Source: Candidatus Villigracilaceae bacterium
GTDB taxonomy: Bacteria > Chloroflexota > Anaerolineae > Anaerolineales > Villigracilaceae
Length of the DNA: 64,000 nucleotides
Direction of reading: 5' to 3'
Assembly (NCBI GenBank): GCA_026645935.1
Contig: JAPKMP010000014.1
Location: forward strand, 1 to 64,000
The notes beneath the pieces are model-generated. The model saw only the letters and a list, made by a program, of their open reading frames with translations. It searched no databases and was not told the DNA's origin. Within the stretch, counting starts at the first letter, position 1. Each line of letters opens with the position of its first letter. The translations under genes and the position numbers were made by a program. Positions 1 through 64,000 of the stretch are shown here, piece by piece.

Positions 1-60
1 CGAGTGGGCGGGTAGTCACAACCAAGTGACCATCAGACCAGACGACTACCTGACAAACCT

Positions 61-133
61 AGGCCAGTGGCTCAATTGGCAGAGCTCTCGTCTCCAAAAC
101 GAGCGGTTGTGGGTTCAAGTCCTACCTGGCCTG
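61..133 (+). tRNA. trnW: tRNA-Trp (CCA anticodon)
   Basis: A complete cloverleaf can be folded: acceptor arms AGGCCAG and CTGGCCT pair fully, the D-stem is GCTC/GAGC, the anticodon stem is CTCGT/ACGAG around loop CTCCAAA, and the T-arm is GTGGG-TTCAAGT-CCTAC. The loop places CCA at the anticodon, which reads UGG (Trp). The 3' CCA is not encoded (the gene is followed by CCT), so it must be added after transcription. tRNA-Trp directly before secE-nusG is a common bacterial order. Bases 1-60 upstream contain no gene I can recognise. Confidence 0.95.
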
Positions 134-141
134 CCTAAGGC

Positions 142-162
142 AACGCCGCGCCCAGCGGCGTT
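142..162 (+). terminator. Hairpin between tRNA-Trp and secE
   Basis: AACGCCGC, loop GCCCA, GCGGCGTT gives an 8-bp stem followed by only a short T run (TTAG). It may act as a weak terminator, or as a processing or attenuation hairpin separating the tRNA from secE mRNA. Confidence 0.55.
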
Positions 163-191
163 TTAGCCGTAAAAACCCGAAGGAGCAAACC

Positions 192-410
192 TTGGCTGAG
201 AAGGCTAAGAAAGTCAAGAAACAGGAGAACGCCATCCAGCGGTATTTCCGCGAGACGACGGGCGAATTCCGCAAAGTAAGCTGGCCCACCTGGCCTGAAG
301 CGCGCCGCCTGACCGGACTCGTGTTGCTTGTAATGGTTGCTGTCGGCCTCTTCCTTGCCGGTGTGGATTTCCTCGCCGGAGAATTGTTGAACCTGATCCT
401 CGCGATCTAG
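192..410 (+). CDS. secE: Preprotein translocase subunit SecE
   Basis: SecE is the essential small subunit of the SecYEG channel in the cytoplasmic membrane. The 72-residue product has the family pattern: a lysine-rich cytosolic amphipathic segment, the conserved stretch around FRKVSWPTWPEA (about residues 26-37), and one transmembrane helix (about 40-65). It starts with TTG; an AGGAG ribosome site lies 6 nt upstream, supporting that start. It is followed 18 nt later by nusG, the usual bacterial order. Confidence 0.95.
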   Translation: MAEKAKKVKKQENAIQRYFRETTGEFRKVSWPTWPEARRLTGLVLLVMVAVGLFLAGVDFLAGELLNLILAI

Positions 411-428
411 TCGAATTGAGAAATTGAG

Positions 429-1121
429 ATGGATTTACCGGAACCGCAAGAGCAGATCGAACAGGAACCGAAGGATGAACAGTCCGCAGAGCAGAATACT
501 CCGGCGGAAAGTTTCGATTCCAATCCGGAACCTGAGCCTGTCTCCGCGCCCGAAACGAAACTCCCCTCGAACCTTCCTCCCGTTGAATCCACCGTCGAAG
601 GACCTGCATGGTATGTGATCCATTGTTACTCGGGCTACGAGAACAAAGTCCGTCACAACCTCGAACAGCGCATCGAAACAATGGGCATGAAGGATAGGAT
701 CTTCGACGTCTTCATCCCCATGCAGGAAGAGATCGAGGTGAAGGATGGCAAACGCCGCACGGTCGAGCGCCATATCTTTCCCGGCTACGTGCTTGTGAAC
801 ATGGTCCTCTCGGAAGAGTCCTGGTATGTGGTGCGCAATACGCCGGGCGTGACCGGTTTCGTGGGCATGGGAAATTCGCCTACGCCGCTTCGTCCTGAGG
901 AGGTTGCTCAGATCGTCAAGCGCACCGAAGCCGATTCGCCCACGGTCAAGGTCACATTCAAGCAGGGCGAACGTGTCCGCATCATCGATGGACCGTTCAA
1001 CGACTTCCGCGGCGTGGTCGCTGAGATCGACATGGAGCGTAGCAAGGTGCGTGTGATGGTCAGTTTCTTCGGGCGCGAAACGCCAGTGGAACTGGACTTT
1101 CTGCAGGTCGAGAAGTCGTAG
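429..1121 (+). CDS. nusG: Transcription termination/antitermination factor NusG
   Basis: NusG binds RNA polymerase and couples it to Rho and the ribosome. The core begins near residue 60 at WYVIHCYSGYENKV (NGN domain), continues through IFPGYVLVNM and the NTPGVTGFVG motif, and ends in a C-terminal KOW domain (GERVRIIDGPFNDFRG, about residues 177-192). Its oddity is an acidic, Pro/Glu-rich extension of about 60 residues before the NGN domain, absent from E. coli NusG. It lies between secE and rplK. Recognition of the core is certain; the exact start among upstream Met codons is less so. Confidence 0.95.
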   Translation: MDLPEPQEQIEQEPKDEQSAEQNTPAESFDSNPEPEPVSAPETKLPSNLPPVESTVEGPAWYVIHCYSGYENKVRHNLEQRIETMGMKDRIFDVFIPMQEEIEVKDGKRRTVERHIFPGYVLVNMVLSEESWYVVRNTPGVTGFVGMGNSPTPLRPEEVAQIVKRTEADSPTVKVTFKQGERVRIIDGPFNDFRGVVAEIDMERSKVRVMVSFFGRETPVELDFLQVEKS

Positions 1122-1252
1122 CAGTGTAAGAAAAACCAAATGGACAGTAGCAGGCTCGGATCGAGTCTGATGCGGTGGGAGGGTCTCCCAGAATGACCCG
1201 CTAAAACCACACCTGTTCCTGCATTGCAGGTGCAGGCAAGGAGTAAATTGAA

Positions 1253-1678
1253 ATGGCAAAGAAACTGAAAGCAGTCGTACGTCTCCAGCTCGAGGCTGGA
1301 AAAGCAAATCCCGCGCCCCCGGTGGGTCCCGCTTTGGCGAGCCATGGCATCAATATCATGGCATTCTGTAAGGAGTACAACGCGCGCACATCGAGCCGCC
1401 CTGGTGAAATTCTCCCGGCGGAGATCACGATCTATACCGATGGTTCCTTCACTTTCGTGCTTCGCACGTCGCCCGCTGCGGTGTTGTTACGCAAGGCCGC
1501 CAAAGTGGAGAAAGGCTCCGGCACGCCGAACAAGGACAAGGTTGGCAAGGTGACCCGCGCCCAGATCAGGGAGATCGCAGAGTTGAAAATGAAAGACCTC
1601 AATGCGATCAACCTCGAAGGCGCGATGTTGCAGATCGAAGGCACCGCCCGCTCGATGGGTATTACGGTGGTTGACTAA
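1253..1678 (+). CDS. rplK: 50S ribosomal protein L11
   Basis: L11 (141 residues, normal length) binds 23S rRNA at the GTPase-associated centre. The N-terminal segment [20 protein letters not shown], the proline-rich hinge and the C-terminal [11 protein letters not shown] ending are all characteristic. AAGGAG lies 11 nt upstream of the ATG. The 131-nt gap after nusG has several short GC-rich inverted repeats (around 1172-1188 and 1207-1230) and may carry leader regulation, but I cannot name it. Confidence 0.97.
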
Positions 1679-1728
1679 ATTTGTGGGAGGACGGCTTTGC
1701 GCTGTCCGTTATTACCACGGAGGATAAA

Positions 1729-2442
1729 ATGACTAAACACGGAAAGAAATATCTGGCGGCTCTCGCCAAGGTCGATATCGACAAGATCTATCCTGCACAA
1801 GAAGCGGTGGCTCTTGCAAAAGAGACGAGCATTACAAAATTCGATTCGACCATCGAAGTCCACATGCGCACGACGCTTGATTCACGCCAGTCGGACCAGC
1901 AATTGCGCGATGTGGTTGTGCTTCCGCACGGATTGGGAAAGACCGTTCGCGTATTGGTATTTGCCCAGGGAGAAGGCGCTACGACGGCGCGAGCTGGCGG
2001 CGCGGATTTTGTCGCGGACGACGATGAGTCACTGAAGAAGATCGAAGGCGGCTTGTTGGATTTCGATGTTGCCATTGCCACCCCCGACGCGATGGGCAAG
2101 GTCGGCCGCCTCGGTCGCGTGCTCGGTCCGCGCGGTTTGATGCCGAATCCCAAAGCCGGAACCGTCGTCCCTGCGCAGGATATCGAACGCGCCATCAAGG
2201 AAGCAAAAGCCGGCCGCGTGGAATATCGTCTCGATAAGAGCAACAATATTCACGTCACAATCGGCAAGGCATCTTTCGATGCGCAGAAATTGTATGAGAA
2301 TTACGTGGCGCTGATGGAGGCGATCAACAAGTCCCGCCCTTCCGGCGCAAAAGGCAACTTTATCAAGCGCATTACGGTTGCCTCCACCATGGGACCGGGC
2401 GTAAAGGTCGACCCGGGCGAACATATTGAAGGAGCCGGATAG
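1729..2442 (+). CDS. rplA: 50S ribosomal protein L1
   Basis: L1 forms the mobile stalk at the ribosomal E site and is the translational repressor of the L11 operon in other bacteria. The product is 237 residues from the ATG at 1729, chosen because a GGAGG site sits just upstream and the protein then starts [12 protein letters not shown] as in other L1s; the reading frame stays open to 1681 but lacks a site there. The signature [15 protein letters not shown] is present (about residues 126-140). It follows rplK by 50 nt. Confidence 0.96.
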
Positions 2443-2639
2443 CAAGATATCCGTTAATTCCGAGTAAACCACTTCGCCGATGACGGCGGGTGTGGCGCTC
2501 AAAGCGCCACTTAATTTCCTGCTCAGGTGAGGACCCAGTAGCTATTTCAGCGCCTCCGCGCTGTTCTCCCGTGAGGGAGTGCGAAAAAGTCTTTGCCTGC
2601 GAGAGTGGCAAAGACTTTTTTTGAAAGGAGGTGAACCCT
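2443..2639 (+). promoter_or_regulatory. L10 operon leader with attenuator-like hairpin
   Basis: The 197-nt rplA-rplJ gap is structured. One hairpin is GTGGCGCT/AGCGCCAC at 2492-2510. A segment resembling an L10-binding leader follows (2518-2570). A very strong hairpin at 2584-2620 (AAAAAGTCTTTGCC / GGCAAAGACTTTTT) is followed by a T run, so it looks like a Rho-independent attenuator immediately ahead of the rplJ ribosome site. Autogenous control of rplJL by L10 is established in other bacteria; assignment here is by position and structure. Confidence 0.75.
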
Positions 2640-3170
2640 TTGGCAATTTCAAAACAACGCAAGGAAGAGGTGCTTGCCCAGTACAACGACTGGGTCAAGC
2701 GCAGCCAGGCGGTGATTCTCGTGGAATACACAGGCGCGAACATGAAATCGCTCGATAATCTCCGCGCGAAGATCCGCGAAGCTGGCGGTGAATTCCATGT
2801 GGTCAAAAACACGCTTGTACGCCGCGTTTTTGCGGATAACGGATGGGATGTGCCCGGCGACCTGCTGGTCAAGTCCACGGCTGTTTCGTTCGCGTTCTCA
2901 GACCCAGCTTCCACGGCAAAAGCCCTGACCGATGCAACAAAAGGCAACGAATTCGTAAAGGTCAAAGGCGGTTTCATGGCTGGCAAGGCAATGAACTCCG
3001 CCCAGGTCAAGGCATTATCCGACCTGCCGCCACTGCCCGTCATGCGTGCGACGCTGCTTGGCGTTTTGCAGGCTCCGGCTGGCAAACTCGTCCGCACACT
3101 CGCAGAGCCCGCGCGTGGATTGGCTGCCGTCATCAAAGCGCGCACCGAAAGCGCGCCGGCGGCCGCCTGA
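2640..3170 (+). CDS. rplJ: 50S ribosomal protein L10
   Basis: L10 anchors the L7/L12 dimers in the ribosomal stalk and autoregulates its operon. I place the start at TTG 2640: the perfect ribosome site AAGGAGGTGA (2625-2634) overlaps the upstream in-frame GTG at 2631, which therefore cannot be the start. The 176-residue protein then begins (M)AISKQRKEEVLAQ and shows the L10 core, including EYTGANMKSLDNLRAKIREAG and FHVVKNTLVRR. It precedes rplL by 70 nt. Confidence 0.94.
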   Translation: MAISKQRKEEVLAQYNDWVKRSQAVILVEYTGANMKSLDNLRAKIREAGGEFHVVKNTLVRRVFADNGWDVPGDLLVKSTAVSFAFSDPASTAKALTDATKGNEFVKVKGGFMAGKAMNSAQVKALSDLPPLPVMRATLLGVLQAPAGKLVRTLAEPARGLAAVIKARTESAPAAA

Positions 3171-3240
3171 TTTTACCGATGCGAGTCCATCTCGCAACTT
3201 TGAATTACACAAACCATTTCTTAGCTAGGAGTGCTAACCA

Positions 3241-3624
3241 ATGTCTGACAAACTCGCAAAACTCGTGGATGAACTTTCCACCCTTTCCGTTCTCGAGGCG
3301 GCTGACCTCGTGAAAATGCTCGAAGAAAAGTGGGGCGTTTCCGCCGCCGCTCCTGTGGCTGTTGCCGCCGTCGCCGGGGCTGGCGCTGCCGCCGCCGAAC
3401 CCGTAGAAGAGAAGACCGAGTTCGATGTGGTCATCAAGGATGCAGGCGCCAAAAAGATCGATGTCATCAAGGTCATCCGCCAGTTGACCAGCCTCGGTCT
3501 CGGCGAAGCCAAAGCGCTCGCCGAAGCCGGTGGCTCCAAGGTCCTCACTGGTGTGGGCAAGGAGGCCGCTATGGACGCCAAGAAGAAGCTCGAAGAAGCC
3601 GGCGCCCAGGTCGTCGTCGAGTAA
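3241..3624 (+). CDS. rplL: 50S ribosomal protein L7/L12
   Basis: L7/L12 is the multicopy stalk protein that recruits translation factors. The 127 residues show the N-terminal dimerisation helices ([20 protein letters not shown]), an Ala/Val-rich hinge (about 38-55), and the C-terminal factor-binding domain with [29 protein letters not shown] lies 10 nt before the ATG. It ends the ribosomal block and is followed by a clear terminator. Confidence 0.97.
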
Positions 3625-3644
3625 ACCCTTTCAAAAATGCAAGC

Positions 3645-3675
3645 AAAAGATGGCTTTTCAAGAGCCATCTTTTTG
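3645..3675 (+). terminator. Rho-independent terminator of the L11/L10 block
   Basis: AAAAGATGGCT, a short loop, then AGCCATCTTTT and further T residues: an 11-bp stem with a T tract 20 nt after rplL. It separates the ribosomal genes from the ubiquitin-like operon. Confidence 0.92.
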
Positions 3676-3720
3676 TTTAACCAGTACCCATTTCCCATTC
3701 GCGTTGAAAGGGGAAGTTCC

Positions 3721-3754
3721 TATAATTCTCGCTAGTGGTCTGACCACCAGACCA
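3721..3754 (+). promoter_or_regulatory. -10 box and FadR-type operator of the ubiquitin-like operon
   Basis: A consensus -10 hexamer TATAAT lies at 3721-3726; no convincing -35 is seen at 17-nt spacing (the TTGAAA at 3704 is only 11 nt away). Immediately downstream, at 3735-3747, is the perfect 13-nt palindrome GTGGTCTGACCAC, whose core TGGTCTGACCA fits the operator class of FadR-type GntR regulators. A second, overlapping inverted repeat pairs TGGTCTG (3736-3742) with CAGACCA (3748-3754). A protein bound here would cover the transcription start, so repression is expected. The adjacent gene encodes a GntR-type DNA-binding domain, suggesting autoregulation. Confidence 0.8.
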
Positions 3755-3761
3755 AAATATT

Positions 3762-5417
3762 ATGAAAATCGAACGAGTTTCCCACAAACCCCTTGCCGAG
3801 ACGGTCGCAGGTGAGCTTGCCGCTTCTCTCTTGAACGGGAGTCTGACTCCCGGCACACAACTCCCGCCTGAGCGCGAGTTGATCGTCAAATTCGGCATCA
3901 GCCGGGCCACCCTGCGCGAAGCGCTCAAGATGCTCGAAAAACACAGCCTGTTGGAGTCGCGCCCGCACGTCGGCTGGTTCGCACGCGAGGTCAACGAATC
4001 GAACCTGACCCGGGCGAAGGAACTGGCTGGAAGGAATGGGAGACAGGCTGAAAGTCCGGCTCGAAGCGAGCCGCCCACGAGTCCGATCCGGGTGCCCATC
4101 GCTTCCGATAAGCCGATTCGCATCCCAAATTTAAATAAGGACCGCCTCGGGACGTTCGACTTCATCTCGTGGTGGGATCGTGATAAAGTCCAAAATGCAA
4201 GAGTCATGGTCATCGGCGCAGGCGCGCTTGGCAACGAGGTCATAAAAAACCTGGCTTTGATGGGTGTGGGGCATATTTTCATTGTGGATTTCGATAAGAT
4301 CGAAATGGCGAACTTGAGCCGCTCAGTTCTCTTTCGTGAAACGGATAGCAACCGCAGTAAAGCGGAAATCGCCGCTGCGCGCGCGAAAACCGTCAATCCA
4401 CAGGTGCATGTTCAGTATGTGAACGGAGATGTTACATCCAAAGTCGGGCTGGGAATCTTCCGCCGCATGGACGCGGTCATCGGTTGTCTTGATAACCGCG
4501 AGGCGCGCCTGGCGGTGAACCGCTTTTGTTACTGGATAAACAAACCCTGGGTGGACGGCGCAATCCAGGAACTGCTTGGTTTGGTGCGCGTCTTTGTGCC
4601 GGGTCAGGGCGCATGTTATGAATGCACCCTGACCGAACAGGCACTGCGAGATTTGTCACTTCGCTATTCATGCCCATTGCTTGCCCGGCAAAACGTTCTC
4701 CTGGGTAAAGTTCCGACCACGCCGACCATCGCCTCGATCATCGGCGCGATGCAATCGCAGGAGGCGTTGAAATTGATCAACAGCATGCCTGTCGAGCCGG
4801 GCAAGGTGACTCACTTTAACGGCATGGTCAACGAAATGCACACGACAGCCTATGTACCGCGCGATGATTGCGAGTCCCATTGGACGTATGGGACGATCAC
4901 AGAACTTCCCGCCCGCGCCGAACGGACGACGCTCGACGATTTGCTCCGCATCGCCTGCGCGGACCTCGGGCTGAATGCCGTAATCGAACTGGACCAGGAA
5001 CTGGTTACGAAGTTCGAATGCCCGAACTGCAAAACGGTCGAGGAAGTATTGCGCCCGCTCGGCGAGGTCTCGTTGGAAGCCGGGCATTGCCCGAACTGCG
5101 GCATTTTGCGCGAAGCTTTTCTGACCCACGTCATCACCGGCGAAGAAAAATTCCTTCATCGCACGCTGGCGAGCGTCGGAGTGCCGCCCCTGCATATCAT
5201 CCGCGCTCACAACGGCGAGGAATACCGCTTTTATGAACTGACGGGCGATCTCGATCAGGCTCTTCATTTCCATGATTTCGAGACACGGATCGGACTCGAA
5301 GACAAGAAAGAGATGCGCATCCGGATCAAAGAAGCGCCGCTTCATATCAAAGATATAAAAGCAGCCCCGGTCTTGCGGGTAGGCTCGGGACGAATCCGCC
5401 TACGGGACGAGAAATGA
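3762..5417 (+). CDS. GntR-type DNA-binding domain fused to ubiquitin-activating E1-like enzyme
   Basis: This 551-residue fusion should adenylate the C-terminus of the ubiquitin-like protein and take it onto a cysteine. Residues 5-75 are a GntR/FadR winged helix (LNGSLTPGTQLPPERELIVKF, then ISRATLREALKMLEKH). After a Pro/Ser-rich linker, residues 130-365 form the E1 adenylation domain: nucleotide motif GAGALG (152-157), D176 and D178, N184/R187, K200 and D244. The ACYECTL segment (284-290) followed by C304 resembles the region around the catalytic cysteine of eukaryotic UBA2/UBA3; C304 is my candidate. The C-terminal extension (370-551) carries two CPNC knuckles (420-423, 443-446), probably a zinc ribbon. 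It is the first gene of the operon and its stop is one base from the next start. A simple MoeB/ThiF sulfur-transfer role is unlikely given E2, RING and JAMM neighbours. Confidence 0.92.
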   Translation: MKIERVSHKPLAETVAGELAASLLNGSLTPGTQLPPERELIVKFGISRATLREALKMLEKHSLLESRPHVGWFAREVNESNLTRAKELAGRNGRQAESPARSEPPTSPIRVPIASDKPIRIPNLNKDRLGTFDFISWWDRDKVQNARVMVIGAGALGNEVIKNLALMGVGHIFIVDFDKIEMANLSRSVLFRETDSNRSKAEIAAARAKTVNPQVHVQYVNGDVTSKVGLGIFRRMDAVIGCLDNREARLAVNRFCYWINKPWVDGAIQELLGLVRVFVPGQGACYECTLTEQALRDLSLRYSCPLLARQNVLLGKVPTTPTIASIIGAMQSQEALKLINSMPVEPGKVTHFNGMVNEMHTTAYVPRDDCESHWTYGTITELPARAERTTLDDLLRIACADLGLNAVIELDQELVTKFECPNCKTVEEVLRPLGEVSLEAGHCPNCGILREAFLTHVITGEEKFLHRTLASVGVPPLHIIRAHNGEEYRFYELTGDLDQALHFHDFETRIGLEDKKEMRIRIKEAPLHIKDIKAAPVLRVGSGRIRLRDEK

Positions 5418-5418
5418 T

Positions 5419-6303
5419 ATGAATGCCCGAATGTCCGTTCATGCTGCCGCCATGACAAGCGATACCTCAACCTCCTCGTATTCCCCAGGATTCGTTCGCA
5501 GACTGGTGGGATGCCTGATGTTCGTTCTGATGATTGCGGGTTTCATGGCGTTGATCCAAAGGTATCAGGAAAACCTTACTCCGTTCCTGATGATTATCTT
5601 TGCCGTTCTCGCCGTCGGACTTGCGTCTGGTTCCGCACCCCGCGCCAGTTTCTACGACCGGCCCGGTTGGATTTCGTTCCTGGTCATGCTGATCCTTTTA
5701 CCGATCGGTATGCTCGCCCTGGGTTTTTTTACAAACTGGCAGATTGGTATCGGTCCGCTCGAACCCTGGCTCGACGGGGTTTTGGATCATGAACAGATAG
5801 TTCAACTTGGAAGCGCGTTGATCGTGGCTGTAATATCCCTCGCCGCCTGGAGGAGAAAACCCCCAAAGGTCGGGCGCGAGTCATCGGTATCTCATCAATC
5901 GTTGAATATGAGGGAATCGGTGAAGGTTCCGGTCCCTGTCCGTTCCAATGGAAATATTCGTTTGTTGCGCGGGCGCGCCTCGAACGCGCCGATTTCTGCC
6001 CGCATAGGGAATCTGTTCCCCCGCATCAAGTCTTTGCCGGGATTCCGTTGGGGAAGGCGCGACAGACCTCTTTCGCTATCCTTCAAGAACAAGGGAAGCC
6101 GATTGGGATATCAGCGATCCAGACGCAAACCCAACGTGCAGGTCTCATTGTACGAAGTACACCGCTGTCCCTATTGTCTGGAGGAAGTCAAACTGACCGA
6201 TCCGCGCGGCGTGAAAAAATGCGAGATTTGCAATACCGTGCATCATGCGGACTGCTGGGATGTTACAGGCGAATGCCAGGTCCCGCACCTCAATACCTTG
6301 TGA
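5419..6303 (+). CDS. Four-TM membrane protein with C-terminal RING-like finger (E3 candidate)
   Basis: A 294-residue protein with four hydrophobic segments (about 25-48, 53-71, 84-106, 125-144), a basic cytosolic linker (145-245), and a C-terminal zinc finger. The finger is C250-x2-C253 ... C268-x2-C271 ... H276-x2-C279-W ... C286 ... H290, a cross-brace layout of the prokaryotic RING type. By position it is the natural E3, holding the E2 at the membrane. Its ATG follows the E1 stop by one base, so the two are translationally coupled. No enzyme residue is expected in a RING. The alternative is a non-E3 zinc finger, but the neighbouring E1, E2, Ubl and JAMM genes favour E3. Confidence 0.85.
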   Translation: MNARMSVHAAAMTSDTSTSSYSPGFVRRLVGCLMFVLMIAGFMALIQRYQENLTPFLMIIFAVLAVGLASGSAPRASFYDRPGWISFLVMLILLPIGMLALGFFTNWQIGIGPLEPWLDGVLDHEQIVQLGSALIVAVISLAAWRRKPPKVGRESSVSHQSLNMRESVKVPVPVRSNGNIRLLRGRASNAPISARIGNLFPRIKSLPGFRWGRRDRPLSLSFKNKGSRLGYQRSRRKPNVQVSLYEVHRCPYCLEEVKLTDPRGVKKCEICNTVHHADCWDVTGECQVPHLNTL

Positions 6304-6316
6304 ACGGAGAATCGAC

Positions 6317-7165
6317 ATGTCCGACCTGAATGTAACCATAGTCCTTCCAAGCGGGGGCGCGCGCGCAGCGGAGATTCCCGACGACGTGCCGGTTCGCGAT
6401 TTGATGCCTGAGTTGGCTTCGTTATTGGAACTTCCCACCGTCGGCCCTGATGGACGCCCGATGGGATACCGGCTCGACAGCAAAGCCCTCGGCAGGGAAT
6501 TGAAAGAGAACGAGACTCTTTCCGCAGCGGGAGTTCCTGAAAACGACCGCCTCATGCTGACCGCAGACATCACAGCCGGAAGCGTCGTTTCTGTCGCCGG
6601 GAGCCCGCGCATGAGACGCCTGAAAAACGATTTCGAACTCATGCAGGAGATTGCCGCCCGCAGCGACTTGATCACTTTCAAGGCTGTGGATGCCCGCCCG
6701 GGAGTCCCACCCGAACGCTATATCGTGACCTTCGCCTGCAAGAGCATCATCGGCATCGATTCATCGGGCAGACCAAAATATGGAAACAATCATCAAGTGG
6801 AGATCTACCTGCATACTCAATACCCGCAGCGCTGGCCGGGCATGAAGTGGATGACTCCGATATGGCACCCCAACATCAATCACCTGAACGGGAGCGTGTG
6901 TATCGACGCTGCCTGGTGGACCGCAAGCCGTTCTCTGGACCGTCTGGTCGTCATGTTGGGGGAAATGCTCCAGTGGAAGAATTTTCACGACGACCCGACC
7001 AAACCTCCGTTCCCGTGGGATGCGGATGCGGCGCGCTGGTCCCGCGAATATCGCAAGAAACATCCCAATGAGTTCCCTGTGGACCGTCGTGAACTCCTCC
7101 GCCCGGAACGAGTAAAGATAAAACCGGTGGAGAAGAAGAAATCGCCGGTGATCAAATTGAAATAG
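6317..7165 (+). CDS. Ubiquitin-like domain fused to E2 conjugating enzyme (UBC fold)
   Basis: I start at ATG 6317 (GGAGA just upstream); the longer frame from 6245 would overlap the RING gene and lacks a site. Of 282 residues, 1-88 are a YukD/EsaB-type ubiquitin-like domain ending TAG, and about 95-255 a UBC domain. The E2 hallmark is complete: W-H184-P185-N186, then the active-site C195 in GSVCID, followed by the WW pair, as in eukaryotic E2s. The tail (262-282) is lysine-rich. The N-terminal domain matches the separate Ubl encoded next at 68 of 88 positions. Cytosolic; it should receive Ubl from the E1 and work with the RING protein. Confidence 0.93.
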   Translation: MSDLNVTIVLPSGGARAAEIPDDVPVRDLMPELASLLELPTVGPDGRPMGYRLDSKALGRELKENETLSAAGVPENDRLMLTADITAGSVVSVAGSPRMRRLKNDFELMQEIAARSDLITFKAVDARPGVPPERYIVTFACKSIIGIDSSGRPKYGNNHQVEIYLHTQYPQRWPGMKWMTPIWHPNINHLNGSVCIDAAWWTASRSLDRLVVMLGEMLQWKNFHDDPTKPPFPWDADAARWSREYRKKHPNEFPVDRRELLRPERVKIKPVEKKKSPVIKLK

Positions 7166-7222
7166 TCATCGTTGCGCGCTTACAAAGTTTTGTATTTGAG
7201 AATTAGTGAAAAGGAGAAAAAT

Positions 7223-7489
7223 ATGTCCGATATACCTGTCACCCTGGTTCTACCCTCCGGGGGCACCCGCACCGCCGAGGTTCCCGATGATGTAGTCGTG
7301 AAGGATCTTATTCCGGAATTGACAACGTCCCTGGAACTGCCCACCACTGGACCCGATGGAAGACCGATGTCCTATCGGTTGGACAGCAAGGCGCTTGGTC
7401 GCGAACTGAAGGAGACCGAAACGCTCTCCCAGGCGGGAATCCCACAAAACGACCGGTTGATGATGACGGCCGACGTAACCGCCGGTTGA
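7223..7489 (+). CDS. Free ubiquitin-like modifier (YukD/EsaB-like)
   Basis: An 88-residue protein starting at ATG 7223, which has the best ribosome site of the operon (AAGGAG, 6 nt upstream), consistent with a modifier needed in excess. The pattern VTLVLPSGG, PDDVVVKDL, LGRELKETETL and NDRLMMTAD matches the YukD/EsaB ubiquitin-like family. It ends at a single glycine (VTAG-stop), so the conjugation-competent end would be made without trimming. It is 77 percent identical to the E2 N-terminal domain. The mature-gene reading from 7172 is rejected because of the ribosome site and the match to the E2 domain. Confidence 0.92.
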   Translation: MSDIPVTLVLPSGGTRTAEVPDDVVVKDLIPELTTSLELPTTGPDGRPMSYRLDSKALGRELKETETLSQAGIPQNDRLMMTADVTAG

Positions 7490-7495
7490 CCTTCA

Positions 7496-7532
7496 AGGCG
7501 GGCTGCTCCAGCTCGCATGGAACAGCCCGCCT
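7496..7532 (+). promoter_or_regulatory. Intergenic hairpin between modifier and protease genes
   Basis: AGGCGGGCTG (7496-7505) pairs perfectly with CAGCCCGCCT (7523-7532), with a partly paired internal loop. It begins 6 nt after the modifier stop codon and is followed by ATTTAAA, not a T tract, so it is better read as an mRNA-stabilising or partial-termination hairpin that keeps the modifier more abundant than the downstream protease. Confidence 0.7.
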
Positions 7533-7554
7533 CATTTAAACACTGGATCATCGA

Positions 7555-8211
7555 ATGACTGGTAACGGAATTCGCCTATCCACCCCCATAAGCGCGAGAC
7601 CGATACGAGCCTGCATGCCACTGGCTCGGTCGAAGCGCTGGGTCTCGATCCACGAAAGCGATGGAAGGCAACCGCTTGTCAACGTCTTTCTATCGCAGCC
7701 CGCATATACCCGCATCCTCATTCATTCGACCGGCGAATTGGACGATGAAGTAGGCGGTGCACTGGTTGGATTGTGGTGCATGGATCGTGATTCCGGCTCG
7801 CAGTTCGTGGTGGTCCAGCACATGCTTCCCGCCCGGCACACCCGGCAGGGTAGCGTCTACCTGACTTTCACGCAAGATACCATCGTAGATTTCCATGATG
7901 AGATCGATAGGAATTACAGTGGAAAGCGGATCGTCGGCTGGTATCACACCCATCCGCGCATGGGAATTTTCCTTTCCCATTTTGATACATTCCTCCACAA
8001 CAATTTCTTTCCTGAACCCTGGCAGGTGGCACTGGTGGTGGAGCCTCATAGTTCAGTTGCCGGATTTTTCATCCGCCAGGAAGGCGGACATCTTGACCCC
8101 TCTCGTTACTTCGGGTTTTACGAACTGAATGGAAACCTGGGCAGGAGCATGGTGAATTGGCGAAACCTGCTTGGCGACGAGCAGGAAGTGCAAGGAGTTG
8201 ATTATGAGTAG
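7555..8211 (+). CDS. JAMM (MPN+) metalloprotease, deubiquitinase-like
   Basis: A 218-residue JAB1/MPN-domain protein predicted to remove the ubiquitin-like modifier from targets, as Rpn11-type enzymes do. The JAMM zinc site is intact: E65 in DDEVGGALVG, H131-T-H133-P, and S141-x2-D144. The glycine-rich EVGGALVGLW strand matches the family. No signal peptide, so cytosolic. The start has no obvious ribosome site and follows the hairpin, suggesting low translation; the alternative Met21 would also keep the fold. Its stop overlaps the next ATG (ATGAGTAG), so the FHA gene is coupled. Confidence 0.92.
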   Translation: MTGNGIRLSTPISARPIRACMPLARSKRWVSIHESDGRQPLVNVFLSQPAYTRILIHSTGELDDEVGGALVGLWCMDRDSGSQFVVVQHMLPARHTRQGSVYLTFTQDTIVDFHDEIDRNYSGKRIVGWYHTHPRMGIFLSHFDTFLHNNFFPEPWQVALVVEPHSSVAGFFIRQEGGHLDPSRYFGFYELNGNLGRSMVNWRNLLGDEQEVQGVDYE

Positions 8212-9061
8212 AAGAATGCGAACCTATTTTTATGCAGTCCTCGGCGCTATCGGCGGTTTGATCGGTTGGCAGGTCAGCGACAACCTCGGGCTTTCAATCG
8301 TCGCAAATCTATACCTGAGCGAAGTTCTTGTCGGAGGATTGATCGGCCTGGTCATCGGCTTGTTCATCGGCATCACAGAAGGCTTGCTCACCCAAAACCT
8401 GGTGCAGGCGTCAAAGTCCGGTCTTTTTTGCGCGTTTCTTGGCGCTCTTGCTGGGGGCATCGGGTTGCCGCTCGGTGAATTCCTCTTTCAGGCAGTCGGT
8501 GCGGGCATCCTGGGCCGCGCACTCGGCTGGTCGGTCTTCGGGTTGATGCTCGGTCTCGCCGAAGGCATCACTGGCAAAAGTCAGGCGTGGAAGGGAATGT
8601 TGGGCGGTCTGATCGGAGGCGCACTCGGCGGTGTTTTGCTCGAAAGCGCGCACAACTGGCTTGCCGATCCGCTCACCGGCAAAGCTGCAGGTCTCGTATT
8701 TCTGGGCGCATCGGTCGGGGCATTTATTTCCCTCATCGTTGTACTGCTTGCGCGCGCCTGGCTCGAGGTCACTTCTGGCAAACTCAAAGGTACCGAGTTC
8801 ATCCTTGATAAATTTATGCGCTCCGGTCATCCTGCGGTCGCCATTGGGAGTTCTCCGCTCAAATCCGAGATTGTCCTGCCCGATCCCGACATCGCCCCGC
8901 AACATGCCATGTTGACGGGGGATGGCAGAAGCTTCACGCTGAAGGATATGAGTCTGGCGGGCACATACATTAACGGAAAAAAGATTCAGGCCACGCATCT
9001 CTCGAACGGGCAAAAGATACGCATGGGCAACACCGAGATGGTCTACCATGAAAAGAGGTAG
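8204..9061 (+). CDS. Polytopic membrane protein with C-terminal FHA domain
   Basis: A 285-residue protein starting at ATG 8204 (AAGGAG 6 nt upstream), overlapping the protease stop. Residues 8-186 hold Gly-rich hydrophobic helices (about six), and about 205-285 an FHA fold with IGSSPLKSEIVL, QHA (233-235) and GTYINGKK. FHA domains bind phosphothreonine, but two usual binding residues look changed: the Arg of the GR turn is Ser216, and the VSR-x-H motif reads IAPQH. So it may bind an unphosphorylated or different partner. It is in the operon and could localise the conjugation machinery to the membrane; this is inference. Confidence 0.85.
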   Translation: MSRRMRTYFYAVLGAIGGLIGWQVSDNLGLSIVANLYLSEVLVGGLIGLVIGLFIGITEGLLTQNLVQASKSGLFCAFLGALAGGIGLPLGEFLFQAVGAGILGRALGWSVFGLMLGLAEGITGKSQAWKGMLGGLIGGALGGVLLESAHNWLADPLTGKAAGLVFLGASVGAFISLIVVLLARAWLEVTSGKLKGTEFILDKFMRSGHPAVAIGSSPLKSEIVLPDPDIAPQHAMLTGDGRSFTLKDMSLAGTYINGKKIQATHLSNGQKIRMGNTEMVYHEKR

Positions 9062-9062
9062 C

Positions 9063-10202
9063 ATGAAGACGAATCCCCTTCGCCTCATTCTAAACTTTGT
9101 CCTTGCCGGGTTTCTTGCAATGTTCCTTACGCCGATGGCTTTCGCGCAGGACGATTTCCAGATCCGCATCACACAGGTGGACAACTCCAAATTCCCGAAT
9201 GTGACTGTCTATGTTTCGGTGACGAACTCCGCCGGTGAGCCGGTGGGTGTGGACCCCACGTCCATCCAAATTTCCGAGAACGGCGAGCCGATGCAATCGG
9301 TGGATATCCGCGGTGGCGGGGAAAGCGGGGAAGGCCAGGCAGACCCTCTGACCACCATGTTGGTGATCGACATCTCCGGCAGTATGGATAAAAACGGCAA
9401 ACTCGATGCCGCTAAAGACGCCGCCAAGGCCTACGTGACGCAAATGCGCGCAGGTGACCAGGCCGGGTTGATCACCTTCGATACCAAGACCTATTACGTC
9501 CAGCAGATCACGACCGATAACGCTGCGATGATCGCCGCCATTGATGGACTGGTCACCGGCGGCGATACCAGCATGTACGACGCCCTGATCGAAGCGGAAA
9601 CCGCGCTCGCAGGCATCGAAGGGCGCAAAGCCATCATCGTCCTCGCGGACGGACTGGATAACCACAGCGCTGCCATGCCCGACGACGTCATCGCGGCGAT
9701 CGGTCCGAGCGGGTTGACCATCTCCACAATCGGCTTTGGCGACCCCGGCACCACCGCCCAAGCTGGGCTGGATGAACCAGCCATGAAATTCCTGGCGGAA
9801 AAATCAGGCGGCATGTACAGTTTCGCCAACGACCCGCAGGCGTTGACGGCATTATATGAACAGTACGGCCGCGCTCTGCAAAGCGAATACGCCATTACTT
9901 ACGTTTCCCCGTCCACCCTGCGCGATGGCGTGAATCGTAATTTGACGGTGTCGATCTCGTCTGTCGGTGTCTCCACGGAAGGAAACTACAACCCGGGCGG
10001 CGTATTGCCGGAAGTGGCGCAAAGCTCGTGGACGTTGTTCGCCATGATCCTCGGCGGCCTGCTTCTGCTGTTGTTGATTCCCATCGTCATCTCACGCGGA
10101 GGCGATCTTTTCGGCGGTTTTAAAGGATTTAAACGTAAGGGAAGGATCAAGTTGTCTCAAACTGCAACCGGAAGCAGGAAACCACAAATCAAAATTAAAT
10201 AA
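9063..10202 (+). CDS. Exported VWA-domain protein with C-terminal membrane anchor
   Basis: A 379-residue protein; ATG 9063 is preferred over 9048 because AGAGG precedes it and the result is a classic signal peptide cut after AFA (residue 28). The VWA domain spans about 97-290 with the MIDAS motif D103-I-S105-G-S107, plus a Thr loop (GGDTSMYDAL). A TM helix at about 324-344 leaves a short basic tail ending RKPQIKIK, which resembles the E2 tail KSPVIKLK. Last gene of the operon, two nt after the FHA gene, followed by a terminator. VWA proteins mediate metal-dependent adhesion; its link with the ubiquitin-like pathway is by context only. Confidence 0.85.
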   Translation: MKTNPLRLILNFVLAGFLAMFLTPMAFAQDDFQIRITQVDNSKFPNVTVYVSVTNSAGEPVGVDPTSIQISENGEPMQSVDIRGGGESGEGQADPLTTMLVIDISGSMDKNGKLDAAKDAAKAYVTQMRAGDQAGLITFDTKTYYVQQITTDNAAMIAAIDGLVTGGDTSMYDALIEAETALAGIEGRKAIIVLADGLDNHSAAMPDDVIAAIGPSGLTISTIGFGDPGTTAQAGLDEPAMKFLAEKSGGMYSFANDPQALTALYEQYGRALQSEYAITYVSPSTLRDGVNRNLTVSISSVGVSTEGNYNPGGVLPEVAQSSWTLFAMILGGLLLLLLIPIVISRGGDLFGGFKGFKRKGRIKLSQTATGSRKPQIKIK

Positions 10203-10203
10203 G

Positions 10204-10237
10204 AAAAAGCGGCGCACATTTCTGTGCGCCGCTTTTT
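10204..10237 (+). terminator. Strong terminator ending the ubiquitin-like operon
   Basis: AAAAAGCGGCGCACA, loop TTTC, TGTGCGCCGCTTTTT: a 15-bp perfect stem with T run directly after the VWA stop. The A run on the other side makes it usable for lexA from the opposite strand as well. Confidence 0.95.
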
Positions 10238-10281
10238 GATTAATAAATCTCAGGGATGTTGGGTTCGGAGTCTTGAAGTTT

Positions 10282-10953
10282 CTAGTTTTGCCGTTCCATC
10301 CTGCGGATGACCATGACGACTTTGCCTTTGATGTCCAGCGCTTCGTTCTTTTTGACCAGGATTGGTTTGAAAGCGGGGTTCGCGGGCTGGAGTCGATAGC
10401 CATCCTTCTCCTTGTAATAATATTTGAGCGTGGTCTCACTGCGTTCGGGAAGCCAGACCGCCACCATCTCGCCATTGCGGGCGTCCTGCACAGATTTTAG
10501 GATGACAATGTCGCCATCGTTGATCATGGCGTCGATCATCGAGTCACCTTGAACCTGCAGGGCAAAGAGGTCTTTTCCTTTTTCCCGCGCGGGCATCAGG
10601 GACATGGCGATCTCAACCGAATCTTCAGGTGTAAAAGGGGATTCCGAGGGTACAAGGATGGGCTCACCAGCCTGAATGACGCCCATGAGCGGGACACGAA
10701 GCATATCACCGAGAGGATTATTATCGCCAGTGAGTCTCATCCCTCTCGAAATCTTACGGTCGCGTTCGAGCAAACCCTCCTTTTCGAGCTGGTCGAGGTA
10801 GTAATTCACCACTGAAGTGGAGGATATATCGCAGTTTTCCCCGATCTCACGAATGGAAGGGGGGTGCTTGTGCTCGCGTTGATAGGACGCGATAAAATCC
10901 AAAATTTTCCTGTGGCGATCCCCGATTCCTTTGCTTTTTCGAACCATCATCAT
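10282..10953 (-). CDS. lexA: LexA SOS repressor
   Basis: A 223-residue LexA that represses DNA-damage genes until RecA-stimulated self-cleavage. Residues 8-70 are the winged helix (PPSIREIGENCDISSTSVVNYYL). The cleavage bond is A95-G96 (VIQAGEP), and the Ser/Lys dyad is S138 (GDSMIDA) and K177. GGAGG lies 6 nt before the ATG. The gene is alone, with an SOS box in its own promoter, so it should be autoregulated. Convergent with the ubiquitin-like operon. Confidence 0.96.
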   Translation of the reverse strand: MMMVRKSKGIGDRHRKILDFIASYQREHKHPPSIREIGENCDISSTSVVNYYLDQLEKEGLLERDRKISRGMRLTGDNNPLGDMLRVPLMGVIQAGEPILVPSESPFTPEDSVEIAMSLMPAREKGKDLFALQVQGDSMIDAMINDGDIVILKSVQDARNGEMVAVWLPERSETTLKYYYKEKDGYRLQPANPAFKPILVKKNEALDIKGKVVMVIRRMERQN

Positions 10954-11019
10954 ATCGAGCCTCCTGCCAGTGGGCTGGCGCGGGTTATGAGCATTCTTCG
11001 CTCATTTGTGCTAGTTATA

Positions 11020-11048
11020 ATGATACTCGAACGCCTGTTCTGTGTCAA
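11020..11048 (-). promoter_or_regulatory. lexA promoter with SOS box
   Basis: On the minus strand, -35 TTGACA (11043-11048) and -10 TATCAT (11020-11025) are separated by exactly 17 nt. The spacer contains GAACAGGCGTTC (11029-11040), matching the Gram-positive-type SOS box GAAC-N4-GTTC. LexA bound here would block its own promoter. Confidence 0.92.
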
Positions 11049-11072
11049 GGATTTTCGGGGGGAAATTTTGAA

Positions 11073-12059
11073 TCACACCCAGGTCCGCCCGCGCATCCAA
11101 ATGTACATCCCAATCGGCAAGCCCAGGAGAATGATCATGGTAACCGTAAATGCCTGCTGGCTCGTCCAGCTCATCAGATTGGCAATTGGTTCGAAGAAGT
11201 TCATGCCGAAGAAACCGGTAATGAAGGTGATCGGCATGAAGAACGTCGTAATCACGGTCAATACCTTCATGATCTCATTCATGCGGTTGTTTGTCACGGA
11301 GAGATAAGTATCCAGCGCGCCTGTGACCAGGTCCCGCAGGCTCTCGTTCAGGTCGTGCAGTCGGACGAGGTGGTCGTAGATATCACGGAAGAACACCCGG
11401 TCGCGGGGGTCAATCACACGGTAATCGTCGCGGGCGAGTTTGTTCAGCACCTCACGCTGGGGGAGCAGGATCCGCCTCATCGTGAGCAGGATGCGTTTGA
11501 GGGCGAAGATCTGCTCGAGGATTTCAGGATGAGGCTTATCAAAGACTCTATCCTCGATTTGATCTACTTGCGCGTCGATATCCTCGATAAGCGGCATGTA
11601 GCTCATTACGAGCGCGTCTACAATCCGATACAGTAAATGATCGGCGCCATCTTGCACGTGGCGGATGTCGCGCTGGCAGGCGATCCAGGTGTCTTCGACG
11701 GCTGTCAGCAATTGATCATGGAACGTGATGACATAGTTCTGACCGAGAAAAATATCCAACTCGTCGATCTCGGCGTCGAACACCCCGTTTTCCTGCCGGT
11801 AGTTCAGGATGCTTAGGACGATGTAGAGATAGTCGCCCCAATCATCCACTTTCGGTGTGTGGGTTTCCTGCAGGGCGTCATCGATGGCGAGGGGATGGAA
11901 ACCGAAACTGCGCAGGATGGGCTCCGCATCCTCCTCCGGTTCGCCGATAAAGTCCACCCACAACATCCCCCTCCGGTCGCGGATGAGGCGGGGGAATTCC
12001 AAAGGGGGGATATTGGTTCGGATGGGTTGTCCGGGCTTGTAGTAAAGGGAGCGAATCAC
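11073..12059 (-). CDS. corA: CorA-type magnesium/cobalt transporter
   Basis: A 328-residue cation channel of the cytoplasmic membrane. The signature GMN motif (TGFFGMNFFEP) caps the first of two C-terminal TM helices, followed by the second (AFTVTMIILLGLPIGMYIWM); the N-terminal two thirds is the cytosolic funnel. I moved the start to GTG 12059, which has CCTCC/GGAGG 5 nt upstream; the longer frame (TTG 12101) would place that ribosome site inside the gene. It lies between lexA and a divergent operon. Confidence 0.94.
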   Translation of the reverse strand: MIRSLYYKPGQPIRTNIPPLEFPRLIRDRRGMLWVDFIGEPEEDAEPILRSFGFHPLAIDDALQETHTPKVDDWGDYLYIVLSILNYRQENGVFDAEIDELDIFLGQNYVITFHDQLLTAVEDTWIACQRDIRHVQDGADHLLYRIVDALVMSYMPLIEDIDAQVDQIEDRVFDKPHPEILEQIFALKRILLTMRRILLPQREVLNKLARDDYRVIDPRDRVFFRDIYDHLVRLHDLNESLRDLVTGALDTYLSVTNNRMNEIMKVLTVITTFFMPITFITGFFGMNFFEPIANLMSWTSQQAFTVTMIILLGLPIGMYIWMRGRTWV

Positions 12060-12138
12060 TGATACCTCCGGGGATATTGGGAATTTTAATAAGGAAATCA
12101 ATAATATTGAAGTTGATATTGATATTCCTTATTTGTAC

Positions 12139-12166
12139 TTGACAAATAGTAAATAATAGGTATAAT
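12139..12166 (+). promoter_or_regulatory. Promoter of the DUF2089/DUF4097/MFS operon
   Basis: TTGACA at 12139-12144 and TATAAT at 12161-12166 with a 16-nt spacer form a near-perfect housekeeping promoter in an AT-rich region. It gives a leader of about 105 nt before the ATG at 12281. Tandem TATTGATAT-like repeats lie just upstream (12100-12130). Confidence 0.88.
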
Positions 12167-12280
12167 TTTATTAGGATTTGAGAGATATAAATTGATTTTT
12201 CACAAATCCAGCTTAAAAATTCTTCATTTTCTGTTGAAATTTTGCTTTTTCAAGCTAATTATATATCGGAGAGACCCATT

Positions 12281-12667
12281 ATGCGACCCGCTCCATCACG
12301 TTGCCCGATCTGCCAGTCTGAAATGGAAGTTGTCCGCCTGCACTGCTCCAGTTGCGACACCTCTATCGAGGGTCAGTTCGCGATGGGGCAATTTTCTAAT
12401 TTGTCTCCCGACCAGGTGGAATTCGTGATCTCATTCGTGCGCTGCGAAGGCAAGATCAACCGCATGGAGCAGGAAGAGCGCTGGGGGTCGTATCCCACCA
12501 TCCGCAACCGCCTGCATGAAGTGATCCGTAAACTCGGCTTCGAACCCGGTAAAGACGAACTGCCGGATGTGGATGATGATACCCGCAGGGATGTCATTGC
12601 CGAACTCGAAGCCGGGAAGATTACAGCCGATCAAGCCATGCGCATCCTGCGCGGCGAGGAGGAATAA
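12281..12667 (+). CDS. DUF2089 family protein
   Basis: A 128-residue cytosolic protein with an N-terminal zinc knuckle (CPICQSEMEVVRLHCSSC, C8..C11..C22..C25 by count), a middle helical HTH-like region (LSPDQVEFVISFVRCEGKINRMEQ), and a short C-terminal helical motif VIAELEAGKITADQAMRIL. DUF2089 proteins are often taken as regulators; function is not established. ATG 12281 follows GGAGAG. It is first in an operon whose three other non-transporter genes share the same short motif, so it may control envelope or export functions. Confidence 0.8.
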   Translation: MRPAPSRCPICQSEMEVVRLHCSSCDTSIEGQFAMGQFSNLSPDQVEFVISFVRCEGKINRMEQEERWGSYPTIRNRLHEVIRKLGFEPGKDELPDVDDDTRRDVIAELEAGKITADQAMRILRGEEE

Positions 12668-12670
12668 GTC

Positions 12671-13768
12671 ATGTCCAAGACAATCAATGCGGGAAGAACG
12701 CCCAAGATTGAGATCGAGTCCATCGGCGGCGACCTCAGTCTCGTAGGTTGGGAAGGGGACGACATCCTTCTCAAAGCCGATGACGATGAAATGCGCGTCA
12801 GCCAGGACGGAGACTTTGTGCAGGTATCATGCGATGACGATCTTTCGATACGTGTGCCGAAAGGCGCGAACGTGAAGATCTCCAATATTGGCGGCGACGC
12901 TTCGATCCGCGGCGTGATGGGCGGGATCGAATTGATCAGTGCCAACGGCGACCTTTCGATGCGGGACGTGAATTCCGTGACCATCGAAACGGTTCACGCG
13001 GACTTCAGCCTGCGCGGTGCGAAAGGGAGTTTGTCCATCAGGAAAGCGGATTCGGACGTTTCCATCCGCGATGTGGATGGGAATGTAACCCTCGACTCAA
13101 TTTCTGACGACCTTGCCCTGCGCGATGTGCGCGGCAATGTGACCGCCAATGTGGGCGAAGATGTCGTGATGTATCTGAATCCCCGTCCTGGCAATTCGTA
13201 TAACGTCAATGCCGGGGACGATATCCTGCTAGTGATGCCCCCGAGGGCGAACGCCGTACTTTCGATGAGCGGTGACGAAATCCATATGGATTGGGACGGC
13301 GTTGAAAACGTCGACGACTCCACCAATCGAAGCGTTACGCTTGGTGACGGTTCGGCGCAGATCAATCTCAGCGCGGGCGGCGACATCCGCGTCTCGAACC
13401 GGTCGGATGCGGGCGACTCGGCGGAGGATTTCGGCAATTTCGCCGGGATGGGCATGGACTGGTCCGGCTTTGGCGAACGCATCTCCCGCCGCGTGGAGCA
13501 GGCGACCGAACGGGCTCAGCGCAAGATCGAAGCGGCAAACCGGCGCATCGAACAGAAAGTCCGTGCGGCGGAAAAGCGCGGCCGTGGAAAAGTTGCTCTT
13601 GGCATTGGTCGTTGGAATTGGGATTTTTCGCCCAAGGGCGTTCCAGTTCCGCCCAAGGCGCCGGTTTCAGATGAAGAGCGCCTGGCAATCCTGAAGATGC
13701 TTCAGGATAAGAAGATCACCGCGGAAGAAGCGGAAAAACTTTTAGCGGCATTGGAAGGAGGCTCGTAA
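12671..13768 (+). CDS. DUF4097-type beta-repeat protein with C-terminal LiaX/YvlB-like motif
   Basis: A 365-residue protein dominated by repeated short beta strands with a D-x-S-(I/L/M)-R periodicity (GGDASIRGV, NGDLSMRDV, HADFSLRGA, DSDVSIRDV), typical of DUF4097 beta-helix/adhesin-like domains (about residues 8-230). A charged coiled segment (270-310) follows, then a C-terminal helical motif ERLAILKMLQDKKITAEEAEKLL (about 336-358). No signal peptide. Three nt after the DUF2089 gene, and its stop overlaps the next start. Function unknown; related proteins sit with envelope-stress (LiaX/YvlB) systems. Confidence 0.8.
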   Translation: MSKTINAGRTPKIEIESIGGDLSLVGWEGDDILLKADDDEMRVSQDGDFVQVSCDDDLSIRVPKGANVKISNIGGDASIRGVMGGIELISANGDLSMRDVNSVTIETVHADFSLRGAKGSLSIRKADSDVSIRDVDGNVTLDSISDDLALRDVRGNVTANVGEDVVMYLNPRPGNSYNVNAGDDILLVMPPRANAVLSMSGDEIHMDWDGVENVDDSTNRSVTLGDGSAQINLSAGGDIRVSNRSDAGDSAEDFGNFAGMGMDWSGFGERISRRVEQATERAQRKIEAANRRIEQKVRAAEKRGRGKVALGIGRWNWDFSPKGVPVPPKAPVSDEERLAILKMLQDKKITAEEAEKLLAALEGGS

Positions 13769-14406
13769 TGTCTTCTGAAGAGCGCAGGAAAATTCTTCAA
13801 ATGGTTGCGGATGGAAAGATCAGCGCGGAAGAGGCGGCGACGCTGATGCGCGCGCTCGACGAACCGGGGGAGGAATCAGATTCGACGGAACCGGAGGTCA
13901 TCGAGGTCGGACCCGTGACCGGCGGGGAAAGAAGCGATGCTCCTGAGATCGACGAAGTCCGCATGAGAGCGCATCGTTTTTCCGGAGCCTTCCTCTGGAT
14001 CGGCGTCTTGTTGACCGTCTTCATTGCCTGGTGGATGTTCAGCGTCCAGCAAAACTCCGGGTTGAATTTCTGGTTTTATTGCCTGGGCATGCTGCTTACG
14101 CTCGGCATCATGTTGATCGCGCTTGGCGCGGGAAGCCGCACATCGAGGTGGCTGTATGTGAATGTGGACCGGACCCGCTCGAAAGACCAGGATGGTCCTC
14201 GTAGAATTTCGCTGGCGTTTCCGCTGCCATTGGGTTTTGCGGCATGGTTCATCCGCACATTCGGCAGCCGCATCGAAGGTTTGAAGAATACGAATGTGGA
14301 CGATGTGGTGACGGCGATCTCGCTGGCGAAGAATGTTAGAGACCCGCTGATCGTGCATGTGGATGACTCGGACAGCGGCGAGCATGTGCAGGTCTTTATA
14401 GGATAA
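13768..14406 (+). CDS. Two-TM membrane protein with N-terminal LiaX/YvlB-like motif
   Basis: A 212-residue protein. Residues 4-30 carry the operon's shared motif (ERRKILQMVADGKISAEEAATLM), then an acidic linker (31-63), two TM helices (about 72-92 and 101-121), and a soluble C-terminal region ending in a ferredoxin-like pattern (DPLIVHVDDSDSGEHVQVFIG). That ending resembles the tail of the protein at 15732 (TDEEDGEHVEIFVE). TAATG overlap with the preceding gene indicates coupling. I do not recognise a named family. Confidence 0.7.
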   Translation: MSSEERRKILQMVADGKISAEEAATLMRALDEPGEESDSTEPEVIEVGPVTGGERSDAPEIDEVRMRAHRFSGAFLWIGVLLTVFIAWWMFSVQQNSGLNFWFYCLGMLLTLGIMLIALGAGSRTSRWLYVNVDRTRSKDQDGPRRISLAFPLPLGFAAWFIRTFGSRIEGLKNTNVDDVVTAISLAKNVRDPLIVHVDDSDSGEHVQVFIG

Positions 14407-14408
14407 AA

Positions 14409-15692
14409 ATGGAAACCATCAAGAAACAACCTTTACTAAGCGGTTTGTTGATCCTGTTCCTGACGGCGATGATCTTTGCGAACATCGGCGGGAACATGTA
14501 CGACGGTTTGTTGCCGTTGTACTTGAAGGAACTGAGCGCGGACATTACGCAGATCGGTCTGTTCTTTACGCTGGCGCAGATCGTGCCTTTGTTTTTGCAG
14601 ATCCTTGGCGGCTGGGTGTCGGATTCGCTGGGTCGCTTGCGCGCCATCGCCATTGGCAGCGTCTTTGGCACGCTTGGGTTCATCCCGATGGTCCTTGCCG
14701 ATACATGGCAGTGGCTGCTTCTTGCAACGGCATTCGGCGCGGTTGCACGTTCCCTGGTCGGACCGAGCTTCGATGCTTTTATCGCCGAACATTCCAGTGA
14801 GCAGAATCGCGGCAAAGTATACGGCATCTCGCAGGCGATCTTTATGGTTGTAACGGTTGTCGGTCCTCCCCTTGGGGGTTGGCTGACCGGCACATACGGT
14901 TTCAAGTTCATGCTGTTCGTGGCGGGCGTCTTTTATTTCATAGCTATGATCATGCGCTTGAGCATGGCGCGTGAAGCGGCAAGGACTCAAAAGGCGAACG
15001 GCGAGCACAAGAAATTATCTTTCACGAGCCTGAAGAGTAACCTCGGTTCGATGGTCGGATTGGTCTTTTCAGGCGGCTTGATCACATGGATGTTGATCAC
15101 CGATGGTTTGCGCGATGTTTCCTTTCAATTTTCGGGAAACCTCTTCCCGGTGTTTATGCAGGAATCCGGCGGTTTGACCTACCAGCAGATCGGCTGGGTG
15201 ACATCGATGTTTGGCATCTTTATGATGTTGAGCACCTTCCCCGGCGGCTGGTTGTCGGACAAGGCAGGGGAGAGGATTTGCATCGCTCTTGGAATGGGGC
15301 TGCTTTCTGCAGCTTTGTTCATCCTGATCAGTATCCCGCAAGGCGCGCAATATCAATGGCTGTTCTTTGTTGGCTGGGCAGTGGCTGGATTGGGCGCGGG
15401 AATTTCCGGTCCCGCATATCAATCGTTGATCAGCAAGGCGGTGCCGAAAGACCTGCGCGGATTGGCGTTTGGGTTATTCAGCACCAGTCTGGGAATCCTC
15501 TCGCTCCCGGCACCATGGATCGGTGCGCAATTGTGGCATAACTTCGGTCCGACCGCACCTTTCAAGATCACAGCATTCGTCCTACTGCTTTCGGTCATTC
15601 CGATCTGGTTGAAGTTCAAACTCCCCAGGACGGCTGAAAAATCCGAAACAGACTCGCCAGGGGAAGATAACGTCGCCATCGCGGCGGGATAG
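14409..15692 (+). CDS. MFS transporter
   Basis: A 427-residue major facilitator with about 12 hydrophobic helices and the MFS motif A-like loop GGWVSDSLGRLRAIAIGS between TM2 and TM3, echoed in the second half by GGWLSDKAGERICIALGM. It begins 2 nt after the preceding gene and belongs to the same operon, so it is probably an exporter controlled with the motif-bearing proteins. Substrate cannot be read from sequence. The ending is a short cytosolic acidic tail. Confidence 0.88.
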   Translation: METIKKQPLLSGLLILFLTAMIFANIGGNMYDGLLPLYLKELSADITQIGLFFTLAQIVPLFLQILGGWVSDSLGRLRAIAIGSVFGTLGFIPMVLADTWQWLLLATAFGAVARSLVGPSFDAFIAEHSSEQNRGKVYGISQAIFMVVTVVGPPLGGWLTGTYGFKFMLFVAGVFYFIAMIMRLSMAREAARTQKANGEHKKLSFTSLKSNLGSMVGLVFSGGLITWMLITDGLRDVSFQFSGNLFPVFMQESGGLTYQQIGWVTSMFGIFMMLSTFPGGWLSDKAGERICIALGMGLLSAALFILISIPQGAQYQWLFFVGWAVAGLGAGISGPAYQSLISKAVPKDLRGLAFGLFSTSLGILSLPAPWIGAQLWHNFGPTAPFKITAFVLLLSVIPIWLKFKLPRTAEKSETDSPGEDNVAIAAG

Positions 15693-15731
15693 GAAAAACA
15701 CCAGGCTCGAACGGCGAAAGGAGAAATGGTT

Positions 15732-16118
15732 ATGGCAAATGTCGAAGAAAGAATGAAGATATTGAAATTGATCGAGGAAGGCAAGATCAGCGCAGAGGAG
15801 GGCGCAAAACTCCTCTCCGCGCTGAGCGACTCGCGTCGTGGCGTTCCCGCGCCACCGCGTTCGCCTTCCGCGCCGGGCGGAGCGCGCATGCTGCGCGTGC
15901 GGGTCACCGATACCCGCACCGGGCGGTCAAAGGCATCCGTTCAAATTCCTCTGGCTTTGGTGGATGCCGGACTCAAGATCGGCGCGCATTTTGCTCCGGA
16001 GGTCCAGGGCGTGGACATGAGCAATGTGATGGAAGCGCTGCGCATGGGTGTAACAGGAAAGATTATCGATGTCACCGACGAGGAAGACGGCGAGCACGTC
16101 GAGATATTCGTTGAATGA
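15732..16118 (+). CDS. Small protein with N-terminal LiaX/YvlB-like motif
   Basis: A 128-residue protein. Residues 3-31 are the shared motif (EERMKILKLIEEGKISAEEGAKLL), followed by a Pro-rich linker and a C-terminal domain (about 50-128) with RVTDTRTGRSKASVQIPLALVDAGLKIG and a final DEEDGEHVEIFVE. I chose the second ATG (15732), 8 nt from AAAGGAGA; the first (15726) is too close. Soluble, between two MFS genes. Function unknown. Confidence 0.75.
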   Translation: MANVEERMKILKLIEEGKISAEEGAKLLSALSDSRRGVPAPPRSPSAPGGARMLRVRVTDTRTGRSKASVQIPLALVDAGLKIGAHFAPEVQGVDMSNVMEALRMGVTGKIIDVTDEEDGEHVEIFVE

Positions 16119-16281
16119 AGAAAGGCGAGTGTGAAATGTTGTCTTATGGTCTATATAAGTTGATGCAGTAAGCAGGCTCCGCAACCGTCCTGAAAGCGGA
16201 GGGTGGGCATGATTGTACAAGCCCAATGCCGATGGACGGTGGTTATTTAATCCAAGAGAATCGAACAGGAAAAAACTTTAA

Positions 16282-17637
16282 ATGGAAACCACAACGACCA
16301 AAGGACCCACGGGCATGTTCGGATTTACCATCGTCTGGCTTGGGCAGATCGTTTCCGTGCTTGCCAGTGCCATGAGTCAGTTCGGTCTTACCATCTGGAT
16401 GTTTCAAAAGACCGAAAGCGCCACTGCGCTGGGGTTGATGCAGGTCTTCTTCATCACTCCGTTTCTATTGATCTCTCCGATCGCCGGGGTGATGGTGGAT
16501 CGTCACAACCGCAAGATGATGATGATGGTCAGCGACCTGATGGCGGGAATTGCAACCATCATCATCCTGATCTTCCAGTCGCTCGGCATTCTTGCATTCT
16601 GGCACCTGTATTTTGCCTCGATCATCTATGGTTTGGGGATGGCATTCCAGTGGCCTGCCTATTCCGCGGCGATCAGCACAATGGTGCCGAAGGAACAATA
16701 CGCCCGCGCCAACGGGATGATGTCCCTGGTGGAGGCGGGTCCAAATGTAGTGGCTCCTTTGCTGGCTGGGGCTCTCCTGCCCGCGATCGGTTTGACCGGT
16801 ATCCTCCTCTTTGATGTGGTTACCTTTCTATTTGCCATTGGGGCATTGATGATCGTGCATGTTCCACAGCCGGAACGCACCGTGGAAGGTGAACAGGGCA
16901 AAGGCAGTATCTGGAAAGAGGCGGCGTACGGGTTCAAGTATATTTTCACCAGACCCAGCCTGCTTGGTTTGCAGTTGACGTTCTTCGTCGGGAACCTCTT
17001 CGCAGGAATTGCATATACACTGGTTGCCCCGATGATCCTTTCCCGCACGGATAACAACAGCCTCCTGCTCGGCTCGGCCCAATCGGCGGGGGCGATAGGC
17101 GGGTTGATCGGCGGCATCGCCATGAGCGCATGGGGTGGATTCAGACGCAAAGTGCATGGGGTCTTGATCGGTTGGATGATCTCCGGGATTGGCATCGCGA
17201 TTCTCGGTCTGACGGGGGGATTGCCTGTCTGGATCGCAGGTAGCATCATTGCCGCCATCGTTATCCCGCTTGTAAACGGTTCAAACCAGGCGATCTGGCA
17301 ATCGAAGGTTGCGCCGGATGTGCAGGGACGGGTTTTCTCCGCCCGTCGTTTGATCGCATGGTTCACAAATCCAATTTCGCCCATCATCGCCGGAACCCTT
17401 GCAGACTTTGTGCTCGAGCCGCAAATGCGCACAGCCAGTCTTTTTACCGAAACTTTCGGTAATCTGGTCGGGACCGGTCCCGGCGCGGGTATGGGACTGA
17501 TCATCTTTTTCTGCGGATTGTTCAGTGTCTTTGTCGGCCTTGCAGGATATTTCATCCCAGCCATCCACAACGCTGAATCGATTTTGCTGGACCACGATCA
17601 ACTGGCGAAAGCCGGAACGGAAGCCGCAGCGGCGTAA
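16282..17637 (+). CDS. MFS transporter (MFS_3 / efflux type)
   Basis: A 451-residue major facilitator with about 12 TM helices, containing GVMVDRHNRKMMMMVSDL (motif A) and ANGMMSLVEAGPNVVAPLLAG, both characteristic of the MFS_3 group that includes EntS and macrolide exporters. The 163-nt gap upstream contains only a small hairpin (CTCCGC/GCGGAG, 16177-16201) and no clear promoter, so it is probably co-transcribed. It ends the operon, followed by a terminator. Confidence 0.88.
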   Translation: METTTTKGPTGMFGFTIVWLGQIVSVLASAMSQFGLTIWMFQKTESATALGLMQVFFITPFLLISPIAGVMVDRHNRKMMMMVSDLMAGIATIIILIFQSLGILAFWHLYFASIIYGLGMAFQWPAYSAAISTMVPKEQYARANGMMSLVEAGPNVVAPLLAGALLPAIGLTGILLFDVVTFLFAIGALMIVHVPQPERTVEGEQGKGSIWKEAAYGFKYIFTRPSLLGLQLTFFVGNLFAGIAYTLVAPMILSRTDNNSLLLGSAQSAGAIGGLIGGIAMSAWGGFRRKVHGVLIGWMISGIGIAILGLTGGLPVWIAGSIIAAIVIPLVNGSNQAIWQSKVAPDVQGRVFSARRLIAWFTNPISPIIAGTLADFVLEPQMRTASLFTETFGNLVGTGPGAGMGLIIFFCGLFSVFVGLAGYFIPAIHNAESILLDHDQLAKAGTEAAAA

Positions 17638-17652
17638 ATGAAAAATTAATCG

Positions 17653-17684
17653 AAAGCCGGACGAATCTTCGCCCGGCTTTTTTA
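17653..17684 (+). terminator. Terminator after the MFS operon (bidirectional)
   Basis: AAAGCCGG and CCGGCTTT pair around an 12-nt loop, followed by TTTTATTT. It lies between convergent genes and has A residues on the other side, so it can serve both. Confidence 0.85.
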
Positions 17685-17729
17685 TTTACTTCAACATATA
17701 TTCCTGAATTTTCCGCCTCGACCCGGACC

Positions 17730-18248
17730 TCAAACCTTCGTGGAGAATCGAAACATCTCCACCCCGAAATAGACCTGCCGCCGCGTAAACTTCAAACCGG
17801 TTTTTTCCAGAACCCGTTGAGAGGCGATATTCTGCGGATCGGTCAAACCGATGATTTCTTCCAGATCGATCCGGTTGATGCCAAAATGCACCGATTCGCG
17901 CGCAGCTTCGGTGGCGTAACCCCTTCTCCAAAATTTTCCGCTCAGCAAATAACCGACTTCCGTCTCATTTGTATCTGGTAAAAATTCCAGCCCGCACCAT
18001 CCCATGAATTGACCCGACTCTGCCAGGGTGACAGCCCAGTGGCCGTAGCCGAATTTCTCCCAATGGTCGAGCTGATGCGCCAGGTAACGTTCGGTCTTTT
18101 CCATCGACCAGGCAGTCCTGGTGGGAAAGTATTGCAGGATGCCCGGCTCCTGTGTAATGGTGAAGAGGGTTTCCCGGTCGTCAAAGATAAACTGCCGGAG
18201 AATCAAGCGTTTGGTATTGAGCGTAACCGGGCTGCTGATCGAGGCCAT
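17730..18248 (-). CDS. GNAT N-acetyltransferase (RimJ/RimL-like)
   Basis: A 172-residue acetyltransferase. It opens with the RimJ/RimL/YjdJ pattern LNTKRLILRQFIFDDRETLF and contains the acetyl-CoA segment EVGYLLSGKFWRRGYATEAARESVHFG (split across about residues 91-118) and VLEKTGLKF near the end. Targets of this group include protein N-termini and antibiotics; none can be assigned. Single gene, convergent with the MFS operon. Confidence 0.88.
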   Translation of the reverse strand: MASISSPVTLNTKRLILRQFIFDDRETLFTITQEPGILQYFPTRTAWSMEKTERYLAHQLDHWEKFGYGHWAVTLAESGQFMGWCGLEFLPDTNETEVGYLLSGKFWRRGYATEAARESVHFGINRIDLEEIIGLTDPQNIASQRVLEKTGLKFTRRQVYFGVEMFRFSTKV

Positions 18249-18325
18249 TTGCCTTCCTATCGCTTAAGTTATACTTTCATCGAACTGCGCTAATTTATAT
18301 ATTTCGATCAAAATTGGAGAACTGA

Positions 18326-19255
18326 ATGAATATTGCGATCTTTGGTACGGGGGGCGTGGGCGGATATTTCGGCGGGAGGCTTGCCCAAAGCGGACAGGAC
18401 GTCACGTTCATCGCGCGCGGAGCGCACCTCGCATCCATCCGTGAGTCGGGTTTGCGTGTCGATTCGGTGGAAGGTGATTTTATCATCCGCCCTGCAAAGG
18501 CAACCGATAATCCCGATGCGATCGGCGTTGCGGATTTGATCCTTCTTTGTGTCAAAGCCTGGCAGTTGGATGGAGCCCTTTCGAGGATGAAGCCGTTGAT
18601 TGGAAACGATACCATGATCCTGCCGCTTATGAACGGCATGGAACACATGGACAAACTTCTCACTGAATTCGGCGCAAAGCATGTCCTCGGCGGATTGAGC
18701 CGCATCAGTTCTTTCATCGAAGGACCGGGGCACATTCGTCATGTTGGCGTTTCGCCTTACATCGCTTTTGGCGAGTGGGATAATTCTAAAAGCGAACGAA
18801 TTCAAAATCTGAAAGGGATGTTCAAATCGGTAAACGGATTAAACGCAGAAAACCCGGCAGATATTCAGGTTGCCATGTGGGAGAAATTCATCTTCATTTG
18901 CGCAACGAGCGCTGTCGGCGCATATACCCGCCAGCCTGCGGGCGGGTATCGCGGCGTTCCTGAATCGCGCGCCATGCTGATGGGGGCATTGGAGGAAACG
19001 GCGGCTGTCGGCCGCGCCCGAGGCGTTCCAATCGCGAATGATTTCGTGAAGCTCACCATGCAACGCATCGACAATCTTCCGCCGCACACCATTGCTTCGA
19101 TGCACAAGGACATCGTCGAAGGCAGACCCTCCGAATTAAATGAACAGACCGGCGCGGTGATTCGCATGGGAAAGACGCTGGGCATTCCGACCCCAACCCA
19201 CGAAAAACTTTACGCCGCGCTTATCCCTCTCGAACAAAAAGCCAGAAATCTCTAA
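18326..19255 (+). CDS. panE: 2-dehydropantoate 2-reductase (ketopantoate reductase)
   Basis: A 309-residue NADPH-dependent reductase of the ApbA/PanE family, which converts ketopantoate to pantoate for coenzyme A synthesis. The Rossmann motif FGTGGVGGYFGGRLAQSG is at the N-terminus, and the central catalytic lysine region (MWEKFIFICATSAVGAYTR) and the ending (GIPTPTHEKLYAAL) follow the family. GGAG lies 8 nt before the ATG. Some paralogs act on other 2-oxoacids, so the exact substrate is likely but not certain. Confidence 0.88.
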   Translation: MNIAIFGTGGVGGYFGGRLAQSGQDVTFIARGAHLASIRESGLRVDSVEGDFIIRPAKATDNPDAIGVADLILLCVKAWQLDGALSRMKPLIGNDTMILPLMNGMEHMDKLLTEFGAKHVLGGLSRISSFIEGPGHIRHVGVSPYIAFGEWDNSKSERIQNLKGMFKSVNGLNAENPADIQVAMWEKFIFICATSAVGAYTRQPAGGYRGVPESRAMLMGALEETAAVGRARGVPIANDFVKLTMQRIDNLPPHTIASMHKDIVEGRPSELNEQTGAVIRMGKTLGIPTPTHEKLYAALIPLEQKARNL

Positions 19256-19403
19256 TCTCCAATCTCTGATCTCCAATTCTGGATCTCCACTTCCTGCTCA
19301 CTACATCCCACTCGACCTACCCAAATTTCCAGTTCCATCCCATCCCTTTCACCGATACACTCCCACCAAGCGCCCGCTAGAATGAGCGCCAAGGAGTAAA
19401 CCC

Positions 19404-20306
19404 ATGAGTAAAAATATCTTTAGTGACCTTTCCCAATCCATGGCAGACGCCGCAGAAAAAGCGGGTAAATATACAGCCTTGGTGGACGCGCGCCGCCGCA
19501 TACCCGCCAGCGGAATCGCCATCGCAAAGGATACGATTCTCACTGCAGGTCATGTCGTGGAGCGTGAAGAGGATATCAAGATTCTATTTGGCGACGGAAG
19601 CGAAACCAGCGCCCGCCTCGCCGGTCGGGACCCGGGGACGGATCTCGCAGTATTGAAATTGGACTCCGCCTCAGCCTCTCCGGCAGAAGTTGCGAAGACG
19701 CCTGCGCGCGTGGGACAACTTGTCCTGGCGATTGGCCGTCCCTCTGCGAACGGCATCGAATCCAGTTTTGGCATCATCAACCGCATTGGCGGACCCGTTC
19801 GTACCGGGCGCGGTGGCATGTTGGATAGTTACATCAAGACCGATGTTGTCTCCTACCCCGGTTTCTCCGGCGGACCGCTTATTAACGGTGAAGGCGAGAC
19901 GCTTGGCATCAACACCTCCGGCTTCGGCATGGGCGGCGAAGCTCTCACGATCCCTACCGATGTGGCATGGAAGATTGCCGATATCCTTGTCAAACACGGC
20001 AAGATCAAGCGCGGATACATCGGCATCCGCAGCCAGACCGTAAATATTCCCGGTGAATCGCGGGGCCAGTTGAGCAGCGAACAGGAAACAGGCTTGCTCA
20101 TCGTCGGCATCGAAAAGGACAGCCCAGCGGAGAAAGGCGGCTTGATCATTGGCGACATTCTTGTTGGCGTGGCGGGGACGGCGGTTGAGCATCATGATGA
20201 ACTATTCTCCCGCCTGAGCGGGGACGTGGTTGGCAAGTCCACGCCGATGGACGTATTGCGCGGCGGAAAGTTTCAAACGATCAATGTGGTTGTGGGCGAG
20301 AGATAG
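19404..20306 (+). CDS. Trypsin-like serine protease with PDZ domain (HtrA/DegP-like, no signal peptide)
   Basis: A 300-residue S1C-type protease. The triad is H50 (LTAGHVV), D80 (GTDLAVL) and S155 (GFSGGPL); the loop has Phe where most HtrA proteins have Asn. A PDZ domain occupies about 200-300 (RGYIGIRSQ ... KDSPAEKGGLIIGDILVGVAG). Unlike most HtrA proteins it has neither a signal peptide nor a TM anchor, so it seems cytosolic. AAGGAG precedes the ATG. It is followed closely by a LuxR-type regulator. Confidence 0.88.
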   Translation: MSKNIFSDLSQSMADAAEKAGKYTALVDARRRIPASGIAIAKDTILTAGHVVEREEDIKILFGDGSETSARLAGRDPGTDLAVLKLDSASASPAEVAKTPARVGQLVLAIGRPSANGIESSFGIINRIGGPVRTGRGGMLDSYIKTDVVSYPGFSGGPLINGEGETLGINTSGFGMGGEALTIPTDVAWKIADILVKHGKIKRGYIGIRSQTVNIPGESRGQLSSEQETGLLIVGIEKDSPAEKGGLIIGDILVGVAGTAVEHHDELFSRLSGDVVGKSTPMDVLRGGKFQTINVVVGER

Positions 20307-20378
20307 GAATTGGAGTGCGAAGTCTCCAGACTTTGCACACTGCAAAGACAGGAGTCGTTGCACTCCGATGAGCGCCTC

Positions 20379-20984
20379 ATGATACACGTAACCATCGTCT
20401 CTCCCAACCACGCCCTGCGGGTCGGTTTGCGTGAAATGCTGGCAGACCGTCCCGGTATTCGTGTGGTGGGGGAGGCGGCGCGGATCGCGGACGTGAACGA
20501 ACGGGAGACCGAGGTGGCAATACTCGCCTCGGTTTCTTCCGTTCAGGGTATCGAAAACCTGAACGTCGGGGTGCTCTTCCTCACCGACGATATCGATTCG
20601 GTGCGGGCGTCCCTTTCATCAGGTATCCGCGCGTGGGGCGTGTTATCTGCAGAAGCGGGCGCGGAGGAAATGTCGGCGGCGATTCTTGCAGTAGCAGAGG
20701 GGCTGTGGGTGGGTGCGCCAGGTTTGGTCGAAGGATTGATGCGCCTGCCAAAGGGCAGGGATGGTTTGGGAGATGAATCGCTTCCAGAGACGCTTACCGC
20801 CCGCGAGAAGGAAGTCCTCCAAAACATGGCGGGGGGGCTGGCAAATAAACAGATCGCTTTGCAACTCGGCATCAGTGAGCATACGGTCAAGTTCCATCTT
20901 TCGGCGTTATATGCCAAACTGGGCGTCGCGAGCCGCACCGAAGCGGTGAAACGGGGAATAGAATTGGGCTTGATCTCGTTGTAA
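20379..20984 (+). CDS. LuxR-type regulator with degenerate receiver domain
   Basis: A 201-residue regulator with a C-terminal LuxR/FixJ HTH (LTAREKEVLQNMAGGLANKQIALQLGISEHTVKFHL, positions about 138-172). The N-terminal domain has the length and fold pattern of a response-regulator receiver (VTIVSPNHALRVGLREML), but the phosphorylation residues are missing: the acidic pair is Pro-Asn (9-10), the phosphoacceptor position reads AILASV, and the conserved Lys is absent. It is therefore expected to act without phosphorylation. I use ATG 20379; the frame is open to TTG 20310 but that extension looks non-domain. Probably co-transcribed with the protease. Confidence 0.82.
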   Translation: MIHVTIVSPNHALRVGLREMLADRPGIRVVGEAARIADVNERETEVAILASVSSVQGIENLNVGVLFLTDDIDSVRASLSSGIRAWGVLSAEAGAEEMSAAILAVAEGLWVGAPGLVEGLMRLPKGRDGLGDESLPETLTAREKEVLQNMAGGLANKQIALQLGISEHTVKFHLSALYAKLGVASRTEAVKRGIELGLISL

Positions 20985-21055
20985 TTCTCATTCGTTTGTA
21001 ATGCATCGAGAACAAAGGACGGGTAAAATTTTCAGGATTTATGAGTCTATAGTTC

Positions 21056-22852
21056 ATGCCCCGCGAATATCACTACACTTGGGAGTGGGACCTCGCTTCT
21101 TCGCCGGAGGCGCTCTGGCCCCTCGTCTCGGATACGAACCGCTTCAACCGCGATACGGGCTTGCCGCCCATGCAACTGCTGGGAATTCAAAACCGCGTCA
21201 AACGGGTCAAATTCAATTTACCGCTGATCGAAATCATCTGGGATGAAGAACCGTTCGAATGGACGTACCCGTATCGCTTCGGGATATTGCGCCGCTATCG
21301 AACCGGTCCCTTGCTCGAAATGCGCGTGGATTGCCGCCTTGAACGTCGCGGCGAAGGCACCCATCTTGCCTATGAAGTGTGGGCGACCTCGCGGAATTTT
21401 TTGGGCGATATTGCCATCCCGTTGGGGATTGGATTTGTCAGCGCGAGACGATTTGGAGACGCATTCACGAAATATGACCGCATCGCCTCGAACCCGGACC
21501 TGAATCTGACCGCCAGCCCCGGGCGAAATCTCAGCCCGAACGGCTCCTCCCGTCTGCGAATCCTCAGCGAGCGGCTGCATTTGGGGCAAGGGGACTCTCA
21601 AACCCTCGAACGTCTGTCCGAGTATCTTCAGCGTGCAGACGATATATCGATTCAACGCATGAGACCCTACGCCCTCGCGGATGGTTGGGGCTTGAACCGT
21701 CGAACTGTTTTGGAAACTTTCCTGCACGCCACCCGCGAAGGGATGCTGGACATGTACTGGGATCTGCTGTGTCCAGAATGCCGCGGTGTGACCGAGGACC
21801 ATCGCAAACTGGGCGACTTGAAAGGACATTCGCACTGCAACACATGCCAGGTCAGTTTCGATGCGAACTTCGACAGGAATGTGGAAGTGATCTACCGCCC
21901 GAATTCATCAATCCGCAAGGTGGATGCAAATGTGGAGTTCTGTGTGGGAAGCCCGCAACGACAGCCGCATATTGTCTTTTCATTGGTCGTCCCGCCGCGC
22001 GAGGAACTGCCTTTCAATACCGTACTCGTGCCGGGGCGCTATCGTTTATCGGCTTCTGGTCTCGAAGGTTCCCAGACCCTGCTCGCCTCCGCGGATGGAG
22101 CCGCGCGGATGGATTTTCGTGCCGATAAACTTGGCTGGTCGAACCAGTTTTTGGAAATCGGACTGTCGCCGAACATCCGCTTGATCAACGATACGGACTT
22201 TACCCAGACCTTCCAGCTCGAGCGTGTGACCTGGTCCGACCAGGCGGCGACCGCCGCGGACGTGACCACTCTGCAAGTCTTCCGCGATCTTTTTTCGAAC
22301 GAAGTCCTGCGCGCGGGCGAGGAGATCTCCGTCGGTTCGATGACATTGATGTTCACAGACTTGCGTAATTCCACAAAGTTATACCGCGACATCGGCGATG
22401 CTTCCGCGTTTGGAAAGGTCCGCGAGCATTTCAGCCTCATCGAGGGAGCCGCCGCGCGCGAGGATGGCGCCATCATCAAAACCATGGGCGATGCGGTCAT
22501 GGCGGCGTTTCGTAAACCGGTTTCGGCTGTTCGCGCTATCTGGAATGTGCAAAGGGAGTTGACTGCGCGCGGCATTCCGCCGCTGACGATAAAGGTCGGC
22601 ATCCATCACGGACCGTGCATCGTGGTGAATCTAAACGACCGGCTCGATTACTTCGGCTCGACGGTCAACATCGCGGCGAGACTCCCGCACTTCTCGGCGG
22701 GCGGCGAGTTGATCCTTTCCGCTGAGATTCGCAACGACCCCGAAGTGACGGAATTTCTCGAAAAGAACGCCGCGCCGAACTCGGTTTCCAGATTTCAAGG
22801 CGAGATCCGCGGAATCGACTCTGCCAAGGAGATGTGGCGGGTGAGGATATAG
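21056..22852 (+). CDS. Class III adenylate/guanylate cyclase with N-terminal lipid-binding-like and zinc domains
   Basis: A 598-residue multidomain protein. Residues 1-150 resemble an SRPBCC-type domain (EYHYTWEWDLASSPEALWPLVSDTNRF). A zinc knuckle sits near 239-263 (CPEC ... CNTC) in a DUF5939-like middle region, and about 425-598 is a class III cyclase domain: metal Asp in LMFTDLRNSTKLY, second Asp in KTMGDAVMAAF, and LDYFGSTVNIAARL for base recognition and transition-state residues. The product is probably cAMP; cGMP cannot be excluded. No TM, so cytosolic. Followed by a terminator. Confidence 0.88.
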   Translation: MPREYHYTWEWDLASSPEALWPLVSDTNRFNRDTGLPPMQLLGIQNRVKRVKFNLPLIEIIWDEEPFEWTYPYRFGILRRYRTGPLLEMRVDCRLERRGEGTHLAYEVWATSRNFLGDIAIPLGIGFVSARRFGDAFTKYDRIASNPDLNLTASPGRNLSPNGSSRLRILSERLHLGQGDSQTLERLSEYLQRADDISIQRMRPYALADGWGLNRRTVLETFLHATREGMLDMYWDLLCPECRGVTEDHRKLGDLKGHSHCNTCQVSFDANFDRNVEVIYRPNSSIRKVDANVEFCVGSPQRQPHIVFSLVVPPREELPFNTVLVPGRYRLSASGLEGSQTLLASADGAARMDFRADKLGWSNQFLEIGLSPNIRLINDTDFTQTFQLERVTWSDQAATAADVTTLQVFRDLFSNEVLRAGEEISVGSMTLMFTDLRNSTKLYRDIGDASAFGKVREHFSLIEGAAAREDGAIIKTMGDAVMAAFRKPVSAVRAIWNVQRELTARGIPPLTIKVGIHHGPCIVVNLNDRLDYFGSTVNIAARLPHFSAGGELILSAEIRNDPEVTEFLEKNAAPNSVSRFQGEIRGIDSAKEMWRVRI

Positions 22853-22853
22853 C

Positions 22854-22888
22854 AAGAGCGCCGGGCGATTCAAACCCGGCGCTCTTTT
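22854..22888 (+). terminator. Terminator after the cyclase gene
   Basis: AAGAGCGCCGGG, short loop, CCCGGCGCTCTTTT: a 12-bp stem with T run, 2 nt after the cyclase stop. Confidence 0.92.
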
Positions 22889-22975
22889 CTACCTCATGCC
22901 ACCCTACGCCTGAGCAAGGAGAGGAGAAGGGTCTCTTTTTGGATGCTCATTGTGATGCTCAATCGACATTCACTA

Positions 22976-23923
22976 CTAAGATGGCTTCTTCTTCCTGAAC
23001 ACCAACTTCACGATCACCCACACGATCAACGCGGGCGGACCGAAGATCGGCACGAAGACCACGAATACCCATATGAGAAAATCGGCGATATTCTGGTAGG
23101 CATAGGTCAGGACCTCGAGCGCATCTTCAAGGGTTTCGCCGGGGAACCAGAGCGGTTTGGGCGTGGGGACCGGTTCGACCGGGGGCAACTGCGGCTCGAT
23201 GGTGACCGTGATGGTCGAAAAGGCGGATCGGTCATCGAGATAATTGATGCGCCCTTTGATCTCTTCGATCTGGCGTTCGATCTCAGCCAATTGCTGGTTG
23301 ATCCGCAATGCTTCATCCACGTTTTGCGCCTGGTCGAGGAAGGATTTGATGCGGTCGCGCGTCGCTTCGAGATTAACGAGCTGGGACTGTAAATCCACAT
23401 ATTGGTCGGTTACGTCTTCGCCCGAAGCGTTCTCATCCATCACCTGCAGGGCGAGATTCCGCATACGGTTGAGGGCGCGCTCGAACTGCGTCACCGGAAC
23501 CGCGAAGGTAATCGTGGCGTATTTGTAATTCTTACCGTCGGCGTAAGGTTGGTTCCAAACTCTCGAACTGACGATATATCCGCCGGTGTCGCCAACGATC
23601 TGCGTGATGCGCTCGATGGCATTGTCTGAATCCTCCACCAGCAGGCGCATATCCGCGGATTTGATGACGAGATGCGTGGTCAGCGCGGCGTCGTTCTCCG
23701 TCCCGGTCTCATAAACATACCCTTCCTTCAATCGGGATTCAGAATCCGCCCCGTTCTGCGCGTCGAGTGGTTGTTCTGCTTCGAAAGCGGCGGCTTCGGT
23801 GGCGGCGGGTGCTTCCTGCGCAAAACCGGTCGGCTGTTCTTGCGCGGCTGGCGCGCGGCAGGCGTTCAGGACCAGCATTCCCAATGACAGGAAAGCCAGC
23901 AGCGATGTGATGCGTGATTTCAT
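22976..23923 (-). CDS. DUF4349 lipoprotein
   Basis: A 315-residue predicted lipoprotein: the signal peptide ends LVLNAC with the lipid-anchored cysteine at position 22. A low-complexity Ala/Glu region follows, then the DUF4349 domain (TTHLVIKSADMRLLVEDSDNAI and GGYIVSSRVWNQ), a coiled coil (VDLQSQLVNLEATRDRI, about 160-215), and a C-terminal TM helix (LIWVFVVFVPIFGPPALIVWVIV) with basic cytosolic end. The role of DUF4349 proteins is unknown. GGAGG precedes the ATG. Confidence 0.85.
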   Translation of the reverse strand: MKSRITSLLAFLSLGMLVLNACRAPAAQEQPTGFAQEAPAATEAAAFEAEQPLDAQNGADSESRLKEGYVYETGTENDAALTTHLVIKSADMRLLVEDSDNAIERITQIVGDTGGYIVSSRVWNQPYADGKNYKYATITFAVPVTQFERALNRMRNLALQVMDENASGEDVTDQYVDLQSQLVNLEATRDRIKSFLDQAQNVDEALRINQQLAEIERQIEEIKGRINYLDDRSAFSTITVTIEPQLPPVEPVPTPKPLWFPGETLEDALEVLTYAYQNIADFLIWVFVVFVPIFGPPALIVWVIVKLVFRKKKPS

Positions 23924-24021
23924 TTCATCCTCCGTTCTTGATTTTTTGGCTTTCGGCGTTGAACAAGAGACGTGTAAGGATCGGGAAATGTTCCTGCGTC
24001 ATGGGCTTCCCTCCTATTAAA

Positions 24022-24057
24022 AGAAAAATCCGCACAGATTCGGCGTCTCTGCGCGGA
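24022..24057 (-). terminator. Terminator after the M14 peptidase gene
   Basis: On the minus strand TCCGCGCAGA and TCTGTGCGGA pair with one mismatch around a 9-nt loop, followed by TTTTTC. It lies 35 nt after the peptidase stop. Confidence 0.75.
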
Positions 24058-24091
24058 CCAGTGTCCATTTCATCCTACAGAGGAGGGCGGC

Positions 24092-25780
24092 TTATTTCAA
24101 TAACACCTCGGTATGGATTTTCCCTGCGCGCTCATGCTTTGCGGAGAGTTTAACCTTCGTCCCTTTTTTTGCCCTGACGATCCATTCCACTTTCGCGCAG
24201 TCTTTGGTGCTTTCACCATAATCCTCGAAAAGAAAAGCCGGTTTGTAGGCATGCCCTTCCAGTTCGCCCAATTCCTCGCGGGCTTTGCCTGATTGCAGGC
24301 TTGCGCCTCTGGGCAGGGAAATTTCTGCGATCACGCCGCGAGTCAATTTTCGTTCCAATGCTTTCTTTGTGACATAGGTCGGCAGCCAGCCGCGATTCTC
24401 CACCACGAGGCGGATGCGGAAGGTACTCGCTCCCAGCGGGGCGACGGTCACGTCGCGCAGACCAAGCTCGGGCGCGATCAGAGCGTGCCACACGATCCAA
24501 TCAGGGAATGGGCTGATTTCATTCTCCAAAAACTCCAGCGGCGCGTTGCCGAAATAGTTTTGCATATCCCAGCCGCCCAACTCCACCTTGCCAAGCTGCG
24601 GATGGTCGAACTCATACCAGTCCACATAGCCTTTGCCATTAAGAACCTCGTCGTTCCATTTGAGCAGTTTGAAATCATCTTCGACGGAATGTTCGCGATA
24701 CCAGTCGATGTATTTGTAGTCTGTGATGCCAGCCTGCCGTTCGGGGCTCCAGAATTCGACCGTCCACGCAAAGATACCCATGTGTTCGTATGCCCAGGTA
24801 TCGAACCCGCCTGTGATGACCTGCTTGGGGTGATAACGAAATTCATGAAAGACTGAAATGTTCGGGTAGCCTGTGACCTGTGTGCCTTTTTCGCCGATCT
24901 TCTGGAATGTCCAAAGATCGTCGGTGGGGAGGTCGTCATCGGGCTTGTCATCGTAGGGGCGCAGCAACACGCCGCTGAACGTGTGGAAAGACATTGCGCC
25001 GGTGATGTTCTTGTGTGCCACGATGAACTTCACGAGGTTGTGTACTTCCGGCTCGCTGGCAGGGTAATCGCCCGCGCCGGGCTGCTCCGATTCGGTTCGC
25101 CAACTGGCGGGGAAGTTGCGGTTCAGGTCCAAGCCTTCCTTGGGCTTGCGAACCTGAATGGTCACGCCGTCATAATTTTTCACGCCACCTTCGGTGATGA
25201 TGCGATAATATGTGCCGCCTCTTTCGATCGGGTCGCGCCTGACCATCAAACGCGGCTCATCGGGATGCGCCTTCCATGTGCCATTCGGGTCCGGAATGCG
25301 CATTTGCAGGATGCGTCCGTCGCCGTCCATGTCTTCGCCGGTGATGATCCCATCGAATGGGTCTTCGTTGAACGGGTATGGCCGCGTGCTCGAACGGATG
25401 AACTTCGGTTTATCTGCCATTGCCCATTCCGCGCCGTCCGGGTTGACACGCGGCACGATATAAAAAGCGCGCGTGTCCATGGCGCGCGTGATGGTTTCGT
25501 CGTTCTTGTAACGCGTCGCCAAAGAATGGATGAGGTACAGGGCCGCGGCGGATGCGGTCAACTCGGTGGCGTGGATATTGCCATCGACCCACACCGCGGG
25601 CTTCTCCGCATCGTTCCCGGACTTGAAGTTGGTCGCCCTTACCAACCAGACATCCCTGCCCTCGTGGCTTTTGCCGATGCTTTCCACCCGGATTAGATTT
25701 GGATATTCCCTTTCATATGCTTTGAGAATGCGGGTTAGTTCAGCATAACGATGGAAACGATTGAATTGGACGTTTGGCAT
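24092..25780 (-). CDS. M14 family zinc carboxypeptidase
   Basis: A 562-residue metallocarboxypeptidase. The zinc ligands H70 and E73 are in GNIHATEL, the third histidine is in SFHTFSG, substrate-binding residues are in RVNPDGAEW and LDLNRNFPASW, and the catalytic Glu is in TVEFWSPER. The peptidase domain covers roughly 1-380; the rest is a beta-rich C-terminal domain. There is no evident signal peptide, so a cytosolic role is likely. GGAG sits 6 nt upstream of ATG. Downstream of the Nudix gene. Confidence 0.9.
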   Translation of the reverse strand: MPNVQFNRFHRYAELTRILKAYEREYPNLIRVESIGKSHEGRDVWLVRATNFKSGNDAEKPAVWVDGNIHATELTASAAALYLIHSLATRYKNDETITRAMDTRAFYIVPRVNPDGAEWAMADKPKFIRSSTRPYPFNEDPFDGIITGEDMDGDGRILQMRIPDPNGTWKAHPDEPRLMVRRDPIERGGTYYRIITEGGVKNYDGVTIQVRKPKEGLDLNRNFPASWRTESEQPGAGDYPASEPEVHNLVKFIVAHKNITGAMSFHTFSGVLLRPYDDKPDDDLPTDDLWTFQKIGEKGTQVTGYPNISVFHEFRYHPKQVITGGFDTWAYEHMGIFAWTVEFWSPERQAGITDYKYIDWYREHSVEDDFKLLKWNDEVLNGKGYVDWYEFDHPQLGKVELGGWDMQNYFGNAPLEFLENEISPFPDWIVWHALIAPELGLRDVTVAPLGASTFRIRLVVENRGWLPTYVTKKALERKLTRGVIAEISLPRGASLQSGKAREELGELEGHAYKPAFLFEDYGESTKDCAKVEWIVRAKKGTKVKLSAKHERAGKIHTEVLLK

Positions 25781-25857
25781 TGAAACTCCTTTTTTACTGA
25801 TTCCTTTTCACTGGTAACTGGTCACTCATTACTGAACCCTGATCATCCCGCATGCAG

Positions 25858-26292
25858 CTATTCATGAATGATCACGTAATCTTTCCACCCTTCTCTTTGC
25901 GACTTTACCGTCAACTCTGCCAGCCCGCGTGGGACGACGTTACTGGTCACGACTTCTTCCAACGGCATCCAGATTGGATTGTAGGTTCCGTTGAAATCAT
26001 CCATTTCGTCAAATTCCTCGCCTGTGCCTGTCCCGTATTCACCATCCACCCATTTCACAAGAAAGTAAACCTGCTTGCGCCTGCCATCCCGCAGGACCTC
26101 GGCAGCTTTTTTCTCAACCACCACTTCTATGCCCAACTCCTCGCGCGCTTCGCGAACAGCGGCTTGTTCGTCCGTCTCGCCTTCATCCACACCGCCGCCC
26201 GGGAAGGCAAAATAATGCCGTCCCTGTTTGTGACGTTCCATCAAGGCAAGTCTCCCCTCGTGGATCAGGATGATCCCTGCGCGATTTCGCAT
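25858..26292 (-). CDS. Nudix hydrolase
   Basis: A 144-residue pyrophosphohydrolase. The Nudix box GX5EX7REUXEEXGU is intact as GGVDEGETDEQAAVREAREELG (about residues 33-54; 22 residues, key ones G34, E37, R47, E48, E51, E52). Substrate (nucleotide diphosphate derivative) cannot be assigned. Lies 34 nt after ribF and may be co-transcribed with it. Confidence 0.9.
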   Translation of the reverse strand: MRNRAGIILIHEGRLALMERHKQGRHYFAFPGGGVDEGETDEQAAVREAREELGIEVVVEKKAAEVLRDGRRKQVYFLVKWVDGEYGTGTGEEFDEMDDFNGTYNPIWMPLEEVVTSNVVPRGLAELTVKSQREGWKDYVIIHE

Positions 26293-26325
26293 ATTACGAC
26301 CCTTCTATTCGATTTTGGGCCTGAT

Positions 26326-27252
26326 TTATATTTCAGCGCTCAACAAGACGCGCGTTTGCTTCACGTCTTCATGGATCTGTTCGATCAACGCCTCCACGTT
26401 GGTGTAGCGGATTTCATCCCTCAAGCGCGCCACGAATTCAAGGGTTAATATCTCGCCGTAAATATCGCGGTCGAAATCGAGCAGGTAGGCTTCGAGGCTG
26501 GGGATCTTTCTTTCAGGGGTGAATGTGGGGTTCAAGCCGATGTTGGTCGCCGCCATGTAACGCTCGGCTCCAAGCCGCGCCCAACAGGCATAAATTCCAT
26601 TCGGGGGAATCGCTTTTTGTTTTGGGTAATCGATATTTGCTGTGGGAAAGTTGAGTTTTTTTCCGCGCCCTTCGCCGTGGATGACCTCTCCGCCCATCCT
26701 GTAGCGATAACCCAAAAGTTTTGCGGCTTCAGCCATGTCCCCGATGGAGACCAGTTTACGGATCTCGGTGGAGGAGATCACGCCGCTTTCGTCGCCCAGG
26801 GCTGGCACCACCTCGACGGTGTAACCCAATTCCAAGCCGATCTCTGTCAACCGCGGAGCGTTGCCTTCGCGCCCCTTGCCCAATGCAAAATCGTAACCGA
26901 CGAGCAAATGACTGAGTCCGAGATGCGATTTCAGACGAGACATATACTCATGAGCCGGGACAGCAGAAAGGTCCGGGGTGAAGCGCTGGGTGATGACAGT
27001 ATCCACGCCGAGCGAGAATAGTAAATCCGCGCGTTCATCGGAGGTGGTCAGGCAGCGGATTTCCCGGCCTGTCAGCACCGATGCGGGGTGCGGTTCGAAG
27101 GTCAACACAACTGCGGGGGCGTTGTTCATGTGCGCATCCCGTACCAGTTTGTGGATGATCTCGCGGTGGCCGCGATGCACACCGTCGAACACGCCGACGG
27201 TAAGGTAGGAATTTTTGAGAGTTAATTCTTCGAGAAAACGATGATGTTGCAT
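26326..27252 (-). CDS. ribF: Bifunctional riboflavin kinase / FAD synthetase RibF
   Basis: A 308-residue enzyme making FMN from riboflavin and then FAD. The FAD synthetase domain (about 12-165) shows VGVFDGVHRGHREII and the LLVGYDFALGKGREG segment; the C-terminal flavokinase domain (about 185-305) shows GEGRGKKLNFPTANI. The ATG at 27252 comes only 3 nt after the T tract of a terminator-like hairpin and has no ribosome site, so expression may depend on readthrough from truB or the start may lie slightly downstream. Part of the nusA-truB-ribF block common to bacteria. Confidence 0.93.
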   Translation of the reverse strand: MQHHRFLEELTLKNSYLTVGVFDGVHRGHREIIHKLVRDAHMNNAPAVVLTFEPHPASVLTGREIRCLTTSDERADLLFSLGVDTVITQRFTPDLSAVPAHEYMSRLKSHLGLSHLLVGYDFALGKGREGNAPRLTEIGLELGYTVEVVPALGDESGVISSTEIRKLVSIGDMAEAAKLLGYRYRMGGEVIHGEGRGKKLNFPTANIDYPKQKAIPPNGIYACWARLGAERYMAATNIGLNPTFTPERKIPSLEAYLLDFDRDIYGEILTLEFVARLRDEIRYTNVEALIEQIHEDVKQTRVLLSAEI

Positions 27253-27255
27253 AAG

Positions 27256-27349
27256 AAAAAAGCCGCCTCTGACGGCGGCTTTATTTTATCATCCCGTTCA
27301 TGCGGGTTGCGCCCGTCCTCGGCGCACCCGCCGCCGGGGACGGCGGCGG
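27256..27349 (-). promoter_or_regulatory. Structured truB-ribF intergenic region with terminator
   Basis: Read on the minus strand there are two GC-rich hairpins that share bases 27328-27331 and so cannot form together: CCGCCGCC/GGCGGCGG (27328-27349) and GCGGGT-T-GCGCC/GGCGC-ACCCGC (27302-27331). A terminator follows at 27256-27280 (AGCCGCC, loop, GGCGGCT, T6). This order resembles a transcription attenuator ahead of ribF. I do not see the conserved FMN riboswitch core. Confidence 0.6.
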
Positions 27350-27358
27350 TGCATGGGG

Positions 27359-28288
27359 CTAGTCCGATGTAAAGAATACTTTCTTCGGCTGCCATTCCTT
27401 CGAACCGTCTTCGGGGTTTTCCGCCTGCACCATGAGTGCGACGAGCTCGCCCTGGGTGCTCACGCCGCGCACCTTTTCCTGGCTGATGTCGGCGGGTTTG
27501 GCTTTTACGCGGTGGCCGTGACGCACGGCTTCCACTTCGTCGGGGCTGAGTTCGACGGCGTACCAATCGCCGAGCGCATCGGCGGCTGGGATCAAATACT
27601 GATACCAATTGCCCGCGGTGAATGCCTCCTGCAATTTGCGCAGGGGCACGGCATCGCGCAGGGTGAATTTTCCGCTTTTCGTCCTGCGCAAGCCGACGAG
27701 ATATGCGCCGCAGCCCAGTTTTTTACCGAGATCGTTTGCCAACGAACGGACATACGTGCCTGACGAGCAATGCACATCGATGACCACTTCGGGCGGAGTC
27801 CATTCGAGCACTTCAAGGTGATGCACGGTAATCGTGCGCGGTTCGAGTTCGACCTCTTCGCCTTTGCGCGCCATTTCATAGGCTTTGCGTCCCTGCACCT
27901 TGACCGCCGAGTAGGGGGGCGGGGTTTGCTCGATCTCGCCGACAAAGGTTTTGAGCGCTTCTTCGAATTCTGCTTCGGTGACTTTTGCCGGATCCTTGGT
28001 GGGGGTGAATTTGCCTTCCGCGTCGTAGGTATCGGTGGTGCCGCCCAAACGGATGATGGCTTGATAGCGTTTGTCGGATGCGGAAACGTATTCGCTCAAA
28101 CGGACGGCGGGTCCCACCAAAATGACGAGCACGCCAGAAGCGCGCGGGTCGAGCGTGCCGGTGTGACCGGCGCGGCGAAGCCCCGTTCCATTTCTAATGG
28201 CTTGGACCACGTCGTGGGATGTCATTCCCACGGGTTTATCAATCACAAGTGCGCCTGATATGGCGTTTTTAATGTCCTGGCTGTTCAT
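27359..28288 (-). CDS. truB: tRNA pseudouridine(55) synthase TruB
   Basis: A 309-residue enzyme that isomerises U55 in the tRNA T-loop. The catalytic aspartate D47 is in RRAGHTGTLDPRASGVLVI, the N-terminal LVIDKPVGMTSHDVV is typical, and the GTYVRSLANDLGKKLGCGAYL motif is in the second half. A C-terminal PUA-like extension follows (about 235-309). Directly downstream of nrnA in the nusA block. Confidence 0.95.
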   Translation of the reverse strand: MNSQDIKNAISGALVIDKPVGMTSHDVVQAIRNGTGLRRAGHTGTLDPRASGVLVILVGPAVRLSEYVSASDKRYQAIIRLGGTTDTYDAEGKFTPTKDPAKVTEAEFEEALKTFVGEIEQTPPPYSAVKVQGRKAYEMARKGEEVELEPRTITVHHLEVLEWTPPEVVIDVHCSSGTYVRSLANDLGKKLGCGAYLVGLRRTKSGKFTLRDAVPLRKLQEAFTAGNWYQYLIPAADALGDWYAVELSPDEVEAVRHGHRVKAKPADISQEKVRGVSTQGELVALMVQAENPEDGSKEWQPKKVFFTSD

Positions 28289-28420
28289 ATTATGGATTCC
28301 TCCTAAGATTATCCGTGAATTATCCTTTTCCTATTATCATTATGACACAATTTTCCAATTTGCAATATTAATATCCGACATATAAGCCTCACCCGATTGT
28401 ACTAGATTCATATGAAGATT

Positions 28421-29377
28421 TTACAAACCTATTAGGTCTCTCGTCTTTAAAAGAGCTTCTTTTTGAATGTCAGCTAAACTTCCCTCGATATCTGCTCCTG
28501 CGGCGGCGGCGTGACCCCCGCCATTGAAATATTTGGCTACCTTCGAAACGTCGATTCCCGGCACAAGGGCGCGCCAGGAAATCTTTACATGATTGTTGGT
28601 TTGCTCCACAAAGACCATGCCGACCTTGTTGCCGTCTATGGCGGAGATCATATTGATCAGGTCGGCGTCGTCGTTCCCGCCATAGCCCGCGGATTTGCGG
28701 TCCGCAAGGGTAAGCGTGCCCCAGACGATACCATTTTTGCTTTCAAGGCTCGAGAGCCCTGCACCCCAATACCTTGCGGCAGGATAGGATTTGCGCACAA
28801 GCGATTGCATGTAGATTTCCGGAAGATCCACGCCTGTTTCCATTAATAATGCCGCCTGGCGTAATGCCTCCGGTGTGACGTTTGATGTGCGAAAGCCAAG
28901 CGTGTCGGTGACAATTCCGGTCAATAACGCGGCGGCGATGGGTTTGGTGATTCTGTATCCCCACTCGGGCAGGTGATTCGTGAGGATCGCCGCTGTGGCG
29001 ACCTCTTCGGCTTCGATCAGATTCAATTTGCCGAAATTTTCATTGGTGACGTGATGGTCTATGTTAATGTCGGGCTGACCGAAATTCTCAAAGACCTTTC
29101 CCGTGCGTTTGAAGTCGGCGCAATCCACGGTGATGAATGTGTCGTGGCCGCCTTCCGGTTCCTTCCTGACCAAACTGCTGCCTTCGAGGAATTTGAATGA
29201 GGAGGGCACGCCGTCCGCAAGGATCATTTCGACGGTTTTCCCTGCATCGAGTAATGCCATTCCCATTGCCAACAGGGAGCCGACAGCATCCCCGTCCGGT
29301 CGTACGTGCGATGCGATCATCACCCTCCTCGCATCGTTAAGTCTTGCTTTTATCTCCCCTGATATCTGAATATTCAC
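28421..29377 (-). CDS. nrnA: DHH phosphoesterase, NrnA-like oligoribonuclease/pAp phosphatase
   Basis: A 318-residue bimetal phosphoesterase. The DHH domain has SHVRPDGDAVGSLLAM, the diagnostic NIDHHVTN and a VTVDCAD-type strand; the C-terminal DHHA1 domain has the FNGGGHAAAAG motif. NrnA degrades short RNA oligonucleotides and dephosphorylates pAp. It lies between rbfA and truB, the usual position. A small CCCCTCC/GGAGGGG hairpin (29396-29415) is in the 51-nt gap before rbfA. Confidence 0.9.
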   Translation of the reverse strand: MNIQISGEIKARLNDARRVMIASHVRPDGDAVGSLLAMGMALLDAGKTVEMILADGVPSSFKFLEGSSLVRKEPEGGHDTFITVDCADFKRTGKVFENFGQPDINIDHHVTNENFGKLNLIEAEEVATAAILTNHLPEWGYRITKPIAAALLTGIVTDTLGFRTSNVTPEALRQAALLMETGVDLPEIYMQSLVRKSYPAARYWGAGLSSLESKNGIVWGTLTLADRKSAGYGGNDDADLINMISAIDGNKVGMVFVEQTNNHVKISWRALVPGIDVSKVAKYFNGGGHAAAAGADIEGSLADIQKEALLKTRDLIGL

Positions 29378-29428
29378 TAAATTTCTCCATGCGTTCCCCT
29401 CCCCAAAGGAGGGGGTAGGGCGAGGGCG

Positions 29429-29779
29429 TTATTTCTTGTCTCTTAACCCTGCCAATAGTTTTTCGATATAGTCGGCATTTTCCGGGGTGGGGTCCCAGTG
29501 GAAGCGTAATCGTGGGAACGAACGCAGTTCCATCCGCGAGGAAAGCATCCGCCTGAGGAAGCCCGAAGCCGATTCGAGTCCTGCCAAGATTTCGGCGGAG
29601 CGAGAGGCGCCTTCCACTGCGGAGACATATACTTCGGCGTACGCAAGTTCGCGGTCCACTTTGACTCCTGTAAGGAATACCTGTTTGAGGCGCGGATCGT
29701 TGACCCCATGGATCAGCATTTCCGAAAGTTCCTGCGTTATGCGGTCTTCGATGCGTTTGATTCTAATTACAGATGGCAT
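29429..29779 (-). CDS. rbfA: Ribosome-binding factor A
   Basis: A 116-residue KH-type factor for 30S maturation and cold adaptation. The family pattern is clear: RIKRIEDRITQELSEML at the start, VKVDRELAYAEVYVSA in the middle and LRSFPRLRFHWDPTPENADYIEKLL near the end. 49 nt after infB. Confidence 0.94.
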   Translation of the reverse strand: MPSVIRIKRIEDRITQELSEMLIHGVNDPRLKQVFLTGVKVDRELAYAEVYVSAVEGASRSAEILAGLESASGFLRRMLSSRMELRSFPRLRFHWDPTPENADYIEKLLAGLRDKK

Positions 29780-29828
29780 GGCTGATTAACATATTACGCA
29801 ATGCGTGCTCCGCAATGCATAAGGTCCA

Positions 29829-31598
29829 TTACTCCAAAACGTAACAGACGAGCGAATCGCCCGGCTGGATGTCACTGAAATTCTTGAAGCCCACGCCGCA
29901 TTCGAATCCCTGGCGAATCTCCTTCACGTCTTCCTTTTCGTGGCGCAGGGAGGAGAGATCGCCTTCATACACAATATCTGAGTTGCGGTACAAACGGACT
30001 TTCGCTCCGCGGCGAAGTTCGCCCTCGGTCACGCGGCAGCCGGCCACGCGTCCGAACTTGGATGCTGTGAATACTTGCAGGACGGTCGCTTTGCCGAGGG
30101 TCTTTTCCACAAAATCGGGTTCGAGCATGCCCATCAAGGCTTTCTCGATATCCTCGGTCATGCGGTAGATGATCTCATACAGGCGGATATCCACGCCTTC
30201 TTTTTCAGCCATGCGGCGCGCGTCCACGTCAGCCTGAACGTTAAAGCCGACGATGATCGCCTTCGACGCGGCAGCGAGCATCACATCGTTGTTGCCGATG
30301 TTGCCTGTTTCTGCGTGGAGGACTTTCAAACCGATCTCACCCTGCCCAAGCTTGTTCAACTCGGTGTTGATCGGGTCGAGCGAACCTTGCACATCGGCTT
30401 TGACGATGAGATTCAGTTCCTTTGCCTCGCCAGTCTGGACCTTGCTGAACAGGTCTTCGAGCGAGAGTTTCTTGCGCGATTGCGCCTGGGATTTCAAAGT
30501 CTCCTGGCGTTCTCCCACAATGGCGCGCGCTTCTTTATCCGATTCGACGACCTCGAACAAATCCCCGGCGGAGGGAACGTCGCTCAAGCCCATCACCGCC
30601 ACCGGCGTGGACGGGCCCGCTTTCTTGACAGGCTTGCCTTTGAAATCGGTGATGGCGCGAAGTTTGCCGTGAGCGATTCCCGCCACGACCACATCTCCGG
30701 ATTCGAGCGTTCCGTTTTGGACGAGCAAGGTGGCGATCACGCCTTTCGATTTATCCAGTTCCGCCTCGATGACCGTACCGATGACTTTGCCGTTCGGGTT
30801 GGCTTTGATATCGTTGCTGTCTGCCACGAGCAGGATGCCCTCGAGAAGGTCATCGATGCCCTGTTTCATTTTCGCGGATACAGGCACTACCATGGTGCTG
30901 CCGCCCCAGTCATCAGGGACGAGTTCGAGTTCGGCGAGCTGCTGTTTGACGCGGTCCGGGTTTGCATTCGGCTTATCGACTTTATTCAAAGCCACAAGAA
31001 TCGGAACTCTCGCGGCTTTGGCGTGCGCAATCGCCTCCCTGGTCTGCGGCATTACACCGTCATCAGCGGCGACAACAAGCACCACGATGTCGGCACCCTG
31101 GGCGCCGCGCGCGCGCATCTGTGTAAATGCCGCGTGACCGGGCGTATCTAGAAAGGTGATCAGCCTCCCCTTCATTTCGATCTGATAGGCGCCGATGTGC
31201 TGGGTGATGCCCCCCGCTTCTCCCGCCGCAACCTCCGTCGAGCGGATCGCATCCAGCAAACTCGTCTTGCCGTGGTCGACGTGACCGAGAATGGTCACAA
31301 CGGGCGGGCGGGCTTTCAGGTGCGTCTTGTCCTCTCCGGCGATCATTTGCCGCCAGAGCGGAACTTCCCCGGCTTCTTCCTTTACTTCTTCTTCGACAAC
31401 CTCAGGCACGGCTTCAAACCCGTATTCGGCGACGACGATCGCAGCGGTGTCATAATCCACCGCCTGGTTGATGGTCGCCATCACGCCGTTCGTCATCAAT
31501 TTTTTGATCAGGTCGATCGGGCTTTTTTCGATCTTTTGCGCCAGGTCGCGGACCACGATGCTGGCGGGGAGTTCGATCTTGTTTCCGTTACTGCTCAT
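29829..31598 (-). CDS. infB: Translation initiation factor IF-2
   Basis: A 589-residue GTPase that places initiator tRNA on the 30S subunit. The G motifs are intact: GHVDHGKTS (G1), DTPGHAAF (G3) and NKVDKPN (G4). Domains II-IV follow through [18 protein letters not shown]. The N-terminal region ahead of the G domain is short (about 90 residues) compared with E. coli, beginning with the compact IF2-N fold ([24 protein letters not shown]). Confidence 0.96.
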
Positions 31599-31675
31599 AA
31601 GCCACCTCCTTCAACTCAAAACTTGTCTGTTCGCTTCGTTACCTCGGGCTGCCTGTGAGCGAGTGGCTTGGTCGT

Positions 31676-31984
31676 TCACATGGCTGAACCGTCTGACTCC
31701 GCTTCGGGCAGAGTGTTCATGAATTCTTCCAAACGGGCGCGGTCTTCATTCGATAATTCCGTTTTCAACGCATGTGCCAGAGCGCCTTTGATTCCGCGCT
31801 CCCAGCATGATCGTTTGTCATGCAGGTAGGCGCCGCGTCCTGCCAGTTTTCCCGTTGGGTCGGCACGCACGCCTTCCGCAGTGCGGACGATTCTCAGCAT
31901 TTGCCGTTTTGCGAGAACTTCCCTGCAACCGACACAAGTGCGCTGGGGAATGTGTTTCACGCGTCCTACAGGTTTCTTTGCCAC
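31676..31984 (-). CDS. ylxR: YlxR family RNA-binding protein (DUF448)
   Basis: A 102-residue protein with the YlxR signature RTCVGCREVLAKRQMLRIVR and GRGAYLHDKRSCWERGI. YlxR is found between nusA and infB in many bacteria, and has been linked to nucleoid or RNA regulation; its exact role here is unknown. Gene order matches. Confidence 0.9.
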   Translation of the reverse strand: MAKKPVGRVKHIPQRTCVGCREVLAKRQMLRIVRTAEGVRADPTGKLAGRGAYLHDKRSCWERGIKGALAHALKTELSNEDRARLEEFMNTLPEAESDGSAM

Positions 31985-32037
31985 GTCCGTTTACTTTCCC
32001 TCTCCCGTATCGAGGGCTTACGGGTGAGGGTAAATTA

Positions 32038-33909
32038 CTACCATTCTTCGCCGCTGCCAGCTTCGTCGCCTCGCTTATGTTTCTTGCGCGAAACAACTTC
32101 GCCAAGGTCTTCGTCGAATTCGAGGGCAACGCCCTTCTTCTTGCCTTTCTTGCCTTTCTTCTTATCGTCGGAGTCTTCTTCCGTCCCCGCGGCAGACTGG
32201 AACATCTCAGGCTTGATCGAGAACAACTCGTCGAGGTTAACGCCATCTTTGGAGACCTCGCCGTCCTCTTCCGGTTCTTCGAGGACGCGCTTCGGTTCTT
32301 TCTTCTTTTCGGCTGGTTTCTCGTCCGGGAGCATTTCCTCCACGGGAGCCGACTCGACCACAACCTCGGCAGCCGGGGCGGATTCCTCCACCTCGGGCGC
32401 GGGAGCAGGCTCGGGGAAGGTCAGAGCCGCGAGGCTTTCCTCGATGTTCTGAATCGCCTTGGCTCCGATTCCAGCAAGACCGAGTACCTTGTTCTGGTCG
32501 GTCTTCAGATCGAACATCAATTGACCAATGGTTTCATAACCGGCTTCGGTAAGGATGTTGAAAACGTGTTCCTTGATTTCGGTCGCGTCTGAGAGCGGCA
32601 TGGAGAAAGCCACGGCGGGAATATCGGCGCGGATGGCGGCAAGGCGCTCATCTTCGACGCGGGAGGCTTCCTCTTTGGCGAGAATCATGCGCCGCTCGAC
32701 GCGATCCACGAATTGCTCGAGAACGTGGAATTCCTCCGGGGTGATCGGGCGGCCTTCGGCTTTCTTGGCGAGGACTTCCTCCACCTGCGGAACGGCTTCG
32801 ACTGCGGTATTGAGCATGGCCTGCAGTTCTTCGTCGCTCTTGAGTTTTGTGAGGGCGTCGCCCGCAGCTTCAGTGAGGGATTTGATGTCGATGCGCCAGC
32901 TGGTCAGTTTGGCGGCGAGACGCGCGTTCTGCCCATCGCGCCCAATGGCAAGACTCAATTGATCCTCGCCGACAACGACGGTTGCGGTGCGTTCTTCTTC
33001 AGAAAGATACACGCCGCTCACCCGCGCCGGGCTGATGGCTTTGGAGATATACACGACCGGGTCGGCGTCCCACAGGATGATGTCGATTTTTTCGTCATGA
33101 AGTTCTTTGACGATCGCCTGGATGCGAACGCCTTTCTGTCCCACACATGCGCCGACGGGGTCGATGCCCTGCTGCGTGGCAGAGACCGCGACCTTGGCGC
33201 GCGCGCCCGGTTCGCGGGCAATGGCGCGGATCTCGACGATGCCGTGATAGATCTCAGGCACCTCATTTTCCATCAAACGGCGCAAAAAGTTGCGGTGCGC
33301 GCGCGAAAGGATGATCTGCGGACCGCGCGTGCCGTCCTTGACCTCGATTACCACCGCGCGGACGCGGTCGTGCAGTTTCAATCTTTCGCCGGGGATGCGT
33401 TGGTTGTTTGGCATCATCCCTTCGGCCTTCATTTCCAGGCCGATGGTGATGCCCTGCGCGTTGATCGCCTGCACCAGGCCAGAAACGATCTCGCCCTCCT
33501 GACGCTGGAAATATTCCATCTGGTTCGAGCGTTCCGCTTCACGGATTCTCTGCTGGATGACCTGCCGGGCGGTCTGCGCGGCAACGCGCCCGAAATCCGA
33601 CGGGGTGCTTTCCACCACGACCATATCGCCAGCCTGCGCCTCGGGGTTCACCTTGCGCGCTTCATCGAGCAATACTTCGGTGCGTTCGTCCACGACGCTG
33701 TCTTCGACAACTTCCTTTTCGGCATATACGGTCACAAAACCCGTTTCAGGGTCGAGTTTCGCCTCCACATGCTGGGCGGTGGATGCTCCCACCGCGCGCC
33801 GGTAGGCCGAAACCATCGCGGACTCGATCGCCGAGACGACCACGTCTTTTGCGAGTTGTTTTTCCTCCAGCACTTCGTTGAATGCCAGCGCAAAATCATT
33901 CTTTGCCAT
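32038..33909 (-). CDS. nusA: Transcription termination/antitermination protein NusA
   Basis: A 623-residue NusA. It has the N-terminal polymerase-binding domain (FALAFNEVLEEKQLAKDVVVSAIESAM), S1 domain, two KH domains (VGACVGQKGVRIQAIVKELHDEKIDI ... ELSL-type AIGRDGQNARLAAKLTSW), a helix-hairpin-helix repeat (VLGLAGIGAKAIQNIEE), and a long acidic/Lys-rich tail. ATG 33909 is chosen: GGAG in the upstream TTG codon serves as its ribosome site. It heads the block; rimP, which usually precedes nusA, is absent. Confidence 0.95.
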   Translation of the reverse strand: MAKNDFALAFNEVLEEKQLAKDVVVSAIESAMVSAYRRAVGASTAQHVEAKLDPETGFVTVYAEKEVVEDSVVDERTEVLLDEARKVNPEAQAGDMVVVESTPSDFGRVAAQTARQVIQQRIREAERSNQMEYFQRQEGEIVSGLVQAINAQGITIGLEMKAEGMMPNNQRIPGERLKLHDRVRAVVIEVKDGTRGPQIILSRAHRNFLRRLMENEVPEIYHGIVEIRAIAREPGARAKVAVSATQQGIDPVGACVGQKGVRIQAIVKELHDEKIDIILWDADPVVYISKAISPARVSGVYLSEEERTATVVVGEDQLSLAIGRDGQNARLAAKLTSWRIDIKSLTEAAGDALTKLKSDEELQAMLNTAVEAVPQVEEVLAKKAEGRPITPEEFHVLEQFVDRVERRMILAKEEASRVEDERLAAIRADIPAVAFSMPLSDATEIKEHVFNILTEAGYETIGQLMFDLKTDQNKVLGLAGIGAKAIQNIEESLAALTFPEPAPAPEVEESAPAAEVVVESAPVEEMLPDEKPAEKKKEPKRVLEEPEEDGEVSKDGVNLDELFSIKPEMFQSAAGTEEDSDDKKKGKKGKKKGVALEFDEDLGEVVSRKKHKRGDEAGSGEEW

Positions 33910-33938
33910 ACGTACCTGCTCCAAAACTCCTTTATTGA

Positions 33939-34064
33939 CCGCGCATGCGCGGCAGCCAGTTTATATATAAAGCGAAGAAGTGGGGGCTGCCCACTTCCGG
34001 TTGCGTTCGTTATTGGGTTGTCCCTTGCGAGCGGGATTTTAGCATAAATGATTTTTACGCGCAA
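33939..34064 (-). promoter_or_regulatory. nusA promoter and structured leader
   Basis: On the minus strand TTGCGC (34059-34064) and TAAAAT (34036-34041) are 17 nt apart and form a plausible promoter. The leader then has a hairpin GAAGTGGG/CCCACTTC (33976-33996) and a perfect 14-nt palindrome CCGCGCATGCGCGG (33939-33952) close to the nusA ribosome site. Confidence 0.65.
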
Positions 34065-34066
34065 GG

Positions 34067-34072
34067 TATAAT
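34067..34072 (+). promoter_or_regulatory. -10 box giving a probably leaderless methyltransferase mRNA
   Basis: TATAAT ends 7 nt before the ATG at 34080. Transcription would start at or within a base or two of that ATG, so the mRNA would have no 5' leader and no ribosome site; none is visible. Confidence 0.6.
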
Positions 34073-34079
34073 CGCCGCC

Positions 34080-34820
34080 ATGACCGAACGGGATATTCAA
34101 AAAGCCGCATTGCGCGGCGAACCCTCGTATGTGTGGCGGGCGGGTCAACAACGGCGGCTCGAGATGATCGTCAAATTTGCCGGGGAGAGGATAACGGGCA
34201 GGGTTTTGGAAAACGGCTGCGGCGTGGGGATGTACGTCGAAAAGATGACCGAACTCAGCGCGAACGTGATTGGTTTGGAATTCGATTTCGAACGCGCCCG
34301 CGAAGCGCACGTCAACTCAGAAGGAATTGTTAACGCAGCCGGGGAATTCCTCCCGCTTCCTTCCGGGACCTTTGATCTGATTCTCAGCCATGAAGTCATC
34401 GAACACGTCCAGGACGACCGACTGGCGATCCACGAAATGATTCGCGTTCTTAGACCCGGTGGACGCCTGATTCTCTTTTGCCCCAACCGCGGCTACCCGG
34501 TAGAAACTCACGGCATCTTTTGGAAGGGGAAATATCATTTCGGCAACAAGCCCTTCGTGAATTACCTACCGCGCAAATGGCGCGACAAACTCGCCCCGCA
34601 TGTGCGCGTCTATTCCAAACGAGATTTGCAAAAATTGTTTGACGGTCTGCCGGTCAGGTTTATCGAAAGGACCGTCATCTTCGGCGCGTACGATAACATC
34701 ATTGCCCGAACAGGCATCTTCGGAAAAATCATTCGAGCCGTTCTGCAATTTGCTGAGGCAACACCATTGAAGATGTTGGGCTTGTCCCATTTTTGGGTGG
34801 TGGAGAGGACGGGAGAATGA
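34080..34820 (+). CDS. Class I SAM-dependent methyltransferase
   Basis: A 246-residue methyltransferase (UbiE/Methyltransf_11 type). The SAM motif VLENGCGVGMYVEKM is near residue 41, the acidic ribose-binding residue is in VIGLEFDFERA, motif IV is FDLILSHEVIEHVQDD, and LRPGGRLILFCPN follows. Substrate unknown; the basic loop YLPRKWRDKLAPHVRVYSKRD recalls lipid or glycan methyltransferases. The frame is open to 33945 but ATG 34080 fits both the family length and the -10 box. The last 66 nt of the gene are duplicated 1.8 kb downstream, flanking an island. Confidence 0.88.
   Translation: MTERDIQKAALRGEPSYVWRAGQQRRLEMIVKFAGERITGRVLENGCGVGMYVEKMTELSANVIGLEFDFERAREAHVNSEGIVNAAGEFLPLPSGTFDLILSHEVIEHVQDDRLAIHEMIRVLRPGGRLILFCPNRGYPVETHGIFWKGKYHFGNKPFVNYLPRKWRDKLAPHVRVYSKRDLQKLFDGLPVRFIERTVIFGAYDNIIARTGIFGKIIRAVLQFAEATPLKMLGLSHFWVVERTGE
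34743..34808 (+). repeat. Left copy of duplicated methyltransferase 3' end
   Basis: This is the functional 3' end of the methyltransferase gene. It shares 23 identical nt (34743-34765) and then scattered matches with 36538-36605. The two copies bracket the AT-rich island 34821-36537. Confidence 0.9.
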
Positions 34821-34825
34821 ATTTC

Positions 34826-34855
34826 TTGACATGTGAAAGAGGGGGGGGGTATATT
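34826..34855 (+). promoter_or_regulatory. Promoter with a G9 tract in its spacer
   Basis: TTGACA (34826-34831) and TATATT (34850-34855) are 18 nt apart; the spacer ends in nine consecutive G residues (34841-34849) touching the -10 box. Gain or loss of a G would move spacing to 17 or 19, so promoter strength could switch by slippage. The gene for a LuxR-type HTH protein follows. Confidence 0.8.
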
Positions 34856-34893
34856 GATGTTGCTCACAAAGTTGTCTAACAAAGGAGGAGTGC

Positions 34894-35139
34894 ATGACAG
34901 CAGAAACAAAATCAACTCAACAAGAGAATAATTACAACAAAGCCCTGACTGGCAGAGAAATAGAGATATTGAGTGAATTGGCTGGAGGTAAAAGTAATAA
35001 AGCAATAGCCATTTCGCTAAATATCACCATAAATACTGTCGAAAAACATCTCACGGCAATTTATAAAAAGATTGATGTAAAGTGCAGGGCGGAAGCGATT
35101 TTATGGTGGCTTCAAAATGGTGGGGTTTTCCGTAGTTGA
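34894..35139 (+). CDS. Stand-alone LuxR/GerE-type HTH regulator
   Basis: An 81-residue protein that is essentially only the LuxR DNA-binding domain (LTGREIEILSELAGGKSNKAIAISLNITINTVEKHL, about 18-53). GGAGG precedes the ATG. No sensor domain, so its activity is set by abundance or partner binding. Codon usage is AT-richer than neighbours. It is first in the small island and probably drives the two exported-protein genes downstream. Confidence 0.85.
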   Translation: MTAETKSTQQENNYNKALTGREIEILSELAGGKSNKAIAISLNITINTVEKHLTAIYKKIDVKCRAEAILWWLQNGGVFRS

Positions 35140-35210
35140 AAATAAGCCTCCGTCATGCAATGATTCTTCTAAGACAGTTGCTGTCACGGTCCTCTTAAAA
35201 GGAGATAAAA

Positions 35211-36011
35211 ATGAAAAAATTAAAAACGCTGATTTTGTTGATTGTATTTGTGGGATTGATTACTTCGGCTGTTTTGGTAGGACGGTCTCAATCCGCGGCG
35301 GCATTTGGTGTTGGATCATCCTCCCAATCTTTTGCTGCGATTTCAACCCCTTCCTCTGAAGAAGGAGTGAATCAAAAGGAACTTCTTTCCAAAGAAATCC
35401 AAGATTTATTCCTTGCAAAGGAGCAAGAACTTCTCAAACCGGGGTGGCTTCATATTGTTTATAGAACCTCTTTGCGAAAAGATGTTGACAGAGGTTTTTT
35501 GACGGATGGAGTGCCCTTTCCGAATGAGTACATTATTGAAGACTGGTATTTATTGGACAAAGAATCCTACGTTATCAAGGCTGTAACTTTTATGCGGGAC
35601 CTTGACGAAAATATCCTTCAGAAAAGCGTATTTTTTGATGGCACTTGGATGAACACTACTCTTAATGATAACATGGTGACAGGGGCGTTTAAACCTTTGA
35701 TTGATGGGGGGTATATGACCATGGTTCTTGCTTCCGATACAGCACTGGAAAAAAATTACCCTTCTGATATAAATTCAAATCAAGATCTTACTGTTTATGA
35801 AATAAGAGCCGCATCCCCTGACGGGAGCTCTGAAATTTTTGCCACAAGACTTTATTTTGATAGCAGCGGAAACTTTGTCAAAGCAGTTTCCGTCCTGGTT
35901 TACAAAGATGGGACAGAAGTTGTTGATAGTGAAACAGAGTTTCTGTTGACAGAAAATGTCAATGATCCGTCTGATGCCGTTATGGAATACCTTGACGAGG
36001 TGAAAAAATGA
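35211..36011 (+). CDS. Predicted exported protein of unknown function (island)
   Basis: A 266-residue protein with a lysine start and hydrophobic signal segment (KTLILLIVFVGLITSAVLVG, residues 5-24), then a Ser-rich stretch and a soluble domain of mixed strands and helices. No family is recognised; the middle has repeated aromatic/acidic strand patterns. AAAGGAG lies upstream. AT-rich codon use matches its island neighbours, pointing to acquisition. Its stop overlaps the next ATG (ATGA), so the two exported proteins are made together. Confidence 0.7.
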   Translation: MKKLKTLILLIVFVGLITSAVLVGRSQSAAAFGVGSSSQSFAAISTPSSEEGVNQKELLSKEIQDLFLAKEQELLKPGWLHIVYRTSLRKDVDRGFLTDGVPFPNEYIIEDWYLLDKESYVIKAVTFMRDLDENILQKSVFFDGTWMNTTLNDNMVTGAFKPLIDGGYMTMVLASDTALEKNYPSDINSNQDLTVYEIRAASPDGSSEIFATRLYFDSSGNFVKAVSVLVYKDGTEVVDSETEFLLTENVNDPSDAVMEYLDEVKK

Positions 36012-36457
36012 AAACGCGCTTCAAGAAAATCATTTCAAGTTTATTGCTGGTGATTGCCCTGAATTTTATCTTGTATGGGGTCGCGAAAGCCGTCACAACG
36101 TCGCAGAACTACTATGGAATTACAACAGCGCACGCTGAAAAGACCATCATAAACGGTACGCCATACTGGAATGCAAAACTATGGAGCAGGTCGGTAAGCC
36201 CCGCAATTAATATGGATGATATTGGGTATTCTTATTGGACGGTGCGCGAAAAATGTGGAACCACAATCACCAATCAGGTTAATCTTTCGGGGCATGTTCT
36301 TCATAATACATCCCTTTACTACGCTGCTCAGACAATGACAAAACGGACATGTAGTGGTTTTAGGTATGGCGAAAGCCTTGGCAACCATGATTATTACGAA
36401 TATCCATATTCTCACTTGTACATGTATTTGAACACTGGAAATGTTTATATCCCATAA
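36008..36457 (+). CDS. Small exported protein of unknown function (island)
   Basis: A 149-residue protein with a signal peptide (KIISSLLLVIALNFILYGVAKA, cut after AKA near residue 28). The mature part is rich in Tyr, Thr and Asn (GYSYWTVREKCGTTITNQ), with two cysteines that could form a disulfide, and ends in an aromatic GNVYIP. Looks like a small secreted effector, bacteriocin-like or surface protein, but no family is recognised. Overlaps the preceding gene by 4 nt and is followed by a terminator. Confidence 0.68.
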   Translation: MKTRFKKIISSLLLVIALNFILYGVAKAVTTSQNYYGITTAHAEKTIINGTPYWNAKLWSRSVSPAINMDDIGYSYWTVREKCGTTITNQVNLSGHVLHNTSLYYAAQTMTKRTCSGFRYGESLGNHDYYEYPYSHLYMYLNTGNVYIP

Positions 36458-36486
36458 TCAAATTCTTTACTTGAACATTCGTCGGT

Positions 36487-36522
36487 AAATGACGGTCGCC
36501 CTAGGATGACCGTCATTTTTAT
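36487..36522 (+). terminator. Terminator of the island operon
   Basis: AAATGACGGTC, loop, GACCGTCATTT and T residues: an 11-bp stem 30 nt after the last island gene. A second imperfect hairpin with related arms (GTGACGATCACC/GGTGACCGTCAC) is at 36617-36645. Confidence 0.88.
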
Positions 36523-36537
36523 TTATTAGCGCCAATG

Positions 36538-36605
36538 CTGCAATTTGCTGAGGCAACACCGTTGAAGATAATGGGCTTGTCTCAATTTTTTGGTGGTGGA
36601 AAAGG
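36538..36605 (+). pseudogene. Right copy of methyltransferase 3' end (remnant)
   Basis: CTGCAATTTGCTGAGGCAAC and following bases repeat the methyltransferase end with substitutions and small indels. Translated it gives LQFAEATPLKIMGLSQF against LQFAEATPLKMLGLSHF of the intact gene, then shifts frame. It has no start of its own. It marks the right boundary of the island. Confidence 0.85.
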
Positions 36606-36652
36606 TGTAAAACGAAGTGACGATCACCTTGATGGTGACCGTCACTTATTAC

Positions 36653-37072
36653 TCATTCTCCTTCATCCCCTGCCGCACCGGGCTGTTCCACCCTCACCAC
36701 CTCGCCGTGGTAGTTGATAATAACCTTGAAACCCATCATGCCCAAATAGGTTTTCATCTCTTCGGGAAAGCCGGTCTGCAATACAGCGTCGAATTGCTTT
36801 TCGATGTTCTTCAATTGATTCTCGATCATCGCCTTCGAGAAGGGATCCTCCTGCCCGAGCATCTTTGCGGTCTGTTCAGAGAGGAGGTCCTCGCTGCCTT
36901 TCATTAACTCCGCCATTTGATTGAGGACGGCGCGGTCCACCTGCTCGGAAGGGATGTGGCGTTTGAACCCGTCATCGTCCACCACGTAGGCGGGTTCGTT
37001 TCCGATGGATGCGGTTTCGACCGGGTTGCCATTCTCGTCAATGACGAGTCCGGCGAAGAGGGGCTGGGGCAT
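36653..37072 (-). CDS. Conserved hypothetical cytosolic protein
   Basis: A 139-residue protein starting MPQPLFAGLVIDENGNPV. It has a short beta-hairpin start, DDGFKRHIPSEQVDRAVLNQMAELMKG, a helical middle, and an ending FKVIINYHGEVVRVEQPG. No motif for catalysis, export or metal binding. The start is uncertain between ATG 37072 and ATG 37096. It follows the LURP-one-like gene on the same strand and may be co-transcribed. Family not recognised. Confidence 0.6.
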   Translation of the reverse strand: MPQPLFAGLVIDENGNPVETASIGNEPAYVVDDDGFKRHIPSEQVDRAVLNQMAELMKGSEDLLSEQTAKMLGQEDPFSKAMIENQLKNIEKQFDAVLQTGFPEEMKTYLGMMGFKVIINYHGEVVRVEQPGAAGDEGE

Positions 37073-37127
37073 GGGCGAATACTTTCCACTTTCCATGCTT
37101 GTGGCAGGTGGAAAGTGCGACTGTTGT

Positions 37128-37703
37128 TTAGCTCTGCCTGCCTTCGATCGCGGCGAGCAGAATGCCCGCTGCCACACCGAGGCGGCGGTCGAGTTGACCG
37201 GCGGTATCCATGCTGAAGTCGATGTTCAACTGGTAGGAAAAGGGATTGAAATTCTGTTTGTAATCGGCCACGCGGCTTTCGCCGAAGAACAGATCGTAAT
37301 TCTGGGGCACCAGCCCGGTCAGAAAGCGGCGCAGGAGCGCAAGCCCCATGCTGTCCTCGATCAATGTTCCGCGCACGTTGTCGTTGACATCGAGGACCTG
37401 CCATTCGTCGCGCAGCATGGAAGCGAGTCCTTTGCGGCGAAGCGCTCCGACCTTTTGACCCGTCGCGCTGTCCACCACGTCGAAGGCAGCAGAGAAGTCG
37501 ATGATCTGGCGGGCTTTGATCGCGAGCACTTCCTGCATTTTGGCTTCATCGGCGTATACACGGATATCTTCGCGCAGGCGGAACATCTTCTGCTCGCTGA
37601 ACATGATCATTTCCCCGGCAGGGTTGTAGAATCGGAATTTGCCGGTCAATGCGAAGACCTGGCGTTTGAGCAAATACTGGTTGAACTGGAAAATTTGATT
37701 CAT
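37128..37703 (-). CDS. LURP-one-related (LOR) / scramblase-fold protein
   Basis: A 191-residue single-domain protein with the tubby-like LOR pattern: NQYLLKRQVFALTGKFRFYNPAGEMIMFSEQK, repeated strands, then a buried C-terminal helix (LDRRLGVAAGILLAAIEGRQ). Such proteins are found in bacteria and plants and may bind lipids; function unproven. I use the second ATG (37703) with the GAGAGAG/AAAGG ribosome region; the first ATG overlaps it. Confidence 0.8.
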   Translation of the reverse strand: MNQIFQFNQYLLKRQVFALTGKFRFYNPAGEMIMFSEQKMFRLREDIRVYADEAKMQEVLAIKARQIIDFSAAFDVVDSATGQKVGALRRKGLASMLRDEWQVLDVNDNVRGTLIEDSMGLALLRRFLTGLVPQNYDLFFGESRVADYKQNFNPFSYQLNIDFSMDTAGQLDRRLGVAAGILLAAIEGRQS

Positions 37704-37758
37704 CTCTCTCATCCTTTCGGTTGGTCATAACATATTATCGATTGCGTGCCATCATGAA

Positions 37759-38781
37759 CTACTCCACGATCACCTTCGTTCCTGCGCCGGGCTGGTTCAG
37801 ATAATCCACATCGTAAGGCACGACTGGATTCGTCCAGCGATACACCCATTTGGCGATTTTCGACGGCAGGTTGACGCATCCATTGCTGCGCTGGCGGCCG
37901 TAATCGTTGTGCCAGTACGTCCCGTGGAAGGCGTGGCCGGAACCTGTGAAGAAGCTGCACCACGGCACTCCCGGCAGGTTGTAGATATTCGCCACCGCAT
38001 CGCCTCGGTTGGTCATGTGAATGGAAGGTCCTTTGTGATACGTCGTCCATTCGCCTTTGGGCGTATCCGTGCGGCGCTGGCCGCTGGAACAGCGAACCGA
38101 GAGCACGATTTTATCTCCCTCAAGTGCGGTGACGATCTGCGACTTGAGATCCACATGCAGTAATTTTTCCTCGTTGGGAACCCCGGGGGAAAGCGGGGTC
38201 AATTCCTCCTTCGGTATGAGGCGCACATTGTAGGAAGGTACATAGAAGGATTTCTTCAATTCCTTATCATAGATCTCATACCAGATGCTTTTTTCATCGC
38301 GCGCAACCACGACGCTTTTGACCCAGTGCGTCGATTCGTAATAGATACGATGTGCGTTATTGGAACGGTAGAAGGGCGAGAAATGAGTGAGACTATACGG
38401 CACGCTCACCTCAGCCAATTGCCCGCCTTCGGGAATTTCGTAAACCGGTTTCTGGTAATTCGTCTCGACCGGCAGGACGGGGGCGGCATGCACATATCCA
38501 CCGTCCACGACATACCAGGTGGTGTTGTGAGGGTTGTCGAAGTAATCGCCTTGCACCTCGCCAAGCAGGTCGAACACCTGATCCTTGCCGATCAACTCGA
38601 TCTTATTGGCTTTGACAGAAGGCGCATCCCAAATGGGAACTCCGCTGAACAAGGCAAGCCCTTTGGATGCGGGCGGAGCGGCTGAGGCGGAATCCAAACC
38701 CAATTCGGAGAAGACAAGCCCAAACACGCCGGAAGCGGTCAATTTGAGAAAGTCGCGGCGGGAGAGTTGTGTCAACGACAT
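37759..38781 (-). CDS. Tat-exported L,D-transpeptidase (YkuD)
   Basis: A 340-residue cell-wall transpeptidase. The twin-arginine signal SRRDFLKL (7-14) with hydrophobic region and ASA cut site (about 35) indicates folded export. The middle region has SH3-like strands, and the YkuD domain near the C-terminus carries HGTYWHNDYG and the catalytic SNGCVNL with Cys. These enzymes form 3-3 peptidoglycan cross-links or attach proteins. First of four transpeptidase genes in a row. Confidence 0.9.
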   Translation of the reverse strand: MSLTQLSRRDFLKLTASGVFGLVFSELGLDSASAAPPASKGLALFSGVPIWDAPSVKANKIELIGKDQVFDLLGEVQGDYFDNPHNTTWYVVDGGYVHAAPVLPVETNYQKPVYEIPEGGQLAEVSVPYSLTHFSPFYRSNNAHRIYYESTHWVKSVVVARDEKSIWYEIYDKELKKSFYVPSYNVRLIPKEELTPLSPGVPNEEKLLHVDLKSQIVTALEGDKIVLSVRCSSGQRRTDTPKGEWTTYHKGPSIHMTNRGDAVANIYNLPGVPWCSFFTGSGHAFHGTYWHNDYGRQRSNGCVNLPSKIAKWVYRWTNPVVPYDVDYLNQPGAGTKVIVE

Positions 38782-38835
38782 GGTTCGATTGTAACTATAA
38801 AGTTTGAGTGGGGGATAAGAAATATCTCTTTGGTA

Positions 38836-39861
38836 CTATGCAGCGATTTCCACCTTCGTCCCGACGTACCCATAGGAGAATTCCTTGTTCAAGGGGACGG
38901 CAGGCGATGACCACAGATACAGCCATTTCGCAGCGGAGATCGAGAGGTTGATGCAACCGTGCGAACGTGGACGTCCAAAATCGTTGTGCCAGTAAGTGCC
39001 GTGGAAGGAGATGCCGCTCTTGGTGATATATTGCACCCACGGCACGCCGGGCAGGTCGAAGCCGCTGGCGGCGATATCGCCAGCCGCCATGTGGCGCGAT
39101 GGGCGTTTGTAGAACGTGATGAAATTTCCCTCGGGTGTGGTATACGTTCCGCTTCGCAGGATCGCACCGGTGGAGACCGAAACAACGAAGACCGGGATGT
39201 TCATTTCATAGGCGATTACCATTTGATCGTCGAGCCGCACGACGATCTTCTTGTCGTGATTGGATATCTCAGGCGAGATGGGAGCCAGTTCTTCGGTTGT
39301 GAGGATGCGCAGGTGTTCCGCGCGGACGTAATAGGATTCGTCCCACTTATCGTCGTGGATTAAATACCACGGCCGCCCATCCGTCTTCCCTGCGACTATC
39401 GCTTTGACCCAATGAACGGTTTCATAATAGATTCGATATCCGACTTCTGATTCAGTCGATGCTTCTGTGAATGCATCCGTGTATGGGACGCTCACCTCGG
39501 CAAGCAGGCCTTCTTTCGGGATATCGCCGCCATACGGCTGGCTGATGATCGTCCGCACCGGCTGGATGTTCCCGGAATGGATGTACCCTTCATTCCCAGC
39601 CTGGTACCAGATGCGGTTATGGGTGTCCGCATCTTCGCTGACGGCTGTATTGGATATATTGAACAGCGCATCGCGTTGCAGCAATTTGACCTTTGCGGAA
39701 TCGAGGGACGGACCTTCATGCATCCACACCGTCCGCACGGTGACGCGCCCCTGCTGAAGCTCGAAAGGATCGTTTGAATCAAAATTGAGCGGGGCTGCCA
39801 TCAAACCGGCAAGACCAATTCCGCTCAATTTCAAAAAATCTCTTCGAGAAAGAACTGTCAT
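38836..39861 (-). CDS. Tat-exported L,D-transpeptidase (YkuD)
   Basis: A 341-residue paralog of the gene at 37759: same length, twin-arginine start SRRDFLKLSG (5-14), SH3-like middle and YkuD end with HGTYWHNDFG and SHGCINL. The two are about 55 nt apart in the same direction and probably arose by tandem duplication. It may prefer different peptide stems; not decidable from sequence. Confidence 0.9.
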   Translation of the reverse strand: MTVLSRRDFLKLSGIGLAGLMAAPLNFDSNDPFELQQGRVTVRTVWMHEGPSLDSAKVKLLQRDALFNISNTAVSEDADTHNRIWYQAGNEGYIHSGNIQPVRTIISQPYGGDIPKEGLLAEVSVPYTDAFTEASTESEVGYRIYYETVHWVKAIVAGKTDGRPWYLIHDDKWDESYYVRAEHLRILTTEELAPISPEISNHDKKIVVRLDDQMVIAYEMNIPVFVVSVSTGAILRSGTYTTPEGNFITFYKRPSRHMAAGDIAASGFDLPGVPWVQYITKSGISFHGTYWHNDFGRPRSHGCINLSISAAKWLYLWSSPAVPLNKEFSYGYVGTKVEIAA

Positions 39862-39912
39862 TTCTAAAAAATCAGGTCACTCAGGGCGACAGCAGAGAGC
39901 CACACCTCACGA

Positions 39913-40827
39913 TCAATCATGCACGTTCACCACCGTCCCTACCGAGGCAAAGTTATACGCCCATTCCGCATCGGAGATGCTCAAATTCACGCATCCGTGA
40001 CTCATCGGCACACCGAAGTTATTGTGCCAATACGTCCCGTGGATTCCGTAATCGCCGTCATAGTACATGATGTACGGTACATCGGGCAGGTAATAACCGG
40101 GTCCGGACATGGGCGCGGAACGAAGTTTGATCCACACCTTGAACCTGCCGGTCAATGTCGGGGTTTGCCATGTTCCGGTGGAGACAATGAAAGATCGAAC
40201 CAACGTATCGCCCTCATAAGCATACATGCGCTGGTCTGAGAGGTCCACATCGAACCAGCGAACGCCTCCGCTTCCTCCCGTGCCTGGGAGCGGCACGTTT
40301 GCCACTGCAGTTGGCGGGGCGACATATTCCGCTGTGGGCGTATCGGGGACGATCGCCGCTTCTGCCACCGCCTGTCCAGTTTCCACGATTGCGACCACTT
40401 CAGTTGTGGCAGTCGGCAGGACAACAACATCAGCGGGCGGTTCTGTTGCAGGGACATCGGTTGGCGGAACGATCACAACTTCCTGCGGGGCTTCCGTTTC
40501 AGTCGCTGTGGCTGGCGCAGGCTGTGCGGCAGGTTCGCTCGCAACCGCTGAAGATGCTGGCTTTGGAAGATAAACTTGCGCGAACGACTCGCCCGGCGCT
40601 CTTTGTTCGAATTGCGGCTGATTGGATCGGTTGATGATCGCCGCCAGCGCGGGGGATGTAACCGCCGACCAAGCGGCAAAAGCGAAGACGGCGCACCCCA
40701 TAAAAACCAAAAAGAAGGGCAGGATCAGACTCCGCTTCTTTTTCGGACCCCTTGCCGGTCTGCGTTTCCCCGGCATGGTTCCACCCGAAGCAGCCGGGGT
40801 GTGGGTGTTTGCAGGATGGTTGTACAT
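39913..40827 (-). CDS. Membrane-anchored L,D-transpeptidase (YkuD)
   Basis: A 304-residue enzyme. A basic Pro-rich cytosolic start (GKRRPARGPKKKRS) is followed by one TM helix (LILPFFLVFMGCAVFAFAAWSAV, about 34-56), a long Ala/Pro/Thr-rich extracellular linker (85-185), and a YkuD domain with HGTYWHNNFG and MSHGCVNL. The linker likely spans part of the wall. Same strand and cluster as its neighbours. Confidence 0.9.
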   Translation of the reverse strand: MYNHPANTHTPAASGGTMPGKRRPARGPKKKRSLILPFFLVFMGCAVFAFAAWSAVTSPALAAIINRSNQPQFEQRAPGESFAQVYLPKPASSAVASEPAAQPAPATATETEAPQEVVIVPPTDVPATEPPADVVVLPTATTEVVAIVETGQAVAEAAIVPDTPTAEYVAPPTAVANVPLPGTGGSGGVRWFDVDLSDQRMYAYEGDTLVRSFIVSTGTWQTPTLTGRFKVWIKLRSAPMSGPGYYLPDVPYIMYYDGDYGIHGTYWHNNFGVPMSHGCVNLSISDAEWAYNFASVGTVVNVHD

Positions 40828-40903
40828 GGGTCACCTTTTGAAGATAACAGATAAGAAAGCAGGTAACGCGTTCATTGAAATTATAAACAAAAAGCCGCCG
40901 TTT

Positions 40904-41596
40904 TCACCATTGAATTTCCACAGGGACCCCCACCTCCGCCCAATCGAATAATAGTTGAGAATCGTATGTATCCAGCACGATGCATCCGTACGAGATGGGC
41001 GTCCCCAGAAAACCCGCCCAGAGTGTGGCTCCGTTCGGCAGGATCGGCAGGGCATGGATTCCGTTTTCCAAACTTCCCGCCCAGTAAATGCCGAGCCAGT
41101 TGGGCATCCAGATATCCCATGTTGCGCCATAAGCGTTTGGGATCTTATCGAGCACGCTGAAATTGCCCGTGCGGGTGGCGTTGTTCATCCCTGTCGAAGC
41201 CACGAAACTAAAGACAAGCAGCTCGCCTTCGTAAACGTACATGTGCTGTTCGGATATATCGACAAGGATATATTTCCCGCCTGTGTAATCGACCGGCGTT
41301 TCTGCCTCCAATTGAGCCGCATATGCCCGTTCTGGCGAATCAACGATCACCGCCTCCGCCATCGGCTGTGGAGTCTCGGTTGGGATCGAAGTTGGAAGCG
41401 GGGTAAGAGTCGCCGTCGCTGTGGGGGGAGGCGTATAAGTCGGTTTGACGATCTCTACGACTGCGAAGGAATTTCCACGCGATGATGAAGTCGATATCGA
41501 AGGGCTGAACGCCTGCGAAGCGCTTGCCGCCCATGCCGCTGTGCCGCACAGAGCTGTCAATAAGCCGAAAAGCAAACCCACCCTTAACGGATTCAT
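40904..41596 (-). CDS. L,D-transpeptidase-like protein (short)
   Basis: A 230-residue protein starting at ATG 41596, which overlaps the amidase stop by 4 nt. N-terminal signal/TM (VGLLFGLLTALCGTAAWAAS), Thr/Pro-rich linker, then a YkuD domain with HALPILPN and SYGCIVLD. The usual Asn after the catalytic GCV is Val here, and the HGTYW motif is HALPI, so activity or specificity may differ from its three neighbours. Coupled to the amidase gene. Confidence 0.85.
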   Translation of the reverse strand: MNPLRVGLLFGLLTALCGTAAWAASASQAFSPSISTSSSRGNSFAVVEIVKPTYTPPPTATATLTPLPTSIPTETPQPMAEAVIVDSPERAYAAQLEAETPVDYTGGKYILVDISEQHMYVYEGELLVFSFVASTGMNNATRTGNFSVLDKIPNAYGATWDIWMPNWLGIYWAGSLENGIHALPILPNGATLWAGFLGTPISYGCIVLDTYDSQLLFDWAEVGVPVEIQW

Positions 41597-42408
41597 GGCA
41601 GGATGGTCGGCAGGACCACAGGCGTCGGCAGAACGCTTTCGTTGTTGACGAAACACAGAATGCCCTGTGTTACGCCCTCAGCCACAAGGTCCGTCCGTTT
41701 CGTGAGAATGTCGCGGTCGAGATACAAAAATCCCGTTTCGATGATGGCGGTAACAGTATTCGGGTCGATTTCGGAAAAGGCATGATACTGCGTCATATCC
41801 GGTGTGATACTGTTGGCGTGAAAATAAAGCCCGGTCATTCGCTGGTAGCGGTCAATCAAACATGCCGTCAGTCGCTGGGCGCGGTTCGTGTCGCGCGTTT
41901 CGAGGGATGCCGCCACCTTGAATCCCGTCGCCTCGTCGTTGATGTAATCGCATGAGTCGTTATGGATGGATACCAAAGCTGCAGCGCGATAACCGTTCAA
42001 ACGCGTGTCGAACTCGTTGAGCAGGTCCACCTGATAGCCGCGCTCGGTGAGACTGCGCTGCACCAGGGTTGCGATCGAAAGATTTACATCCACTTCGGTA
42101 AGCGTGGCGTCGCCGTTTTCATCGAGGCAGGCCGCGCCTGAATCGTTGCCCATGTGCCCTGCTACGATCCCAATGCGGACTTGCGGCTGCGGAGTGAGCC
42201 CATTTTGGACGGCGGACTGCGGTGTGAGAAGCGTCCGCAATTGTTCGCGCAGATTGCTCGTGAAAATGCTGTTCGGGGTCCATGCCGTGAATAATGTGGC
42301 GATGAGCACCGCGATCCCCAGTGTGGATAAAAAGGGGTTCGCGCTTCGCGGCTTGTGCCTTCGGTGGATGTGCGATTCTTTTACTGCCGATTCTTTTGAG
42401 GTTTCCAT
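41593..42408 (-). CDS. N-acetylmuramoyl-L-alanine amidase (Amidase_3)
   Basis: A 271-residue peptidoglycan amidase. One TM helix (FLSTLGIAVLIATLFTAW, about 24-41) anchors it. The catalytic domain has the zinc ligands in GIVAGHMGND (His), LTEVDVN (Glu), and VSIHNDS (His), and the catalytic Glu in IIETGFL. It heads the group with the short transpeptidase, so cleavage and re-linking of wall are encoded together. Confidence 0.9.
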   Translation of the reverse strand: METSKESAVKESHIHRRHKPRSANPFLSTLGIAVLIATLFTAWTPNSIFTSNLREQLRTLLTPQSAVQNGLTPQPQVRIGIVAGHMGNDSGAACLDENGDATLTEVDVNLSIATLVQRSLTERGYQVDLLNEFDTRLNGYRAAALVSIHNDSCDYINDEATGFKVAASLETRDTNRAQRLTACLIDRYQRMTGLYFHANSITPDMTQYHAFSEIDPNTVTAIIETGFLYLDRDILTKRTDLVAEGVTQGILCFVNNESVLPTPVVLPTILP

Positions 42409-42470
42409 AGACGGGATAATCTTACCTCAAATTATCTATGTGAATAAGTAGGTCATGCTTCAAGCGTGAC

Positions 42471-43451
42471 CTACGATCGTTTTGCCGCTGAATCGAACAA
42501 CCTGCTCATCGGTTTCAACCTCGACACCGGCATGGCTAGGTTCTTTACATGGGTGCGCTCGTATTGAAAGGTCTTCGAATTTGGCTGGAGCAGGGTTGCA
42601 CGTTGTCCCATCTCTTCATAGGTCGTGTATCCGGCCATAAAAATATCCATGCCGTAGATCCAGATGTTTCCCCAATCCTGAGGCGAAATGATATGCGCAT
42701 CGTTCATCCGCTCGCAGCGGATTCCCAGCCGCGCATCGGGGGGCCGGTTGATGTGCAGTGATGTGATGGAATAGAACGACTCGTCGAGCCTGACCTTCAC
42801 CCCAGGGGGGAGGCTTACCCCCGCGCGCTTCATTTCCCGCGCCTCGTCCTGCCCGCTGACCTCGACGATCAGTTCCTTCGCTGATTCCGATTTCAACGTC
42901 AGTGCCCCGAGCGGAATCCAATTCAGGGGCTTGCACCACGCCGGCGGCATGACGTGTACGAGATAATGCGGCTGTCCCTTCACAATGACCTTTCCCAATT
43001 CCTCTTTTGAGGCGGCGACCAGGCCATTCATGAAGGCGAAAAGATATAGATCGTTATAAGAATGTCCATCCCCGGCATGAGCATCCGAAGGAACTAGCGC
43101 AGGCGCGTCCAGCAGCGCAGCGGGATTTTTACGGACCTGTGTAATCTGATCGCGCCGCGAAATGAGAAACGATTTCAGGTCGCAGCGATGTCCGTTCAAC
43201 ACTACATCGAACCTTTCCCTGTCTGTGAATGGAGTGGATGCCTTGACCTCGAAGGGAATATTGTTCATGGATAGATACCGTCGAAACGCGACCTCTACTG
43301 CGACGTTGGCAACCAGCCTGCGCAGTCGCCCATAAGGCGATCTGCCTTCGCGTTCGTAGGTATACGCCAGCGATCTTAACGCATACGCGATCCCGCCTTC
43401 GGTAAGGTCCGGGGTATACGGCAGACGGAGAAAGTCGGCGGGGGAGAGCAT
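42471..43451 (-). CDS. Unknown protein with a PD-(D/E)XK nuclease-like motif
   Basis: A 326-residue protein of no recognised family. Residues 50-95 have a restriction-endonuclease-like layout: E53 in a helix (NVAVEVAFRRYL), D82 in RFDVVLNG, and D91-L-K93 in RCDLKSFL, with F67EVK strand ahead. The remainder is mixed alpha/beta with a long C-terminal region. It is alone, between the wall cluster and a lipoprotein gene; the 192-nt gap downstream-to-upstream (43452-43643) has no gene. A nuclease role is a suggestion only. Confidence 0.5.
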   Translation of the reverse strand: MLSPADFLRLPYTPDLTEGGIAYALRSLAYTYEREGRSPYGRLRRLVANVAVEVAFRRYLSMNNIPFEVKASTPFTDRERFDVVLNGHRCDLKSFLISRRDQITQVRKNPAALLDAPALVPSDAHAGDGHSYNDLYLFAFMNGLVAASKEELGKVIVKGQPHYLVHVMPPAWCKPLNWIPLGALTLKSESAKELIVEVSGQDEAREMKRAGVSLPPGVKVRLDESFYSITSLHINRPPDARLGIRCERMNDAHIISPQDWGNIWIYGMDIFMAGYTTYEEMGQRATLLQPNSKTFQYERTHVKNLAMPVSRLKPMSRLFDSAAKRS

Positions 43452-43643
43452 GGGAGGAATAGTGAATAGGGAACGGTGATAAAGGAATCGGCGGCCAGGA
43501 TTTGCTATAGGTTGTGGGGTTGGGGCAGGTTGGAGCGTTTCCCACTATTGTTCCAATGGTAAATCAGAAACTTGCATTGAGCAAGGTCGAAATGTCACCA
43601 ATCGTCAACTCTTGCTGACTAGCGAAGCTGTGTCGAGGCATCA

Positions 43644-44426
43644 TTACGGTGTTGCGGTTGGAAAATCGTATTCCACCTCCCGGATGACGAGGTCGGAGAA
43701 TGAGACAACCACAGGGGTTTCTCCCGCCGAACGGACGAAGACCCCGATTGTGCCGATGGGGAAGGATGGATCGGTGATGCTGAATTGATAACGTCCGTTC
43801 AGAAAGAGACGCATTTCATTCCCCACCACCCAGGCGCCGATGCGCACATTGCCGGGCGCGCCGGGGGGAACGTCTCCGCTGGGAATCGATTTTTGCAAGG
43901 CGAGCCTGACGCTGTTCGTTATTCTTTCTCCGCGGACGGTGCCGTTGCAGGAGAGGGCAAAGCGATAATACGAGCCGCCGTTCGCGCGGATGAGCACGCC
44001 GTAGCTATCTTCACCTTTGCACAGACTGGGTTGGGCGGAGATCTCGACGTAGTAGTCGGTGAGCAGGGTATCCTGACGCAGGCTGGTCATGTACACTCCG
44101 CTTTGCACAGCGAGCGTGAGGCGGTGATCGTTGATGGACGAACTGGCTTCGTTCGATGCGGCGATCTCCCAATCGGAGGGATTCGAAAAATTGTCGGTGA
44201 CGATGTCCGTGCCGAGGCCCGGGCGCATCTCTGGCGTGGGAGCTTTGGTGGATAAATTCTGGGGTGTAGGGGTTTCTGATGGCGGGAACCAGATGCGGGT
44301 TGAAGTGGGATGCGGAGTTTCCGTCAAGGGAATGGGTGTGGAAACGGCAAGCCAGTTGTCCATGAATGAACATGACGAAAGGAGGAATGCCGTGAAGCCA
44401 GATAAGAATAGCCGTTTGAAAGTCAT
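43644..44426 (-). CDS. Lipoprotein with jelly-roll (LamG/DUF1080-like) domain
   Basis: A 260-residue lipoprotein: lipobox LLSSC with Cys19. A Thr/Pro-rich linker (28-70) precedes a beta-sandwich (about 75-255) with DNFSNPSDWEIAAS, SYGVLIRANGGSYYRFALSC, VVGNEMRLFLNGRYQF and IGTIGVFVRS, typical of concanavalin-like glycan-binding folds found in Chloroflexota surface proteins. Ligand unknown. Confidence 0.8.
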   Translation of the reverse strand: MTFKRLFLSGFTAFLLSSCSFMDNWLAVSTPIPLTETPHPTSTRIWFPPSETPTPQNLSTKAPTPEMRPGLGTDIVTDNFSNPSDWEIAASNEASSSINDHRLTLAVQSGVYMTSLRQDTLLTDYYVEISAQPSLCKGEDSYGVLIRANGGSYYRFALSCNGTVRGERITNSVRLALQKSIPSGDVPPGAPGNVRIGAWVVGNEMRLFLNGRYQFSITDPSFPIGTIGVFVRSAGETPVVVSFSDLVIREVEYDFPTATP

Positions 44427-44476
44427 TGGGTTTTTATGACAGAAATTCGTTTCAATATGTCGTAAAATATCATTGA

Positions 44477-44556
44477 TGTCATTCTGAGCGGCGCAAGCTG
44501 CCGCGAAGAATCTCTATGCCCGCAATAAGAGATCCTCTGCTGCGCTCAGGGTGACA
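44477..44556. repeat. Palindromic repeat element
   Basis: TGTCATTCTGAGCG and CGCTCAGGGTGACA are imperfect inverted ends of an 80-nt element with internal paired arms (GAAGAATCTC and GAGATCC). It lies just upstream of the threonine dehydrogenase gene. The form resembles miniature palindromic elements dispersed in bacterial genomes. Confidence 0.7.
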
Positions 44557-44590
44557 TGACCAAAGTATTCTAGCATATCAGGAGATGAAG

Positions 44591-45604
44591 ATGACCGATA
44601 AGCAGGTGCTGATAACGGGTGCGTGTGGAGAGATTGGTCAGGCGCTGGTGCAGGAACTTGCGAAGAAGAACGGCTATCGGATCGTGACATCGGACATTGC
44701 GCCTTTGCCGGATTCGATCAGGGGTCTGGTGGCGGAACATGTTCAAGGGGATTTGGTTTACAAGGTAAAAATATTTTACGATTACGATTTCGATGTGATC
44801 TTTCATCTGGCGGCGTCGCTTTCGTCGAAGGCGGAGATCGCGACCGAGGAGGCGCACCGCATCAACGTGGAAGGGACGATGCAGCTGCTGATGCTGGCGG
44901 CGTATCGTTCGGAGAAGTACGGCAAATCGGCCAAGTTTTTATTCCCCAGTTCGATCGCGGCGTATGGGATGCCGAACCTGAATGCGAAGAAAAGCGCGGG
45001 CGCGGTGAAAGAGGAGGAATGGGACGAACCGCACACGATGTATGGATGCAATAAATTGTATTGCGAAAAACTGGGGATGTATTACGGCAAATATTTCGGT
45101 CAGAAACATTTGGATGAGAAACCGCCGGTGATGCTGGACTTCCGCGCGCTGCGGTTCCCCGGTTTGATATCAGCGTTTACATTACCAAGCGGCGGCACAA
45201 GCGATTACGGTCCCGAGATGCTGCACGCGGCGGCTCAGGGCAAATCCTATGCCTGCTTCGTGCGCCCCGATACGAAGATATCCTTCATGGCGATGCCGGA
45301 CGCGATCAAATCTTTGATGATGATCATGGACGCGCCGCGCAAGAACTTGACGACGAACGTCTATAACGTGGCGGCGTTCGCCATCACCGCCGAGGATTTC
45401 CGCCAGCGCGCGTTGAAAGCCTTTCCAAGCGCGGATGTGGTTTTCGAGCCGAATCCGCGCAGGCAGGGAATCGTGGATTCCTGGCCCGAGGATGTGAACG
45501 ACTCCCGCGCCCGAAAGGATTGGAACTGGAAGCCGGATTACGATGTGGATCGGTTTTTTGAGGAGTATTTTTTGCCGGAGATAAGGAAGAGGTATGGGAA
45601 GTAG
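44591..45604 (+). CDS. tdh: NAD-dependent L-threonine 3-dehydrogenase (SDR type)
   Basis: A 337-residue extended-SDR enzyme. Rossmann motif ITGACGEIGQALVQ, FHLAASLSS, catalytic Tyr/Lys in MYGCNKLYCEK, and the diagnostic tail with RFPGLISA, GGTSDYGPEML, FMAMPDAI, RQGIVDSWPEDVNDS and ARKDWNW closely follow L-threonine 3-dehydrogenase of the SDR type rather than UDP-glucose epimerases. ATG 44591 is preferred: GGAG is 6 nt upstream. Its last 106 nt occur again at 46316-46421. Confidence 0.82.
   Translation: MTDKQVLITGACGEIGQALVQELAKKNGYRIVTSDIAPLPDSIRGLVAEHVQGDLVYKVKIFYDYDFDVIFHLAASLSSKAEIATEEAHRINVEGTMQLLMLAAYRSEKYGKSAKFLFPSSIAAYGMPNLNAKKSAGAVKEEEWDEPHTMYGCNKLYCEKLGMYYGKYFGQKHLDEKPPVMLDFRALRFPGLISAFTLPSGGTSDYGPEMLHAAAQGKSYACFVRPDTKISFMAMPDAIKSLMMIMDAPRKNLTTNVYNVAAFAITAEDFRQRALKAFPSADVVFEPNPRRQGIVDSWPEDVNDSRARKDWNWKPDYDVDRFFEEYFLPEIRKRYGK
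45499..45604 (+). repeat. Left copy of duplicated threonine dehydrogenase 3' end
   Basis: The final 106 nt of the intact gene, including its stop, match 46316-46421 over the same length with 11 differences. Both copies bracket the toxin-antitoxin pair. Confidence 0.95.
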
Positions 45605-45667
45605 GAAGAAAGAAAATGGTGAGTGGAAATTCCTTTGCCAAAGTATAATAAACTGTAGAGGTGACCC

Positions 45668-45886
45668 ATGGTTGTGATAACGATTCCTTTAGACAACGAA
45701 ACCGCCAAAATCTACGAGAATGCGCCGCAGACGGATAAAAAGAAGATGCAAATTCTCATGAGCCTTTGGCTGAGGGAGTTCGAAAAACCGTCCATTTCCC
45801 TGGACGGATTGATGGACGACATCAGCCGCAAAGCCGAAGCGCGCGGATTGACCCCCGATATCCTGGAGTCCATTCTCAATGGTTGA
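45668..45886 (+). CDS. Putative antitoxin of a PIN toxin-antitoxin pair
   Basis: A 72-residue protein, MVVITIPLDNETAKIYENAP at its start, then a helix (KKKMQILMSLWLREFEKP) and a second helical part (LDGLMDDISRKAEARGL). It has the size and layout of small antitoxins that wrap around PIN toxins; the beta start may give DNA binding. GAGGTGA lies before the ATG, and the gene overlaps the toxin by 8 nt. Family not named. Confidence 0.75.
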   Translation: MVVITIPLDNETAKIYENAPQTDKKKMQILMSLWLREFEKPSISLDGLMDDISRKAEARGLTPDILESILNG

Positions 45887-46295
45887 ACGGGGGAGGTATG
45901 TTTTCGATACGAATGTAATCGTAAGCGCGCTGTTAACGAAAAGGTCGTCGGCACGGGTCGCATTTGACAGGGCAAGAGTATTGGGGGATATTTTGCTTTC
46001 GCTTGAAGTTATTGAGGAATTGCACGAAGTTCTCAGCCGACCTGCATTCAACCATTACCTTGACGAAGAAGACCGGCTGAGGTTTTTGTCCCTGCTTATC
46101 AAGGAGGCAACATTGGTTGAGATTTCCGAGAAAATACAAGAATGCCGCGATCCCAATGATGACAAATTCCTTGAACTCGCCGTCAACGGGAGTGCGACAT
46201 TCATAATAAGCGGTGACAAGGACTTGCAGATCTTAAATCCCTTCCGAAATATCCCCATTCTTTCCCCGCGCGAATTTCTGGGAATCAACCTATAG
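45879..46295 (+). CDS. PIN-domain ribonuclease toxin
   Basis: A 138-residue PIN protein of the PF13470-like toxin group. Conserved acidic residues are D10 (YVFDTNVIVSALL), E46 or nearby (LEVIEEL), D94/D95 (CRDPNDDKFLELA) and D113/D115 (ISGDKDLQIL). PIN toxins cleave RNA. Start overlaps the antitoxin end by 8 nt, so they are coupled. The pair sits inside the duplicated threonine dehydrogenase 3' ends. Confidence 0.9.
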   Translation: MVERGRYVFDTNVIVSALLTKRSSARVAFDRARVLGDILLSLEVIEELHEVLSRPAFNHYLDEEDRLRFLSLLIKEATLVEISEKIQECRDPNDDKFLELAVNGSATFIISGDKDLQILNPFRNIPILSPREFLGINL

Positions 46296-46315
46296 CCGAA
46301 GGATTTCTCGCTTGG

Positions 46316-46421
46316 CGACTCCCGCGCCCGGGCAGATTGGAACTGGAAGCCGGATTACGATGTGGACCGATTCTTCGAGGAGTACTTCCTGCCGGAGATA
46401 AGGAAGAGGTATGGGAAGTAG
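46316..46421 (+). pseudogene. Orphan 3' end of a second threonine dehydrogenase allele
   Basis: 106 nt matching the tdh end at 45499-45604 at about 90 percent. Of nine differing codons eight are synonymous (for example TTT to TTC, TAT to TAC, GAT to GAC) and one changes Lys to Ala. It ends at the same TAG. The silent pattern shows it evolved as coding sequence in a related gene before being left here. Confidence 0.93.
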
Positions 46422-46443
46422 AAAGTGGAAGGTAAATCTAGTA

Positions 46444-46821
46444 ATGCCAACTATAAATATAGATAAATTCATTTCCAAATACCCGCCCGAAGTGCAAATC
46501 ATCCTGCAAAAAATTCGGGCGCTAATTCAAAAGTCCGCGCCGGGGGCGGAGGAGGCGATGGCATATGGGATTCCCACCTTCAAGCTCAATGGGAAGAATC
46601 TCGTCCATTTCTCGGCGTTCAAGGAACATATCGGCTTCTACCCCACGCCGTCGGGGATTACGAAATTCAAGAAGGAACTATCCGCGTATGAAGGGGCGAA
46701 GGGATCGGTCAAGTTCCCGCTGACCAAGCCGATTCCGTATGCGCTAATCGGGAAGATCGTCCAGTTTCGCGTCAAGGAAGTGAAGGGGCAGGCGAAAGAG
46801 AAGCGGAAGAATAAAATCTAA
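46444..46821 (+). CDS. DUF1801 (YdhG-like) protein
   Basis: A 125-residue cytosolic protein. The pattern VDKFISKYPPEVQ-like start, IRALIQKSAPGAEEAMAYGIPTFKLNGKNLVHF and IGFYPTPSGITKF is characteristic of DUF1801, a group including a Bacillus intracellular iron chaperone (FRA). Start at ATG 46444 follows GGAAGG. Overlaps the convergent next gene by 4 nt. Confidence 0.88.
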   Translation: MPTINIDKFISKYPPEVQIILQKIRALIQKSAPGAEEAMAYGIPTFKLNGKNLVHFSAFKEHIGFYPTPSGITKFKKELSAYEGAKGSVKFPLTKPIPYALIGKIVQFRVKEVKGQAKEKRKNKI

Positions 46822-47156
46822 TGCCGTTTATCGGGCATCTTTTTCGCGCCCGGCATGTGCAAATTGTAGTCCCCCGCCTGCAATTGCACGCCGAACAACG
46901 CGTGGAGATTCTTGTTCGCGATCTCGATCAATTCGTCGAGCTGGGCGCGGTCATTAACTTCGCCGCGCATGATGCGCTCTTTGGCGCCGCTGTCGCGCTG
47001 GACGAAATGCGCCCATTCGATCACGCCGTCCTTTCGTTTCTTCGCGAGCAGTTTATAGACGCCCGTCTGCGGGATGTGTGGGGTCGCCCAACCGCCGACA
47101 ATCTCCTCGTCTTCGGCTACGTCCATGATCGCCTTTTGATATGGTGACGGTTTCAT
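46818..47156 (-). CDS. Hypothetical small cytosolic protein
   Basis: A 112-residue protein with a basic beta-hairpin core (KLLAKKRKDGVIEWAHFVQRDSG) and an amphipathic helix (AQLDELIEIANKNLHALFG). No family recognised. It lies one nt after the CoA-lyase gene on the same strand (stop at the far end overlaps DUF1801 convergently by 4 nt) and is probably the last gene of that operon. Confidence 0.65.
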   Translation of the reverse strand: MKPSPYQKAIMDVAEDEEIVGGWATPHIPQTGVYKLLAKKRKDGVIEWAHFVQRDSGAKERIMRGEVNDRAQLDELIEIANKNLHALFGVQLQAGDYNLHMPGAKKMPDKRH

Positions 47157-47157
47157 G

Positions 47158-48027
47158 TCACACCTTTCCCGCAGCTTTTGCGCGCGATAGTACCTTTTGC
47201 GCGTTTTTCAAGAGCGGCATGTCGATCATCTTGCCATCCAATGAATACGCGCCCTTGCCTTCTTTTTGACTGGCTTCGAACGTCTCGACGATTCTTCTGG
47301 CATGCGCAACCGCTTCTTCAGATGGAGTGAACGCCTCCTGCGTGACCCGAACCTGATTCGGGTGAATGACCTGTTTCCCGCTGAAACCGAGTCCGGCCCC
47401 AAACTCCGCTTCAGCTTTGAGCGCTTCCAGATCCTTGTAATCGATGGTGACGATATCAATCGCCTGCAAATCGTTCGCCGCACAGGCCACGATCACTGCC
47501 TGCCGCGCATACAATAATTCAATTGCATCTCTTGTCCGCGTTGCGCCGATAGACGCCGCAAAATCCTCTCCGCCGAAGATGACCGCGTCCAAACGCGGAT
47601 GCGCCGCGATTTTCCCGAGATTCAAAATGCCTTTGGCAGTTTCGACACCGATCAAAATCCGAATCGAATTAAGCGCCCATCCATACTTCAACTCGGCATC
47701 TTCGATGATCCTGCTTGCCCATTCCACCTGCTCAAACGATTCGACCTTCGGGATCACGATCCCATCCGGTTGATGAGGAAGGACCGCTTCGATGTCATCC
47801 TTCTCCCAGCCCGAACCGACCGAATTGATGCGCGCCAGTTTCTCGCTTGCGCCAAAGTCCAGTTCCTGCAATGCCCTGGCGATGGTGGCGCGCGCCTCGG
47901 CTTTCTTGTTAAAGGCGGTGCCATCTTCCATGTCCATGCAGATCGAATCCACACCCAGGGTAATGGACTTGGTGATCATCTTCCAGTTATCACCGGGCAT
48001 GTAGAGTAGGGCTCGTCGTGAGTGCAT
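47158..48027 (-). CDS. CitE-like CoA ester lyase (HpcH/HpaI family)
   Basis: A 289-residue TIM-barrel lyase. Typical segments are RRALLYMPGDNWKMI (start), MDMEDGTAF with the metal-region Glu/Asp, KVESFEQVEWA, IGVETAKGILNL (Glu ligand), FGGEDFAASIG (Asp ligand) and FSGKQVIHPNQV. Family members cleave malyl-CoA, methylmalyl-CoA or citramalyl-CoA. With the neighbouring MaoC hydratase it may handle branched dicarboxylyl-CoA esters; the substrate is not decidable. Confidence 0.87.
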   Translation of the reverse strand: MHSRRALLYMPGDNWKMITKSITLGVDSICMDMEDGTAFNKKAEARATIARALQELDFGASEKLARINSVGSGWEKDDIEAVLPHQPDGIVIPKVESFEQVEWASRIIEDAELKYGWALNSIRILIGVETAKGILNLGKIAAHPRLDAVIFGGEDFAASIGATRTRDAIELLYARQAVIVACAANDLQAIDIVTIDYKDLEALKAEAEFGAGLGFSGKQVIHPNQVRVTQEAFTPSEEAVAHARRIVETFEASQKEGKGAYSLDGKMIDMPLLKNAQKVLSRAKAAGKV

Positions 48028-48037
48028 AAATTTCCTT

Positions 48038-49240
48038 TCAACTGCCGACTGCGCGATCCAAATTGATCAATAACCGTTCGAGAAACCGTGAGGATTGCAG
48101 GATGGATTCAGGGTCAAGCAGTGCGGGGGTGTCGTTCTTCGTGTGAATGATCGTGTCCACAAGCGGAAAGATCCCGCTGGAAGTCATCGTCAGGGCGGGA
48201 ACCTGGTTCATCACAAAGAGCATGTGATCGCCCTGCACCCAGGGTTCGATCCATTCGATGAGATTGAATGGTTTGCGAGTCTCATCACAAACGGAATGGA
48301 TGGGTTCAGGACAATCCATGCAGGAAATGCCGATGCGGCTGTCCTTCAATCCCACTCCATCACAATTGACGTTCAACAAAATGTTCCGAAATTCCGCCTG
48401 GTATTTATCGAGGTAGTGGGTTTCACCGGCGTTTGAATAATGATCTTCTCCGTTGAAGGCAACGAACTCCAGGCCGAAGCCGAAGGTCTGGGATTGTAGA
48501 ATCAGGCTGAGGGTCAGAAGGGAGGCGATGCCGGAGGCATTGTCCAATGCGCCGGGCGTGCCTGGCTTGGTATCCATGTGCGCGGTGAGAACAACTTTTT
48601 TCTTTCCAACTCTTCCGGGTTTTCTGACGATCACATTCGCCCCCGTGGACGGGCGTCTCTCGCTGACGATGGTCAATGCGATGTTACTGCCCGTATTCAG
48701 CAACTTTCCGGCATGGTTCTTCGCGACCACGGCGTTGGGGATATCGAAATCGCCATCTTCGAAAATGGGAGTGGGTTGTTCTTCGTTGAAACTGACTGCA
48801 ACGATGGCGGCGGGTTTTTTCTCTTCTAGCAGGCGGATGATCTTTTGGTGCTCTTCCGGATTCCAAAACCTGAAGTTCTTCGGCATGATGGCTTCACGAG
48901 TTAGTTCGCCGTGAAGGACGGCGATCCTGCCGCGGATGTCTCGCATTTCAAGGTCGTGGATGTTTGCCAGTGTGACAGATTCGGCGGTGATATTGCAGGG
49001 TAATGAATAAGGAGAAATGGATGCGGGGATGTTGTGCCCATTAGCATGCAATAAGACGCTCTCTCCGCGCCAATCCATGCAGGTGAAGTCTTGATCTTCG
49101 ACCTCGCACCCATGCTGCCTGAAGGAGTTGCCGATGAATTCCTGAGCGCGTTGATTGTTGCGCGAGCCGAGCGGGCGGTCTCCGATGTGGATGCAAAGCT
49201 TTTCAAGTACCTGGTCGATGAATGCGTTCGGGTCTGTCAT
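48038..49240 (-). CDS. M28 family zinc aminopeptidase-like protein
   Basis: A 400-residue peptidase with metal ligands in TAHMDTKPG (His, Asp), GALDNASGIA (Asp), NGEDHY (Glu pair) and near the end TKNDTPAL. An insert before the catalytic part (about 75-190) has the shape of a PA domain. No signal peptide, so cytosolic. It lies 10 nt upstream of the CitE-like gene, an unusual partner; co-transcription is likely. Confidence 0.87.
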   Translation of the reverse strand: MTDPNAFIDQVLEKLCIHIGDRPLGSRNNQRAQEFIGNSFRQHGCEVEDQDFTCMDWRGESVLLHANGHNIPASISPYSLPCNITAESVTLANIHDLEMRDIRGRIAVLHGELTREAIMPKNFRFWNPEEHQKIIRLLEEKKPAAIVAVSFNEEQPTPIFEDGDFDIPNAVVAKNHAGKLLNTGSNIALTIVSERRPSTGANVIVRKPGRVGKKKVVLTAHMDTKPGTPGALDNASGIASLLTLSLILQSQTFGFGLEFVAFNGEDHYSNAGETHYLDKYQAEFRNILLNVNCDGVGLKDSRIGISCMDCPEPIHSVCDETRKPFNLIEWIEPWVQGDHMLFVMNQVPALTMTSSGIFPLVDTIIHTKNDTPALLDPESILQSSRFLERLLINLDRAVGS

Positions 49241-49261
49241 GTGGGAGAAGATGGTCGGGCT

Positions 49262-49714
49262 TTATTTTTTGAGGAACATCACCGTTCGTTCGAATTCTAC
49301 AACGATTGTTCCATCGGGTTTCTTACCGATGCATTTTATCTTTATTAATCCCGCACTCGGTCTTGATTTTGATTCCCGCTTCTCGATGATTTCGCTTTCT
49401 GCGTAGATCGTATCGCCGTGAAAAACAGGGTTGGGATGCACGACCTTGTCGTAGCCCAGGTTCGCCACAATGGTTCCTTCGGTCAACTCCGCTACGGTCA
49501 AGCCGACGACCAAGCCGAAGGTGAAGATGCCATTCACCAGCCGTTGACCGAACTCGGTCCTGGAGGCAAAATCTTCGTTGACATGCAGCGGTTGGGTGTT
49601 CATCGTCAGCGCAGAGAAGAGCACGTTATCCATCTCCGTCACCGTCCGCCCACCGTGTTTGAACTTCATCCCGACTTCGAGTTCATCGAAATATTTTCCG
49701 GTCATGTTACTCAA
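49262..49714 (-). CDS. MaoC family hot-dog dehydratase
   Basis: A 150-residue hydratase/dehydratase. The hydratase-2-type motif reads ALTMNTQPLHVNEDFA, with Asn rather than Asp before the catalytic-position His; FGQRLVNGIFTFGLVVG follows. Such proteins hydrate enoyl-CoA or dehydrate methylmalyl-CoA-like substrates. Overlaps the BCCP gene by 8 nt, so it is tied to the carboxylase operon. Confidence 0.88.
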   Translation of the reverse strand: MSNMTGKYFDELEVGMKFKHGGRTVTEMDNVLFSALTMNTQPLHVNEDFASRTEFGQRLVNGIFTFGLVVGLTVAELTEGTIVANLGYDKVVHPNPVFHGDTIYAESEIIEKRESKSRPSAGLIKIKCIGKKPDGTIVVEFERTVMFLKK

Positions 49715-50174
49715 CCTCCACCAAGATCTGTTCGCGTTCCACCGTCTGCCCCTGCGTCACCGAAACCGATTTGACCACGCCATCCTTTAAAGCCTGGATG
49801 CGGATTTCCATCTTCATGGCTTCCATCGTCAGCAGAGTTTGACCTTTCTTTACTGCCTCTCCCACGCTGACAGAAACGCTTCTTATTTGACCGGGCATTG
49901 GAGCGATGAGTCCCCCGGCATGTTCGTGGCGGACGCCTTGTTTGGCGCCCGATGTTTTCGTGAGCATCATCGTCTGCCCGTTAAGGGTGACCCAGCGCTT
50001 CGCCATATCGGATGAAACATGCGCCGTCACACGTTGCCCGTCAATGAGCAAGTCCATACGCCCGTTCGCCGCGCGGAGGATTTGGATATTTACATTCTTC
50101 CCATCTATGTAAGCAGTGAAATTCTCACCAGTGGGATTGATCTCGATGGTTTGGGTGTCGAAGGTTGTTTTCAT
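49707..50174 (-). CDS. Biotin carboxyl carrier subunit
   Basis: A 155-residue carrier. Residues 88-155 are a biotinyl domain with the biotin site K121 in LLTMEAMKMEIRIQ. The N-terminal part (1-80) is the short BT-like region that joins carrier to carboxylase subunits in acyl-CoA carboxylases. Downstream of the biotin carboxylase gene, separated by a palindromic repeat (50187-50274). Confidence 0.92.
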   Translation of the reverse strand: MKTTFDTQTIEINPTGENFTAYIDGKNVNIQILRAANGRMDLLIDGQRVTAHVSSDMAKRWVTLNGQTMMLTKTSGAKQGVRHEHAGGLIAPMPGQIRSVSVSVGEAVKKGQTLLTMEAMKMEIRIQALKDGVVKSVSVTQGQTVEREQILVEVE

Positions 50175-50186
50175 CGTGGTAGTTCA

Positions 50187-50274
50187 TGTCATTGCGAGGG
50201 CGCTTTTGTTCTTTGCCCGAAGCAATCCCCATGTGCCGGAAGGTTGCTTCGTCGCTTCTCTCCTCGCAACGACA
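50187..50274. repeat. Palindromic repeat between biotin carboxylase and carrier genes
   Basis: TGTCATTGCGAGG and CCTCGCAACGACA are inverted ends of an 88-nt element; internal arms GAAGCAATC and GGTTGCTTC also pair. Same family as 57618-57717. It fills the gap between two cotranscribed genes exactly. Confidence 0.85.
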
Positions 50275-51762
50275 TTAATTCCTATAATTCCCCGTCTGCT
50301 TCCAGGGATTGAACGGGTCGGTTTCGTTTGAAACGGCGGACTGCGCCCTGCCGCCCACAAAAACGACATCAGCAAGCGCGGCGGCGATGAGGGCATGAAG
50401 ATCGGGCTGCGGGACATTCCACTCGCCGAATTTGGTCTCAGCCCAGCGTGTGGAGACTTTGCCCTGTTTGAAATCGTCTGTTTCCAAAACGGCACGCATG
50501 TAATCAATGTTTGTCACCACGCCGTGAACAATGAAATCGTTAAGCGCGTTCTTCATGCGTTTGATGGCGTCTTCACGGCTGCCTGCATGTACGATGAGTT
50601 TCGCCAGCAGCGGGTCGTAGAAGTGAGTGACTTCATCGCCAGTAGCAAACCCGGAATCGACGCGAATACCGGGACCATGCGGTGGGATGAATTGCAAAAG
50701 CCTGCCGGTGCTGGGTAAAAATCCGGTCGATGGGTCTTCGGCGTAGACGCGGCACTCGATGGCGTGACCGTGTTGGTGCAATTCACTTTGCGTGAAAGGG
50801 AATTTCTCTCCCGCAGCGATGCGAATCTGCCAGTGGACGAGATCCAAGCCGGTGACAAGTTCGGTAACGGGATGCTCCACTTGCAGACGGGTGTTCATTT
50901 CAAGAAAGAAGAAAGATGAAAGATTTGGGTCGAAGATGAATTCTACGGTTCCAGCGTTGTAATAGCCTACAGCCCTTGCGGCGTTGACTGCAGCTTGTCC
51001 CATTTGTTCTCGAAGCTCTGGAGTGAGCAGGGGAGAAGGAGATTCCTCGATGATTTTTTGGTGGCGTCTCTGCACGGAGCATTCACGTTCGAAGAGATGA
51101 ACAAAATTGCCGTGTTTATCGCCGAAGACTTGAATTTCGATGTGGTGCGCTTCGGCGAGATATTTTTCGATGAGCAGGCGTTCATCCCCGAAGGCGTTGA
51201 GCGCTTCGCGTTCAGCAAGTTCGATGGCTTCTTTCAACTCGCTTTCAGTATTGACCACGCGCATTCCCCTGCCGCCTCCGCCCGCCGCGGCTTTAATAAG
51301 AACGGGATAGCCAATTTTCTTTGCGGCTTTCTTGAAATCGTCGTAACCTTCCAAGCCTTCATAGCCGGGGACGGTGGGCACCCCTGACTTCTTCATGAGA
51401 ATCTTCGATTCAACCTTGTCGCCCATCGCGCGGATCGAATCGGCTGAGGGGCCGATAAAGGTCAGATTCGCTGATTCAACTGCGGCGGCGAAAGAGGCGT
51501 TCTCTGAGAGAAAGCCATAGCCCGGGTGGACGGCATCGGATTGGGAGTTGCGCGCGGCTTGGATCAAGACATCCGCATTCAAATAGGATTCTTTGGGGGC
51601 GGCATCCCCGATAAACATGGCTTCATCTGCAAATTGAACATGCTGCGCGTTTCGGTCTGCGTCTGAATAAACAGCAACAGTGCGGATGCCAAGCTCGCGG
51701 CAGGCGCGCATGATGCGAATGGCGATCTCGCCGCGGTTGGCGATGAGAATTTTATTGAACAC
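50275..51762 (-). CDS. Acyl-CoA carboxylase biotin carboxylase subunit
   Basis: A 495-residue ATP-grasp enzyme that carboxylates biotin. It opens MFNKILIANRGEIAIRIMRA, has KAAAGGGGRGMRVV (ATP loop), HIEIQVFGD, ECSVQRRHQKIIEE, and LEMNTRLQVEHPVTE. Start GTG 51762 follows GGAG and overlaps the epimerase end by 11 nt. With the carrier at 49707 and the carboxyltransferase at 53758 it forms a three-subunit acyl-CoA carboxylase; acyl preference is discussed there. Confidence 0.93.
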   Translation of the reverse strand: MFNKILIANRGEIAIRIMRACRELGIRTVAVYSDADRNAQHVQFADEAMFIGDAAPKESYLNADVLIQAARNSQSDAVHPGYGFLSENASFAAAVESANLTFIGPSADSIRAMGDKVESKILMKKSGVPTVPGYEGLEGYDDFKKAAKKIGYPVLIKAAAGGGGRGMRVVNTESELKEAIELAEREALNAFGDERLLIEKYLAEAHHIEIQVFGDKHGNFVHLFERECSVQRRHQKIIEESPSPLLTPELREQMGQAAVNAARAVGYYNAGTVEFIFDPNLSSFFFLEMNTRLQVEHPVTELVTGLDLVHWQIRIAAGEKFPFTQSELHQHGHAIECRVYAEDPSTGFLPSTGRLLQFIPPHGPGIRVDSGFATGDEVTHFYDPLLAKLIVHAGSREDAIKRMKNALNDFIVHGVVTNIDYMRAVLETDDFKQGKVSTRWAETKFGEWNVPQPDLHALIAAALADVVFVGGRAQSAVSNETDPFNPWKQTGNYRN

Positions 51763-52735
51763 GCAACAACTCCAATAACTCATTTTCGCGTTCGTGTTTT
51801 AAACCGGCTTTTAGCTCGTATCCTTCGGGGCGTTCGAACTCCCAATCGTAAATGTCCTTGATGGTCTGGGCGAGCGGTGTAAAGGTAAGACCGGCGTTTA
51901 TCGCTTTGGAAATATCCACCTGGGAAACACCGGCGTCATCCCCGACTTCGGGAATCCAGATCGGCATGTCGCTCCACGGCGCGACGTTGTTCTTTTCGAG
52001 GAAATCCACCGGCGCCCATTTGAATTTTGCATTGCTTTTGCTGAGGCGTTTGCACGTTTCGAAAACAGTGCTGAGCGTGACCGGGTTGCTGGTTGCATTG
52101 AATGTGCCCGAGACGTTTTGATCGATGAGTTTGATGATGAAGTCGGCAAGGTCGCGCGCATCGATGAATTGGGTCATGGCGGAGGGATTATCGGGAACGA
52201 GAACGTCGCCGCCTTTGGCAATGCGCAGGGGCCAATAGGTGAAGCGGTCGGTCGGGTCATGCGGACCGACGATCAGACCCGGGCGGATGATGAGCGAACG
52301 CGGACCGTACACATCCTGCACGACTTTTTCGCACAGAGCCTTCAGGGGTCCGTAGGTTTCGCCGGTGATCTCTTCCAGGCTTTCATCGGCAAGCGTTCCC
52401 ACGGCGTCGCTTTCTTTGATGCCGATCTTTTTGAAACTGGCATAAACCGAAATGCTGGATATATAAACATACCGACCGACTTTTTCTTTCAACACTTCGG
52501 CGGATAAGCGGACAACTCGTGGAAGGTATCCACAGGTATCAATGACCGCATCCCACTCCGCCGTGAGTTGGTCCAGATCTTTTTCCCGGTCTCCCTGTAT
52601 GGCTTTGACTCTTCGAAACAAACCCGGGTTGGATGTGCCGCGGTTGAAGAGTGTGACTTCGTGCCCGTGGGCGCGAGCCGAGTTAACGAGATGTCTTCCA
52701 ACAAAACGCGTCCCGCCGATGATGAGGATTTTCAT
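51752..52735 (-). CDS. NAD-dependent epimerase/dehydratase-like SDR
   Basis: A 327-residue atypical SDR with Rossmann motif IIGGTRFVGRHLVNSARA, VYISSISVYASF and YGPLKALCEKVV (Tyr-x3-Lys). The pattern matches the CSP41/isoflavone-reductase-like bacterial group often next to unrelated genes. Substrate unknown. It overlaps both neighbours by short stretches, so it is in one operon with the carboxylase subunit. Confidence 0.82.
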   Translation of the reverse strand: MKILIIGGTRFVGRHLVNSARAHGHEVTLFNRGTSNPGLFRRVKAIQGDREKDLDQLTAEWDAVIDTCGYLPRVVRLSAEVLKEKVGRYVYISSISVYASFKKIGIKESDAVGTLADESLEEITGETYGPLKALCEKVVQDVYGPRSLIIRPGLIVGPHDPTDRFTYWPLRIAKGGDVLVPDNPSAMTQFIDARDLADFIIKLIDQNVSGTFNATSNPVTLSTVFETCKRLSKSNAKFKWAPVDFLEKNNVAPWSDMPIWIPEVGDDAGVSQVDISKAINAGLTFTPLAQTIKDIYDWEFERPEGYELKAGLKHERENELLELLRVQ

Positions 52736-53211
52736 GCGTTCACCTTTTTGAGAATGGCTTCGGTTGCTCTGGCTTCCAGCCCATCGGGCATGATATTGAA
52801 GGCGGTGATGATGAGTTCGTTCCCGTTAAGCTCTACTTCGGTGCGCCAGCCCCAGTCCGGTCCACCGGTGGGGTCGGGGTAGGAGCCGAGGACGAAGAAT
52901 CCGTTCTCTTTTGCATTGCCTTCGCAGAACATGATGGCGGTATTGTTATGGAACGAGTCCACCCACGAGGCTTCGTAGCGTTCGAGCGTGGTGTTGTAAC
53001 CGAAGGTGAACATGCCGTGCTGGGCTTCGCCGTCGATGGAAGATTGGTAGAGGAAGAGGGCGAAGCGGCCGTCGAGGATGAGCTGGATGGTGCCGACAAG
53101 TGACGCTTCGTTGGCGAGGTTATCGGGTTCGAGCCAGAGTTTGCTATTTCCCTGCCAGTGACCGGCGAGTTGTGAGAGGAAGTGGTGGGGGGAGGAGGTT
53201 AAGTGAGACAT
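52732..53211 (-). CDS. DUF1579-like protein
   Basis: A 159-residue lipocalin-like beta-barrel protein: LSQLAGHWQGNSKLWLEPDN, GTIQLILDGRFALFLYQSSIDG, GMFTFGYNTTLERYEASWVDSFHN and a final ELIITAFNIMPDGLEARATEA are typical. Start ATG 53211 (MSHLTSSPH) is chosen; the upstream frame lies in repetitive AGTGGAAAGT spacer. Overlaps the SDR gene by 4 nt. Function unknown. Confidence 0.8.
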   Translation of the reverse strand: MSHLTSSPHHFLSQLAGHWQGNSKLWLEPDNLANEASLVGTIQLILDGRFALFLYQSSIDGEAQHGMFTFGYNTTLERYEASWVDSFHNNTAIMFCEGNAKENGFFVLGSYPDPTGGPDWGWRTEVELNGNELIITAFNIMPDGLEARATEAILKKVNA

Positions 53212-53236
53212 GGAAAGTAGAAAGTGGAAAGTGGAT

Positions 53237-53716
53237 TTAGGATTCAGGGATTGGTGGTTGGAGAATTTCGTTTTCAAACTCTGATAAGGTGAGATAAAGC
53301 GCTTTTTCTTCGCGTATGCCGTGCTTCCTTTGGGTTGGGATAAATGAATTTAGGATTTTGATGATCTGTGTGAGAATCTTCATACGGTGTAAAACAACTT
53401 GGGATTTCATGGCATGGCGAACTTTATAGATACGATCTCGCGCTTCGCGAGCTTCGCCTAGAGCGTATTCAAAATAGCGGGCGCGGTCTTTGCCTGTGGA
53501 GCGTGAATACCCCTCCGCTATGTTTGCACTAATGCTGTCGAGAGATCGGCGAATTTGGTCTGAAGCACTGCGGGTGGATGGATTTTTAAATAACGCTTCC
53601 GTATCATCCCAGGCAATATCAGCAATGAAGAATCCGAGTCGATATACTTCCAATCCCCAAAGCGGGTCTTGAGTAATTTCGCCTGGCACTGTTTGCATCC
53701 ATTCCTGATAATTCAT
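53237..53716 (-). CDS. Four-helix bundle protein (S23/IVP-like)
   Basis: A 159-residue protein of the S23 ribosomal-intervening-sequence family: LEVYRLGFFIADIAW, RRSLDSISANIAEGYSRSTGKDRARYFEYALGEAREA and a final helix pair. Members occur inside rRNA insertions or, as here, as lone mobile-looking genes; function unknown. The gene is flanked on both sides by AGTGGAAAGT-type short repeats (53213-53235 and 53738-53752), consistent with insertion into the operon. Start at ATG 53716. Confidence 0.83.
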   Translation of the reverse strand: MNYQEWMQTVPGEITQDPLWGLEVYRLGFFIADIAWDDTEALFKNPSTRSASDQIRRSLDSISANIAEGYSRSTGKDRARYFEYALGEAREARDRIYKVRHAMKSQVVLHRMKILTQIIKILNSFIPTQRKHGIREEKALYLTLSEFENEILQPPIPES

Positions 53717-53757
53717 CACAGATCGCTTTTCACTCACCACTTTCCACTTTCTAATTA

Positions 53758-55380
53758 TTACATCCTAAACACACCAAAGCCGCCATCTTCCTTCGGAGCG
53801 TTGAGCACAACGGATAAAGCCAAGCCCAGCACTTGTCTTGTATCCACCGGGTCAATCACACCGTCATCCCAGATTCTGGCGGAGGAGTGGTAGGGACTGC
53901 CTTCACGTTCGTATTTCTCCAACAGCGGACGTTTGAATTCTTCCGCCTCCTCCGCAGTGAGAGGTGGTTTGCCTTCTCTGGCGAGTTGATCCTGCTTGAT
54001 GGTGAGCATCACGTTCGCGGCTTGCTCGCCGCCCATGACGGCGATGCGCGCGTTGGGCCACATCCACAGGAAGCGCGAGGCGTATGCGCGGCCCGCCATG
54101 GCGTAGTTGCCCGCGCCAAATGAGCCGCCGATGACGAGAGTCAACTTGGGGACGCGGGTCGTTGCAACTGCATGGACCATCTTCGCGCCGTCTTTGGCGA
54201 TGCCGCCGGTTTCGTAATCCTTGCCGACCATGAAGCCGGTGATGTTTTGCAAAAAGATGAGCGGAATACCGCGCTGGTCGCACAGTTCGATGAAGTGCGT
54301 CCCTTTCAGCGCGGACTCGCTGAACAAAACGCCGTTATTAGCGATGATGCCGACGGGGTAACCATGAATCCGCGCAAAGCCGCAGACGAGAGTCGTGCCG
54401 TAGCGCGATTTGAACTCGCGAAACTTGGAACCGTCCACGATGCGGGCGATGATCTCGCGCACGTCGAAGGATTCTTTGAAGGTGCGCGGCAGGACACCGT
54501 ACAACTCGTCGGCGTGGTACAAAGGCTCCTCGGGTGGAGCAACTTCCAGTCCGGAAAGATGCGAGTGGACGTGTCCGCGGGGGAGGGTCTCCACAATCGA
54601 ACGTAAAATTTCAATCGCGTGGTCATCATCCTCTGCGAAGTGATCCGCCACGCCCGATTTGCGCGTATGGACATCTGCACCGCCCAGTTCTTCGGCAGTG
54701 ACATCTTCACCCGTGGCGGCTTTGACCAGCGGAGGTCCGCCAAGAAAAATTGTCCCTGCGCCTTTGACGATGACCGCTTCATCGCTCATCGCCGGGACGT
54801 ACGCGCCGCCCGCGGTGCAACTTCCCATCACCGCCGCGATCTGCGGAATGCGCTTGGCAGACATGCGTGCCTGATTGTAGAAGATGCGCCCGAAGTGATT
54901 GACATCGGGGAAGACTTCATCTTGGAATGGCAGATTTGCCCCGCCGGAGTCTACGAGATAGAGGCAGGGCAAATGATTTTCCTCGGCGATCTGTTGGGCG
55001 CGCAGATGTTTCTTGACCGTCATCGGGAAGTATGAACCGCCTTTGACGGTGGCATCGTTGGCGATGAGCAGCACTTCGCGATTCGAGATGCGCCCAATAC
55101 CGGTGACGATGCCCGCGCTGGGCGCTTCGTTGTTGTAGAGATTGATCGCAGCCAGTGCGGAGAGTTCCAGGAAGGGCGCGCCAGGATCGAGCAGGCGTTC
55201 GATGCGTTCGCGCACGAACAACTTGCCCTGCTCTTCATGGCGTTTGCGATACTTCTCGCCGCCGCCTTCGCGGACGAAGGAAAGATGCTTTCTCAATTCA
55301 TGCGCGAGGGACTGGTTATGTTGTTTATTCGCGATGAATTCCGGGTCGTTGGGGGAGGTGGCGGTTGGGAGAGTTTCCAT
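53758..55380 (-). CDS. Acyl-CoA carboxylase carboxyltransferase subunit (methylcrotonyl-CoA type)
   Basis: A 540-residue carboxyltransferase. The N-half has [26 protein letters not shown] and [19 protein letters not shown], and the C-half has [20 protein letters not shown] and [20 protein letters not shown]. Length and motifs match the beta subunit of methylcrotonyl-CoA/geranyl-CoA carboxylase more than acetyl-CoA carboxylase AccD. With MaoC and a CitE-like lyase nearby this suggests leucine or branched-acid breakdown; propionyl-CoA cannot be excluded. Confidence 0.88.
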
Positions 55381-55517
55381 GGTTTGGTTGGGGCGAGTCT
55401 AGCATAAAAGGGGGAGTTGCGAAATGCTTTCCTTGCGATGACAGAACATGGATGAATGTCAGTTGCATTCCCAGGCGGATTCTGCAAAGATTTGTTTATT
55501 GAACGCCCTTCGTCTAT

Positions 55518-55566
55518 GGTCGAAATACCCGAAGAACGCGGGTATTCGACCTCCGCTCCAGGCGGA
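55518..55566 (+). promoter_or_regulatory. Structured leader before the thiolase-like gene
   Basis: GGTCGAA-A-TACCCG (55518-55531) pairs with CGGGTATTCGACC (55539-55551) with one bulged A, followed by a small hairpin TCCGC/GCGGA (55553-55566). No T tract. AAGGAGG for the gene follows. The remaining 55381-55517 gap shows nothing I can name. Confidence 0.6.
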
Positions 55567-55587
55567 ATATTCCAAGGAGGTTCGCTG

Positions 55588-56949
55588 ATGAGACCGGTGT
55601 ATGCAATTTCAGGCGGGGTGTCGAAGTTTGCCAAGGCAAGACCCGATAAGACGTTCCAGGCGATCATCAAGGAGGCGTACGATTACGCCATCCAGGATAT
55701 CGGATTAGACTTCCCGACCTTCACCCGCATCGTAGATGGCTCTGTCGCCTCGTACTTTTCGGATCATTTCACCCGACAGTTGATGGCTGGCATCATGGCT
55801 CAGGACTACCTCGGGCTGTGTCCCAAGCCCGGTCACCGCGTGGAGGGCGGCGGCGCGACGGGCGGACTGTGCTTCCAGGAGGCGTGGAAGTCGGTCGCTT
55901 CGGGTCACATGGACGTGTGCCTGGCGTACGGCTTCGAGACCATGTCGCACGTGGAGACGTGGAAGGGAAACGAGTTCATCGCCCTTGCCTCCGACGTGTC
56001 GTTCGATTATCCCGTCGGGGGTTTTTATTCGGGCTACTACGCCATGATGGTCACACGCCACATGAAGGAGTTCGGCACGACCGTCGAGCAGATGGCGCAC
56101 GTCAGCGTCAAGAATTACATCAATGCCTTCCACAACCCGTATGCGCAGAAGAGTCAGCGTGTCACGATTCAAGATGTCCGTAACGCGCCGATGGTGGCAT
56201 GGCCTTTGACGAGGCTCGACATCTGTGTCATGTCCGACGGCGCGGCGGCGACGATCCTTTGCTCAGAAGAAGGCTTGAAGAAGCTCGAAGCGGCGGGTGC
56301 GAAGGTGACTCGTCCACTTGTGAAAGTGACCGGCATCGGGCGCGGCACAGACGCGATGCGCATGGCGGACCGTCCACATGTGGATTATGACTACTTTATG
56401 GAAAACTACGCCACCGAGTTGGAAAAGTCATCCGACGAGACGAAAGCGTATTACAAGAAACTATGGGATCACGGCACGCGCTATCCCGGAGTCCACTCGT
56501 TCCGCGCGGGGCGGGCGGCGGGCAATATGGCATGGAAACATGCAGGCATCAAAGACCCGCTGCATGAGCTGGATTTCATCGAATTGCATGACGCGTACAC
56601 GTCTTCTGAAATTCAAACCTATGAAGATCTGGGATTGTGCCGTTACGGGGAAGGCGGTCCGTTCGCGGAATCGGGCAAGGCATTCCTGCCGAACATTGAC
56701 TATGGCTTGAAGTTGAAAGAGAAACCTGTCTGCGCGGTAAATCCCTCGGGCGGATTGATCGCCTGCGGTCATCCTGTCGGCGCGACGGGGCTCATGCAAG
56801 CGGTCTTTGCGGTGTGGCAGTTGCAGGGGACGATTCAAAAGCATTTTCGCGACGACCAGCTACAGGTCAAAGATGCGAAGCGGGGCGCGATCCATTCGCA
56901 TGCGGGAACGGGGACGTATGTGACGGTGTCGGTTTTGGAAAAAGAATAA
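55588..56949 (+). CDS. Thiolase-like (SCP2/acetyl-CoA acetyltransferase family) enzyme lacking the nucleophilic Cys
   Basis: A 453-residue thiolase-fold protein; ATG 55588 follows AAGGAGG. Segments RVEGGGATGGLCFQEAWKSVASG, ELHDAYTSSEIQTYEDLGLC and NPSGGLIACGHPVGATGLMQ fit the SCP2-thiolase branch. At the place of the usual nucleophile (normally CAS/T-GG) the sequence is G89-A-T-G-G, so the acyl-binding Cys is missing. It is followed by a DUF35 gene, the pairing seen in archaeal thiolase complexes and in steroid side-chain retro-aldolases (Ltp2 type). A retro-aldol or condensation role is likelier than classical thiolysis. Confidence 0.87.
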   Translation: MRPVYAISGGVSKFAKARPDKTFQAIIKEAYDYAIQDIGLDFPTFTRIVDGSVASYFSDHFTRQLMAGIMAQDYLGLCPKPGHRVEGGGATGGLCFQEAWKSVASGHMDVCLAYGFETMSHVETWKGNEFIALASDVSFDYPVGGFYSGYYAMMVTRHMKEFGTTVEQMAHVSVKNYINAFHNPYAQKSQRVTIQDVRNAPMVAWPLTRLDICVMSDGAAATILCSEEGLKKLEAAGAKVTRPLVKVTGIGRGTDAMRMADRPHVDYDYFMENYATELEKSSDETKAYYKKLWDHGTRYPGVHSFRAGRAAGNMAWKHAGIKDPLHELDFIELHDAYTSSEIQTYEDLGLCRYGEGGPFAESGKAFLPNIDYGLKLKEKPVCAVNPSGGLIACGHPVGATGLMQAVFAVWQLQGTIQKHFRDDQLQVKDAKRGAIHSHAGTGTYVTVSVLEKE

Positions 56950-57071
56950 CCCTCGCTGAGTGGAGGGGCAGCGATCTTCTGCCCCGCAGTCAAAGCGCGT
57001 TTTATGGTCACCGTCCTTCGATTTCGGGCGGCGAGCACGTCCCCCGCTCAGGACGGAGATAGGAGAACACA

Positions 57072-57617
57072 ATGGCTAAATTACCTTCACAACGCGAAGA
57101 AACGTTGGGCGGATTCATCGTCCACGGAATTCCATTTCCGAAGATTTTGGATGAAGAGGGCTTGGAGTTTTTACAGAAGATGGCGCCGATCCAGATCGAG
57201 CAGGAATATAAGATAGCGTACCTGCACTCGTTTGGACAGGACAGCCCGTGGTTTGCGGCGCTGACGAATAAACGACTGCTCGCGTCGCGCGATGCAAGCG
57301 GATACACCTACGCCAACCCGCGCGGACATGACATGTACTCGGGCGCGGAGACGAAATGGATCGACATCACGAACGTCCTTGCACATGTACATGCGTTCAC
57401 GGTGTGCTATTTCGGCTCGCAGGAGTTTTTGCCTGAATGCCCGTTCGTGCTGGCGTTGATCGAGTTCGAAGGCGTGGACACGCTGCTGTTGACGCGCCTG
57501 ATGGGCGTTGACCCCGACGCGCCATCGTTGGATTGGATCGGGATGGAGGTCAGCCCGCGCTTTTTGAGGAACTCGAAGTTAAAGCCGACGGATGTGTATT
57601 TCGTTCCGAAAGGATAA
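57072..57617 (+). CDS. DUF35 OB-fold partner of the thiolase-like enzyme
   Basis: A 181-residue protein with the DUF35 plan: FPKILDEEGLEFLQKM helix, FFAALTNKRLLAS-like start of the rubredoxin-like region, ANPRGHDMYSGAETKWIDIT, then an OB-fold (FTVCYFG ... FVLALIEFEGVDTLLLTRLMGVDP). The four zinc cysteines of typical DUF35 proteins are gone (Ala/Ser/Tyr in their places), so the zinc ribbon is degenerate. 122 nt after the thiolase-like gene with SD GGAG upstream; both likely form one complex. Confidence 0.82.
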   Translation: MAKLPSQREETLGGFIVHGIPFPKILDEEGLEFLQKMAPIQIEQEYKIAYLHSFGQDSPWFAALTNKRLLASRDASGYTYANPRGHDMYSGAETKWIDITNVLAHVHAFTVCYFGSQEFLPECPFVLALIEFEGVDTLLLTRLMGVDPDAPSLDWIGMEVSPRFLRNSKLKPTDVYFVPKG

Positions 57618-57717
57618 TGTCGTTGCGAGGGCGAAGCCCGAAGCAATCTCCTCATAACAAGCATACTTTTGTTTCGAGGAGATTGCTTCGTCGCCCTTCG
57701 GGCTCCTCGCAACGACA
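57618..57717. repeat. Palindromic repeat after the DUF35 gene
   Basis: TGTCGTTGCGAGG and CCTCGCAACGACA are perfect inverted ends of a 100-nt element. The arms continue with GGCGAAGCCCGAAGCAATCTCCTC against GAGGAGATTGCTTCGTCGCC (with gaps). Same family as 50187-50274. It begins at the DUF35 stop codon and could fold as a terminator-like cruciform. Confidence 0.9.
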
Positions 57718-57775
57718 TAACGTAAAAGGACTTGGCGGTGGACTGAGTCCTTTTCGACCCCCTCCGTCTTCGGCA

Positions 57776-57845
57776 CCTCCCCCAAATACGACATTGAAGC
57801 GCTCTCTGGATTCATTCAAATATAACTTGTCGTATTTGGGGGAGG
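57776..57845. repeat. 18-bp perfect inverted repeat with 34-nt loop
   Basis: CCTCCCCCAAATACGACA (57776-57793) and TGTCGTATTTGGGGGAGG (57828-57845) are exact complements. Flanking CCCCCTCC/GGAGGGGG extends the pairing. Not related in sequence to the neighbouring repeat. No transposase nearby. Confidence 0.9.
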
Positions 57846-57856
57846 ATGGGAGGGGG

Positions 57857-57973
57857 TTATTTCAATTTCTCCAACATCTGCTCCGCCTCTTCATACGCCA
57901 CCTTGTAATTATACGGCGGACCGTTGCAGTATGCGGGTCTCAACGCCTTTTTGCATGATAAATCGCCGCCTCT
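57857..57973 (-). pseudogene. Possible 3' remnant of a lost gene
   Basis: A 38-codon open stretch ending in TAA reads (in part) CKKALRPAYCNGPPYNYKVAYEEAEQML, which looks like real protein composition but has no start and follows a stop. Either a remnant or chance. The rest of 57974-58095 has no recognisable feature. Confidence 0.35.
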
Positions 57974-58095
57974 TTATCACTCGTTGACCTTCGAACTTCA
58001 ACCCATACTTCCCGATTTTACATCCACTTCGCCAAGGCTGAGATATGGGTTAATCGTCCATTTCAGCCATGCGTAACTGTGGTTAAATTCCTGCA

Positions 58096-59043
58096 ATGAC
58101 TCGACGAGCCGTTCTCACTTTATTGGTCTTCCTTGTTGCCTGCGCTCCCCAAGCGACTCCGCTCCCGGTCAAGCCGCCGACGGAGACGCCCAAACGAATC
58201 GTCCCGACGCCGCGCTATGATGCGCCGACTCAGGCGCGGCTCACTTCCACGCCAAAAGCCGACTCTACGCCGCAGGCATCGTCCACGCCGCGGATCGAGT
58301 CCGCCACGATCACAGCGACGACGGATGTCAACGCGTGGATGAGTCTCCCAGTCCAGCCGGAGGCGGGGGAGAACGTCCGCGCGATCTATGAAAGAGGAAT
58401 CGAACTCGGCAACGATCCCAATGCCTTTTCCATCTTTGGCGATTGCCAGGCAGAGCCGCAGGAATTTTTAGGCGTCTACGATACCGATGCGGCTTTGGTG
58501 CAAAGTCTGCCGCCCGATTTTCGCGAGACAGTGGAACATTTTTCCGGCTCGTTTGAGCGCGATAGTCCCACCGCGCAGGACGGCACCACGCCCGGCGCGT
58601 TGTTGTGGGACCAGTGGCATCGCGGCGAGTATGGATGTCAATTCGGCGAAACGCCCGTGGATTGCGAGTTGAGAGTCCACCGCCCGTCGTTCGTTATCAT
58701 TCAGATCGGCTCGCATTTCGAATCGCGCAACACGGAATATCTGCGCCGCATCATCGCGCAATTGATCGAGAACGGAGTAGTGCCAATCCTCGCCACCAAA
58801 GCCGACAACCGCGAACTCGACCACCGCATCAACCGCGATATGGCGCTGCTTGCTGATGAATTCGATCTGCCTCTCTGGAATTTTTGGGCGTCGCTCTCCA
58901 ACCTGCCGAACCGTGGGCTCTTCACTCACGCAGACCGACCCCTGCAAGGCGATATTTATCTGACCGATGAAGCAAAGTTCATTCACCGCGAGACCGGTTT
59001 GCAGGCGTTGAACATCGTCTGGCGCGCGGCAACGGGAAATTAA
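58096..59043 (+). CDS. SGNH-hydrolase-like lipoprotein
   Basis: A 315-residue lipoprotein with lipobox FLVAC (Cys16) and a long Thr/Pro-rich linker (17-85). The domain (about 90-315) resembles an SGNH fold: SIFGDCQAEPQEF at block I (Cys instead of Ser), FVIIQIGSHFESRNTEY, PILATKADN, and YLTDEAKFIHRETGLQAL near the end with the Asp/His spacing of block V. With Ser replaced it may be a binding protein rather than an esterase. Confidence 0.75.
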   Translation: MTRRAVLTLLVFLVACAPQATPLPVKPPTETPKRIVPTPRYDAPTQARLTSTPKADSTPQASSTPRIESATITATTDVNAWMSLPVQPEAGENVRAIYERGIELGNDPNAFSIFGDCQAEPQEFLGVYDTDAALVQSLPPDFRETVEHFSGSFERDSPTAQDGTTPGALLWDQWHRGEYGCQFGETPVDCELRVHRPSFVIIQIGSHFESRNTEYLRRIIAQLIENGVVPILATKADNRELDHRINRDMALLADEFDLPLWNFWASLSNLPNRGLFTHADRPLQGDIYLTDEAKFIHRETGLQALNIVWRAATGN

Positions 59044-59148
59044 ACCGTAGGGGCGACGCCTGTGCCACGAAGTGGTATTTCGTCGCCCAAGTTATTGGCA
59101 AACAAAAAGGACGCGGAGACCGCGTCCCTACATTCAACCATCAACCTT

Positions 59149-59391
59149 CTAACCCTTAAGCGGCGGCGCATCCTTGTCGTACACGAATACCTGCACATCC
59201 ATCCCATCTGCATTCAGCATGTCGATCGCGGGCTGAAAGGTCGCATCTTTGATCTTTTGCATATCCCCGGCAGGAGCCAGCACCGTCAAACGCGCCTCTT
59301 CATCCGACATCTTCGTGGCTTTTATGTCTGCGCTGGCGCATGCGGCTTTGATGAGATCGGTCATATTCTTGATGGCATCGTCAATGGACAT
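59149..59391 (-). CDS. Hypothetical small protein
   Basis: An 80-residue cytosolic protein, MSIDDAIKNMTDLIKAACAS, then alternating strand/helix (IKATKMSDEEARLTVLAPAGDM ... DVQVFVYDKDAPPLKG). It looks like a compact alpha/beta fold but no family is recognised. It sits downstream of mutS2 on the same strand, 36 nt away, and may be co-transcribed. Confidence 0.62.
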   Translation of the reverse strand: MSIDDAIKNMTDLIKAACASADIKATKMSDEEARLTVLAPAGDMQKIKDATFQPAIDMLNADGMDVQVFVYDKDAPPLKG

Positions 59392-59427
59392 GGTCGGCTC
59401 CTCTGATGCGCAAATTATACCAATCCA

Positions 59428-61830
59428 TTAATTCGCATTCAACTTCACCACCGTCACGCCTTCGCCGCCTTCGGTATGCCCGCCTTCTTCAAAAGATTTT
59501 ACATATGTGTGTCCCTTCAACGCTTCGCGCACCGCCTGGCGCAGTTTGCCCGTTCCCTTTCCATGAATGACCCGCACCCACGGCAAGCCCGAAAGATACG
59601 CCTGCTCGAGATACCGTTCCATCTTATCGAGCGCGTCCTCCGCCATCAACCCGCGCAGGTCCACTTCCATGCCGGGGGAGGTGTACGATGGGCGATTGAC
59701 CGTGGACGAAGGCTGACGTTTTTTTTCGGTCTGCGGTCTTTCGTCTACGGCCTGTCGTCTGACCAAATCGGAAAACTTCGCCCTCACGCGGACCGTCCCG
59801 ATCTGGACTTCCGCATCCGACTCACCCAAAGCTGTCACCACGCCATCGGCATTCAACGTGCCGACGGTGACTCTCTCGCCCAACTTGAGAGATTGGAGGT
59901 TGGAGACTGGAGATTGATCGGTCCTCCGCTCCACCGGAGATTCGACCTTCTCTTCCATCCTTCCCATCTTCTCTTCGAGCGCTTTGATCGCGGTCAATGG
60001 CTGACCCGCTTTCTTCAACTGAGACTTCAACGAGTCGATGTTGCGTTTCAACACCGCCACTTCGAGTTCGCCTTCGGCTCGCGCTTTGGCGATAGTCTCG
60101 CGGCGTTCGTCTTCGATCTTCTCCAGCCGTTTTTGCAGGTCCGCGTTTTGCGCTTCGAGTTTGGCGCGTTGTTTTTCCAACTTCTCGCGCTCGCGTGAGG
60201 TGCGGTTGCGTTCCTTGCGGATGTCGTCCAGCAGTTTATCGGCGCGCAAATCGAGCGGATTGATCTCCGCCTTTGCCGACTCGATGATGGATTGCGGCAG
60301 TCCAAGTTTCTGGGCAATTGCCAGGGCGTTCGACCTGCCCGGGAGGCCGATGGTCAACTTGAAGGTCGGGCGAAGCGTCTTGATGTCGAATTCCAAAGAA
60401 GCATTGACCACACTTTCGGTCGAATGTGCGAACGTTTTCAGTTCCGGGTAATGAGTCGCGACGAGAGTCATGCATCCAGCTTCAAGCAAGTGACTGAGAA
60501 TCGCGCGCGCGATCGCCGCGCCTTCCTGCGGATCGGTCCCTGAACCGAGTTCGTCGAAGATGACCAGCGAACGATTGTCGATATGTTTGAGAATACGGAT
60601 GATATTGGTGATGTGTCCGCTGAACGTCGAGAGCGACTGCTCGATGGATTGCTCATCACCGATGTCGGCATACACCGACTTGAAGAACGGCAGCTCCGAG
60701 CCGCTTTGTGCCGGGATGTGAAGTCCGCTTTGCGCCATCAACACCAGCAAGCCGACAGTTTTGAGCGAAACAGTTTTCCCGCCCGTGTTCGGACCGGTGA
60801 TGACGATTGCCCTTGTCCCTTCGCGCGGATCGACATCTATGGGGACGACGGTTTCAGGGTCAAGCAGCGGATGCCGGGCTTGGATAAGATGAAAGACGAA
60901 AGAGGAAAGAGGCGCATCCCCGTTCTTTCTTCTTTCCTCTTTCTTTTCCTTCAACAAGGGTTCGCTTGCCCTTATCGAATCCCCATACTTCGCCTTTGCA
61001 AACGCCAGATCGAGCGCGGCGAGATTCTCCACGCCGTATTTCAATTCAACGGCATGAGCGCCGACAATGGATGATACCTCGGCAAGGATGCGGCGTTCTT
61101 CATCGCGTTCCGCAAGCTGGAATTCGCGGATCTCGTTGTTCGCTTCCACAACGGGAAGCGGCTCGACGAAAAGCGTCGCCCCGCTCGACGATTGATCGTG
61201 GACGACGGCTTTGATGCGTCCCTTGAACTCAGCCCGCAGCGGAATCACATACCGCCCATCGCGCTGGGTGATGATGGATTCCTGCAGCATCGACGCGGTA
61301 TGCGAATCGGTGATGTATCTCTGCAGGCGGCTCATCAGCCGGTCGTGGGCGATTCGCAGATTACGGCGGATGTCTGCCAGTTTGACAGATGCCGAATCCA
61401 AAACCTCTCCGCGTTCCGAGAGGACACGCGAGATAGAATCTACGATGCCGTGAGTCTCGGGAAGTCCCTGCGCGATCAGACACAAACGCGGATATTCGCC
61501 TTCTTTTTTCTCGAAGGTCTTTTTCAACTCGCGGCAGGCGATCAACGTGGATTTCACGTCCAGCAAAACCTGCGGGTCAAGGACTCCGCTCCGGGCGGCA
61601 AGATCAGCCGCCGGGCGGATGTCGTGAGCCGCGCCGATGCTCACATCCTGGATCGAAAACAGCTTCCGCGCCTCGGTCGTTTCGGCGAGACGGGAGACGG
61701 CTAGATCGTAGGAGTTGGTCGGCTCGAGTTGTCCAGCCAGTTCCATCGAAGCGGAAAAATCGCAGAACGATTTCAGCCGTTCGCGTATTTTGGAATATTC
61801 AAGGACTTGCAAACTTTTTTCATCCATCAC
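59428..61830 (-). CDS. mutS2: MutS2 (mismatch-like ATPase/ribosome rescue nuclease)
   Basis: An 800-residue MutS2. The core and clamp region (about 1-310) is followed by the ATPase with Walker A VITGPNTGGKTVSLK, Walker B LVIFDELGSGTDPQEG and the His switch VATHYPELK; a coiled coil spans about 510-590, and the C-terminal Smr domain (VDLRGLMAEDALDKM ... RVIHGKGTGKLRQAVREAL) ends the protein. MutS2 suppresses recombination and acts on collided ribosomes. Three stretches of coding sequence look like low-complexity insertions (see findings). Confidence 0.94.
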   Translation of the reverse strand: MMDEKSLQVLEYSKIRERLKSFCDFSASMELAGQLEPTNSYDLAVSRLAETTEARKLFSIQDVSIGAAHDIRPAADLAARSGVLDPQVLLDVKSTLIACRELKKTFEKKEGEYPRLCLIAQGLPETHGIVDSISRVLSERGEVLDSASVKLADIRRNLRIAHDRLMSRLQRYITDSHTASMLQESIITQRDGRYVIPLRAEFKGRIKAVVHDQSSSGATLFVEPLPVVEANNEIREFQLAERDEERRILAEVSSIVGAHAVELKYGVENLAALDLAFAKAKYGDSIRASEPLLKEKKEERRKNGDAPLSSFVFHLIQARHPLLDPETVVPIDVDPREGTRAIVITGPNTGGKTVSLKTVGLLVLMAQSGLHIPAQSGSELPFFKSVYADIGDEQSIEQSLSTFSGHITNIIRILKHIDNRSLVIFDELGSGTDPQEGAAIARAILSHLLEAGCMTLVATHYPELKTFAHSTESVVNASLEFDIKTLRPTFKLTIGLPGRSNALAIAQKLGLPQSIIESAKAEINPLDLRADKLLDDIRKERNRTSREREKLEKQRAKLEAQNADLQKRLEKIEDERRETIAKARAEGELEVAVLKRNIDSLKSQLKKAGQPLTAIKALEEKMGRMEEKVESPVERRTDQSPVSNLQSLKLGERVTVGTLNADGVVTALGESDAEVQIGTVRVRAKFSDLVRRQAVDERPQTEKKRQPSSTVNRPSYTSPGMEVDLRGLMAEDALDKMERYLEQAYLSGLPWVRVIHGKGTGKLRQAVREALKGHTYVKSFEEGGHTEGGEGVTVVKLNAN

Positions 61831-61850
61831 GTGGAATTATAACCACAAAT

Positions 61851-61875
61851 AAAAAGGCGGACTGTTCGTCCGCCT
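61851..61875 (-). terminator. Terminator after the Ser/Thr kinase gene
   Basis: On the minus strand AGGCGGAC, loop GAACA, GTCCGCCTTTTT: an 8-bp stem with a T run, 14 nt after the kinase stop and 20 nt before the mutS2 start. Confidence 0.9.
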
Positions 61876-61888
61876 GATTGGTTATGCA

Positions 61889-63961
61889 TTAGGGAGAATA
61901 GATTTGGAACTCATACTCTCCTGTGCCGGGGCTTGTATCGCTTCCGACGATGATGGTGTAAGTTCCATCTTCTTCAAGAGTTACTGGTGCCGGGTCGCCG
62001 CACAAGAGGCAGGTGTTGAACAATTCATTTTCATCCGCATCTTCAAGCCGCCATTGGATCGAGTATCTCGTTTGGGGTGCGCTATGTAGGGCAAACGCCA
62101 CGGTTTGCCCTGCAGTTGCGGTAAATGTGTAAAGGTTATGTGCGCCTGGTGATTCGATCGTGCCTGAAACGGTATCTCCGATTTCGATCTCGAAGGTTTG
62201 AGTCGCGGGGACATTCCAGATCACAATGGAATAAGCGCCAGTCCCATATTCAATCCCGCCTCCCACGGTGAGCGTGTATGTTCCTCCTCGGTCCATGGTG
62301 ATAACACCTGGGTCACCACATTGCAGGCATGTCTCGAATAATATCGTCCCTGACTCGTCAATGAGACTCCAATTGATCGGACCACTTGTCAAGATCGCTT
62401 CGTTCATCTGAAAATATATGTCGTCTCCCGCTTCAGCATCGAATGTGTACACATCCCGTGCGCCGGGGCTTTCAATAAAGCCTGCTCCCACATCAGGTTG
62501 ATCCCTTGTTATTTTCTCTCCAAATTCGATCCCAAATTCCTCGGGCGGTGGCACCTCCCAGATCTGGAGCCGATATTCACCAACCCCTGCATTTTCCGGG
62601 CTGTAACTTCCAACTGTGAGAGTATATGTTCCGCCAAGAATTAAAGCCACCATGCCGGGGTCACCGCATTCCAAACAACTTGAAATGATATTTTTTTCTT
62701 CACTGTCTGTCAAAAACAGACTGATACTGTTATTGGTTTCAGGTGTTTGAACAATTCTGAGAAAGATCATCTCCCCGGGTTCTGCGGTGAAGGTGTAGAT
62801 ATCCTGTGAGCCGGGCGACTCGATATTCCCAGCGCCTTCATCTGGTTCACCGTTCGATATCTCGTCCCCGATTTCGATCTCAAATAAATCTGCAGAGTTA
62901 TTCCTGCTAGGGGACGGGAGTGCTCCCAGATTGAACGCAAATATAGCAAGCCCGCCTATACCAACGATCAAACAAATCCCTGCCAGCAAACCGATCCAGA
63001 CCCCGCGTGCAGGTTTTTTGGATGCATCCCTACTCTGCATTGCCGCGGTTGGAGGTGTGGATTTTCCTTTTTTGTTATAGTCTTCATACCGCAACGTCTT
63101 ATCAGCATCAGTGGATATATTTTGAACAGTTTCACCCGCACTGAGAGCGCGCTTCCATGCGGTGATGAATTCAGTGGCGCTGCCAAAACGATCATCAGGT
63201 GATTTGGCAAGCGCTTTGAGAATAACCTGTTCGACCTCCGGTGGTATATCTTTTTTGATTATGGAGGGTGGGGGCAGGGGGGCGTTTACATGTTTATAAA
63301 TGACCGCCAATGGCGTGTCTGCCATGAAAGGCACGCGTCCGGTCACCATTTCGTAGAGGATGATGCCGAGCGAATAGATATCCGAACGGCGATCAACAGG
63401 TTGACCTTGCGCTTGCTCCGGGCTGATGTAGGCGGGCGTACCCATGACCGTGTCTGTTTTCGTAAAGTGAGAGGTATTTTCCAGCAGTTTTGCGATGCCG
63501 AAATCGGTGAGAAAAAGATTGCCCCGCGAATCGATCAAGGCATTGGATGGTTTCAGGTCGCGGTGAATCACTCCACGATCGTGAGCATAGCTCAGGGCTT
63601 CTGCCAATTGTGTAAAGATACGGTCGATCTCATTCAACGAGAGAGGGCGGGATTCGATCTTCTCCTTGAGAGTCCCTGCTTCAAGGTAACGCATTACGAG
63701 ATAGGAGATGCTGTCGCTTTCCCCCGAGTCGAAAACGGGCAAAATATGTGGATGTTCAAGGTTGGCAATGATACGCGCCTCTTGTTGAAAGCGACCTGCA
63801 AATTCCTTATTATTTGCAAGATGACTTGGCAGGACCTTGATCGCAACATTACGATCCATGGATGCTTGATAGGCTTTATAGACAGTCGCCATTCCCCCTT
63901 CCCCGATCTGGCTTATGATACGATACGAGCCGAGCATTTGTCCGGGCAGCAGGTTTTCCAT
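61889..63961 (-). CDS. Membrane Ser/Thr protein kinase with three extracellular PPC-like repeats
   Basis: A 690-residue receptor-like kinase. Residues 12-270 form a Hanks-type kinase: glycine loop IGEGGMATVYKA, K42, catalytic VIHRDLKPSNALID, and DFGIAKLLE. After a linker, one TM helix (about 324-347) leads to three tandem repeats of about 110-120 residues, each with a GxIESPGxxDxYTF-type strand, a C(L)xCGDPG cysteine pair and a GGTYTLTVG-like strand, resembling bacterial pre-peptidase C-terminal domains. The repeats probably sense external ligand. Complete at both ends. Confidence 0.92.
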   Translation of the reverse strand: MENLLPGQMLGSYRIISQIGEGGMATVYKAYQASMDRNVAIKVLPSHLANNKEFAGRFQQEARIIANLEHPHILPVFDSGESDSISYLVMRYLEAGTLKEKIESRPLSLNEIDRIFTQLAEALSYAHDRGVIHRDLKPSNALIDSRGNLFLTDFGIAKLLENTSHFTKTDTVMGTPAYISPEQAQGQPVDRRSDIYSLGIILYEMVTGRVPFMADTPLAVIYKHVNAPLPPPSIIKKDIPPEVEQVILKALAKSPDDRFGSATEFITAWKRALSAGETVQNISTDADKTLRYEDYNKKGKSTPPTAAMQSRDASKKPARGVWIGLLAGICLIVGIGGLAIFAFNLGALPSPSRNNSADLFEIEIGDEISNGEPDEGAGNIESPGSQDIYTFTAEPGEMIFLRIVQTPETNNSISLFLTDSEEKNIISSCLECGDPGMVALILGGTYTLTVGSYSPENAGVGEYRLQIWEVPPPEEFGIEFGEKITRDQPDVGAGFIESPGARDVYTFDAEAGDDIYFQMNEAILTSGPINWSLIDESGTILFETCLQCGDPGVITMDRGGTYTLTVGGGIEYGTGAYSIVIWNVPATQTFEIEIGDTVSGTIESPGAHNLYTFTATAGQTVAFALHSAPQTRYSIQWRLEDADENELFNTCLLCGDPAPVTLEEDGTYTIIVGSDTSPGTGEYEFQIYSP

Positions 63962-64000
63962 TTTGCCTCTCCATGGGTCGAACCAGTCTTGAATGAAATA

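Follow-up and report, generated by a model that had tools for sequence, protein, structure and literature searches.

The window, the whole 64,000-nucleotide stretch analysed here, contains seven genes on the + strand between 3762 and 10202. Their products combine, in order, a GntR domain with an E1, transmembrane segments with a RING, a ubiquitin-like domain (Ubl) with an E2, a free Ubl, an intact JAMM protease, a transmembrane region with an FHA domain, and a VWA domain with a transmembrane segment. The first-pass annotation had described seven closely packed genes with gaps of 1-65 nt and two overlaps, and this layout holds: the RING gene begins 1 nt after the E1 gene, the E2 gene 13 nt after the RING gene and the JAMM gene 65 nt after the Ubl gene, with overlaps of 5 nt between JAMM and FHA and 14 nt between FHA and VWA. 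The start codons used for the E2 (ATG 6317), Ubl (ATG 7223) and FHA (8207) genes are our judgement; that of the free Ubl has AAAGGAGAAA just before it and is more likely than the TTG at 7172 proposed by the ORF tool. All features below lie on the + strand, except the operator, to which no strand is assigned.

Of 431 related loci, the best 80 matches were kept, a set that is therefore biased to close relatives having the Ubl-E2 fusion, which is found in all 80. A group of Chloroflexota bacteria shares the operon: all seven genes occur in the same order in 68 of the best 80 of 431, and 11 of the other 12 loci are interrupted by contig ends. The synteny search proposed along with the first-pass annotation thus shows the genes to be co-conserved. 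Since relatives keep both the gene order and the catalytic residues, the operon is not a chance assembly. Unfused E2s occur in G070 (locus L082) and G556 (L207), and one locus (L168) has no FHA or VWA gene alongside. The operon adjoins ribosomal-protein genes, and within a genus its presence is patchy, at one place, rplL-lexA.

The E1 (3762-5417), as assigned from Pfam, alignment and its structural model, begins with a GntR helix-turn-helix (HTH) at aa 11-73 (GntR, 8.8e-19), followed at aa 135-369 by a ThiF/MoeB-like adenylation domain (ThiF, 3.4e-54) in which C304 was confirmed. In 54/54 aligned E1s, C304, the glycines G152, G154 and G157, and four Zn cysteines (C420/C423/C443/C446) are invariant. 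The Zn ligands sit inside a UFD-like C-terminal domain, and the disordered tail carries motif copies, with GRIRLRDEK at 5388-5414. Eukaryotic E1s align to the model also over the C-terminal domain (e.g., 9dqb_B, Z 27.7, rmsd 4.2, 307 aligned, model residues 132-499), but the UFD assignment is suggestive because the long eukaryotic alignments have rmsd values of 4 to 8. The transcription-factor fusion claimed for this E1 recurs in 69/70 complete E1s among the best 80 of 431, and the one exception (L113) begins, by position, at the edge of its contig. The head is nearest to PdhR, a PdhR/FadR-type GntR protein. No Pfam match to a FadR-type C-terminal effector domain was obtained in the E1, where ThiF occupies that place.

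The second gene (5419-6303) encodes a RING-type E3 candidate with four hydrophobic segments, a basic linker and a C-terminal prokaryotic RING at aa 247-286. Its Prok-RING_1 match (1.2e-4) falls under the curated cut-off (22.4 vs 29.1 bits), and the metal-ligand pattern is found in 79/80 proteins of the best 80 of 431, the last being truncated by its contig. The JAMM/JAB protease (7555-8211; JAB, 3.6e-8) has E65 and the HTHP-x6-S-x2-D signature (H131, H133, S141, D144), and opens with an N-terminal GIRLS motif; its nearest solved relatives are Rpn11 and then AMSH/CSN5 types. A complete JAMM is present in 76/77 (best 80 of 431), and again the other one is truncated by its contig. With these proteins, the E2 and the modifier, the E1, RING E3, E2, modifier and JAMM set first read from the letters alone, together with its FHA and VWA membrane partners, is supported by Pfam, residues and synteny.

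The last two genes had been described as membrane arms of the system, and membrane partners are indeed present, but the FHA domain lacks its canonical Arg. In canonical FHA domains, phosphothreonine is bound by the Arg of GR and the Ser of SR-x-HA. When the C-terminal FHA domain of the sixth protein (8207-9061; FHA, 4.3e-13) was aligned to the GR and SRRHA of GarA, the Arg proved to be replaced in 60/60 scored domains (of 75 in total, 15 being unscored by the pattern) and the Ser in 54/60, with 6 keeping it (best 80 of 431). Phosphothreonine reading by this domain is doubtful because the phosphate-binding Arg is absent from every scored copy. The VWA protein (9048-10202; VWA_2, 7.5e-17) has a signal-like N-terminus, a D-x-S-x-S motif, one C-terminal hydrophobic segment, and a tail with KGRIKL and a terminal IKIK. 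D-x-S-x-S is absent from 7/71 called VWA proteins of the best 80 of 431; 6/7 have it in the matched segment, and the remaining match (L118) is partial.

The E2 (6317-7165) joins an N-terminal YukD-like Ubl at aa 1-88 (YukD, 1.1e-11) to a UBC domain (UQ_con, 5.8e-11) in which HPN at 184-186 and C195 were confirmed, and it ends in IKLK (7151-7162). HPN and the active-site Cys are present in 81/81 E2s (best 80 of 431), and a profile search matched eukaryotic E2s, with a best value of 1.4e-9. The AlphaFold model of this protein has a mean pLDDT of 77.8 and a pTM of 0.56, with low confidence also in the active-site stretch (191-193 < 50). A fold search with the model matched the Ubl part only (residues 1-87), so the UBC assignment rests on sequence. 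Docking of the E2 tail motif on the Ubl in cis is unsupported, the tail being of low confidence in the model. The free modifier (7223-7489; YukD, 6.5e-10) is a single acidic Ubl of 88 aa with a pI of 4.4, ending TADVTAG with one Gly rather than Gly-Gly. Among the best 80 of 431, 77 free Ubls could be read; TAG is the very end in 75 of them, and extra residues follow in 2. The fused Ubl has the same end in 81/81 (best 80 of 431), at T86-A87-G88 (6572-6580), and since this is the free modifier's TAG, the JAMM protein could plausibly cut here, making this junction a candidate cleavage site. In archaea, a JAMM protein is able to process pro-ubiquitin as well as a linear fusion of ubiquitin to GFP (PMC5654768).

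A short IRLK-like motif is common to the C-termini of the E1, E2 and VWA proteins and the N-terminus of the JAMM protein. Its strict C-terminal form occurs in 67/72 E2, 47/69 VWA and 26/71 E1 proteins (best 80 of 431), against 0/456 flanking ORFs of the same loci, 6/456 of which have a loose form. Flanking ORFs were relabelled by match: of 467, the six strict-motif carriers are VWA genes, and 5 that bore the label Ubl proved to be E2 ORFs. At 88 aa, Ubl genes fall below the length needed for the C-terminal count. Further counts used complete proteins only (E1 70/79 found, RING 78/80, E2 80/81, JAMM 76/77, FHA 72/75, VWA 61/71; best 80 of 431), and those with a relaxed pattern omit one or two more proteins with masked bases. 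In this set a four-residue pattern is found in 61/70 E1 tails (shuffled 7.5), 77/80 E2 tails (8.5), 55/61 VWA tails (6.7) and the first 30 residues of 29/76 JAMM proteins (3.1), with 17/78 in the RING linker (12.1) and 35/72 in the FHA tail (7.2). One control region, the VWA body, also has it in 37/61 (shuffled 9.5), which speaks against a purely terminal motif; this enrichment apparently comes from a Q[VI]RI-like string with which the VWA ectodomain begins. The relaxed pattern, counted in the same best 80 of 431, gives 70/70 in the E1 middle (shuffled 62.3; a long region), 46/75 in the JAMM middle (42.3), no enrichment in the RING linker (31/78 vs shuffled 25.8), and 59/71 in the FHA tail (18.3). 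The rise in the FHA tail stems from IRMG-like letters within the FHA domain, and the motif stands at the very C-terminus in 0/51 FHA proteins.

Upstream of the E1 gene, a -10 box (TATAAT, 3721-3726) is directly followed on its 3′ side by a GntR/FadR-type operator, TGGTCTGACCA-CC-AGACCA, at 3736-3754. The -35 element is weak in the window and TTGAC-like in many relatives, and a strict sigma-70 scan of 3560-3800 gave no full promoter. The palindrome TGGT-N3-ACCA is found upstream of the E1 in 55/68 loci (shuffled 0.2) and in 0/272 E1 coding windows taken as a control; the count covers the 68/81 loci in which the start is called and 160 bases precede it (best 80 of 431). A pattern of middle stringency is found in 59/68 of these loci (shuffled 1.4), and a looser one, over 520 bases, in 66/68 (shuffled 10.2). 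The looser pattern also matches GGTGCAACT upstream of L208 and L209, whose E1s have no GntR head. The operator is present in L082, from a genome related at phylum level only, and in L211, from another family; the standard form was not found in L163 and L165, and the strict form is missing in 4/4 examined relatives whose E1 lacks the head. The long-form pattern has one perfect match in the whole genome, and the only other match (two mismatches) was rejected as a second operator, as it reads as a hairpin stem in L170. FadR-subfamily sites, PdhR's included, follow TKGT/ACMA, in which 3 nt separate GT from AC, often with a further half-site (PMC4494728). The HTH head and the TKGT-N3-ACMA operator with extra half-sites are thus shared with FadR/PdhR regulators, but an E1 enzyme stands here where those have their usual effector/dimerisation domain. 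The first-pass suggestion that the system is self-regulated gains sequence support, because most of the relatives examined have, at the promoter of the operon itself, a predicted operator that matches the E1's head; the E1's DNA-reading head is probably the means of this regulation.

These genes likely encode a Ubl conjugation cascade that acts at the membrane and is autoregulated, with the E1 as repressor of the operon. The E1 would adenylate the YukD-like modifier at its terminal Gly (...TAG) and take it on C304, the UFD-like domain would pass it to C195 of the E2, and the membrane-anchored RING protein would steer its transfer to lysines located at the membrane or close to it. Removal of the modifier would fall to the JAMM protein, which would probably also cleave after TAG in the Ubl-E2 fusion, yielding a second modifier and a freed E2, and trim the few modifiers with extra residues after TAG. 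The short, β-strand-like ends of the E1, E2, JAMM and VWA proteins may dock on one common partner, for which the FHA membrane protein and the acidic Ubl are candidates. An E1 dimer is envisaged to set two GntR heads on the palindrome, which is expected to lie over the transcription start, so that the amount or Ubl-loading of the E1 would set expression. The fullest form of this proposal is tentative, and we hold it at somewhat less than an even chance: the E1 would be its own operon's transcription factor with the catalytic cascade as effector domain, Ubl charge or supply would be read at the promoter, the terminal IRLK-like code would bring together at the membrane the E1, the E2, the JAMM protein and a VWA sensor, and a second modifier would be cut from its own E2.

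Parts of this scheme can be read otherwise. The operator and GntR head are compatible with any DNA-binding role, and sequence does not give the sign of regulation; the cascade could conjugate Ubl while the head activates the operon or merely tethers the E1 to DNA. This is unlikely, as a site directly 3′ of the -10 box and over the expected start has the geometry of a repressor site. A stronger contender, if still short of probable, is that the E2 keeps its fused Ubl permanently, as a built-in regulatory or docking domain, with TAG retained for structure. Conservation is high across the whole fused Ubl, not TAG alone, and the fusion is constant in the best 80 of 431. Yet TAG is invariant while the residues that follow vary and have pLDDT < 50 in the AlphaFold model, and G556 encodes this Ubl in a gene of its own, with the end TAG-RQL.

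Three further readings concern the cascade as a whole. The top fold matches of the E1 model are MoeB (Z 29.5, rmsd 3.5, 234 aligned) and ThiF (Z 29.2), as would suit a sulfur-carrier or cofactor system with accessory genes, but an E2 with an active-site Cys, a RING and a JAMM are co-conserved, the genome has another full ThiF-family gene (1.8e-80), and the modifier has no Gly-Gly end, which together make this reading very improbable. It is harder still to credit a role of the operon in secretion, with the modifier as the YukD part of a type VII system. Pfam does place the modifier with YukD, and among known folds the EccD Ubl domains come closest to the fused Ubl (Z 11.9, rmsd 2.0, 80 aligned), with ubiquitin and ISG15 within 1 Z; however, no FtsK/EccC-type domain occurs among the seven genes, and the type VII route was rejected as WXG100 has no match in the 98.67% complete genome. 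Anti-phage defence like that of Bil or Bub would be a role for the same cascade rather than another mechanism. The patchy presence at rplL-lexA and the known part of other ubiquitin-like systems in defence favour it, but PADLOC gave only partial E1 and JAB matches, the neighbours are ribosomal-protein genes, and carriage by phages or plasmids was rejected, the E2 having no match in 50,697 phage records and, among 72,556 plasmids, a single weak match at 28%. Such a role seems improbable.

Burroughs, Iyer and Aravind reportedly predicted prokaryotic E1-E2-RING-JAB-YukD neighbourhoods in 2011. The operon has an E1 with adenylation motif and Cys, an E2 with HPN and Cys, a RING protein, a complete JAMM and a Gly-ended YukD-like modifier, and it shares with those predicted neighbourhoods the five core components in one operon, the YukD-like modifier and the HPN-type E2. 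It appears to differ in its GntR head and operator, its Ubl-E2 fusion with a TAG junction, its FHA and VWA membrane proteins and its shared terminal motif. It therefore appears to be a variant of the already predicted conjugation core, in which the operator, the TAG junction and the terminal motif are brought out here. We know of no E1-type enzyme-repressor in any ubiquitin-like system, and none of this sort appeared among the matches listed in a literature search, which did not reach the closest papers. If the E1 is indeed a repressor, it would link modifier activation directly to transcription.

The Bil system (BilABCD) likewise has a Ubl, E1, E2 and JAB protease in one operon. Bil is described (PMC11354881) with a BilA made of two tandem Ubl domains, an E1 that combines an inactive and an active adenylation half, and a CEHH-type E2, whereas here the free modifier is one Ubl, the E1 has one ThiF stretch, the E2 is HPN-type throughout the best 80 of 431, and RING, FHA, VWA and GntR head are added. 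The Caldiarchaeum subterraneum operon shares ubiquitin, E1, E2, a small RING protein and a precursor-processing, Rpn11-like JAMM, but its modifier has a di-Gly end, and a GntR head, Ubl-E2 fusion, FHA and VWA go unmentioned in the available part of its description (PMC5654768). Proteasome-linked ubiquitin tagging was rejected here, as PF00227 (20S-type or HslV proteasome) has no match in the genome; control rings were found in 10/14 genomes.

The complete, widely conserved E1-E2-RING-Ubl-JAMM cascade with eukaryote-like catalytic residues occurs also in Pelolinea submarina MO-CFX1 and Leptolinea tardivitalis YMTK-2, strains whose names mark them as isolates, so that the old prediction is directly testable. 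As the two modifiers would leave different tryptic remnants, conjugation and fusion processing could be read in one mass-spectrometry experiment. Relatives in G200, G424, G655, G676 and G611 (L083, L084, L208-L210) share the E1, a Ubl with a VTAG end, a neighbouring E2 and JAMM, but their E1 has no GntR head, the E2 is unfused and there are two JAMM genes; no FHA or VWA match was found in the stretches examined around these loci. By eye, L083 has two RING-like proteins.

The seven plus-strand genes that the first-pass annotation had described as a complete ubiquitin-type conjugation operon are recovered at 3762-10202, with the same gaps and overlaps. Pfam assigns genes 1-7 to GntR+ThiF, Prok-RING_1 (a match that scores under the Pfam cut-off in the window), YukD+UQ_con, YukD, JAB, FHA, and VWA. 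The neighboring ORFs, read by eye only, are secE-nusG-rplK-rplA-rplJ-rplL on the 5′ side and, on the other strand, lexA and corA on the 3′ side. A hairpin at 3645-3673 separates rplL from the operon, and a scan found it terminator-like for the minus strand only. Conjugation operons of the E1-E2-RING-JAB-YukD kind were reportedly predicted in a 2011 study, and the present operon is, by predicted function, a ubiquitin-like conjugation operon of this kind. New here relative to that kind are an E1 with a matching operator, a fusion of a ubiquitin-like protein (Ubl) to the E2 through the residues TAG, and a shared terminal motif.

The synteny that the first-pass annotation had proposed as a check is found among relatives. 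A scan of named-species genomes confirmed 431 of them, and the best 80 were examined, all from Chloroflexota lineages and including Pelolinea submarina MO-CFX1, Leptolinea tardivitalis YMTK-2, and Leptolinea sp. HRD-7. The order E1-RING-E2-Ubl-JAB-FHA-VWA occurs on a single strand in 68 of these best 80 of 431; since they are the nearest relatives, the figures do not cover remote ones. At least one operon gene is missing in the other 12, 11 of which lie at a contig end. Locus L168 has no FHA or VWA gene despite 6.3 kb of remaining contig. Its genome (G780) carries FHA-like genes elsewhere (L171-L176), with a VWA-like gene alongside in four of the six stretches, and this adjacency away from conjugation genes suggests a separate FHA-VWA module.

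With the E2 as query, 16 of 61 near genomes gave matches (distant ones in G015 and G036), as did 36 of 400 genomes across the phylum, many through the YukD-like Ubl alone. Within the class, 63 of 397 genomes hold E2 relatives at 1e-20, 30 of these at 1e-130 or better. All seven genes stand in order in 18 of 27 stretches examined, including L074, in which the frames of three genes are broken. Of the rest, L071 runs off its contig, and eight contain other systems, a Ubl match alone or, in L086, nothing above the cut-off in component matching. Among the 30 lexA loci of the genus that were examined, 22 have rplL ~70 to 960 bases from lexA with operon genes absent between them, six have the VWA gene at that place, and two have neither rplL nor VWA within the stretch. 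Such loci with or without the operon genes point to an all-or-none presence of the block. The genome of one operon-free rplL-lexA junction (L185, G003) carries the operon elsewhere, on a different contig.

The enzymes retain their expected residues. A profile of 54 E1s matches eukaryotic E1s (UBA7, 2.9e-37), ThiF, UBA5, and MoeB and, separately, PdhR (8.9e-15) and FadR-family heads; C304 and cysteines 420, 423, 443, and 446 are invariant across the 54. The AlphaFold model of the E1 has a mean pLDDT of 78.8, with values under 50 in the linker (93-118), the tail (504-551), and 298-309 around C304. It superimposes on MoeB (Z 29.5, rmsd 3.5, 234 aligned), on ThiF (Z 29.2, rmsd 2.6, 234 aligned), and, through the UFD, on ~300 residues of eukaryotic E1s at rmsd 4 to 8 (9dqb_B: Z 27.7, rmsd 4.2, 307 aligned). 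HPN and the cysteine are kept in 81/81 E2s; among solved structures, eukaryotic E2s of the E2-25K/UBE2K type are closest to them in sequence. The RING metal-ligand pattern is present in 79/80 proteins and the complete JAMM residues in 76/77, the nearest match of the JAMM protein being Rpn11 (2.8e-6).

A Bil identity is ruled out on three features: the modifier is not a two-Ubl protein, the E1 does not have two adenylation halves, and the E2 is not of the CEHH type. No link to WXG100 secretion or to a proteasome was found in this genome, and in the cell the operon may serve either the control of membrane proteins or defence. Within the same genus, L075 (G015) and L076 (G036) hold a different, distant system, which in L075 comprises one RING-like, two E2-like, and two JAB-like matches and an E1 in which the GntR head is unmatched. 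A GntR-less E1-Ubl-E2-JAB set in L083 has two JAMM genes and, by eye, two small RING-like proteins beside it (12673-13776). YukD-like Ubl matches in L087, L088, and other genomes of f41, another family of the phylum, lie within longer frames (~300-600 aa); in the L087 and L088 stretches the other operon components were unmatched.

Ahead of the E1 gene lies a candidate site for its GntR head, TGGTCTGACCACCAGACCA at 3736-3754, a little 3′ of a -10 box TATAAT (3721-3726). The palindrome TGGT-N3-ACCA occurs within 160 bases ahead of E1 in 55 of 68 loci, against 0.2 in shuffled sequence and 0/272 in E1 coding windows. The consensus is a TATAAT-like box followed by tGGT.ta.TGGTCTGACCAccATACCA, mostly ~30 bases ahead of the start codon. 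Across the 4.3 Mb genome the long operator pattern is matched perfectly once; a second match differs at two positions and was rejected as a hairpin stem. Exact TGGTCTGACCA recurs 3′ of its own TATAAT in L082, whose genome is a relative no closer than phylum level, and within a longer perfect palindrome in L211, from another family of the class. L163 and L165 lack the standard operator and carry a different palindrome, TGGTAT...ATACCA; the strict site is absent in L083, L084, L208, and L209, all with an E1 without a GntR head. FadR-subfamily sites are described as TKGT/ACMA with three bases separating GT and AC, frequently accompanied by a further half-site (PMC4494728). The observed palindrome has this form, so the GntR head and the DNA site fit each other. 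MoeB/ThiF-type E1s are homodimers, which suits a palindromic site. Judging from the position of the site, E1 binding there would be expected to repress.

E2 residues 86-88 (TAG) coincide exactly with the end point of the free modifier. TAG is present in 81/81 fused Ubls, 79 of them with T-x-D-x-TAG and L156 and L166 with SADITAG, and the next residue is A, G, or S except for one K. The free Ubl end is readable in 77 of the 81 loci, and 75 stop at TAG, with L145 extended by GR and L165 by A (of the other four, three have no free Ubl ahead of the contig end and one is cut). G556 encodes the Ubl and the E2 in separate genes, its Ubl ending in TAG-RQL, and the E2 match of G070 starts only past the Ubl part. 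In the Ubl-E2 model pLDDT is under 50 at 87-92, and the nearest matches of the Ubl part are EccD Ubl domains, tied with ubiquitin and ISG15 (Z about 11 to 12). An archaeal JAMM protease strips a C-terminal extension off ubiquitin and cleaves a linear ubiquitin-GFP fusion (PMC5654768). Combining these activities with the TAG junction data, we infer that the operon's JAMM protein may mature and release its Ubls.

In the FHA domain, aligned with GarA, GS replaces GR and APQHA replaces SRRHA. The canonical Arg is substituted in 60/60 scored relatives (Ser in 54/60), and because Arg and Ser are replaced, phosphothreonine binding appears doubtful. The VWA protein has a signal-like N-terminus, D-x-S-x-S, and a single C-terminal hydrophobic segment, an arrangement that would place its motif-bearing tail in the cytoplasm.

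Alternating hydrophobic-basic strings end the E1 (GRIRLRDEK), E2 (VIKLK), and VWA protein (QIKIK) of the window, and a similar string, GIRLS, lies at the N-terminus of the JAMM protein. A relaxed motif, [IV][RKH][LIMVF], exceeds shuffled sequence (in brackets) in the tails of E1 (66/70; 24.3), E2 (79/80; 22.4), and VWA (58/61; 17.9) and in the first 20 JAMM residues (54/75; 5.2), and falls below it in the Ubl (1/76; 16.1) and the E2 body (18/80; 51.8); some other regions that were counted gave less favourable figures. The strict motif stands at the very C-terminus of 67/72 E2s, 47/69 VWA proteins, and 26/71 E1s, and of 0/64 RING, 0/51 FHA, and 0/58 JAMM proteins and 0/456 flanking ORFs. FHA and Ubl are the operon members without the terminal motif, which is read as a putative docking peptide. 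A looser form ends three of five second JAMM-like genes. The E2 tail of L160 (7001-8032) carries five copies and ends NSRIRLK. Second JAMM-like genes within the operon have the motif in their C-terminal region in L211 (8745-9158), L147, L162, and L165 (PRVRIKL, GRIKL, VRIKLK, and IRIKL).
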